From Frigoribacterium sp. (lineage in GTDB: Bacteria; Actinomycetota; Actinomycetes; Actinomycetales; Microbacteriaceae), in the NCBI GenBank assembly GCA_025408445.1, contig JANYIZ010000190.1, positions 1-33,255 of the forward strand: a stretch of DNA of 33,255 bases, in the 5' to 3' direction. This document shows, in pieces, positions 1 through 33,255 of the stretch (position 1 is the stretch's first letter; every line of letters starts with the position of its first letter). The position numbers and the translations under genes are program-made. A model generated the notes under the pieces. The model was not told the origin of the DNA and searched no databases. It saw only the letters and a program-made list of their open reading frames with translations.

Positions 1-1
1 C

Positions 2-1516
2 GACCGGGTCGTTGTGCGAATCACCAGCAAGCCGGGCGAAACCTTCGTCGACCGGATGATCAAGCTGGTCGAGGGCGCATCGCGTCAAAAAACTCCGAAC
101 GAGATCGCGCTGAACATCCTGCTCGCGAGCTTGACGATCGTCTTTGTCATCGTGACGCTGACGCTGAACCCGGTGGCCGCCTATGTCGGCTCCGAGGTGA
201 GTGTTCCCGTGCTCATCGCCCTGCTGGTCTGTCTCATCCCGACCACCATCGGTGCCCTGTTGTCTGCAATCGGAATCGCCGGAATGGACCGGCTCGTTCA
301 GCGCAATGTGCTCGCCATGTCCGGCCGCGCGGTGGAAGCCGCTGGGGACGTGACGACCCTGCTCCTCGACAAGACCGGGACGATCACCTACGGCAACCGC
401 CAGGCAGCCGAGTTCACGGCACTGAGCGGTGTTGAGCGCACGGACTTGATCACTGCTGCCGCTCTCTCCTCGCTGAGTGACCCGACCCCGGAAGGGAAGT
501 CGATCGTCGACCTTGCGGAAACGACCGGATTCAGCACGGGCACGAAGGCAGCGGGCGAGATTGTGCCGTTTACGGCCCAAACGAGAATGAGCGGCCTCGA
601 CCTGGCTGACGGATCCCAGATTCGAAAAGGTGCAGGTTCCGCGGTCATCGCCTGGGTCGAAGAGTCCACGAGGGCGGCCAGCAGTGAGCTTTCCGAGCTC
701 GCAGAACATGTCGACCGCATCGCCAACGCCGGAGGTACACCGCTGGTCGTTGCGACGAAATCGGCGACGGGTGAGGCGCGAATTCTGGGTGTCGTGTACC
801 TGAAGGACATCGTCAAGGCTGGCCTTTCCGAAAGGTTCGCGGAGTTGCGCCTGATGGGAATTCGCACGGTGATGATCACCGGCGACAACCCGCTCACCGC
901 CAAGGCGATAGCCGCTGAAGCAGGGGTTGACGACTATCTTGCCGAGGCGACACCGGAAGACAAGCTCGCCCTGATCCGCAGGGAGCAGGAGGGTGGCAAC
1001 CTCGTTGCGATGACCGGTGACGGTACCAACGATGCTCCCGCGCTTGCGCAGGCGGATGTCGGCGTGGCAATGAATACGGGGACCTCGGCCGCAAAAGAGG
1101 CGGGCAACATGGTCGACCTCGACTCCGACCCGACGAAACTCATCGACATCGTGAGAATCGGCAAGCAACTGCTGATCACCCGCGGATCACTGACGACCTT
1201 CTCGATCGCGAACAACGTGGCCAAGTACTTCGCGATCATCCCGGCCATGTTTGCTGGAGTGTTCCCGGGGCTCGCAGTGCTCAACATCATGCAGCTGCAT
1301 TCTCCGGCTTCGGCGATCCTGTCCGCGGTGATCTTCAACGCGATCATCATCGTGATCCTGATCCCCCTGGCGCTGCGAGGGGTGAGCTACCGGGCGACAT
1401 CCGCGTCCCGCATCCTCAGCCGTAACCTGCTGGTCTATGGCGTCGGCGGCATCGTCGCGCCGTTCATCGGCATCAAGCTGATCGACCTGCTCGTCACCCT
1501 CATCCCCGGCTTCTGA
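2..1516 (+). CDS. kdpB: K+-transporting ATPase subunit B, 5'-truncated by the window edge
   Basis: Catalytic P-type ATPase subunit of the KdpFABC high-affinity potassium pump, in the cytoplasmic membrane. The open frame runs in from base 2; the first in-window start codon (GTG at 14) is internal, because the residues before it ([15 protein letters not shown]) continue the family sequence. About 504 of the usual roughly 690 residues are visible. Seen motifs: the phosphorylation loop DKTGT (Asp codon at 368-370), the hinge [12 protein letters not shown], and [21 protein letters not shown], followed by C-terminal membrane segments. kdpC follows 31 bases after the stop and kdpD and kdpE after that, so this is the end of a kdpABC-DE operon. 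kdpA and kdpF should lie upstream. No lesion is visible. Confidence 0.97.
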
Positions 1517-1547
1517 TACGCCCCGAACTGGAAAGTAGACAACAATC

Positions 1548-2156
1548 ATGAGTTCACCAAGAACGGCGGTCCGCCAATACTGGGTGGCCATCCGTGCGAT
1601 GTTGATATTCACCGTCGTGCTCGGTGTCGGCTACACAGCCGTTATCACCGGCATCGGCCAACTCGCCCTGCCCTACCAAGCCAACGGATCCGCGATCACG
1701 GTCGGGGATGCCACAGTCGGCTCGGCGCTCATCGGCCAGGGGTTCACCGACAAGAAGGGCAAGGCGTTGCCGCAATGGTTCCAGTCCCGCCCATCAGCGG
1801 CAGGGAGCGGATACGACGCCTCGGCTTCGAGCGGGAGTAACTACGGCCCCGAAAATTCCGACCTCATCACGGCCGTGAAAGAACGGAAGGCGGCCATTGC
1901 GCAGCTCGACGGCGTAATGAGCTCGAGCATTCCCGCCGACGCGCTCACGGCATCCAGCTCGGGGCTCGACCCGCACATTTCTCCGGAATACGCCCTGCTT
2001 CAGGTGGAACGAATCGCCCGGGTGCGCACCCTGTCCGTCGCATCGGTCACGAAGCTCGTCGAGGATCAGATCCAGGCACCCGACCTCGGATACCTCGGCC
2101 AGTCGAGAGTCAATGTGCTCGAGCTGAATGTGGCCCTCGCGAAGATGAAGGGCTGA
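1548..2156 (+). CDS. kdpC: K+-transporting ATPase subunit C
   Basis: Single-span accessory subunit that stabilises the KdpB-KdpA complex and supports nucleotide binding. It has 202 residues, the normal length. One N-terminal membrane helix (about residues 15-38, from AMLIFTVVLGVGYTAVITG) is followed by the family signatures GSALIGQGF, FQSRPSAAG and the C-terminal stretch GLDPHISPEYALLQVERIARVR, in which SGLDPHISP is diagnostic. The start is the ATG 31 bases after kdpB, with a weak GGAAAG about 13 bases upstream. kdpD begins 5 bases after the stop, so the genes are very likely cotranscribed. Confidence 0.96.
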   Translation: MSSPRTAVRQYWVAIRAMLIFTVVLGVGYTAVITGIGQLALPYQANGSAITVGDATVGSALIGQGFTDKKGKALPQWFQSRPSAAGSGYDASASSGSNYGPENSDLITAVKERKAAIAQLDGVMSSSIPADALTASSSGLDPHISPEYALLQVERIARVRTLSVASVTKLVEDQIQAPDLGYLGQSRVNVLELNVALAKMKG

Positions 2157-2161
2157 TACCC

Positions 2162-4651
2162 ATGAAGAGAGGGCGGCTCCGAGTGCTGCTCGGCGCCGCT
2201 CCCGGCGTCGGTAAGACCTACACGATGCTGGAAGAAGGAGCACGTCTTCGCGACGAGGGACGTGACGTGGTCGTTGCCGTGGTGGAAACCCACGAGCGCA
2301 AAGCGACCGCTGCGGTGCTCAAGGATCTAGAGATCATTCCGCGTAAAGAGACAGAGCATCGCGGTATCTCTCTCGCCGAGATGGATCTGGACGCGGTGAT
2401 CGCTAGGCGACCCGATGTGGCCCTGGTGGATGAGTTGGCACACACGAATGCCCCTGGCTCGCAGAATGACAAGCGCTGGCAGGATGTGGAAGCCCTTCTT
2501 GACGCGGGTATCAACGTCATGTCCACCGTCAATGTTCAACACATCGAATCGTTGAGCGACGTCGTCGAGCAGATCACGGGGGCGCCGCAGCGAGAAACCG
2601 TGCCCGACACGATACTGCGTGCTGCGGATCAGATCGAAGTAGTGGACCTCGCCCCCCAGGCGCTTCGCGACAGACTCGCCGAGGGCAACGTTTATCCGGC
2701 CGTGCGCATTGATGCGGCCCTCTCTAACTATTTCCGACTCGGCAATCTCACCGCGCTGCGAGAGCTGACACTCCTCTGGTTGGCCGATGAGGTCGATAGT
2801 GCCCTCAAGAGCTATCGCAATGAGCACGGTATCGATAGCAAGTGGGAGGCGCGAGAGAGTGTGGTGGTAGCGCTCACCGGCGGCCCGGAAGGGGAGACCC
2901 TGATCAAACGCGGAGCGCGCATCGCGGCCCGTTCGGCAGGGGGAGATCTCATCGTCGTGCACGTCACGAGCCAGGACGGTCTTGCCGACACCCACCCCGG
3001 TGCCCTCTCCGCGCAGCGTGCGCTGGCCGAAAAACTCGGTGGCACCTACCATCAGGTCATCGGCAACGACATCCCACGGTCACTCGTCGAGTTCGCGAAG
3101 GCATCGAACGCCACCCAGCTCGTCATCGGGGTCAGCCGCCGCAGCCGCCTTGTCGCAGCGCTGACCGGGCCGGGCATCGGTGCGACGGTTGTGCGGGAGT
3201 CTGGCCCCATCGATGTGCACATCGTCACCCATGCCGCCGCGGGCGGCAGATTTGCCCTTCCCCGAATTTCCGGCGCCCTCACTCTCAGACGGCGGATCAT
3301 CGGGTTCATCGTGGCGCTGGCCGCCGGTCCACTCATCACCTGGCTGTTGGTGTCATTCCGCACGAACGACACGATCACGAGCGACGTTCTCGCTTTCCAG
3401 TTGCTGGTGGTGGTGGTTGCGTTGATCGGCGGTATTTGGCCCGCCCTGTTCGCAGCATTACTCTCCGGGCTAACCCTCGATTTTTTCTTCGTTGAGCCTG
3501 TCTATACGGTGACAATTGCGAAGCCGGCCCACATCCTCGCACTGGCGCTGTACATCCTGAACGCCGTGCTCGTCAGTTATGTCGTAGACCAAGCGGCCCG
3601 ACGATCCCGGGTCGCGGTGCGGGCAGCCGCCGAATCGGAATTGCTTGCCACGATCGCAGGCAGCGTGCTCCGTGGCCAGGATGCCCTCGAGGCACTCATT
3701 ACCCGCACAAGAGAATCCTTCAAATTAAACAGTGTTCGAGTCGTCGGAGCGGACGACGTCCTCTTCGAGTCAGGAATAGTCAAGGACGACGATCGCCTCA
3801 CCGTGCTTCCGGTGGGAGAGCGCGGCACCCTGGAATTGCGCGGCCCTAATTTGCCCGCATCCGAGCGACGGCTCCTTTCTGTAATCGCTGCTCAAATCGA
3901 TGCAGCGCTTGAACACAACGCACTGGTGAAGACCGCTGGCGAAATAGAGCCGCTTGCCCAAGCCGACCGTATGCGCAGCGCCCTGCTCGCCGCGGTGGGG
4001 CACGACCTGCGAAGACCCCTCACCGCAGCTACTGCAGCAGTCACCGGCCTGAGGAGCACCGATGTCACGTGGTCGGTGTCTGATCGCGATGAGTTGCTCG
4101 CAACCGCCCAGGAGAGTTTGGAGACCCTCGCCGACCTGGTGACCAATCTTCTCGACGTCAGCAGGGTTCAGGCTGGTGCTCTGGCGGTGACAACTGCACC
4201 CCTCCTCGTCGAGGATGTGATTCTGGAAGCCATCGACGAACTCGGTCTTGGCCCCGCGGATGTGGAGTTGGGGATAGCGGAGGATCTGCCCGAAGTGCTC
4301 GCGGACCACGGGTTGCTACAGCGCGTGCTGGTTAACCTGCTGGAGAATGCTCGCAGATATTCAGAGCCGGGCGAGCCGGTTCGAATTTCGGCCAGTACCT
4401 TCGCAGGTTCGGTGGAAGTGCGGGTGACCGACACCGGGCCCGGTGTGCCGCAAGACAGACGCGAAGATATCTTCGTGCCGTTCCAGCGGCTGGGTGACAC
4501 CGACAATTCCACGGGGCTCGGCCTTGGCCTGGCGCTATCGAAGGGATTCGTGGAGGGGATGGGGGGAACGCTGCAGGCGGACGACACCCCCGGTGGGGGG
4601 CTGACGATGGTCATTTCTCTGCCCGTGATTAAAGACAGGGTCTTGACATGA
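2162..4651 (+). CDS. kdpD: Osmosensitive K+ channel sensor histidine kinase
   Basis: Membrane sensor kinase that controls kdp expression through KdpE. It has 829 residues, slightly shorter than the E. coli protein (about 894). Order: N-terminal KdpD domain with Walker A GAAPGVGKT (residues 11-19) and a Walker-B-like VALVDELAHTNAPG (about 85-98); a universal-stress-protein-like domain (about 235-360); four closely spaced membrane helices (about 375-475); a GAF-like linker; a HisKA box LLAAVGHDLRRPLT with phospho-acceptor His614; and an ATPase domain with N box NLLENARRYS, G1 DTGPGVP and G2 GLGLGLALSKG. The ATG follows kdpC by 5 bases. The stop overlaps the kdpE start (ATGA), so the two are translationally coupled. 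The combination of domains is specific to KdpD. Confidence 0.97.
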   Translation: MKRGRLRVLLGAAPGVGKTYTMLEEGARLRDEGRDVVVAVVETHERKATAAVLKDLEIIPRKETEHRGISLAEMDLDAVIARRPDVALVDELAHTNAPGSQNDKRWQDVEALLDAGINVMSTVNVQHIESLSDVVEQITGAPQRETVPDTILRAADQIEVVDLAPQALRDRLAEGNVYPAVRIDAALSNYFRLGNLTALRELTLLWLADEVDSALKSYRNEHGIDSKWEARESVVVALTGGPEGETLIKRGARIAARSAGGDLIVVHVTSQDGLADTHPGALSAQRALAEKLGGTYHQVIGNDIPRSLVEFAKASNATQLVIGVSRRSRLVAALTGPGIGATVVRESGPIDVHIVTHAAAGGRFALPRISGALTLRRRIIGFIVALAAGPLITWLLVSFRTNDTITSDVLAFQLLVVVVALIGGIWPALFAALLSGLTLDFFFVEPVYTVTIAKPAHILALALYILNAVLVSYVVDQAARRSRVAVRAAAESELLATIAGSVLRGQDALEALITRTRESFKLNSVRVVGADDVLFESGIVKDDDRLTVLPVGERGTLELRGPNLPASERRLLSVIAAQIDAALEHNALVKTAGEIEPLAQADRMRSALLAAVGHDLRRPLTAATAAVTGLRSTDVTWSVSDRDELLATAQESLETLADLVTNLLDVSRVQAGALAVTTAPLLVEDVILEAIDELGLGPADVELGIAEDLPEVLADHGLLQRVLVNLLENARRYSEPGEPVRISASTFAGSVEVRVTDTGPGVPQDRREDIFVPFQRLGDTDNSTGLGLGLALSKGFVEGMGGTLQADDTPGGGLTMVISLPVIKDRVLT

Positions 4652-5346
4652 AAATCCTCATCGCTGATGACGACCCACAAATAATCCGTGCCCTCAGAGT
4701 GACGCTCGGCGCGCGCGGGTATGACATCGTGACAGCCAGCAACGGCGTGGAGGCACTAAACCAGGCAATCAGCCATCACCCCGACCTCGTGATGCTCGAT
4801 CTCGGCATGCCCGCGTTGAACGGGATAGAGGTCATCGAGGGCCTGCGCGGATGGACTCAGGTTCCCATACTGGTCGTGTCGGGACGAACGGATGCGGCCG
4901 ACAAAGTCGCCGCCCTTGACGCCGGCGCCGACGACTATGTGACTAAGCCGTTTTCCGCAGAGGAGTTGCTCGCGAGAGTCAGGGCGCTCACCCGGCGTGT
5001 GCCGGCGGGCGACGACGAGCCTGTCACGATCTTCGGCGATGTCAGGGTGGACTTCTCGGCCAAGCAGGTCACCCGAGGCGACGCTAAGCATCCCGAGTCG
5101 ATCCGGCTCACTCCGACGGAGTGGCGCATCCTCGAGCTGCTGGTGCAGAACCCGGAAAAGCTCATCACGCGGGAAAGCATCCTCACCCAGGTGTGGGGGC
5201 CCCACCACACCAGAGACACCGGATATCTGAGATTGTATTTCGCGCAACTTCGCAAGAAACTCGAGCCGGTGCCGTCTCGCCCGCGATACTTCGTGACCGT
5301 GCTCGGCATGGGATATCGGTTTGTTCCGGACGAACTATCCGACTAA
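4648..5346 (+). CDS. kdpE: KDP operon response regulator
   Basis: OmpR/PhoB-type response regulator, 232 residues, that binds upstream of kdpFABC once phosphorylated by KdpD. The receiver domain has the acidic pocket (ADDDPQ, residues 6-11), phospho-acceptor Asp51 in LVMLDLGMP, and the conserved Lys in YVTKPFS. The C-terminal winged helix is shown by LTPTEWRILELL, the recognition region ITRESILTQVWG and the final wing YFVTVLGMGYRF. Its start codon overlaps the kdpD stop by 4 bases. The 195 bases downstream before the next gene hold no clear gene and no hairpin with a T-tract. Confidence 0.96.
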   Translation: MKILIADDDPQIIRALRVTLGARGYDIVTASNGVEALNQAISHHPDLVMLDLGMPALNGIEVIEGLRGWTQVPILVVSGRTDAADKVAALDAGADDYVTKPFSAEELLARVRALTRRVPAGDDEPVTIFGDVRVDFSAKQVTRGDAKHPESIRLTPTEWRILELLVQNPEKLITRESILTQVWGPHHTRDTGYLRLYFAQLRKKLEPVPSRPRYFVTVLGMGYRFVPDELSD

Positions 5347-5541
5347 TTCACTCGCTGGCTCTGCAAAAAGCCCAGGGACCGGTGCGTCTCCCGGGGGAAA
5401 CCCGTGAGCACCCCGCGGATCTCGCGGCCGGTGACCAGTTGTCACCGCAGAGTGCGAGCAAGTCGTTAGGGTCCGCGTCGTGGCCGTGTGGATGTCGTAA
5501 GCAAGCTCCGTTGGCCACGACATTCGGAGTAGACCAAGTTT

Positions 5542-6144
5542 GTGAAACATGCAGATGTCGTCTCAACTGAGCCCGCCGTGCGATTGTTCGATCGCCTTCC
5601 CGAGCCGATTAAGCGAAGGCTCGAGGGTGAGAATGCGTGGGGCTACTTCGAGGTAGCCCCGCTAAGCCGGGGATTATGGATGCGCGAGCGTTTGACGGTA
5701 TTTCCTCCCGGTACGACCGCGGCGGAGTGTCGCGCGGTGGTCCTCCATCGCAACTGGCCTGTAGTCGGCGCGGTCGTGGCGCTTTTCGCAATGATCGGAT
5801 TCGGTCTTGTGCTGCCCGCATTCGCGGCGTTCCTGGTGGCTTTCGCGCTCTACGGTGTCGGCATCCTGCTGAGCGCCAGAGCAACACATCGGGTGCGGAG
5901 AGAGTCCGTGAGATTGGTCGTCATTACGGTGGCGGTCAGTGGAGGAGCATCCTCCTACGGAAACGTCCAGAGCATGAGCATGGCACGCTCGGCGTTTGAA
6001 TCGCTCGACATCCGCGCTCGGGATGAGGACCTGACGCCTGCGCAGTACGAGCGGGAGTGGGCATCCATCTTCCAGGCATTGAAGACCCGAGGCGCGGCGT
6101 TGAGCGACGAACTGGAGAGAGGAATTGGCCAGTCCTCGGGTTAG
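5542..6144 (+). CDS. Two-helix membrane protein of unknown function
   Basis: Protein of 200 residues beginning with GTG. An N-terminal cytoplasmic part (RLFDRLPEPIKRRLEGENAWG and WMRERLTVFPPGTTA) is followed by two adjacent membrane helices (about residues 72-112; WPVVGAVVALFAMIGFGL and AAFLVAFALYGVGILL). A soluble C-terminus rich in charged residues ends in a coiled-coil-prone helix (YEREWASIFQALKTRG). The layout resembles small conserved actinobacterial membrane proteins annotated as DUF6611, but that is recalled, not tested. It is set apart from kdpE by 195 bases and from the LCP gene by 123, so it is probably its own transcription unit. Codon use is consistent with a real gene. No function is assigned. 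Confidence 0.75.
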   Translation: MKHADVVSTEPAVRLFDRLPEPIKRRLEGENAWGYFEVAPLSRGLWMRERLTVFPPGTTAAECRAVVLHRNWPVVGAVVALFAMIGFGLVLPAFAAFLVAFALYGVGILLSARATHRVRRESVRLVVITVAVSGGASSYGNVQSMSMARSAFESLDIRARDEDLTPAQYEREWASIFQALKTRGAALSDELERGIGQSSG

Positions 6145-6267
6145 CCTGGCGCGCTGACGAGCCCCGCGACGACAGGTGCCGCCCGCCCGTCAGATCGCGC
6201 GCAAATCGCGCCCGTGTAAACTCCTTCCGGCTCGCTTCGCCCGACCCGCCTGCCGAAAGGATTTGCA

Positions 6268-7518
6268 ATGAGTGACCTGCGTCCTCGTTCTCGCTCGATC
6301 GCTGGTATCGCTCGGCACGGCCAACTGCGTGCATCTTTCCCCGTCACCACCGTCCTCAAATTCGTGGCGGCAGCGCTCGCCGTTGCACTCGTGAGCGGGG
6401 TATCCATCGCGGGAATCGCAGTCAGCCAGATCACTAACAACATCAAGACCGTCGCCCTGCCCGGCGAAAAACAGGGTCCACCTCCCGGCCTCGGATCGTT
6501 TGAGGGTGGCTTCAACGTGCTCATCGTCGGTAGCGACACGCGTGCCAACCAGGGGGCCCAGTTCGGTAAGGACGACGGAGTTCTCAACGACGTTACGATG
6601 CTCGTGCACGTATCGAAAGACCAGTCCAACGCGGTGGCAGTGAGCATCCCGCGCGACATGGTCGTGCCGATCCCCGCCTGCCCCAAGGAGGACGGCAAGG
6701 GCAATTACAACGCGATGTCGGCCCAGCCCATCAACAACACGCTCGCCTACGGTGGGCTCGCCTGCACCGTGCTCACGGTTGAGGCTCTCACCGGGCTCAA
6801 GATTCCGTTCGCGGCGCTCATCACCTTCCAGGGTGTCATCCAGATGTCGACCGCTGTCGGCGGGGTTCCGGTCTGCATCAACGGCCCCTTGGTCGATAGG
6901 TACAGCGGCATCGACCTCCCGGCGGCCGGCACTTACACTCTGGCGGGAGCGGATGCTCTTGCCTTCCTTCGCAGTCGACACGGTGTCGGCGATGGCAGTG
7001 ACCTGGGCCGCATTAGTTCGCAACAGGTTTTCCTCTCTTCACTCGTGCGCACGGTGAAAAGCAATGACACTCTCACCAACTTCACGAAGCTCTACGGGAT
7101 CGCCACCGCGGCGAGCCAAAACATGACCCTCTCCAACAGCCTGAAGAACATCAACACGATGGCGTCTCTCGCGCTCGTGCTGAAGGGTATTCCCCTGAAC
7201 CGCATCAGTTTTGTGCAATACCCGGGCACAACGGGGGCCGGCGGAGTGTACCCGGGCAAGGTGGCACCCCTCACAAGCGTCGCGAACGCGCTCTTCGCAA
7301 AAATCAAGGCAGATGAGCCGTTCACTCTCGACTCCGGCACAGGGCGCGGCTCCGTGGCCAACCCGACCGCGCCGGCATCACCCGCGCCCTCGGCATCCGC
7401 TGCTCCGGCGCCGTCCGGCTCAGCAGCTGCCGCAACCACTCCGCCGCCTGCCGGTGCGGTCACCGGAGTGCTCGGGCAGACTGCGGCCGACTACACCTGC
7501 TCTAAAGTGAATAGGTAG
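6268..7518 (+). CDS. LytR-CpsA-Psr family protein
   Basis: Membrane-anchored enzyme of the LCP family, which in Gram-positive bacteria transfers glycopolymers from lipid carriers to peptidoglycan. It has 416 residues. A cytoplasmic Arg-rich N-terminus is followed by one membrane helix (about 33-55, FVAAALAVALVSGVSIAGIA). The extracellular LCP domain has the typical FNVLIVGSDTRAN, a DVTMLVHVS strand, an ISIPRDM-like segment (VAVSIPRDMVVPIP), LAFLRSRHGVGDGSDLGRI and the QQVFLSSLVR helix. These carry the Arg and Asp residues that bind polyprenyl pyrophosphate in the family. A Pro/Ala/Ser-rich linker leads to a short tail ending ADYTCSKVNR. A good ribosome site, AAAGGA, lies about 6 bases before the ATG. 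The stop is TAG. It appears monocistronic. Confidence 0.93.
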   Translation: MSDLRPRSRSIAGIARHGQLRASFPVTTVLKFVAAALAVALVSGVSIAGIAVSQITNNIKTVALPGEKQGPPPGLGSFEGGFNVLIVGSDTRANQGAQFGKDDGVLNDVTMLVHVSKDQSNAVAVSIPRDMVVPIPACPKEDGKGNYNAMSAQPINNTLAYGGLACTVLTVEALTGLKIPFAALITFQGVIQMSTAVGGVPVCINGPLVDRYSGIDLPAAGTYTLAGADALAFLRSRHGVGDGSDLGRISSQQVFLSSLVRTVKSNDTLTNFTKLYGIATAASQNMTLSNSLKNINTMASLALVLKGIPLNRISFVQYPGTTGAGGVYPGKVAPLTSVANALFAKIKADEPFTLDSGTGRGSVANPTAPASPAPSASAAPAPSGSAAAATTPPPAGAVTGVLGQTAADYTCSKVNR

Positions 7519-7522
7519 CCGA

Positions 7523-7645
7523 CTATTTCGGACCGCGATTGACGTACAGCAAGAAGAGCACGGCGACGATAAGCAGCACGACGCCGAGAGTGACGATCAG
7601 GAAGCCGATGGCCGGGCCGGCTGCGGCGATAGATGAGGGAAACAG
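7523..7645 (-). CDS. Possible small single-span membrane protein
   Basis: A short minus-strand frame encodes a strongly hydrophobic helix (GFLIVTLGVVLLIVAVLFLL) ending in a basic YVNRGPK tail, the normal shape of a tiny inner-membrane protein. The frame is open for 110 codons, but the upstream part is Arg/Ser-rich and does not look coding. An AGGGGG sits about 6 bases before a CTG at 7645, which would give about 40 residues; a TTG at 7702 is another option. The lack of a normal start codon is the main doubt. It is convergent with the LCP gene, with 4 bases between the stops. Confidence 0.3.
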   Translation of the reverse strand: MFPSSIAAAGPAIGFLIVTLGVVLLIVAVLFLLYVNRGPK

Positions 7646-7858
7646 GATGATCCCCCTCGGAAGCTCGGAGCGCGGTTCGGCAGCGACAGGGGATGCTCGC
7701 AATCTAGTGACCCTGGCCGATGTGCTGGACTTCACTCTAAATCGGCAGTCGGGCACCGTTCGGGCAATTCGGCTCCCCAGTCCGGGGGGGCCTTCCCCAA
7801 TACAGGGGGGTGAATGGGCGCTCGCGATGAGTGCCGCTATGATTACAGACGACAACTT

Positions 7859-7947
7859 GGAGCTGTCGCATAGTTCGGCCTAGTGCACCACCCTGCTAAG
7901 GTGGAGGGGGCGTAAGCCCTCCGTGGGTTCAAATCCCACCGGCTCCG
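7859..7947 (+). tRNA. tRNA-Ser (anticodon GCT)
   Basis: Class II tRNA with a long variable arm. The acceptor stem GGAGCTG pairs with CGGCTCC (one G-U). The anticodon stem CCACC/GGTGG encloses the loop CTGCTAA, whose central triplet GCT reads AGC/AGU serine codons. The variable arm GGAGGGGGCGTAAGCCCTCC is long, as in tRNA-Ser, and the T arm GTGGGTTCAAATCCCAC is canonical. CCA is not encoded. A decayed integrase begins about 40 bases downstream, a common arrangement when a tRNA 3' end served as attachment site. Confidence 0.95.
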
Positions 7948-7987
7948 CAAAAATCTTGGTCAGAAGACGATTCCGGGAATCTTCTGG

Positions 7988-8605
7988 TTACTCTTTGGGT
8001 GGCTTCGGGGCTGGATTTTCGGCCTGGCGTCCGCGAAATATCCGGATACGTTCACGATGGTTTTTGAGGCTCCGTGGCTCCGTGGCTCCGAGGCACTGGA
8101 CGAAGTCGCGTCGCTGGCCCTCACCGAGGACCTGCGCGTAGACCGTGAGGACGGTGCGGGCCTCGTCGCCGAGGTACTGCGCGACTTCGTGCACGGCGGC
8201 CCCGAGACGCAGCCACGTGGAAGCGGCGTAGCGCCGCAAAGCGAGGCGGTGGAACCCGAGCAGGAACTTGCAGACGACCCCGACTGCGAGCTGGCCGCCA
8301 TAGCGGTTGGTGAATAGGTAGTCGTCGGGGGTTTTCCCGAGCGCGTGCGGTCGGAAGATCGACTGCGCGCGAGGGGACAGCGGGATGGAGCCGGTGCCGC
8401 GCCAGGATTTCGGGTCCTTCTCTTCGTATAGGTCCGAGAAGGATCGTTCGACGTTCCCCGGTGACACAGCATCGGTACGGTCGGTGGTTGGGTCGTGTGG
8501 CCGCACATCTGTCACGTTGGAGGTCCGGCTTGCGGGCACGTGCTGCAAGTTGGCCGGAACGCGCAGCGCGGATCCCCTCATATACCTGACGCAAAATATG
8601 GCCAC
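7988..8605 (-). pseudogene. Tyrosine recombinase (integrase) remnant beside tRNA-Ser
   Basis: The minus-strand frame reads as the C-terminal catalytic part of a phage-type tyrosine integrase: SIPLSPRAQSIF and GKTPDDYLFTNRYGGQL match the strand before box II, and LALRRYAASTWLRLGAAVHE followed by VAQYLGDEARTVLTVYAQ matches the box II HxLR-H...LGH...Y region. Of the catalytic residues, the Arg and the C-terminal Tyr are recognisable, but the His of HxLR, the next His and the LGH His are replaced (ALRR, LGD). The N-terminal DNA-binding half is not recognisable in any frame, and the frame opens in sequence that does not look coding. I infer an inactive remnant of an element that integrated at the neighbouring tRNA gene. 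No matching second attachment site was found by eye. Confidence 0.6.
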
Positions 8606-8795
8606 AAGAGCGGATCGAGGTCACGCTTGACACGGTCGAGTACACGCCGAAGACCGCGTGGGCGGCGATGAGGTCCCCGCCGTGGTGGGGCGTGCGCATA
8701 GATACGCACAGAGTCGCCGGGAGCGCGGCCGGGTGACCGGGTCGGCCTCCTGCCTGGTCCGGAATGTTCGTGCATTCCCGAAGGTTGCTGGTCTT

Positions 8796-9320
8796 ATGGG
8801 AACTAAACCGGGAAAGCTTCCGCCTCAATTGTCACTTTCTCTGACCGGAGCAGGCTCGACGGACGACCTCTATCTGGGTACGGGCGAGGGCGGCCGTTTC
8901 ACGCTTGTGGTCTTCTATCGCGGGCTGCATTGCCCGGTCTGCCGACGACAGCTGAAGGAACTGGACGAACGGCTGGCCGAGCTTCGAGCGGTCGGAGTCG
9001 GTCGAGTCGTTGCCGTGAGCATGGAGTCTGAGGAGCGAAGTGAACAGGTCGTCGCTCGCTGGGGGCTGAGCTCGTTGCCAGTGGCGTGGGGGCTCACGGA
9101 ACAACAAGCGCGGGAGTGGGGGCTGTTCATCTCCACTGCGATCAAGGAGGGGGAGCCGTCCGTGTTTAGCGAACCGGGAATGTTCATCCTTGATTCCGAT
9201 GGCACCGTGTATTGGAGCAACGTAGCGAGCATGCCGTTCGGGCGCCCGCCCCTCGACGACATCATCGCCGGAATCGTCTACGCCAACGATCACGACTATC
9301 CCGCCCGCGGCTCGGCCTGA
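8796..9320 (+). CDS. Peroxiredoxin-like (AhpC/TSA) family protein
   Basis: Thioredoxin-fold protein of 174 residues, probably a cytoplasmic thiol peroxidase or oxidoreductase. The core motif LVVFYRGLHCPVCRRQLKEL holds a peroxidatic-type Cys in a CPVC pair at the start of helix 1, with the downstream Arg pattern of AhpC/TSA-like proteins. Later strands VVAVSMESEERSEQV and GMFILDSDGTVYWSNV are typical of the fold. The frame is open for 46 codons upstream, but family similarity begins at MGTKPGKLPPQ, so I chose the ATG at 8796. The exact substrate cannot be told. It lies between an integrase remnant and a thioredoxin-fold gene, so it could be cargo of an old insertion. Confidence 0.85.
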   Translation: MGTKPGKLPPQLSLSLTGAGSTDDLYLGTGEGGRFTLVVFYRGLHCPVCRRQLKELDERLAELRAVGVGRVVAVSMESEERSEQVVARWGLSSLPVAWGLTEQQAREWGLFISTAIKEGEPSVFSEPGMFILDSDGTVYWSNVASMPFGRPPLDDIIAGIVYANDHDYPARGSA

Positions 9321-9563
9321 TCATGCGTCCTCTGCCTTCCAAATGGGATCATCGCTTCGCCCAGGGGGACACGCTTGCCCCGCTTCACCGGGTCGGCGCG
9401 ATCGGGGCAGTGTGACGATCCCGACCCCGCTCACGCCAACAGGCGCAAAACTCGCGAGCCCTGCGGTGGTCTTGGCAACAGTCACGGATCGTCGTTGCGG
9501 TGAAGCATGGCTCGCATGCGGGCGATCAATTATCGGTCGATCGGCGCATTAGATTCACTGGTC

Positions 9564-9872
9564 TTAGAGGCGTCGCCGGAGAGCGTCCTCAATATCACCC
9601 TGTAATGGAATGCCCGCAAAATGAGCGCCGGCTCGATAGATCCGGCAAGCAAGGTCCGTTGTGCGGCCGTCACTCGGGAACAGGTCGGTTCCGTCCACCA
9701 AAATCGTCGGCGAGCCAGCGAACGGTACCTGTGAGGCATCTTCTGGTGTGCGCAATTCCACGAAGCTCACCTCCGTGTTGGATACGCCGAGGTCTTTTAG
9801 CGCGGTGCGAATCCGGGAGCCTGTCTCTGCCCAGTTCGGGCAGTCCTCAATGTGAAGTACTGAAATGTCCAT
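9564..9872 (-). CDS. Small thioredoxin-fold protein with a CPNW site
   Basis: Protein of 102 residues. The strand-loop-helix MDISVLHIEDCPNWAETG has a Cys at the active-site position but Trp where the second Cys of CxxC would be. Then come a helix, the strand VSFVELR, and the cis-Pro loop FAGSPTILVDGTDLFP, followed by LACRIYRAGAHFAGIPLQGD and a final helix. This is the pattern of small thioredoxin-like proteins often seen near heavy-metal or redox genes. That association is general knowledge and not shown here. The upstream extension of the frame is ignored because homology starts at MDIS. Its ATG shares a CATG palindrome with a start option of the divergent membrane gene. Confidence 0.75.
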   Translation of the reverse strand: MDISVLHIEDCPNWAETGSRIRTALKDLGVSNTEVSFVELRTPEDASQVPFAGSPTILVDGTDLFPSDGRTTDLACRIYRAGAHFAGIPLQGDIEDALRRRL

Positions 9873-10320
9873 GAGGTCAGTGTGCGCCGAAGCAGGACCG
9901 ATCAGCGGTATCGCCCGAGGCCTGATCTTCGGAATGCTGATGGGGGTCATGGGAATGTTGGCCATGATCGCCAGCATGGTCGGTTCGAATGCTCTGTAGG
10001 TGGGCTTCGCCATCCAGATGACGATGTCCGTAGTGATTGGCATGGGACTTACCGTTCCTTTCGGCAACCGCCTGCTGACCGGCTACCTCAGAGGAGCGGT
10101 TGTGGAAATCGTCTACGGCGTTATCCGCTGGATCCTCGGACTTCTGCTAACCATCCCGATGATTTTCGAAATGCCACCGTTCAGCGTCAGTGCGACCAGC
10201 CTTGCCTGCCTGATGGGTCGCATGCTCTGGGGGCTTACCCTCGGAATGCTTGCAACACGAGTACTGAGGGGGCGAGATGACCGAGGAGGTGAACATCCTC
10301 CCCAACTCGTCTCCGCCTGA
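9871..10320 (+). pseudogene. Four-helix membrane protein split by an in-frame TAG
   Basis: One continuous frame of 149 codons encodes a hydrophobic protein interrupted only by TAG at 9997-9999. Before the stop: ISGIARGLIFGMLMGVMGML and AMIASMVGSNAL. After it, starting with GTG at 10000: VGFAIQMTMSVVIGMGLTVP, then GNRLLTGYLRGAVVEIVYGV, two more helices and LGMLATRVLRGRDD. The stop falls in a helix-to-helix loop where related sequences, as I recall them, have Trp, so a single TGG to TAG change explains it. Possible readings are a broken gene, a separately translated 106-residue C-terminal piece from GTG 10000, or a sequence error. Function unknown. Start options are ATG 9865, ATG 9871 or GTG 9880. 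Confidence 0.6.
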
Positions 10321-10332
10321 GTTTAATCCGCA

Positions 10333-10529
10333 CGGTGTTGAGAAACTCCACCACTCAGCGGGACGTGACTAAGGACATACCGCGATCCCGCTGGAATCGC
10401 CCGGCCGCCAATGCGATTTCAGTCAGCGATGCGCCCACAGCGGAGTTAGAGACCTGTAACGAAATCCCCTATTGCGCTGGCATCCCTGAGGGGGATACTG
10501 GACTCCCGCGACAGCGGTGTCGAGAAACT
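10333..10529 (+). repeat. Imperfect 15-bp direct repeat upstream of the flavoprotein operon
   Basis: CGGTGTTGAGAAACT at 10333-10347 recurs as CGGTGTCGAGAAACT at 10515-10529, with one mismatch in 15. The second copy ends 24 bases before the start codon of the operon at 10554. The region between (10348-10514) holds no gene I believe. Two spaced copies in a promoter region could be regulator sites, but chance or duplication is not excluded. Confidence 0.35.
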
Positions 10530-10553
10530 TGAGCAACGATGCCAGGAGACCGG

Positions 10554-11687
10554 ATGACCATGATGCAGTCGACTCTCGAAGAAGCTGTGGCGCAGGTAAC
10601 GACCGTAGCTGCCGCTCACGCCCAACAGGTCGATACCGATGGAACCTACCCCGTTGATTCAGTCGCGGCCCTCAGGTCGAGCGGGCTGCTCGGCCTGGTG
10701 ATCAGCGAGGATGTCGGCGGCATGGGGGCCGGTCCAGTCGAGTTCACGGAGGTGCTGGGCGCAATCGCGGCGGCGTGCGGCTCGACCGCGATGATCTATC
10801 TGATGCATGTCGCGGCCGCGGTGACGGTCGCATCCGCCCCGCCGGCCGCGATGCCGGACCTCCTTTCGCGAATGGCATCGGGCGAGGTCCTCGGCACTCT
10901 GGCGTTCAGCGAGAAAGGGTCGCGCTCACACTTCTGGGCTCCCGTGTCTGAATCTGTCGCCGACGGGGACGATCTCCGCTTCACCGCATACAAAAGCTGG
11001 GTGACCTCGGCCGGCTACGCCGACGTGTACGTGATGTCGTCGCAAAGCGCGGTCGACCCGGAGACCGTCGACCTGTATGCGATCTCGGCTTCAACGCCAG
11101 GTTTGGACATCGCCGGTCCGTGGAGCGGACTGGGGCTGCGCGGCAACGCGTCGAGCCCGATGACAGTAGCGGTAACTATTCCGTCCAGCTATCGCCTCGG
11201 TGAGCCGGGCAGCGGGTTCGGCACGATGATGGCCACCGTGCTTCCCTGGTTCAACCTGGGCAACTCCGCAGTGTCGCTCGGGCTCTCCACCGCAGCCGTT
11301 GATGGCGCTGTCGCACACGTGGCCGGCGCCCGGCTGGAGCATCTGGACCAGGCGCTGTCCGCGTTACCGACGATCCGGGCACAAATTGCGGAGATGAGCA
11401 TCGCGTTGATGGCGCAGGAGTCGTACCTCGCCCAAGCAGCCGCGAAAGTGGCGAGCCCAGCTGACGACACTCCACTGTTCGTGCTGGGAGTGAAGGCCTC
11501 CGCTAATGACGCCGCGCTGACGATCACCGAATCGGCGATGCGGGTGTGTGGCGGGGCGGCGTTCTCGAAACACCTGCCCATCGAGCGGGCTTTCCGGGAT
11601 GCGCGCGCTGGCTCGGTCATGGCACCGACCGCAGATGTGCTTTACGACTTCTACGGCAAGGCCCTCACCGGCCTTCCGCTGTTCTGA
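10554..11687 (+). CDS. Acyl-CoA dehydrogenase-like flavoprotein
   Basis: Protein of 377 residues with the acyl-CoA dehydrogenase fold. An N-terminal helical domain (SGLLGLVISEDVGGMGAG) is followed by a beta domain (LAFSEKGSRSHFW, then YKSWVTSAGYADVYVM and LGLRGNASSPM) and a C-terminal helical domain with CGGAAFSKHLPIERAFRDAR. Where many dehydrogenases have the catalytic Glu in a YEGT-type motif after RDAR, this one reads AGSVMAPTADVL, so the usual base is missing. DszC/SfnC-type flavin monooxygenases share this fold and also lack that Glu, so an oxygenase or other flavin reaction is possible. ATG 10554 is preferred over 10539 because AGGAGA lies 6 bases before it. It is first in a five-gene operon, 7 bases ahead of the next gene. 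Confidence 0.88.
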   Translation: MTMMQSTLEEAVAQVTTVAAAHAQQVDTDGTYPVDSVAALRSSGLLGLVISEDVGGMGAGPVEFTEVLGAIAAACGSTAMIYLMHVAAAVTVASAPPAAMPDLLSRMASGEVLGTLAFSEKGSRSHFWAPVSESVADGDDLRFTAYKSWVTSAGYADVYVMSSQSAVDPETVDLYAISASTPGLDIAGPWSGLGLRGNASSPMTVAVTIPSSYRLGEPGSGFGTMMATVLPWFNLGNSAVSLGLSTAAVDGAVAHVAGARLEHLDQALSALPTIRAQIAEMSIALMAQESYLAQAAAKVASPADDTPLFVLGVKASANDAALTITESAMRVCGGAAFSKHLPIERAFRDARAGSVMAPTADVLYDFYGKALTGLPLF

Positions 11688-11694
11688 GTTTCGG

Positions 11695-12519
11695 ATGTCG
11701 AAGCTCGTCGGAGCACCCCTGCTCATCGGAGCGGTCGCCTACACGCCGAACGTCGTTCCCATCTGGGAAGGTATCCGCGAGTACTTCGACGAACCCGCGA
11801 CGGCAACGGATTTCGTGTTGTTCTCGAACTATGGCCGCTTGGTCGACGCACTGCAGGCGGAGATGATCGATATCGCCTGGAATGCGAACCTCGCGTATGC
11901 GCGTTCAGTGCTGCAGACCGATGGGCACGTGCGGGCGCTGGCCATGCGCGACACGGACGCCACCTTTTCGACGGTGTTCGTGGCGGCCGCGGGAAGCGGC
12001 TGGTCCGGGCCTGGCGACATCGCGACCCGGCGCCTGGCACTCGGGTCGGCGGACTCAGCGCATGCCGCGATCCTGTCGTTGCATTATCTGCGCGAAGCCG
12101 GGGTGGATGTCGATCACATGCAAATTCAACGCTTCAACAGTGACATCGGTAAACACGGTGACACCGGTCGCAGCGAGCTGGACGCGATCGACGCGGTGCT
12201 CGCCGGAGATGCTGATGTTGCCGCGATCGGCATCACAGTGCGGGAGAACATTGGCCGCGGTGACCTGATGCCCGGGATGCTCGAGCCGGTCTGGCAGACC
12301 GAGATATACTCGCATTGGATGTTCACGGCACTCGACACCCTGCCCGAAGCGGTCTATGCACCGTGGGTGGCGAAGCTACTCGCCATGGACTGGGAGGTCC
12401 CAGCGCACCGCCGCATCCTCGAACTGGAGGGACTCACCCAATGGGTCGAACCCCACCTCGAGGGCTACAACGGACTGTTTACGGCGATTGCGGAACAGGG
12501 CGTCGACTCCCGATGGTAG
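11695..12519 (+). CDS. PhnD/SsuA-like substrate-binding protein without signal peptide
   Basis: Protein of 274 residues with the type 2 periplasmic-binding fold. The first strand and loop (PLLIGAVAYTPNVVPIWEGI), the hinge-side LVDALQAEMIDIAWNANLAY and the ligand-side DIATRRLALGSADSAHA match phosphonate/sulfonate-type binding proteins (PhnD or SsuA-like). The helix HYLREAGVDVD and the strand AVLAGDADVAAIGITVREN follow, and EIYSHWMFTALDTLPE is the usual late segment. There is no Sec signal or lipobox, and no permease or ATPase gene nearby, so it may act in the cytoplasm as a binding protein or enzyme. ATG 11695 starts exactly where homology begins. The stop overlaps the next gene by 7 bases. 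Confidence 0.82.
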   Translation: MSKLVGAPLLIGAVAYTPNVVPIWEGIREYFDEPATATDFVLFSNYGRLVDALQAEMIDIAWNANLAYARSVLQTDGHVRALAMRDTDATFSTVFVAAAGSGWSGPGDIATRRLALGSADSAHAAILSLHYLREAGVDVDHMQIQRFNSDIGKHGDTGRSELDAIDAVLAGDADVAAIGITVRENIGRGDLMPGMLEPVWQTEIYSHWMFTALDTLPEAVYAPWVAKLLAMDWEVPAHRRILELEGLTQWVEPHLEGYNGLFTAIAEQGVDSRW

Positions 12520-13511
12520 TCATGGCGCTGATGCGCACCGTAGAACAGATGGCCGAGGGCGATACGGCCGAGTTTGCGGTGGCGTCGGCAAGCGAACTGG
12601 ACCTCGTACGCCGCTGGTGTGAAAAAACGGGAAACACCCTCGTAAGCACTCTGATGGTCGAACAGGACACCGGGCAGGTGACCGTGGGCCGCGGACGACC
12701 GCGCAACCCCGGCAGCATGATCCCCGCCGATCGGATGCCCGGGGCGAGGCTCTGGCTTTACACCAACGTCCACTGCAATCTGGCGTGCGACTATTGCTGC
12801 GTTGCCTCATCGCCGAAGACCGACCCGCGTCTGCTCGGCATCGACAACATTCAGGCACTCGTCACCGAAGCCGCCGACTGGGGCGTGCGCGAGCTGTATC
12901 TCACCGGCGGCGAGCCGTTCCTGCTCCCCGACATCGACGTCATCGTGCGGGCCTGCGTCGACCGGTTGCCGACCACACTGCTGACCAACGGCATGCTGTT
13001 CCGCGGCCAGGGGCTTCGCAAACTTCAGGCGATGCCACGCCAAGGCTTCGCGCTGCAAATCAGTGTTGACTCGCCAACCCCCGAGGTACACGACTCGCAC
13101 CGCGGCGCTGGGAGCTGGAAACGGGCACTTACCGGCATCAGGGTCGCACTCGACGAAGGATTCACCGTGCGCGTCGCCGCGACCATCTCAGCCCACGACG
13201 ACCCGGCCCTCGATGAGCTACACGCGCTATTCGACGGGCTCGGGATCCCGCGAGCCGACCAGGTTATCCGCCCCATCGCGCACCAGGGGGTCGCGGAGGA
13301 AGGGGTGGCTTTTACGCGGGAATCGCTGATCCCCGAGGTAACCGTGACGGCGGACGGTATCTACTGGCATCCCGTCGCCGCGCTTGACGAGAACGCGCTC
13401 GTGAGTCGCCAGATACTGCCCCTTGCCCCCGCGCTCGACCGGGTCAGCGAACTTTTCACCCAACAGTGGTCGTCAGTAACGGCCACCACCTCGATGTTCG
13501 CCTGTGCCTGA
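12513..13511 (+). CDS. Radical SAM protein with a TusA-like N-terminal domain
   Basis: Protein of 332 residues. The first 60 or so (MRTVEQMAEGDTAEFAVAS, then LVRRWCEKTGNTLVS) look like a TusA sulfur-carrier fold, but the Cys-Pro-x-Pro strand that carries the active thiol is missing from the chosen start. The radical SAM core follows, with the 4Fe-4S ligands Cys88, Cys92 and Cys95 in NVHCNLACDYCC, the SAM-binding YLTGGEPFLLPD, LTNGMLF and QISVDSPTPEVHDSHRG. No SPASM-type cysteine cluster is visible; only FACA ends the chain. ATG 12513, 12522 and 12531 are all possible; 12513 overlaps the preceding stop. The frame is open upstream to 12315, where LPMVV continues the TusA pattern. Substrate unknown; sulfur insertion or peptide/small-molecule chemistry is inference. 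Confidence 0.85.
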   Translation: MVVMALMRTVEQMAEGDTAEFAVASASELDLVRRWCEKTGNTLVSTLMVEQDTGQVTVGRGRPRNPGSMIPADRMPGARLWLYTNVHCNLACDYCCVASSPKTDPRLLGIDNIQALVTEAADWGVRELYLTGGEPFLLPDIDVIVRACVDRLPTTLLTNGMLFRGQGLRKLQAMPRQGFALQISVDSPTPEVHDSHRGAGSWKRALTGIRVALDEGFTVRVAATISAHDDPALDELHALFDGLGIPRADQVIRPIAHQGVAEEGVAFTRESLIPEVTVTADGIYWHPVAALDENALVSRQILPLAPALDRVSELFTQQWSSVTATTSMFACA

Positions 13512-13528
13512 AACGAAACGGGAACGCC

Positions 13529-14077
13529 ATGACCACAACCACCCGAACAACCAGAGCGTCAGTCATCAACGAGATCGAGACCGGGCGTCCCACTCGCGCC
13601 GTGCTCGCCGCCGTGCGGATCGCTGTAGGGTTGATGTGGCTGCAGAATGTGAACTGGAAACGACCGCCCGACTTCGGGCAAGCCGCGCACAACGGCCTAT
13701 ACCAGTACACCGCTGACGCGGTGAAACATCCGGTGCTCGGAGCTTTTAGCTGGCTGGTACAGAATGTCATCTTCCCCAATTTCGTTCTCTTCGGCTGGGG
13801 TGTGCTGATAGCGGAATTCTGCCTCGGCGCGTTCCTGCTCGTCGGATTCCTGACACGCTTCTGGGCGACCATCGGCATCCTCCAGACCATCGCCATCACC
13901 CTCTCGGTGCTGAACACCCCCGGAGAGTGGCAGTGGAGCTACTACCTGATGTTCGCAGCGCAATTCGTCATTCTGGGAACCGCCGCCGGGCGGATCGCCG
14001 GTGTCGATGGAGTGCTGAGACCCCGGTGGTCGCTCGGCTCAGGTCGGCCGGCTCGGATTGCGATGGTTCTCTCATGA
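13529..14077 (+). CDS. DoxX-family membrane protein
   Basis: Integral membrane protein of 182 residues with four predicted helices. Diagnostic features are LAAVRIAVGLMWLQNVNWKR, the amphipathic part FGQAAHNGLYQYTADAV, then FGWGVLIAEFCLGAFLLVGF, LTRFWATIGILQTIAITL and WSYYLMFAAQFVILGTAAGR. The DoxX/DoxD group includes the quinone-reducing subunit of thiosulfate:quinone oxidoreductase, and related proteins work with sulfur or redox partners. I chose ATG 13529 because MTTTTRTTRAS is a plausible cytoplasmic start, with AACGGGAA ahead of it. It follows the radical SAM gene by 17 bases and its stop overlaps the next start, so it belongs to the operon. It could move electrons from the operon's chemistry to the quinone pool (inference). 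Confidence 0.83.
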   Translation: MTTTTRTTRASVINEIETGRPTRAVLAAVRIAVGLMWLQNVNWKRPPDFGQAAHNGLYQYTADAVKHPVLGAFSWLVQNVIFPNFVLFGWGVLIAEFCLGAFLLVGFLTRFWATIGILQTIAITLSVLNTPGEWQWSYYLMFAAQFVILGTAAGRIAGVDGVLRPRWSLGSGRPARIAMVLS

Positions 14078-14466
14078 GCGCCACCACACCTACCGGTAGT
14101 ACAGGTTCCCCATCAGCGGTCTGGCGCACCCGGGGCCTGATAGTCGCAGGTTTCACCGCGCTCTGCTCGCTGTTCTCGCTGCTTCACTACACGCCGCTAC
14201 AGTTCGTATCGGTCAACCTGGTGCAAACACTCGTCCTGGTCGTACTCGGTGCCCTCGCCGCGCTCGGCTGTGCGCTGCGGTTGCCCGTGCTCCTCATGGC
14301 AGCCGGCGCGATCCTCATCGTCGTCGGGCTGGTGCGCCTCGTCACCTATCCTGCGACTATCGGTATCATCTCCGGCTCTGTCAACGCCGCCGCCCTAATG
14401 ATCGGACTCGGCACCGCCCTGATCTCAATATGGATCACCTCGCGGCCGATGCCAGAGCGTGGTTGA
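14074..14466 (+). CDS. Small four-helix membrane protein
   Basis: Protein of 130 residues with about four membrane helices: LIVAGFTALCSLFSLLHY, FVSVNLVQTLVLVVLGALAA, LLMAAGAILIVVGLVRLV and SVNAAALMIGLGTALISIWI, then a short basic tail ending PMPERG. The ATG overlaps the DoxX stop (ATGA), so translation is coupled and it is the last gene of the five-gene operon. I do not recognise the family. Its tie to DoxX suggests an accessory membrane subunit, which is inference. Confidence 0.75.
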   Translation: MSATTPTGSTGSPSAVWRTRGLIVAGFTALCSLFSLLHYTPLQFVSVNLVQTLVLVVLGALAALGCALRLPVLLMAAGAILIVVGLVRLVTYPATIGIISGSVNAAALMIGLGTALISIWITSRPMPERG

Positions 14467-14526
14467 TAACACCAAGGTTGATTGGCCGGGTGCAACATGC
14501 CCGTCGTCAAGACCACAAGCGCACTC

Positions 14527-14544
14527 CGCACCCTAAACGGTGCG
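14527..14544 (+). terminator. Perfect 6-bp hairpin after the operon
   Basis: CGCACC-CTAAAC-GGTGCG lies 60 bases after the operon's last stop. It has no T-tract, so if it terminates transcription at all it is a weak or non-canonical terminator. The surrounding 14467-14687 holds nothing else I can support. Confidence 0.25.
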
Positions 14545-14687
14545 AGCTACGCTTTGCCCCTCGGAAGCACTGGGCGGTGGGTGGGCAGGCCACGAACAAC
14601 CCTCCATAGTGTTGCAACGCGGTGCAGCATCAGCATGCTCGGAAGCTAAAAAATTCGGCCTCCGCGCTGTTGCGCAGGACGTTCCGC

Positions 14688-15245
14688 TTACCGGACGCCC
14701 TCCTCTGGCGAGATAGTGCCTATCGCGGCCTGAATCGTCCGAATATTCGACCCAAGGATGCCTGACGAGAGAAGACCGGAACCGAGCGGGGCCGCTGAGT
14801 TCGCTCCAAGTAGTGGCAACTGCTGAAGCGTTGCCCGGACTTGAGCATTCATATGCTCGAGTTGCCAGGAGATCTCGTCGGAAGCGGCCGTGGGTTGGTC
14901 CGAGGCGGCCAGCTCGGCCGCTTTCGCGGCGTAGGCGGCTGCGCCGAGAGCGTGCGCACCCATGTGAGCGACTTCGGAAGCTTGTCCAGCAGCCCGGGCG
15001 GCTGCCACTGCCGCGGGAGAGCTCACTGCGTGCGCGGCTCGACCAGCAACGAAGCGCTGACGAATTTCACCGGCGGCATCACGTTCACCCTGGGCAAACG
15101 CCCGAGCGCGAGCGATGGCATCACGTGGTCGATGGTCTGTCGGAGCCTCGGTCTCGAACAAGACCAGGACTCGCTCAGCGCAGTCCGCCGCCCACATTGC
15201 GACGAGGCGGCGGTCAGCTTCGCTCAGTGATTGTGGGGAAAGCAT
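14688..15245 (-). CDS. Imm5-like putative immunity protein
   Basis: Helical Ala-rich protein of 185 residues. The opening MLSPQSLSEADRRLVAMWA, then DCAERVLVLFE, DHRPRDAIARARAFAQGE and AARAAGQASEVAHMGAHALG followed by AAAYAAKAAEL, is the pattern of the family annotated as putative immunity protein (Imm5). That label comes from association with polymorphic toxins elsewhere. No toxin gene is visible beside it, so the role here is open. I placed the start at ATG 15245, where similarity begins, although the frame is open 25 codons upstream. The C-terminal 40 residues (LLGANSAAPLGSGLLSSG) are Gly/Ser-rich and unlike the helical core. Confidence 0.7.
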   Translation of the reverse strand: MLSPQSLSEADRRLVAMWAADCAERVLVLFETEAPTDHRPRDAIARARAFAQGERDAAGEIRQRFVAGRAAHAVSSPAAVAAARAAGQASEVAHMGAHALGAAAYAAKAAELAASDQPTAASDEISWQLEHMNAQVRATLQQLPLLGANSAAPLGSGLLSSGILGSNIRTIQAAIGTISPEEGVR

Positions 15246-16200
15246 CCCAGCATTCTCGCATCCCGTCCCACTGGGCATTCGGCTTGCAAGAGTGTTTCCC
15301 GCAGGGTCCATGGCCTGCATGAGCGTGAAATTGCTGCCCCCTTAAGCGAAGTAGGAATGCTCATCGATTCGCTCACCAGCAAGAGTGATCGCCTATGCCA
15401 CTGAGCGAGTTGCCGGCTATGCGTCTGGATGGACCGCTTCGTGTGGGCGCAGCTGGGGGCCATGGGCTTGGAATACCGTGAGGAACGAGAGAGCCGAGGA
15501 ATGAACGGCAATGCACTCACCGCGTAAACAACGCCGGATGATGGGGCAATTACGGTTACAGAACCGGTAGCACTTACATCTACACGTCTGAATTGGTGAC
15601 ATGCCCGCTACTGGGGCAATGGTGGAACGTGGTGGTCGGTCTCTACGTGAACGGTAGTTGCAAATATGGCGCATCGGCGGGAGCCCCACCACTTTGATAA
15701 ACGCAAACTTCCCAGCACTATTGATGATTGGGAGAACTTTCGAGCCCGATAACAATGGCGTTTTGGCGACGGTATTCGAAAGTTAGGAGGGCTTCTCGGA
15801 GTTGAATATTGTCTTTCCCGACCGGGGAGCCGCACGTCAGTTCGGACGTGCGAGCCTTGAGGTCGGAGAAACGACATTTGAGTGGATGCTGGCGATTGAC
15901 CGGCAGGACATCGGTGACACTCAAACCGGCTTCGGTCGACGTTATCGAGACCTGCCGGAGCCGACATATTTAATTCCGGGCTTCGGCCGGCGATGCTTCA
16001 TGATCCCGGTGTTGCAACGACCGTTTGAGGTCGCCGGACGGGTGGTGCGTTCGTTGAGCGGAAAGGTCCATCTAATACACTGCCACGATGTGGCGAAAGG
16101 CAATACAAGTCCGACTACCTCGGGCAGATCGTGTGCTGATTACCGGGTTCTTACCTGCGACACTGGCGGGACGAGGACGACCCGTTAAAATTCACTCTAT
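15246..16200. other. Gene-poor stretch with short coding-like fragments
   Basis: No complete gene can be supported here. Two fragments have a coding-like look. On the plus strand, 15429-15527 encodes a 32-residue peptide containing VWAQLGAMGLEYREERESRG. On the minus strand, 15718-15924 (TTG start, ends TAG) encodes 68 residues including LPVNRQHPLKCRFSDLKAR and REALLTFEYRRQNAIVIGLE; its frame is open further upstream to a TAA near 15973. Neither belongs to a family I recognise. The overall composition is less GC-rich than the flanking genes, consistent with imported or decaying DNA. Longer overlapping frames have no convincing homology. Confidence 0.4.
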
Positions 16201-16405
16201 GACCAACACCACCATTGACGAGATTGCACTAATAGAGGACGACAAGCACGCAACTTGCTTGGTCCCTCTCGCCGACAGACCCGGGGTCACCGCCGTGATC
16301 CCCCAACCAGATCTTGGTGATAGTGTCCTCTCGCTGGCTGGCGGCCTTGTCCGCGACGCCATGCGTCTAGCCTCTGACCCAACCACGACGGGAGACACGG
16401 CGTGA
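16201..16405 (+). CDS. Small protein upstream of and coupled to the PAP2 gene
   Basis: Frame of 67 codons beginning with ATG (MTNTTIDEIALIEDDKHATC) and containing LVPLADRPGVTAVIPQPDLG and GGLVRDAMRLAS. No signal peptide, helix or known motif is evident. Its TGA overlaps the GTG start of the PAP2 gene (GTGA), a normal coupling arrangement that supports translation. A TAAAAT at about 16187-16192 lies only 8-13 bases before the ATG, so transcription may start at or very near the start codon (leaderless message). Function unknown. Confidence 0.5.
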
Positions 16406-17148
16406 GCTTTGCACCAAACCCATCGGAGGAATCGCGATTGAGTGCCGGGCGAGAGTTGTTGGGAGCACTTCTCGCTCCGACAACTCATCGGGCACGGATC
16501 ATTTGGACCGCGGGGGTTGGCATTGTCATCATCCTCGTCGTCGGGCTGGTTATTCGAACCGGCCATTTTGACTTTGCTGTCGTGAAGTTTTTCAACGGCT
16601 TCCACAACGGAGCGGTCGGCTCACTGACAAACGCCGTCTACATAATCTTCGAACCGGTATCGGCCATCGTCGGAACAGTGGTGCTCACTGGCATCATCCT
16701 TGCGCTGACGCGAAATCTCCGGGTGGCGTCTACCTTCGCTGCCACTATTGCCGCAACCTGGCTTTCTCTGGCAGTCGTGAAGCTGGTCGTGCACCGACTC
16801 CGTCCGGATGCCTCTCTCCTACCGTTCCCGTTCAAGCCGGCGCAAATCGACGCTTCCTACCCGAGCGGTCACGCGGCCTTTATAACTGCTCTCGTGGTCA
16901 CGATTGTGCTCGGGCTTGGCGCGGGTCGCAGCCGCTGGTTGGCCGGAATCATCGGTGGGCTTTTCATCCTCGGAGCGAGTACAGCGCTAGTCATCGATGG
17001 GGTCCACTTCCCGAGCGATGTCATCGCCTCCATCATCTGGGGGATCGTAGTCGCACCATTCGTCCGAATGATCTGGGTGTCAGGTGTGCTTCGCGGCGTT
17101 GACGACGCCAGGTCGCGACGCAGGCGAGACGTTGGACAACCCCGGTAG
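16402..17148 (+). CDS. PAP2-family membrane phosphatase
   Basis: Integral membrane lipid phosphatase-type enzyme of 248 residues that dephosphorylates phosphatidate-like or polyprenyl-pyrophosphate substrates outside the membrane. All three catalytic motifs of the superfamily are visible: KLVVHRLRP, the PSGH motif in ASYPSGHAAF, and IDGVHFPSDVIAS with the nucleophilic-site His and Asp. Five to six helices surround them (IIWTAGVGIVIILVVGLVI, SAIVGTVVLTGIILAL, WLAGIIGGLFILGAS and others). It starts with GTG overlapping the small upstream gene and ends with TAG. A role in undecaprenyl-pyrophosphate recycling or lipid turnover is possible; the substrate cannot be read from sequence. Confidence 0.92.
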   Translation: MSFAPNPSEESRLSAGRELLGALLAPTTHRARIIWTAGVGIVIILVVGLVIRTGHFDFAVVKFFNGFHNGAVGSLTNAVYIIFEPVSAIVGTVVLTGIILALTRNLRVASTFAATIAATWLSLAVVKLVVHRLRPDASLLPFPFKPAQIDASYPSGHAAFITALVVTIVLGLGAGRSRWLAGIIGGLFILGASTALVIDGVHFPSDVIASIIWGIVVAPFVRMIWVSGVLRGVDDARSRRRRDVGQPR

Positions 17149-17450
17149 TAGCCATCGCCAGACGAGTGATCGAGGGCTAAGACAAACTCCAGGCAGTCGA
17201 CTCCCGCGACACCCAGCAGGTCCCACTTCGCTGAGGCAGTATCGATTCTTAGCCACGACGCGGTCGGATGGCCGCTCGGACAGTTGATAACGTGCGGGTC
17301 CCTGGAGGGATAAGTCGTCAGAAGATAGCTACTGTGCTCGGCAGTGCAGCTGTTACTGCACTCAGCGTGTGGGTTGTTGGGCAGTTCTCGAGCAACCAGC
17401 CATGTCGTGCCTCGGTGTGTATCCAGAAGTGATCCTGGGGGCGGATGCAG

Positions 17451-17531
17451 GATTCCCGGTAGCACCGAGATCCGCCAGCTTTGCAGGATCTCGTGCGCCT
17501 CTTCGCGGGCGAATACGGTGAAACCGTTCAT
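17451..17531 (-). pseudogene. N-terminal stub of an ABC-2-type permease
   Basis: From ATG 17531 the minus strand reads MNGFTVFAREEAHEILQSW then RISVLPGI, the typical amphipathic start of an ABC-2 permease just before its first membrane helix. After about 27 residues the sequence becomes Pro/His/Ser-rich with no membrane helix, although the frame stays open to 16869 through what is antisense to the PAP2 gene. I read this as a permease gene truncated by deletion or recombination. The regulator remnant lies 31 bases upstream in the same direction, matching the usual order regulator-transporter; no ATPase gene remains. Confidence 0.5.
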
Positions 17532-17562
17532 CGCGGATCACCCCATTTCGCCGGGAAGATTC

Positions 17563-17798
17563 TCACGGTTGGTCATTGCTGGACTCGCTTTCCAGGAGGT
17601 TGTCCATCGCATCTTTCCTGTCCTTCCGCGTAGAGGTGATCACTCCAGCCTTCGTGAGCCGAGAGAGCAGCGGTAGGCGGTGCCCGCAGTGATGGCCAAT
17701 CCGCGATACTCGCCGAGACGAATCTCAGGAGTGATCTCATCCGTGGCCAGGATCGGAGGCCAGTGCCGCGGTCCATCCAGTTCGATGCGAGTGGTCAC
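17563..17798 (-). pseudogene. Frameshifted small winged-helix regulator
   Basis: From GTG 17798 the minus strand encodes about 43 coding-like residues: MTTRIELDGPRHWPPILAT, then EITPEIRLGEYRGLAITAGT and AYR. At about 17668, inside a CTCTCTC run, the good sequence moves to another frame: LSRLTKAGVITSTRKDRKD and AMDNLLESESSNDQP, ending in TGA at 17563. Joined, the two parts form a helix-turn-helix with a wing (TAYR-LLSRLTKAGVI), so one missing base explains the break. Slippage in the CT run is a natural cause. It probably controlled the permease remnant immediately downstream. The joined reading is my reconstruction. Confidence 0.5.
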
Positions 17799-18310
17799 GG
17801 CGAGCCAGATTCCAGGATTTCCACCGCCGGGTCAATTCATTGACAACGATGCACCGCACCAGCGGGTGAATCACTATTCAGCGCAATTTAGCGAACCCTC
17901 AGGTGGGCTGGTCAGTGCACCCGATTATGGTGCGCTCGTGACCGCGCGACTTCAGGTCCCAGCTGCCCGTTGCCGAGGAGAAGTCCAGCGTGGTGCGCTT
18001 GCGCCACAACGAGGGCACGCTCGTCGCGGTCCGCGTGCTCGAAGCCGAGTTTTTGCTACAAGGGTCCCGAACGGTGCGAAAACGACCGCTCTCGGGATGC
18101 GCGCAACCGGGCAGCATCCGATAGGGCACACCCCTCGAATCGGGAACTTCAGCCTGTGTGCCAGGACCGATCGCGACCGCACCGCTGAGGATGAGCGCAT
18201 GACATCCGGACGGAGAAAGTGGAGGATTCAAGAAATCGAACTTGACAAGGCGCCCCGATAGGCGCATCCCCCCGGTAGGTGTCATACCAATGACACGCGG
18301 GCACTTCATT
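17799..18310. other. Gap with one coding-like fragment
   Basis: No intact gene seen. On the plus strand a frame with strong G/C third-position bias runs from about 17943 to a TAG at 18122-18124 and includes DFRSQLPVAEEKSSVVRL and VAVRVLEAEFLLQG. It is closed upstream by TGA at about 17939 and has no start codon there, so it looks like the middle of a lost gene. I do not recognise the family. The end of the gap (18262-18310) lies just after the esterase stop on the other strand and has no obvious terminator. Confidence 0.3.
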
Positions 18311-19678
18311 CTACTGGATCGGCGCTGACAGCTCCCATCGCGGGTAAAGTATGGGGAGCCCTGCGGGAACGCCGAAGACGATCGCGTCCGAGCGATGACC
18401 AACTCCCTGTCCGATGATCCGGTGTGTTGTCATCCCGGATGCTTGTGCAGCAGCTTCTGCGGCGTCGGCCTCAGCACCGTAGTAGTGGTCATTCGATCCG
18501 CTGGTGAAAATCGCGAGCATATCCGCGTATCGGGTGTTCCCCATGATTGTGAGCGGAAGCTCGGCGTCATACTGGCTCCGGTTTCCTCCAAATCCAAGAT
18601 TTACGGTCGAATCTATCGAGCCAAGCGAGGGGCTTATCTCACCAGAGACGTCGAGGATCGAACCAAAAACCTCGGGATGTTTCGCCCCGAACGAGAGGGC
18701 GCATTCCCCTCCGTTCGAGTACCCGCCGATTGCCCAGTTCAGTCGACCATCCGCCACATGAAGGTGCTGCCGAACATAATTGACCACATCGGTCATCACG
18801 TAAGTGTGCACGTTCCCACGAGGCGAGTCGATGCACAGCGGGTTCTGTGTTGGGCTCCCTATCTGGTCGATTGTGAGCACAATCGGACCAAGACCCCGGT
18901 TGGCTGCGGCCAGCGAGTTGAGGGTTGCGAGGAACTTGCCGCTGCTGTCTGGCCCGCCGGGCTGTCCCATCATCATTATCAAGATAGGCAATGGTGGAGG
19001 ATCGGCGACAAGAGCCGCAGGCGGAAGATACAGGTAAGCCAGTCTGGCCACGAACCCGGACGCAGTACTGGGGATGGCGACAGTTCCGTACTGCCCCGTC
19101 GCGGGCATTCCCGCTGGTGGACTCCACCTTTGCCAGAGTGGTTTCGGCGGAATGGGCGCAGCGGTCGGTGACGGGGTCGCCTTCGGGGTGGGGTCTGCCC
19201 GGGGAATTGACAGCGGATCCGCGATATTTATGCCCATCAACGACGCCGGGGTCGAATTGAGTCCGTAGCTGGCGTTGATGCCCAGGGTTGCCGTGGCGAG
19301 GAACAGAATAACGGCTGAACTCGCGATCGCCTTACGCCACCACCGGGAGGTCCAGATGTTCGCGACTGCGACGCCGACCGCAGCAAAGGAGCCCACGACC
19401 CACGCGTGAGTGTCGAGTTCCAGCGGCGTACCGAACAGATTGAGGAAGACTTCGCAGATGACGATGACCAGGACACCAGCTGCTGCGCCCCCGAGCGCTG
19501 AGAATGCGATCACCATGATCCATCGGCGTCTCCGGACCCAGGTGCTCGGCAATCCGTCGTCCGCTCGTCGCGCGGGTACACGGTGCGATGCAAGGTAGAC
19601 CAACATCGCGAGACTCGCGACACCGAAAATGGCAACGATTGTCCCGTCTACGATATTGAGCGAAAGCAACGAACCCAT
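18311..19678 (-). CDS. Membrane-anchored alpha/beta-hydrolase (esterase family)
   Basis: Protein of 455 residues. The N-terminal third has four membrane helices (VDGTIVAIFGVASLAMLVYL, WIMVIAFSALGGAAAGVLVI, AWVVGSFAAVGVAVANIW, AIASSAVILFLATATLGI). A Pro/Thr-rich linker (about 160-190) leads to an extracytoplasmic alpha/beta-hydrolase domain of the esterase D / antigen-85-like type: RLAYLYLPPAAL, LPILIMMMGQPGG, the nucleophile elbow IGGYSNGGECAL with Ser321, and a late His in GQGVGHRSDAIVF. The likely acid is Asp in FTSGSNDHYY. ATG 19678 is chosen because the 16 codons before it do not look coding, and GGGAG lies upstream. It is a likely cell-envelope acyl-esterase or acyltransferase; the substrate is unknown. 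Confidence 0.85.
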   Translation of the reverse strand: MGSLLSLNIVDGTIVAIFGVASLAMLVYLASHRVPARRADDGLPSTWVRRRRWIMVIAFSALGGAAAGVLVIVICEVFLNLFGTPLELDTHAWVVGSFAAVGVAVANIWTSRWWRKAIASSAVILFLATATLGINASYGLNSTPASLMGINIADPLSIPRADPTPKATPSPTAAPIPPKPLWQRWSPPAGMPATGQYGTVAIPSTASGFVARLAYLYLPPAALVADPPPLPILIMMMGQPGGPDSSGKFLATLNSLAAANRGLGPIVLTIDQIGSPTQNPLCIDSPRGNVHTYVMTDVVNYVRQHLHVADGRLNWAIGGYSNGGECALSFGAKHPEVFGSILDVSGEISPSLGSIDSTVNLGFGGNRSQYDAELPLTIMGNTRYADMLAIFTSGSNDHYYGAEADAAEAAAQASGMTTHRIIGQGVGHRSDAIVFGVPAGLPILYPRWELSAPIQ

Positions 19679-19737
19679 AGTGCAACGGTCTCCCAGTGAG
19701 CGGACAAATTTAGCCGTGCAAATCATACGATGCAGCC

Positions 19738-19857
19738 ATGAAAATTACCGTCACCGAAAGTTGTCTCTGCGGCGGCAGCGAATTTACCTCCCCCGAACTT
19801 TCTTCTGACGTTGTGCGTACCGTCATATATGATTCTGAATCGTATGGAAGTTCTTAA
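19738..19857 (+). CDS. Possible 39-residue Cys-containing peptide
   Basis: ATG 19738 to TAA 19857 encodes MKITVTESCLCGGSEFTSPE, then LSSDVVRTVIYDSESYGSS. The CLCGG pair could be a truncated zinc-binding site, as at the start of many enzymes with an N-terminal Cys pair. The local sequence is AT-richer than its neighbours, and no ribosome site is clear. It lies between the divergent esterase and SGNH genes. It may be a fragment of a lost gene or not translated. Confidence 0.3.
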   Translation: MKITVTESCLCGGSEFTSPELSSDVVRTVIYDSESYGSS

Positions 19858-19867
19858 CGAAATCCGG

Positions 19868-19881
19868 CGCGAGAATTCGCG
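19868..19881. repeat. Short inverted repeat before the SGNH gene
   Basis: CGCGA-GAAT-TCGCG is a perfect 5-bp inverted repeat 21 bases before the start codon at 19903. It may be an operator or a fragment of a hairpin; there is no T-tract. Confidence 0.25.
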
Positions 19882-19902
19882 AGTCGAAGAAATTACCGTT
19901 CA

Positions 19903-20856
19903 GTGATTCGTCGAATGAAGCACTTCAGGTCCAAGCCCCGCCACCGGAGTGCCCGCACCGGCGATCGAGGGCCCGCCGCGGACGCCGGCTCCATCAGCCT
20001 GCGGCCAAGTCGGGGACGACTGACCGCTGCCCTGTCGGTCATCGCTATCGGAGTGATCGGCGCGTCTATTGTGGCCTACAACTTCCCGATTTCGAGCCAA
20101 CTCTCCGCGGCGGCGGGATCATCCACGGCATTGCGACGGGCAGTCCCAGGACCGGCGACATCCACCCCCCGTGACATCCACGAGGCCCAAACCAAACCAA
20201 GCGTCACGGGGACCTCGGGAGTCAGTGCAACGCCGGCAGCGATTGCCCCGAGCGTTTTACCGGCCGTCCCCTTGCGCGTGCTGACCATTGGTGACTCGAT
20301 AATGAAGGGCTTTGGATTGAAGCCCGGCCAAGCGTGGCCCGAGTTGATTTCGCAACAGGATGGATGGTCTCTCAGCGCCCTCGCCTGTAACGGAGCTGGC
20401 TTTCTCGCGATCGGTGCCGCTGACGATTGCGATAGTAATTTCTCGTCGATCGTGAAGGGGGCGAGTGCGCTGCAACCGGATCTTGTAATTATCGAGGGCA
20501 GCAGTAACGATTTTGGAATGTCGAATTCCGCGCTCCTCGAATCGACCGTAAGCGCAGTATCCGATTTGCAAGCGAAGTTTCCTCGGGCGAAGATCGTGGG
20601 GCTGAGCGCAGTATGGGGTGACACGACCGTGCCGGATGAGATCGCTGAGATCAATTCGCAAGTGCAGCAGGCAATGACGCAGGTCGGCGGAACATACGTC
20701 GATCTCGGGCAACCGCTGAGTGGTCACCCCGAGCTCATGCAGGGCGACGACGTTCACCCGACGGCTGCCGGGCAACAAGTGTTGGCAGCTGCGGTCAAGG
20801 AAGCTCTCATCCCGGCCATCCAGGCCGCCACAGTTGCGGCGGCCGGTCAACCGTAA
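19903..20856 (+). CDS. Secreted or membrane-anchored SGNH/GDSL hydrolase
   Basis: Protein of 317 residues. A basic N-terminus is followed by one membrane segment (about 45-60, LSVIAIGVIGASIVAYNFPI) and a low-complexity Thr/Ala/Pro linker. The hydrolase domain from about 125 has block I VLTIGDSIMKGFG (nucleophile Ser), block II-like CNGAGFLAIG, block III IIEGSSNDF with the Asn, and block V GDDVHPTAAGQQ with the Asp-His pair. These are the catalytic elements of SGNH esterases, often polysaccharide deacetylases at the cell surface in actinobacteria. The substrate is not determined. GTG 19903 and ATG 19915 are both possible starts. It is not coupled to neighbours. Confidence 0.87.
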   Translation: MIRRMKHFRSKPRHRSARTGDRGPAADAGSISLRPSRGRLTAALSVIAIGVIGASIVAYNFPISSQLSAAAGSSTALRRAVPGPATSTPRDIHEAQTKPSVTGTSGVSATPAAIAPSVLPAVPLRVLTIGDSIMKGFGLKPGQAWPELISQQDGWSLSALACNGAGFLAIGAADDCDSNFSSIVKGASALQPDLVIIEGSSNDFGMSNSALLESTVSAVSDLQAKFPRAKIVGLSAVWGDTTVPDEIAEINSQVQQAMTQVGGTYVDLGQPLSGHPELMQGDDVHPTAAGQQVLAAAVKEALIPAIQAATVAAAGQP

Positions 20857-21024
20857 CCGGCAGGCCGGACTGTTAGGGAAACTTGCCAGTCACACTCCGC
20901 GGTACCCCGCCGATCACCTCTTGTAGTCGCCGTTTAGCGCGCTGGGCTCGTCACGCTCCCCTCGCCTCCGCTTGAACGATGTAAGCCAGCCTGGCATTGA
21001 ATCCCGGAGGGCTCGCAACCGGCA

Positions 21025-22494
21025 TCATCGAACGCAAATGACCCCCATCATCCCATTGTCCTCGTGGTCGAGGATGTGGCAGTGGTAGACGGCGGTACCC
21101 GTGAAGTCCTCGAAAGCGATGCGCATCCGCGATTGGCTGTGGGCCGGCACGTTCACGACGTCCTGCCAGGTCGGCGTCTCCACAGAGTGACCGCCGATCT
21201 CGATCACTTGCATGGGCCAGACATGCAGATGGAAGGGGTGATCCATCGGGCTCGTGTTGACGATGGTCCACTCCTCAATCGCGCTGGCCGCCACGGACTG
21301 GTCGACGCGGGCTGCATCGAAGCCCCTACCGTCGATGGTGAATCGCATCATTCCGGAGCCCATCCCATCCCCGCCCATCCCGGCTCCGCCCATGGCGAGG
21401 ATGAGGGTTCTCTTCCGGGCTATCTCGTCCGACCGGAGGTCCCGGGGAGTGGAGACCGGCGGGCTTGGCAACGGAGATGCCGCGGTCCCGGAGACGCGAA
21501 GCGTGGCAAGTCTGATTGTCTCGCTCGACTGTGAGGTTCCGCCCATCGTGCCTGCAGGGGAACCGCGATCCACGGGCAGCGCCTGGAGTACCGAGGAACC
21601 CGCCACCATGGTGACGAGAACATCGGCTCGGTTTCCGGGCGCCAGCGCGAGGGCATTCACCGGGCGGGGCATCCCGAACCGGCCGGAGTCGTTGCCGAGC
21701 AGCTGCAAGGATTGCCCGTCAAGCCGGAGATCGAGATAACGCGACGTGCAGGCGTTGACAATCCGCCAGCGTTCCCGATCTCCCGGGTGCGCCGTCATGG
21801 TCGCGTCGAGCTGGCCGTTCACCAGCACGGTAGAACCTTCCCGCCCACGCATCCGATCCATCTGCGATGTCGCCGCGATATTCCCGAACGCATCGAACGA
21901 CAGGTCCGAGATGATCATGACTCTCTCGACTGTCGCGGGGATCGGCGTGAGGTCGTCAACGATGATCGCACCATAGAGGCCCCCGAACACCTGCTGAGCA
22001 GCCAGTCCATGGTGGTGCGGGTGGTACCAGAAGACCCCGGGAGGGTGGTCCTTCGGGATCTCGTAACGGTACTCCGCGGTTGTTCCCGAATCGATTCGGC
22101 GAAACACGTTGTCGCCCGAGCCCCTTGGGGACACGTGAAGCCCGTGGGTGTGGAGGTTCGTTGGATCATTCAGCCGGTTGGCGAGCGACACCGTCACTGT
22201 GTCTCCCGGGCGCACCCAGAGGGTCGGCCCCGGAAGGGAGCCGTTGTAAGTGAGGGCATTGACCGTCGTGTCGCCGATTTTCACCGGTGATTGGCTCGCG
22301 GCGAGATTTACTTCGAGACGGCCGTTCGCGCTGTGGAGCAGCTTCGGTTGCAGGAGCTCTGCGCCGTTCGAAGAACGGGCGATCGATCCAGCGTTCGTCG
22401 TCCATTCCCAGGCCAGCCCCGCGCATCCGGCGACCACGAACGCGGCTCCGACTCCGCCAAGGGTGAGGGCAGACCGCCGACTCATCGGCTCCAT
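21025..22494 (-). CDS. Multicopper oxidase
   Basis: Periplasm-like copper enzyme of 489 residues. The N-terminus MEPMSRRSALTLGGVGAAFV has a twin-arginine-like pair (SRR) followed by VAGCAG, which could be a lipobox, so it is probably exported folded and lipid-anchored. Three cupredoxin domains carry all four copper-ligand motifs: NLHTHGLHVSP, FWYHPHHHGLAAQ, HPFHLHVWPMQVIE and YHCHILDHEDNGMMG. A Met/Gly-rich segment (GGAGMGGDGMGSGMM, about 375-390) lies near the substrate side, as in CueO-like cuprous oxidases. ATG 22494 overlaps the stop of the SHOCT gene by one base; ATG 22485 is an alternative. Copper detoxification is the likely role, inferred from the family. Confidence 0.95.
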   Translation of the reverse strand: MEPMSRRSALTLGGVGAAFVVAGCAGLAWEWTTNAGSIARSSNGAELLQPKLLHSANGRLEVNLAASQSPVKIGDTTVNALTYNGSLPGPTLWVRPGDTVTVSLANRLNDPTNLHTHGLHVSPRGSGDNVFRRIDSGTTAEYRYEIPKDHPPGVFWYHPHHHGLAAQQVFGGLYGAIIVDDLTPIPATVERVMIISDLSFDAFGNIAATSQMDRMRGREGSTVLVNGQLDATMTAHPGDRERWRIVNACTSRYLDLRLDGQSLQLLGNDSGRFGMPRPVNALALAPGNRADVLVTMVAGSSVLQALPVDRGSPAGTMGGTSQSSETIRLATLRVSGTAASPLPSPPVSTPRDLRSDEIARKRTLILAMGGAGMGGDGMGSGMMRFTIDGRGFDAARVDQSVAASAIEEWTIVNTSPMDHPFHLHVWPMQVIEIGGHSVETPTWQDVVNVPAHSQSRMRIAFEDFTGTAVYHCHILDHEDNGMMGVICVR

Positions 22495-22748
22495 CAGGAG
22501 TCAAGTCCGAGAGCCGTCATACGCTCTCGATACTCCTCAGTGGTGAGTTCCCCCCGGGCGTAGCGCTCGTCCAGCATCTGCTTTGGTGACGGCGCACTGC
22601 CCGCAGGAGCAAAGGGAGTCAATGGCGTGTCGGTTCGAGGAGGGGTCTGCCTACGCACGAGAACGATGATGAGGATCACCACGCCGATGACGACCAGGAC
22701 GCCGAAACCCCATGACCAACCGCTCATTCCGTAATTTCCCCACATCAT
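22494..22748 (-). CDS. SHOCT-domain membrane protein
   Basis: Protein of 84 residues. A short periplasmic MMWGNYGMSGWSWG precedes one membrane helix (GVLVVIGVVILIIVLV), a linker rich in Pro/Thr, and a C-terminal SHOCT motif (MLDERYARGELTTEEYRER). Such proteins often sit beside copper or cation-handling genes; the Met/Trp-rich N-terminus could face copper, which is inference. Its TGA overlaps the multicopper oxidase start, so the two are coupled. It is the first gene of the pair; no clear promoter is seen in 22749-23038, where I see no gene. Confidence 0.85.
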   Translation of the reverse strand: MMWGNYGMSGWSWGFGVLVVIGVVILIIVLVRRQTPPRTDTPLTPFAPAGSAPSPKQMLDERYARGELTTEEYRERMTALGLDS

Positions 22749-23038
22749 CGTTTTGCCTCATTCCTGAATTGGCCTAATCGTGTTGGCTGTACCCGTTCCT
22801 ACAGCCTTGTCGGGGGGCACGCGCACGCACAGGGCAGAAGGTCCTGATACTGAAGGGCCCATGCGTCGGAGTCGACGAGCACCTGCTCAGTATTTGGCTG
22901 CAGGTGAGAGGAGCATGGCTTCCCTCGGTAGCGCGCTGCTGTGAGCGACCGGCACTCGTCGATAGGTTTTACGGCCGTGCAGCGAGGCCAGATCGTCGTG
23001 TGCCCTGCTCGTGAGGAGGCGCGACCGACGTCAATAAC

Positions 23039-23134
23039 TTACCCATCGAGGTCGTTGTCATCATGAGCGCGGTCCATCATCGCGTCGATGAGATCGCGTA
23101 TGGGATTCTGATCGGTGAGGAATACCCAGGGGGC
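23039..23134 (-). pseudogene. In-frame extension after the TAG
   Basis: The 31 codons continue the frame of the preceding gene without a start codon of their own. The peptide is well formed (WVFLTDQNPIRDLIDAMMD) and shows GC-rich third positions, which argues that it is the original C-terminus and not chance sequence. It ends in a natural TAA. Confidence 0.5.
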
Positions 23135-23452
23135 CTACAGCTTCGGGCCGTCATCATCCGAAGAAAAAGTGCTCTGGCGGATCGTGTAACGCGTGACATC
23201 ACCGTTGAGGATCCGGCCGTGGTACTCGATTAGGTTGCTCGTGCGCAGATTGTCCGGCGAGGGGGCCAGGACGACGCTGTAGTTCGGCACCAGGCGAGTC
23301 TGAACGACCGGGCACCACCGGTACACCTTTTTGCCCGTCGCCCAGTCCGTTTCGGTTGCGGGGGCATTGCCGATGAGGATGCTGTAGGAACCCGACGGAT
23401 CGAGCTCGATCGCTTGGTCGATGATTCGGTCTATGAACAATTGAAGTTGCAC
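23135..23452 (-). CDS. Unknown third gene of the SulP operon, ending at an in-frame TAG
   Basis: Protein of 105 residues to the first stop, GTG start 23452 with AGGAG 8 bases ahead. It lies 10 bases after sulP in the same direction, so it is in the operon. Visible parts: QLFIDRIIDQAIELDPSGSY, then KKVYRWCPVVQTRLVPNYSV, NLIEYHGRILNG and DVTRYTIRQSTF. No membrane helix or known motif; family not recognised. The TAG at 23135-23137 is followed in the same frame by 31 coding-like residues (APWVFLTDQNPIRDLIDAMM, then DRAHDDNDLDG) ending at TAA 23039-23041. The full protein is probably about 137 residues and the TAG is probably a nonsense mutation, a read-through site or an error. Confidence 0.6.
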   Translation of the reverse strand: MQLQLFIDRIIDQAIELDPSGSYSILIGNAPATETDWATGKKVYRWCPVVQTRLVPNYSVVLAPSPDNLRTSNLIEYHGRILNGDVTRYTIRQSTFSSDDDGPKL

Positions 23453-23462
23453 TGGTGGGCTC

Positions 23463-25136
23463 CTATCGTGAATTGTTTTCGGTCCTGGCCTCGGAGCTGT
23501 ACGCCGCTGAGATGCGGGAGACGTGGCTGCGAGCGTGACTGACGGCCTTGTCGAGATCAGTGAAGAGGTGGTTCTGGTGTCGGAGGGAGGTGATCACGCC
23601 CACCCGCGTGGCCACTCTCAGGTGTTTGGCTTGAATGCCTTTGATGAGGACGGTGATGCCGCGACGTTCCAGCCCGTGAATCATTTCGGTGATGACACGC
23701 GCACCGGTCGCGTCGAGCACTTGGAGTTCGGACATGCGGATGATGACGACGGAGACATTGTCGATTCTCGTAACCCGTTCGAGCATGCGGTCTGCCGCTC
23801 CGAAGAAGAGTGCACCGTCGAGGCGGAATAGGGCGATGTGCTCGTCCTCGGGTTGAGTCGGAGTGGGCAGTTCCTCCCGATGAACCCCTCCGGACCTTGC
23901 CAGGTTTCGCAACGCGAAAAATGCGGCGACGGCGATGCCGATTCCGACAGCGACGATGAGGTCGACGGAGACGGTGATGATCGCGGTGACGATGAACACG
24001 ACGGTATCTGAACGGGTTGATCCGATGACGCTGCGCACTGTAGAGACCGAGACCATTCGCGTTGCGGTCACCATCAGCACTCCGGAGAGGGCGGCGAGCG
24101 GGATCTGGGACACGACTCCGGTAGCGAGGTAGACGACTCCGAGGAGCACGATGGCGTGAACGATTGCAGCGAGTCGGGTGCGTCCTCCGGAGCGCAGGTT
24201 CACGGCGGTTCGAGCTATTGCACCGGTGGCCGGCATGCCGCCGAAAAATCCTGACGCGATCGATGCCAGGCCCTGGCCGACGAGCTCACGATCAGCGTCA
24301 TAGGGGCCAGTGTCGGATATCGAGGCGGCCACCCGTGCGGAGAGAAGTGATTCGATAGAAGCCAAAGCCGCTACCGCCAATGCGGGTCCGACCAGTGCTT
24401 GCAGGGCGCCAGGGTCGAACAAGGGGAGCTGGGGGGTGGGGAGGGAACTCGGAAGCAGGCCGATTTTCGCAAGGGGAAGGGCGGTGACTGCAGCGATCAC
24501 GGACACGACGATTATGGCGATGATCGAACCGGGAAGCTTCTTGTGAATGCGTGGGGCGAAGACCATGATCAGCGCGACGAGCGCGACCGAGGCTAGTGGC
24601 CAGGCCACGGTAGCGACATTCACGTGAGTCAACGATTGGACAGCCGAAATTAGCGCGTTGCTGCTCGACCCTGGGTGAGAGCCCACGGCCGCGGGAACTT
24701 GCTGGAGGAAGATAATCACAGCAATTCCGAGTGTGAATCCTTCGATTACCGGCCAGGGAATGTAGGAGACGATACGGCCGAGTTTCGCGGCACCGGCCCC
24801 GAGAACAACGATGCCGGCTATCAGGCTGACTGTGGCAACCGCCCCGACTCCGTGGGAGGCGACAATCGGTCCGAGAACGACCACCATTGCTCCGGTCGGC
24901 CCGGAGACCTGAATGTTCGAACCGCCAAAGACGGCGGCGACAATTCCGGCGACGATCGCGGTGATCAAGCCAGCTTCTGCGCCCGCGCCGGAGCTGACAC
25001 CGAACGCGAGAGCCAACGGCAATGCAACAATGCCAACGGTGATCCCAGCAATGATGTCGCCGCGCCAGGTGCGGGTGACTGAGCGATAGTCCGCCCAGCT
25101 GGGGAGGAGGGATCGGACGTATCCCGCGATCCTCAT
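23463..25136 (-). CDS. SulP-family anion transporter with STAS domain
   Basis: Membrane transporter of 557 residues of the SLC26/SulP family, for sulfate, bicarbonate or similar anions. The N-terminal half has the family signature region (GDIIAGITVGIVALPLALAF and FGGSNIQVSGPTGAMVVVLG), then a ladder of helices including AALASIESLLSARVAASI and GGMPATGAIARTAVNLRSGG. The C-terminal STAS domain (about 435-530; FRLDGALFFGAADRM, VLDATGARVITEMIHGLERR) is typical. ATG 25136 overlaps the ArsR stop (ATGA). Pairing with an ArsR regulator is common in actinobacteria. A bicarbonate role is possible, but no carbonic anhydrase gene is nearby, so the substrate is open. Confidence 0.93.
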   Translation of the reverse strand: MRIAGYVRSLLPSWADYRSVTRTWRGDIIAGITVGIVALPLALAFGVSSGAGAEAGLITAIVAGIVAAVFGGSNIQVSGPTGAMVVVLGPIVASHGVGAVATVSLIAGIVVLGAGAAKLGRIVSYIPWPVIEGFTLGIAVIIFLQQVPAAVGSHPGSSSNALISAVQSLTHVNVATVAWPLASVALVALIMVFAPRIHKKLPGSIIAIIVVSVIAAVTALPLAKIGLLPSSLPTPQLPLFDPGALQALVGPALAVAALASIESLLSARVAASISDTGPYDADRELVGQGLASIASGFFGGMPATGAIARTAVNLRSGGRTRLAAIVHAIVLLGVVYLATGVVSQIPLAALSGVLMVTATRMVSVSTVRSVIGSTRSDTVVFIVTAIITVSVDLIVAVGIGIAVAAFFALRNLARSGGVHREELPTPTQPEDEHIALFRLDGALFFGAADRMLERVTRIDNVSVVIIRMSELQVLDATGARVITEMIHGLERRGITVLIKGIQAKHLRVATRVGVITSLRHQNHLFTDLDKAVSHARSHVSRISAAYSSEARTENNSR

Positions 25137-25612
25137 GCTGTGCTCGAGGGCGGGTCTTGGAGTTCGGCGTGTGGTGCGACGTCGGCCATGCTCACCGTCG
25201 ACGCCAGCTGCTGCTGGGTTGTTTGGAGAATCTCGACCAGCAAGGCGCGAGAGATAGAGAGCAAGTCGGCGACCTTGGGGTAGGCGAGCCGGTAGAAGAC
25301 CTGGCTCGCACGCCGTTCCGCAACGACGAGGTTATGGCGGCGAAGGACCGAGAGGTGCTGCGAGAGGTGGGAGGCTTCCAGGCCCGTGTCGGAAAGCAAA
25401 TCTGTCACGGACACGTCACCCGCCCCGGCGAGAACCTCTAGCACTCGAACACGCACCGGGTGGGCCAGGCCCTTGAACAGGTTGGCCTTTACCTCGTAGA
25501 GCGGACGATGCACATCGGAGTATTCAGACAGGGGTCCACGACTCCCCGGGCTGACAACATCATTTAGCCGCCCGGCTTCCCGCGAAGAGCTCCTCGTAAT
25601 CAATGAATTCAT
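25133..25612 (-). CDS. ArsR-family transcriptional regulator
   Basis: Winged-helix repressor of up to 159 residues. The core is VKANLFKGLAHPVRVRVLEV, the recognition region LLSDTGLEASHLSQHLSVLR, and the wing LVVAERRASQVFYRLAYP. No CxC metal site is visible at the usual helix 3 place, so it may not sense metals. The frame can start at ATG 25612, but similarity begins at HRPLYEVKANL, and a GTG at 25513 would start there. ATG 25612 lies inside an AT-rich palindrome that looks like the operator, so the downstream start may be the used one. It is translationally coupled to sulP and likely represses its own operon. Confidence 0.88.
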   Translation of the reverse strand: MNSLITRSSSREAGRLNDVVSPGSRGPLSEYSDVHRPLYEVKANLFKGLAHPVRVRVLEVLAGAGDVSVTDLLSDTGLEASHLSQHLSVLRRHNLVVAERRASQVFYRLAYPKVADLLSISRALLVEILQTTQQQLASTVSMADVAPHAELQDPPSSTA

Positions 25613-25645
25613 AAATTTATCATATCGTAAATTAATCGTAAATTA
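25611..25645 (-). promoter_or_regulatory. Operator/promoter region of the ArsR-SulP operon
   Basis: The perfect palindrome ATAAATTTAT (25611-25620) is followed by a tandem 11-bp direct repeat, ATCGTAAATTA, at 25624-25634 and 25635-25645. This is the most AT-rich short stretch nearby in a GC-rich genome, placed at the 5' end of the arsR frame. ArsR repressors bind AT-rich imperfect palindromes that overlap the promoter, so autoregulation here is the natural reading. Confidence 0.6.
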
Positions 25646-26380
25646 TGGGCGGTGCCCCTCAGCGGCTGAATCTGTCACTGCCAATGCGCCGCTTCCGATC
25701 GGCGCAAGGCGCAGGCGTGCCGGGCGGGTGAAGCCCGGTGGCAGGACGGGTAGCCAGATCGCTGCGTGCGACGGGAGCAGGTTCCCTGGCTTTGGCGGTG
25801 GAGTCGCGCGCTCCGGCTTCTCTTCGGGGCATCCGGATCCCGTGTCCTTCCTGCCTCGGCCTACGTGGAGCATCGGATGCCAGTGCCTCAGGTCTTTCGC
25901 GCCGTTCGCCGCGGCACCGCGCCGTTGAATGTGTTCGATCTTGACGAGGTCGCGGGCCACTTTGCTGGCTTTGGAGCACTTGCTCGCCGTCGCTCCCGCC
26001 AGCTCGCTCGCCCAGAGCGTGTCGTGCAGCCGCTGCCCGTGGCCGCCGGCGACACCGCTGGCAGCCTGGGGTCGGCCTGTATTGGGGGCCAGCAAGGGAA
26101 CCTTCACGAGCACGTCATCGTGCACCGCTCGGTTCTCTATGATTACTGCTCAACCGAACGCGGATTGGGCGGGCGCCTCCCGGGCCCGTATTCTTTCCGA
26201 CCGTCTTCCGGGGGATCCGCTACCTGCGCATCGCCTTCGACTCGCCGGAGACACGCATTTCCATACTCGGCGACACTTCATTTTTCGGCCTTCAAGCATT
26301 CGGCCGCAGGCTCACGGCACTCGATTCGCCGTGAGGGGCTCGGCTGGTATAGTCGTCAAGTTGGGTTCAACCCGACGCAT
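25646..26380. other. Stretch with weak coding signals only
   Basis: No gene can be named. On the minus strand the frame 25643-26125 (GTG start, 160 residues) has GC-rich third positions and includes LWASELAGATASKCSKASK and VARDLVKIEHIQRRG, but no known motif, and it would end inside the ArsR operator. On the plus strand a short frame ending at TGA 26332-26334 encodes GIRYLRIAFDSPETRISIL followed by GDTSFFGLQAFGRRLTALDS; it looks coding but lacks a start, being closed upstream by TGA at about 26139. Both may be relics. Confidence 0.25.
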
Positions 26381-26456
26381 GCGCCCGTAGCTCAGCGGAT
26401 AGAGCAATTGACTACGGATCAATAGGTCGGGGGTTCAAATCCCTCCGGGCGCACCA
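26381..26456 (+). tRNA. tRNA-Arg (anticodon ACG)
   Basis: Complete class I tRNA including a genomic CCA (26454-26456). Acceptor GCGCCCG pairs with CGGGCGC; D arm GCTCAGCGGATAGAGC; anticodon stem ATTGA/TCAAT encloses CTACGGA, giving anticodon ACG (read as ICG after deamination, for CGU/CGC/CGA). The T arm GGGGGTTCAAATCCCTC is canonical. Confidence 0.97.
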
Positions 26457-26461
26457 AAAAT

Positions 26462-26506
26462 AACGGGCCTGACCAGCGTTTCTTTTGAAATGCGGTCGGG
26501 CCTGTT
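26462..26506 (+). terminator. Hairpin terminator after tRNA-Arg
   Basis: AACGGGCCTGACC (26462-26474) pairs with GGTCGGGCCTGTT (26494-26506) over 13 pairs, including two G-U, around a 19-base loop. It starts 5 bases after the tRNA CCA and is followed by GTGCTTTCTG, so the T-tract is poor but the position fits tRNA termination. The following 26507-26738 holds no gene, only a short tandem CTGCCCACA repeat (26514-26522 and 26525-26533). Confidence 0.5.
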
Positions 26507-26738
26507 GTGCTTTCTGCCCACATCCTGCCCACACTTCACAGCGTATTGGGTTGAATTTCGTCCGATATTTGGCGCTTGCCGGATAGGTGAGCCCAGTGTT
26601 TGTCTGGGTTTCGGTTCATCCGGCGGAACTGACCAATTGACCTCTGAGCAGTAGGTCACGGGATAAATCCGATTGGTCACGCCCTCCGCGTAGGAGATTT
26701 CTCGTATGCCCATTGAATCCGGCACCCCTTGGCGCCAG

Positions 26739-28478
26739 TTACACGTTCTGAATCGGGAGCTGCAGGTACGACGCGTGCTCGCCTCCCGTGTGAATCACGT
26801 GCTGGCCAGCATTGGCGCCGACGTACTCGCGGATGCCAGGCATCAACGTTCCGAGGAGATTTGCGGAGCTGATGATGAAGCGCAGCTGCTCCCCGGCATG
26901 GAACGCGAGGCCGATCGGCAACAGTTCGATCTCGACGTTCACGATCTGTTCCGGGGCGAGCTTCTCGACGCGATCGAAAGTGTGGGCGGGCACATCCTCG
27001 GTTGACAGGGCCTCGTCCAGGTTGCGGGCAGACACTCGCAGCCGACCGTCCGAGCCCTTGTACCGCAGGATTGTGGCCCCGTGATCCGTGAGATCGTGCG
27101 CAATGGCGCTCTGGTTGGGGACGGTGAAGGCTTGCAGTGGCGTCCCCCAGGCGTCGAGCTTCTGCACGAGTACGAAGAGGTCCATATCGTCGGACCCACG
27201 CGCTTCAACCCAGAGGTTCGCTTTCGGGTAGCCGACCATCACGGTCTCCTTGTCGAACCGCGTGATGAAGGACACGGCGTTGGGATTCGACGCCACATCG
27301 TAGGCGGTAGACAACTGTGCGCCGGGCACCTCGGTGGCAAGCGTGCGGGTGGGGCCGTCGAGGTAGTACTTCGTGGACGTTACGTCCTTCGGCGGGAAGG
27401 AGTCAGCGGCCAGCCCGACTTGATCGCCGCCCTGCAGATCGAGAACCGAGTACCGCACGCACGGCGTCTCCTCCCAGCCGTTCTCCTCATTTTTGAGGTA
27501 GTGGTCGAAGAATCGGCGCAGGTCCTCGACATTCACTTCGTCGTAGTAGTCGGGCCATTCCTGGCCGTTGTGGATACGCAGCCACTTGCTCTCGGATGCG
27601 ATCCGGCGCCAGGCACGGAAGGTGCCCGCGGTGTGGAGGGTGTTTGAGTAGCTGGCCACGACGTACGCCGGCACGGTGATCTTCTCGAACTCCGGGATCT
27701 TGTTCTCCCACAGTTTATTGATCTGGGGGTAGCGCTCCACCTCGGCGAGGATGTCCTCCTTCTCGTTCTTGCCGAAGAAGCTGCCGTCCTGAAGCTGCTT
27801 GGCGAACCCCGTGTCAGGCATTCCCCCGCGCATCACGAGATCGCGGTACACGTCGCTGACGCCCTCCCACGGGTTGATCGCTGCGAGGTGCGGGGGCTGC
27901 TCAGCGGCGGTGAACCACTGCGACACTGCAAGGTAGGAAGTTCCGCTCATGCCGACCTTGCCGCTGCACCATTCCTGCTCGGCCAGCCATTCGACCACGT
28001 CGTAGCAGTCCCGGCCTTCCTGCCGGTCCCACAACACACTGTTGCCGTCGGAATCGATGACACCGCGGATGTCGGGGTTGCAGATCGCATACCCCTGAGC
28101 GCACCAGTAGGCGGGGTCGGGTGCCTCGAACTTCTCGAGGCCGGAGACCGCTGCGTTGCTCAGGCCGACCAGGCCGAAAACACCCATCACGCTCATCGAG
28201 GTCCCCTGGCCCTTGCCGTACGGGCTCCATGCCACGATGACCGGTACCTTCTTGGTGCCGGCGGGACGGAATACGTCGACGTAGATCGTCACTCCGTCTC
28301 GGAGGGTGACGGCGACATCCTTCTCGAAGACGATGTCGACGGGCAGCGGCAGAAACTGTGGCGCGATCTGGAAGCCGGCCTCAAGAGTTTGGGTTCCCGG
28401 CCCGAATGCCGTCAGCATTCCGGACCGGCCGGGCGGCAGGGGCTGTGATGCGGTGTAGATCTTCAGGCCTTCGCTCAT
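26739..28478 (-). CDS. CocE/NonD-family hydrolase (peptidase S15-like)
   Basis: Alpha/beta-hydrolase of 579 residues of the X-Pro dipeptidyl-peptidase / cocaine-esterase group. The N-terminal domain has KDVAVTLRDGVTIYVDVFRP and VPVIVAWSPYGKGQG, then YAICNPDIRGVIDSDGN, WDRQEGRDCYDVVEWLAEQ and the nucleophile elbow GKVGMSGTSYLAVSQW. The C-terminal jelly-roll (about 380-579) includes YYLDGPTRTLATEVPG and LWVEARGSDDMDLFVLVQKL. No signal peptide is seen, so it is probably cytoplasmic. ATG 28478 is preferred to 28559 because AAGGAG lies 7 bases before it. It is divergent from a TetR gene, which probably controls it. The ester or amide substrate is unknown. Confidence 0.9.
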   Translation of the reverse strand: MSEGLKIYTASQPLPPGRSGMLTAFGPGTQTLEAGFQIAPQFLPLPVDIVFEKDVAVTLRDGVTIYVDVFRPAGTKKVPVIVAWSPYGKGQGTSMSVMGVFGLVGLSNAAVSGLEKFEAPDPAYWCAQGYAICNPDIRGVIDSDGNSVLWDRQEGRDCYDVVEWLAEQEWCSGKVGMSGTSYLAVSQWFTAAEQPPHLAAINPWEGVSDVYRDLVMRGGMPDTGFAKQLQDGSFFGKNEKEDILAEVERYPQINKLWENKIPEFEKITVPAYVVASYSNTLHTAGTFRAWRRIASESKWLRIHNGQEWPDYYDEVNVEDLRRFFDHYLKNEENGWEETPCVRYSVLDLQGGDQVGLAADSFPPKDVTSTKYYLDGPTRTLATEVPGAQLSTAYDVASNPNAVSFITRFDKETVMVGYPKANLWVEARGSDDMDLFVLVQKLDAWGTPLQAFTVPNQSAIAHDLTDHGATILRYKGSDGRLRVSARNLDEALSTEDVPAHTFDRVEKLAPEQIVNVEIELLPIGLAFHAGEQLRFIISSANLLGTLMPGIREYVGANAGQHVIHTGGEHASYLQLPIQNV

Positions 28479-28555
28479 GATGAGCTCCTTCTCTCCGTGG
28501 CTGAGGAGCCAACTCTTGGAACGCAGTGCGATGGTACGCCGATTGCACGTGAAAC

Positions 28556-28569
28556 TCAACGCTTGTTGA
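28556..28569. promoter_or_regulatory. Inverted repeat between the hydrolase and the TetR gene
   Basis: TCAAC-GCTT-GTTGA is a perfect 5-bp inverted repeat in the 119-base divergent intergenic region, 28 bases before the TetR start. TTGATA (28565-28570) and TAGAAT (28586-28591) beside it could be promoter boxes, with a short 15-base spacer. It is a reasonable candidate for the TetR operator. Confidence 0.45.
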
Positions 28570-28597
28570 TATAAGTTCTGCTCGGTAGAATCGACTC

Positions 28598-29221
28598 ATG
28601 GCCAAGGACACAATTTCCCTGTCCGCTCCGAAACGGCCGGGACGACGACCGGGCTCTAACCAGACTCGCCAGCTCATCCTGAATGCTGCCCGCGGCCGCT
28701 TCTCCGAGGACGGTTACGCCGGAACCACCATCCGAGGAATTGCCTCGGACGCCGGAGTCGACTCGTCGCTCGTTATGCAGTTCTTCGGGTCCAAAGAAGA
28801 TCTGTTCGGGGCCGTCATGTTGATCACTCCACACGCGCTGTCCCGCTTCGCTGAAGCCTTCGACGGCCCCGAAGCCGGTGTCGGTGAACGAGTAGCTCGC
28901 GCCTTCCTCGGCATTTGGGAGGGTGATCCTGCGGACTCCGAGCCGCTACTCGCAATGCTGCGCGGCGCCATGGGCAACGAGCAGGCCGCGACTCAACTGC
29001 GCGAGTTCCTTGAGGCTCGAATCACCGAGTTGCCGGCTGCGCGACGCGACGACAAGGGGGAGTCCGCCCTTCGAATCGCACTCGCGTCGTCGATGCTCGT
29101 TGGTGTCACGGTCGGGCGTCGCATCGTGCGTGTTCCCGCTCTCGCCAACGGGAGTGCTGAGGCGCTCATCCATCTGCTCGCACCGGCCCTGCAGTCGATC
29201 CTCGGTGACCCTGATCGGTAA
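28598..29221 (+). CDS. TetR-family transcriptional regulator
   Basis: DNA-binding repressor of 207 residues. After a basic leader (KRPGRRPGSNQTR) the N-terminal three-helix DNA-binding domain reads QLILNAARGRFSEDGYAGTT, IRGIASDAGVDSSLVMQFFG and SKEDLFGAVM. The C-terminal ligand domain (about 75-207) is helical, with RVARAFLGIWE and ASSMLVGVTVGRRIVRV. The divergent orientation to the CocE/NonD hydrolase, with a palindrome between them, suggests it represses that gene and itself in response to a hydrolase-related compound. The inducer is not predictable. Confidence 0.92.
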   Translation: MAKDTISLSAPKRPGRRPGSNQTRQLILNAARGRFSEDGYAGTTIRGIASDAGVDSSLVMQFFGSKEDLFGAVMLITPHALSRFAEAFDGPEAGVGERVARAFLGIWEGDPADSEPLLAMLRGAMGNEQAATQLREFLEARITELPAARRDDKGESALRIALASSMLVGVTVGRRIVRVPALANGSAEALIHLLAPALQSILGDPDR

Positions 29222-29353
29222 CCGTCATTTTGCCGAGCGGGAGCGAACCGGTCGAGAGTCGTAATTCCAGCGACGCTGTGCGGCTACTCGCCGGCCATGA
29301 GCCGCCCATGGTTCTCCGCGGTCGGCCGGGCCCTACTCAAAACCAGATGATGC

Positions 29354-30577
29354 ATGATGAGGGAGATGTTTACTCCCACCCGAACTGCCGGCCTTGAAAC
29401 CCTCGCCCTGTTTGTCCCTCATGCAGGGACGGATTACACGCGAGACCGCAACCATGACACTGGACCCTCCCGTGACAACGTCTCCGGTCTCTCCCCGTAC
29501 CTCCGCCACAGGCTCCTGACCGAGCGGGAAGTGGTCTCGGCTGTGCTCGAGCAGCATCGGTTCGGCGCCTGCGAGAAATTCGTGCAGGAAGTCTTCTGGC
29601 GTACCTACTGGAAGGGGTGGCTGGAGCAGAATCCCGAGGTGTGGCGGCGGTATCGCCGTGACGTGGTAGAAATTGGGCTCGCCGGCGGCACACAGTCCGG
29701 TGACTACCGCGAAGCCATCGCTGGGCGCACCGGCATTGATGCGATGGATGCGTGGGTACACGAGCTTGTGGATACCGGCTACCTGCACAACCACACCCGC
29801 ATGTGGTTTGCGAGCATCTGGATCTTCACGCTCGGCCTGCCCTGGCAACTCGGCGCGGACTTTTTCTACCGCCACCTTCTTGATGGGGATGCCGCCTCCA
29901 ACACGCTTTCCTGGCGGTGGGTTGCCGGGCTCCAGACCGCCGGAAAGACCTATCTGGCGACGGCATCGAACATTTCCCGTTACACCGAGGGCCGGTTCTC
30001 GCCATCGGGACTCGCCACGTCGGCACGAGCGCTCGTCGAGGAGCCACTGCCGTCGCGGGCGCCGATTGCTCCCGCCGAGTCCACCCCATTGGGCGCCCGA
30101 GTGGGGCTGCTGCTGCACGAAGAGGATCTGGACGCGGCAAGCCTGCGCGCCGAGTATTCCTGGTTCGATTCGAACAGCCGACTCGTCGCTATCGCCGGAT
30201 CCGCCGATCCCGACGAGCGCTCGCCCTCCGGCGCCTCGGATGCAGTCCGTCGATTCACGGCATCAGCCCTGGATGACGCCGCCATTCGGGCGTTGGACTC
30301 TCTCGGGCGGCCGGCGAGAGTGCTGCCCGACGCACTTTCCTCTACGGTTCTGCAGTGGGCCGAATCTGAGCGTCTCGATGCGGTGGTTGTGCCTTACGCT
30401 CCGGTTGGCCCGGTGCAGGAACGGATGCTGACGCTCGGAGCCGTTCTTGCCTCCGAGGGAGTGACGCCCACGACCGTCAGGCGGCGCTGGGACACACTCG
30501 CTTGGCCACACGCCGCGCGCGGGTTCTTCCCGTTCCGTGAGCGTATTCCTGAACTGCTGCGTCAGCAGGGCTTGTAA
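29354..30577 (+). CDS. Photolyase/cryptochrome-like FAD protein with unusual domain order
   Basis: Protein of 407 residues. The first 230 match the FAD-binding domain of the photolyase/cryptochrome family: GLSPYLRHRLLTEREVVSAV, KFVQEVFWRTYWKGWLEQNP, GYLHNHTRMWFASIWIFTLG, FFYRHLLDGDAASNTLSWRW and SRYTEGRFSPSG. In classical members an alpha/beta antenna domain comes first; here about 170 residues of a different domain follow the FAD part (GARVGLLLHEEDLDAASL, LSSTVLQWAESERLDAVVV, ERIPELLRQQ) and have an alpha/beta look. ATG 29354, 29357 and 29366 are possible; none has an ideal ribosome site. DNA repair versus light sensing cannot be decided from sequence. It appears monocistronic. Confidence 0.82.
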   Translation: MMREMFTPTRTAGLETLALFVPHAGTDYTRDRNHDTGPSRDNVSGLSPYLRHRLLTEREVVSAVLEQHRFGACEKFVQEVFWRTYWKGWLEQNPEVWRRYRRDVVEIGLAGGTQSGDYREAIAGRTGIDAMDAWVHELVDTGYLHNHTRMWFASIWIFTLGLPWQLGADFFYRHLLDGDAASNTLSWRWVAGLQTAGKTYLATASNISRYTEGRFSPSGLATSARALVEEPLPSRAPIAPAESTPLGARVGLLLHEEDLDAASLRAEYSWFDSNSRLVAIAGSADPDERSPSGASDAVRRFTASALDDAAIRALDSLGRPARVLPDALSSTVLQWAESERLDAVVVPYAPVGPVQERMLTLGAVLASEGVTPTTVRRRWDTLAWPHAARGFFPFRERIPELLRQQGL

Positions 30578-30606
30578 ACCCGGAAAATTTATCTCGGGCG
30601 ACAGGA

Positions 30607-30858
30607 TCAGTCATGTCGTGCTTCGGAGGCAATAAAATAAGCTTCGGCAGACTCGCGCAGTTGCCGACGGGTTAGCAAGAGGCCTGGGTGTGGGCTCCCG
30701 CTCCTCGAGACACTCTGTGGATTGAGCTTCAGCGTCGGGGGTTGATTGTGCAGCCCGAAGAACTCCGGAGCGACCCGTGAGGGCACCGTCCGGAGCGGTC
30801 GGAATGACATCGAATCGCGGGTGTGAGCTCTCGTTGGGTCACTCACGGTGAACGTCAT
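30607..30858 (-). CDS. Possible small protein of unknown function
   Basis: ATG 30858 to TGA 30607 encodes 83 residues with GC-rich third positions: MTFTVSDPTRAHTRDSMSF, then RVAPEFFGLHNQPPTLKLN and HPGLLLTRRQLRESAEAYFI. No known motif and no ribosome site are seen. It fills most of the 358-base gap between the photolyase-like gene and arsC. It may be a relic. Confidence 0.25.
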   Translation of the reverse strand: MTFTVSDPTRAHTRDSMSFRPLRTVPSRVAPEFFGLHNQPPTLKLNPQSVSRSGSPHPGLLLTRRQLRESAEAYFIASEARHD

Positions 30859-30935
30859 CTGGATTCGCGTTCGATCGTCCCGACAACCCAGAGATGACAA
30901 TCTATGCTTGCGACATCGTCAGGGTGAGGAGTCAA

Positions 30936-31346
30936 ATGAGTGAGAAGCACACTGTCCTGTTCGTGTGTATCCATAACGCGGGTCGCTCGCAAATGGCCGC
31001 TGGCTATTTGCAGGAACTCTCTCGAGGCGCCGTCGAGGTGCGCTCCGGTGGGTCCGAGCCGGGGGATCAGATCAACCCGATAGCGATCCAGGCGATGGCC
31101 GAGGAGGGCATCGACATCTCGCAGGCGGTGCCCCAGCTCATGACGACCGAGCGAGTCGAGGACTCAGACGTGGTCATCACGATGGGTTGCGGTGACGTGT
31201 GCCCGATCTTCCCCGGAAAGCGCTATGAGGACTGGGAGCTGACTGACCCGAAGGGCAAGTCGATCGACGAGGTCCGCCTTATCCGCGACGACATCAAGGC
31301 GCGTGTTCAGGCACTCCTGGCCGAACTGCTGCCCGCCACGATCTGA
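30936..31346 (+). CDS. arsC: Arsenate reductase, low-molecular-weight phosphatase type
   Basis: Cytoplasmic enzyme of 136 residues that reduces arsenate to arsenite. The P-loop is CIHNAGRSQ with nucleophile Cys11 and Arg17, the LMW phosphatase fold typical of thioredoxin-coupled ArsC. Cys85 and Cys89 in MGCGDVCPIFPG are well placed to take the disulfide, and EDWELTDPKGKS has the Asp of the DP loop. ATG 30936 has GAGGAG 7 bases ahead; the frame is open upstream only by chance. No arsR or arsenite efflux gene lies in the window. A damaged second copy follows directly. Confidence 0.93.
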   Translation: MSEKHTVLFVCIHNAGRSQMAAGYLQELSRGAVEVRSGGSEPGDQINPIAIQAMAEEGIDISQAVPQLMTTERVEDSDVVITMGCGDVCPIFPGKRYEDWELTDPKGKSIDEVRLIRDDIKARVQALLAELLPATI

Positions 31347-31558
31347 TCGGCCTCGCCGCGACTGACTTCAGCGAACTGCGAGCACTCGGCGGTCACGCCC
31401 ATCTCGCCAGCAAGCCGACCCGTTTCGCGACGGATCGACTGGCTTCGCTTGCGCAATCGAAGGGTTCCATCGACCACTCTGTGCCCGAGGTTCTGTTCGT
31501 GTGTGAGCAGAATACTGGTCGCTCTCAGATGGATGCGGTGCTGACGAACCTGCTCTGA
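31346..31558 (+). pseudogene. Fragment of a second arsenate reductase-like gene
   Basis: Starting in the last base of arsC but in another frame, 70 residues read ATDFSELRALGGHAHLAS, then TDRLASLAQSKGSIDHSV and VPEVLFVCEQNTGRSQMDAV, ending LTNLL and TGA. This matches the longer actinobacterial ArsC-like proteins in which a helical domain precedes the phosphatase loop (VCEQNTGRSQ corresponds to the CX5R loop). Everything after the first helix of the catalytic domain is absent, and there is no start codon at the 5' end. Deletion of the 3' part and loss of the start make it a pseudogene. Confidence 0.6.
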
Positions 31559-31662
31559 GACGGTGCCGCGCAGGTTCGCCGGCCGGTTTGAGCCCAGGTC
31601 CTCACGATCCGGACAGGCTCTCCGTGATTCCGGGCGGATCTTGGAGAAACTTCATAGCCGTC

Positions 31663-31736
31663 TCAACAGCAACCAGAGCCGCCACAGCAACCGGTCTCGC
31701 AACAGGAGCAGGTTCCTAAATGCGGATCGTGGGCAT
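31663..31736 (-). pseudogene. Frameshifted Cys-rich metallothionein-like mini-gene
   Basis: On the minus strand a strong ribosome site (AAGGAGAA, 31741-31748) sits 4 bases before ATG 31736. That frame gives only MPTIRI and then TAG. One frame over, the sequence reads GTCSCCETGCCGGSGCC and ends in TGA at 31663. A single-base change would join them into a peptide of about 23 residues with 8 cysteines, like small metal-binding peptides. Its position beside arsC supports metal or arsenic handling, but the joined reading is reconstruction. The longer open frame upstream from 31872 is unlikely to be the real start. Confidence 0.45.
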
Positions 31737-32098
31737 GGTGTTCTCCTTCTCGGTCAGGCAGAACCTGATTGGAGTGGGAGATTGGCAGGGGGGTCCAGCT
31801 GGATTGCGACAGCGGCGCGCGGCAGTCGGACGAGACATCATCCGGCACGGGGAGAGCTTTGGGCACGCTCACAGCACGACAGTTATTTGATGTCTATCGA
31901 ATATGCATCGTGAAACGCACTGAGGTCGTCACATGATGTCCTGGCGGCACAGTGCCTAATTGTTCTTCCCAGGGAGGGCACATCCGGCGTAAGTTCTGCA
32001 CGCCAGCGACAATGATCTTCGCGCCCGCCTGCGGACCGGACCATCAGCGGGCGACAATTTAGACCGTTGTGTCGAACACCGGGAGATTACAATTCGAT

Positions 32099-32338
32099 TC
32101 AGCTCGTTGCCGCCCTCGCTCCTCGCCACGCAGCGACGGCGGACCACCCCAGGAACAGAAATAAGAGCACGATGCTCGCGGTCGTGGCTCCCGGCGTGAA
32201 CTGGGCTACCCCCGCAGAGATCGCGACAACAACGAAGCCAATGCGGCGGATCTTTCCCGACGCGGCACACTGGGTCACGACGACGACGAGGATTGCGGCA
32301 GCAATGGTGTACGCAGCGAAATTTGCTTCATAAGTCAC
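32099..32338 (-). CDS. Small three-helix membrane protein
   Basis: Protein of 79 residues from GTG 32338 (TTG 32344 also possible). Three hydrophobic segments are visible: NFAAYTIAAAILVVVVTQCA, RIGFVVVAISAGVAQF and TASIVLLFLFLGWSAVAAW, ending in RGARAATS. The pattern resembles small uncharacterised actinobacterial membrane proteins; no function is assigned. The flanking 31873-32098 and 32345-32483 hold nothing I can support. Confidence 0.6.
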   Translation of the reverse strand: MTYEANFAAYTIAAAILVVVVTQCAASGKIRRIGFVVVAISAGVAQFTPGATTASIVLLFLFLGWSAVAAWRGARAATS

Positions 32339-32483
32339 ACTCAAAAATATCGACAGTGCACATCTTCAGCTGACAATCCATAGCCGAATCGACATCGCGT
32401 ACTTCTGCCGGTCGCGCAGCTGTTCAACCGCGATGACTTCCGATTCCGAATCGACAGGCCGCCATAGGCATCCCACCGAGCGC

Positions 32484-33255
32484 TCAGGGCAGGGGGCCGC
32501 GCCGCGCGAATGCCCCCGCGAAGAGGGCGTGTAGCAGGGGCAGCGCAGACACAGCCATCAGGACGGTTCCAAACACAACATCCTCGGCACGAAGCAGGAT
32601 GCCGCCAATCAGCAGCGCAGCGAACAGGATGGACGAGATGAGTTGCCGCCCCGTTCGCGCGAGTCCGCTCATCCGGCGCTCGAGCCGCGGGGATTGCACC
32701 GAGATTTCGCCCGCCTCGATGCGCGTCGTCAGGTTGTCGAGTCGCTGGGGTAGCCGGGCGATGAGGCCGCCGACCGACACGACCTGCTTCCCGACCTGCT
32801 GGAGCAGGTTGCCACCTTCCGCCCGGATCAGCTTGGTGGAGTACGGCTCGACAGCATCCCAGATATTGAAAGTGGGGTCGAGCGAACTGCACATCCCAGA
32901 GGTCAGCGACATCGCGCGCACGATGAGAAGGAAGTTTTCCGGAAGCTGGAACGGCAGCGAGCGCACCAGATCACCGAACTCTACGGCGAACGCGCGGAAC
33001 TCGCGCGGGTCGACCTCCTGCAATTCGGCGAAGCCCATCCCGCCGAAACGGGCGAACAGCTTCGTCATCGCTCGCTCGAGTTCTGCGGTGTCGGCGGACG
33101 GCAGCAGCACACCTACCTCGCGGATGCCATCCACCATTCCCTTGCCGTCGCGGGATGCGGCCGCGATGACCAGCTTGCGAAGGCCCTGGCGCAGGGCTTT
33201 CGGCACTTCGCCCATCATCCCGAAGTCGATGAAAGTGAATTTCCAGGCTGGGGTT
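32484..33255 (-). CDS. ABC1/UbiB-family atypical kinase, N-terminus outside the window
   Basis: The last 256 residues of a protein of the AarF/UbiB/ABC1 family, atypical kinase-like ATPases linked in many bacteria to quinone or lipid metabolism. At the window edge KFTFIDFGMMGEVPKALRQG contains the DFG metal-binding motif of the kinase-like fold, which fixes the family. Downstream are the helical region KLVIAAASRDGKGMVDGIRE, SLPFQLPENFLLIVRAMSLT and, at the C-terminus, two membrane helices (ISSILFAALLIGGILL and VLMAVSALPLLHALFAGAF). ATG 33218 is internal. The catalytic Lys and nucleotide loop lie beyond the window. The N-terminus is cut by the window edge, not mutated. Confidence 0.9.
   Translation of the reverse strand, partial: TPAWKFTFIDFGMMGEVPKALRQGLRKLVIAAASRDGKGMVDGIREVGVLLPSADTAELERAMTKLFARFGGMGFAELQEVDPREFRAFAVEFGDLVRSLPFQLPENFLLIVRAMSLTSGMCSSLDPTFNIWDAVEPYSTKLIRAEGGNLLQQVGKQVVSVGGLIARLPQRLDNLTTRIEAGEISVQSPRLERRMSGLARTGRQLISSILFAALLIGGILLRAEDVVFGTVLMAVSALPLLHALFAGAFARRGPLP

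What the first reader, a model, noticed from the sequence alone, without database searches (positions are those of the whole stretch)
10554..14466. Five-gene operon joining a flavoprotein, a PhnD/SsuA-like protein, a TusA-radical SAM protein and DoxX
Seen: gaps of 7 and 17 bases and two start/stop overlaps link five plus-strand genes. Known: DoxX relatives pass electrons to quinones in thiosulfate oxidation, TusA carries sulfur, SsuA binds sulfonates, and DszC/SfnC-type flavoproteins oxidise organosulfur compounds. Inferred: together they may process a sulfur-containing or phosphonate-like small molecule, with the binding protein acting inside the cell. I know no described pathway with this gene set.
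Basis: partly seen in the sequence, partly recalled or inferred. Interest (0 to 1): 0.78.

Follow-up and report, generated by a model that had tools for sequence, protein, structure and literature searches.

The report
Five-gene cassette near sulfur-sugar genes
Five linked genes, relatives of tuberculosis-bacterium genes of unknown role, appear to move between soil bacteria as a unit and keep company with genes like those that build a rare sulfur-containing surface sugar, so they may help to make or modify such a sugar.

Summary
The five genes are real and placed as described (gaps 7 and 17 bases, overlaps 7 and 4). They belong to families that NCBIfam names after M. tuberculosis Rv1678-Rv1681 (four of five over cut-off). 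Against six Cryobacterium/Arthrobacter-type copies the DNA match stops at the edges of the five genes: a transferable cassette. New here: all 12 genomes with A-B-C put to carry a GT2 polyprenyl-phosphate-sugar-synthase-like gene (11 besides the genome that supplied the query), 11 of 12 together with MTA phosphorylase, epimerase and DUF2064, and 6 of 12 within 20 kb; 0 of 20 control stretches had GT2, DUF2064 or MTA phosphorylase. That set resembles the methylthioxylose locus of lipoarabinomannan. Best reading: an accessory module of a methylthio-pentose glycan pathway, the radical SAM enzyme acting on a nucleoside or pentose intermediate. The reaction is not shown, and the window's own genome keeps the two clusters on different contigs. 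The flavoprotein lacks the acyl-CoA dehydrogenase Glu, the TusA-like part lacks CPxP, and the binding protein shows no export signal. Organosulfur or phosphonate breakdown is not supported.

The parts
10420..10553 (+). Leader of the cassette: GATACT (10494-10499) as a candidate -10 element (by eye), ribosome-binding AGGAG (10544-10548). Similarity to other copies starts at 10420-10422 (L004, L005) or at 10506-10508 (L006-L010).
   Evidence: blastn boundaries; leader alignment of 8 copies, only partly conserved. The sigma-70 scan found no plus-strand site; no Rfam match up to E 1 in 9300-15000.
10554..11687 (+). Gene A: Rv1679/FadE16-family flavoprotein, acyl-CoA dehydrogenase-like but with Ala357 in place of the catalytic Glu
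   Evidence: NF049984 635 bits over 600; alignment to human SCAD 2vig; MAPT motif in 23 of 23 sequences, SRSHFWAP in 22 of 23
11695..12519 (+). Gene B: Rv1680-family PhnD-like binding-protein fold, apparently cytoplasmic
   Evidence: NF049985 449 bits over 400; PF12974 1.2e-27; PDB sequence match 7s6g 2.9e-10; N-terminus judged by inspection, no signal-peptide program run; structure model failed (pLDDT 49)
12513..13511 (+). Gene C: Rv1681-family radical SAM protein (Cys 88, 92, 95) with a truncated TusA-like N-terminal part
   Evidence: NF049973 505 bits over 380; PF04055 88 bits over 29.5; conserved Cys; AlphaFold model pLDDT 77, best PDB fold match MoaA 1tv7
13529..14077 (+). Gene D: DoxX/DoxD-like membrane protein, counterpart of the N-terminal half of a fused D-E protein in relatives
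   Evidence: PF04173 31.8 bits over 22.7; 45% identity over 150 aa to the 303-aa fused protein of the M. vanbaalenii plasmid
14074..14466 (+). Gene E: small membrane protein, Rv1678 C-terminal family
   Evidence: NF049986 78.5 bits over 50

Best explanation
The five genes are an accessory module of a pathway that turns a 5'-modified adenosine (methylthioadenosine or a like compound) into an unusual 5-deoxy-pentose on a cell-surface glycan. Basic pathway (from family functions, partly recalled): MTA phosphorylase releases adenine and gives a 5-modified ribose-1-phosphate; a DUF2064 enzyme activates it as a nucleotide sugar; an SDR epimerase changes the sugar; a GT2 enzyme of MtxS type loads it on polyprenyl phosphate; a GT87/GT-C-like enzyme transfers it. 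The cassette adds radical chemistry: C, a radical SAM enzyme, acts on the nucleoside or pentose intermediate. A, a flavoprotein that is unlikely to be a normal acyl-CoA dehydrogenase, and B, a PhnD-fold protein in the cytoplasm that holds an anionic small molecule, prepare or finish its substrate; D-E hand electrons to the quinone pool. Shown: gene identity, conservation, co-occurrence, linkage, lost active-site residues. Inferred: the order of steps and every reaction of A-E. Given pathway membership I rate tailoring of the sugar or its sulfur about 0.4, making an alternative 5'-substituted adenosine about 0.3, a support role about 0.3.
For:: the GT2 is in 12 of 12 genomes with A-B-C (G199 supplied the query, so 11 of 11 independent) and in 7 of the 10 other genomes of that call. 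MTAP, epimerase, GT2 and DUF2064 together in 11 of 12 (G300 lacks MTAP on an 8.5-kb contig); the own genome has them on contig C53 (L112), where DUF2064 passes Pfam (57.7>25.8). Linkage: 6 of 12 within 20 kb (2 to 18 kb); 5 of 11 without G199. Shared clusters of different order: L119 EPI-A-B-C-D-MTAP..GT2-DUF; L050 A-B-C-EPI-GT2-DUF-GT87-D-E; L017 D-A-B-C-MTAP-EPI-GT2-DUF. G606 has a second GT2 just upstream of D (L131). Named record: Miltoncostaea oceani plasmid, DoxX-CMD-radical SAM-GT2-DUF2064-A-B. C-like relatives outside the core: 8 of 13 loci have two or more of the set nearby. Control: 0 of 20 stretches of 19.9 kb from eight of the cassette genomes had GT2, DUF2064, MTAP or GT87; 1 had a partial epimerase match. 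Co-occurrence with DUF2064: B+ 6 of 199 in the own family, all 6 among 53, p 2.9e-4; B+ 10 of 394 in the class, all 10 among 167, p 1.6e-4. MtxS/MtxT roles: figure legend of PMC8780516.
Against: In 6 of the 12 genomes, the window's own included, the clusters lie on different contigs. None of the set was found in the 20-21 kb stretches L004-L009, L012 and L013, nor in L133, L134 and L135 (L010, L011 and L015 are shorter, also none). The MTX-type genes occur without the cassette (five genomes, presumed mycobacterial), so it is not needed for the basic pathway. A-B pairs without C and without the set nearby occur in 4 of 4 loci L127-L130; two of those genomes (G334, G547) have no such GT2. The M. 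vanbaalenii plasmid copy has none of the set nearby. DUF2064 hits in B+ genomes are below the TIGR04282 cut-off (13 of 394 genomes are over it, 0 of 199 in the family), and no curated MtxS model or M. tuberculosis sequence was compared. Nearest solved relatives of C are mixed: nucleoside- or nucleotide-acting (BlsE, MoaA, AbmM, viperin) and peptide-acting (SkfB, SuiB, EpeE, PqqE) (roles partly recalled), so they do not tell its substrate. P values ignore relatedness; three of the six linked genomes are one family. No chemistry was measured.
Confidence: 0.55

Rival explanations
1. Uptake or breakdown of an organosulfur or phosphonate compound: B binds it, A oxidises the C-S bond, the TusA-like part, C and D pass on sulfur and electrons.
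For: B has the PhnD-type fold; A has sub-cut-off similarity to 3-sulfinopropanoyl-CoA desulfinase (106 of 600 bits), SfnB (78.5 of 430.9) and DszC (47.6 of 850).
Against: No visible export signal on B; no ABC permease or ATPase among 13 other window genes searched; no CPxP in the TusA-like part; context is nucleoside-to-glycan.
Confidence: 0.12
2. The link to MTA phosphorylase is only housekeeping: it removes 5'-deoxyadenosine made by radical SAM protein C.
For: Salvage of this by-product is described (PMC6079011 and PMC8102628: titles and abstract starts seen in the listing).
Against: The link to GT2, DUF2064 and epimerase persists where no MTAP was found on the stretch (L057, L059, L060, L061, L138; L057 and L059 are short). 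Salvage needs no glycosyltransferases.
Confidence: 0.1
3. The module belongs to metalloid (arsenic or selenium) chemistry, like the arsenosugar route with radical SAM ArsS, making a metalloid-sugar.
For: DUF2064 and GT2 match models named arsenosugar biosynthesis (TIGR04282 112 of 134 bits, TIGR04283 50 of 182); selA, selB and selD lie near the Miltoncostaea copy; the methyltransferase near the M. vanbaalenii copy resembles arsenite methyltransferase models (97.5 of 263 bits; best DVU_1556 136 of 155); an ArsR/SmtB-family regulator lies near the C piece of L140; SelL-related and DF-family proteins lie upstream in the window; B has 69 of 250 bits to a putative selenate-binding family.
Against: The window's SelL and DF proteins found no match in the other stretches searched; MTAP models pass their cut-offs (L115 479.5>306; L017 385.7>306), which points to a thio-adenosine.
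Confidence: 0.15
4. The existing single-gene labels are right: FadE16 in fatty-acid beta-oxidation, Rv1680 a phosphonate transporter part, Rv1681 (MoeX) in molybdopterin synthesis.
For: FadE16 is counted with beta-oxidation enzymes (PMC11250799, passages); Rv1680 was annotated by TM-score to PhnD (PMC8562490, one table passage); C resembles MoaA in sequence and fold.
Against: Catalytic Glu of the dehydrogenase replaced by Ala; C scores 60 of 284 bits for MoaA (TIGR02666); three separate labels do not explain one cassette whose DNA similarity stops at its edges.
Confidence: 0.04

Closest known systems
M. tuberculosis Rv1678-Rv1681 families (NCBIfam NF049986, NF049984, NF049985, NF049973)
   Same: A, B, C and E pass the curated cut-offs
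   Different: D and E are separate genes here; a fused D-E type occurs in the M. vanbaalenii plasmid and its matches L011, L012, L017 and L049. Order A-B-C-D-E here, D(-E)-A-B-C in other copies. Function of the named families not found in the papers seen
Methylthioxylose (MTX) capping pathway of lipoarabinomannan (MtxS Rv0539, MtxT Rv0541c; PMC8780516 legend)
   Same: MTAP, epimerase, GT2, DUF2064 and a GT87-like gene in the own genome (L112); stretch L115 has the order that I recall for Rv0535-Rv0540
   Different: A-E is not part of the pathway as described in the passages read; no MTX shown in the window's organism; no direct comparison with the M. tuberculosis proteins
Radical SAM plus nucleoside phosphorylase or nucleosidase pathways: HpnH/HpnG, MqnE/MqnB, ArsS arsenosugar (recalled)
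   Same: A radical SAM enzyme with PNP-superfamily and sugar-transfer genes; C has 57 of 225 bits to HpnH
   Different: C passes no cut-off of those families; its substrate is unknown
BlsE and AbmM (radical SAM enzymes on nucleoside sugars; roles recalled)
   Same: Among the nearest solved proteins to C (7vob 7.7e-11, 8wm2 2.4e-6)
   Different: The similarity is that of the radical SAM core, shared with peptide-acting enzymes; different partners

Membership tests
Rv1678-Rv1681 family set | each protein over the NCBIfam cut-off | tested here: met
   A 635>600, B 449>400, C 505>380, E 78.5>50; D has no model of its own there but matches the N-terminal half of a fused protein
Rv1678-Rv1681 family set | A-B-C adjacent on one strand | tested here: met
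   for the window; the same in the core copies whose stretch covers all three. In L017 and L136 some frames are broken up and were read as pieces; L140 holds a C piece without A or B
Acyl-CoA dehydrogenase | catalytic Glu in the YEGT loop | tested here: not met
   SCAD YEGT aligns with MAPT, Glu to Ala (that this Glu is the catalytic one is recalled); MAPT in 19 of 19 core and 4 of 4 distant sequences
TusA sulfur carrier | CPxP Cys (motif recalled) | tested here: not met
   17.5 of 28.6 bits, match starts at profile position 13; no CPxP in 19 of 19
Phosphonate/sulfonate ABC transporter binding protein | export signal and ABC permease/ATPase genes | tested here: inconclusive
   no signal by inspection; none among 13 other window genes searched; the remaining window ORFs were not searched
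Thiosulfate:quinone oxidoreductase (DoxD) | NF041179 cut-off | tested here: not met
   30.5 of 300 bits; the Pfam DoxD domain is met, 31.8>22.7
Radical SAM superfamily | CxxxCxxC and PF04055 | tested here: met
   88 bits over 29.5; C88, C92, C95 invariant in 13 sequences
Methylthioxylose pathway | MTAP, epimerase, MtxS-type GT2, DUF2064 and GT-C-like gene in the genome | tested here: met
   L112 of the own genome by profiles built here; by homology and order only, M. tuberculosis sequences not on hand
Methylthioxylose pathway | 5-deoxy-5-methylthio-xylose on a glycan | not testable with these tools
   needs glycan chemistry
Methylthioxylose pathway | cassette clustered with the set in this genome | tested here: not met
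   window on C190, set on C53; draft of 220 contigs, distance unknown

The most novel reading that the evidence does not exclude
C is a radical SAM enzyme that builds a new 5'-substituted adenosine (bonding the 5'-deoxyadenosyl group to a sulfur- or other small acceptor supplied by A and B), which MTA phosphorylase, epimerase, DUF2064 and the MtxS-type transferase then turn into a so far unseen 5-modified pentose on actinobacterial envelope glycans: a general radical-SAM nucleoside-to-glycan route, moved between genera as a cassette and kept in tuberculosis-type bacteria.
Probability: 0.18. Interest if true: 0.85.

Novelty: new variant of a known kind. Interest (0 to 1): 0.62.

Why it matters
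In the papers seen, FadE16 is filed under beta-oxidation and Rv1680 under phosphonate transport; Rv1681 carries the name MoeX. Tying the family set to the pathway of a surface sugar that is a target of tuberculosis tests (PMC6258851, title and abstract start in the listing) would correct those labels, point to an unrecognised radical SAM step in envelope glycan synthesis, and offer environmental bacteria in which to test it.

Tried and rejected
Rejected: TusA sulfur transfer (no CPxP); thiosulfate oxidation; a normal acyl-CoA dehydrogenase; phosphonate transport; an RNA switch of a known family in front of the operon (no Rfam match up to E 1 in 9300-15000); the window's SelL/DF neighbours as part of the system (no match in the other stretches searched). 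The plasmid collection holds C in three records and B in three, at 36-67% identity only (near records may be left out).

Led nowhere: AlphaFold of B (pLDDT 49), so no fold search with it; the second structural aligner was absent; ten neighbours of the A-B-only loci gave no coherent picture; longest-ORF gene calling in high-GC loci gave antisense shadows, so I relied on profile hits to stop-to-stop frames. The Angala 2017 paper on MTX synthesis is not held: MtxS/MtxT roles come from a figure legend in PMC8780516 and passages of PMC8081860. The gene order Rv0535-Rv0541c, the roles of HpnH/HpnG, MqnE/MqnB, ArsS, AbmM and BlsE, and the CPxP motif are recalled.

Paper searches bearing on novelty: (open-licence PMC only; one search listed 40 of 326 papers, one search listed 25 of 101, one search listed 10 of 22). 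In the titles and abstract starts listed, and the passages read, I saw no link of Rv1678-Rv1681 with MTX; that is not proof of absence.

Full report
Observation. The five plus-strand genes exist as described: A 10554-11687, B 11695-12519, C 12513-13511, D 13529-14077, E 14074-14466, with gaps of 7 and 17 bases and overlaps of 7 and 4 bases. The start of A at 10554 follows an AGGAG at 10544-10548; the leader is partly conserved in 8 copies.

Identity. NCBIfam places A, B, C and E over curated cut-offs in families named after M. tuberculosis genes: Rv1679 (FadE16), Rv1680 (binding-protein-like), Rv1681 (radical SAM) and the C-terminal part of Rv1678. D is DoxD-like and matches the N-terminal half of a 303-aa protein beside A-B-C in a Mycolicibacterium plasmid (45% over 150 aa). 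The set is therefore a known group of families. Paper searches showed nothing on a common function in the titles and abstract starts listed. In passages read, FadE16 is counted with beta-oxidation (PMC11250799) and Rv1680 with phosphonate transport by structure similarity (PMC8562490); Rv1681 is cited as a diagnostic marker (reference list of PMC5946903).

Active sites. A resembles acyl-CoA dehydrogenases, but the YEGT loop of human SCAD (2vig), whose Glu is the catalytic base (recalled), aligns with MAPT. MAPT is kept in 19 of 19 core and 4 of 4 distant sequences, SRSHFWAP in 19 of 19 and 3 of 4 (L127 differs); the Miltoncostaea A has MAPT and SRAQFWAP. C has the CxxxCxxC of radical SAM enzymes, but its TusA-like part has no CPxP in 19 of 19 sequences; the model shows helix-strand-helix-strand-strand there. 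B has no visible export signal, and D-x-GKHGDTGRSELDA is invariant in the 12 sequences of alignment A1. Solved relatives of C by sequence include BlsE, SkfB, MoaA, AbmM (8wm2), SuiB, EpeE/YydG, PqqE and ChlB; by fold MoaA, SkfB, BlsE, SuiB, AbmM, EpeE and viperin. They act on nucleotides or on peptides and do not settle the substrate.

A transferable cassette. Window DNA matches Cryobacterium (L004, L005, L007, L008), Paenarthrobacter (L006) and Arthrobacter (L009) at 79-89% over 3,952-4,055 columns. The match starts at 10420-10508 and ends at 14448-14483, and blastn (E 1e-10) found no match of the window's flanks in those stretches. C is 93% (L006) and 90% (L009) identical to the window's C, although Arthrobacter and Cryobacterium are of different families (recalled). 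A MAG labelled Aeromicrobium holds two fragments, L003 at 96.7% DNA identity (its match runs on to 14645, past the cassette) and L018 at 85.6%.

Names of genomes. I take the window's family to be Microbacteriaceae because contig C14 of its member G465 has the length of a Cryobacterium contig (301,849 bases), and the family of G150 to be mycobacterial from gene order and fused D-E; both are inferences.

Gene context. In L017 (Prescottella) and L050 (G199) A-B-C is beside MTA phosphorylase, epimerase, GT2, DUF2064 and, in L050, a GT87-like gene and D-E. These two loci gave me the idea; the other genomes test it. Of 22 genomes given, the 12 with A-B-C all have the GT2 (G199 is the source of the query); of the 10 others 7 have it. 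Three further B+ genomes (G744, G798, G849) were not put; all three have DUF2064. Profile scans found MTAP, epimerase, GT2 and DUF2064 together in 11 of the 12; G300 lacks MTAP on a short contig. The own genome has the set on contig C53 (L112). In 6 of 12 the GT2 lies within 20 kb of B: G199 2 kb, G331 4.5, G379 5.5, G453 7.9, G311 14.4, G150 18.3. In G331 the module sits between epimerase and MTAP on one strand (L119). In G606 a second GT2 lies just upstream of D (L131). A named record shows DoxX, an AhpD-like (CMD) protein, radical SAM, GT2, DUF2064, A and B in a row (Miltoncostaea oceani plasmid); its GT2 protein also matches the GT87 profile.

Wider relatives of C. Thirteen further loci hold C-like proteins without the TusA-like part: L016, the 11 best sub-cut-off loci that I fetched (L051-L061), and L138. 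Seven sit beside a CMD protein (L056-L061, L138), with D and E profile hits in L056-L060 and a DoxX-like gene in L061 and L138. Six are fused to a metallophosphoesterase domain (PF12850 over its cut-off of 27 in 6 of 6: L016, L051-L055). Eight of the 13 have two or more of the MTX-type genes nearby (L016, L053, L054, L057, L059, L060, L061, L138; L053 and L054 are close relatives); five do not (L051, L052, L055, and L056 and L058 on short contigs).

Controls. Twenty stretches of 19.9 kb at round-number positions, from eight of the 12 genomes, gave no GT2, DUF2064, MTAP or GT87 match; one (L157) had a partial epimerase match. In 199 genomes of the family B occurs in 6 and DUF2064 in 53, and all 6 are among the 53 (p 2.9e-4); in 394 class genomes 10 of 10 are among 167 (p 1.6e-4). 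Three B+ genomes are in both samples, and relatedness makes these p values optimistic. Most DUF2064 hits lie below the TIGR04282 cut-off (13 of 394 and 0 of 199 over it).

Against. The set often occurs without the cassette, and 6 of the 12 genomes, the window's included, hold the two on different contigs. The 20-21 kb stretches L004-L009, L012 and L013, and L133-L135, show none of the set. A-B pairs without C occur in L127-L130 with none of the set nearby, and G334 and G547 lack the GT2. The plasmid copy L139 has none nearby. The link shows at most that the cassette depends on, or adds to, the pathway, not that it is a core part.

Comparison with the known. MtxS (Rv0539) makes the polyprenyl-phosphate donor and MtxT (Rv0541c) transfers methylthioxylose to lipoarabinomannan caps (PMC8780516 legend). 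Stretch L115 (G150) has MTAP, epimerase, GT2 and DUF2064 in the order that I recall for Rv0535-Rv0540, with MTAP well over its cut-off (479.5>306). I had no M. tuberculosis sequence to confirm this.

Verdict. The most likely role is an accessory radical-SAM module of a methylthio-pentose glycan pathway. Pathway membership rests on gene context and is fairly strong; the reactions are inferred.

Noticed in passing
window 8658-9320 (+) and 9564-9836 (-): A SelL-related redox protein (47.5 of 120 bits) and a DF-family (seleno)protein relative (51.6 of 70 bits) upstream of the cassette; a SelL-related protein also lies near the M. vanbaalenii plasmid copy (L139:609-1148, 73.5 of 120 bits).
   Followed up: partly
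L138:5727-9860: selB, selA and selD upstream of the DoxX-CMD-radical SAM-GT2-DUF2064-A-B run on the Miltoncostaea oceani plasmid.
   Followed up: no
L139:14673-17041: TrsS-like radical SAM protein (335.5 of 490 bits) and DVU_1556-type methyltransferase (136 of 155 bits) near the cassette copy of the M. vanbaalenii plasmid; a distant relative of that methyltransferase lies in the own genome's MTX-type cluster (L112:7352-8122, 35.6 of 155 bits).
   Followed up: no
L016:7456-9048, L053:7445-8833, L139:7625-8995: Related MFS transporters (1e-99 to 1e-104 to the L139 protein) lie near C or C-like genes in these loci (and in L054): a possible transport partner.
   Followed up: partly
L127, L128, L129, L130: A-B pairs without C in four genomes: the flavoprotein and the binding-fold protein form a unit of their own.
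   Followed up: partly
L003 and L018: A MAG labelled Aeromicrobium holds two fragments of the cassette that differ from each other (96.7% and 85.6% DNA identity to the window): transfer, two copies or mis-binning.
   Followed up: no
L140:7689-8618: A piece of a C gene without A or B on a Rhodococcus oxybenzonivorans plasmid, beside metal-related genes.
   Followed up: no
window 14-5346: kdpB (776 bits over 528, partial) and a kdpD-like gene; the ORFs 1548-2156 and 4648-5346 are probably kdpC and kdpE (by position only).
   Followed up: no
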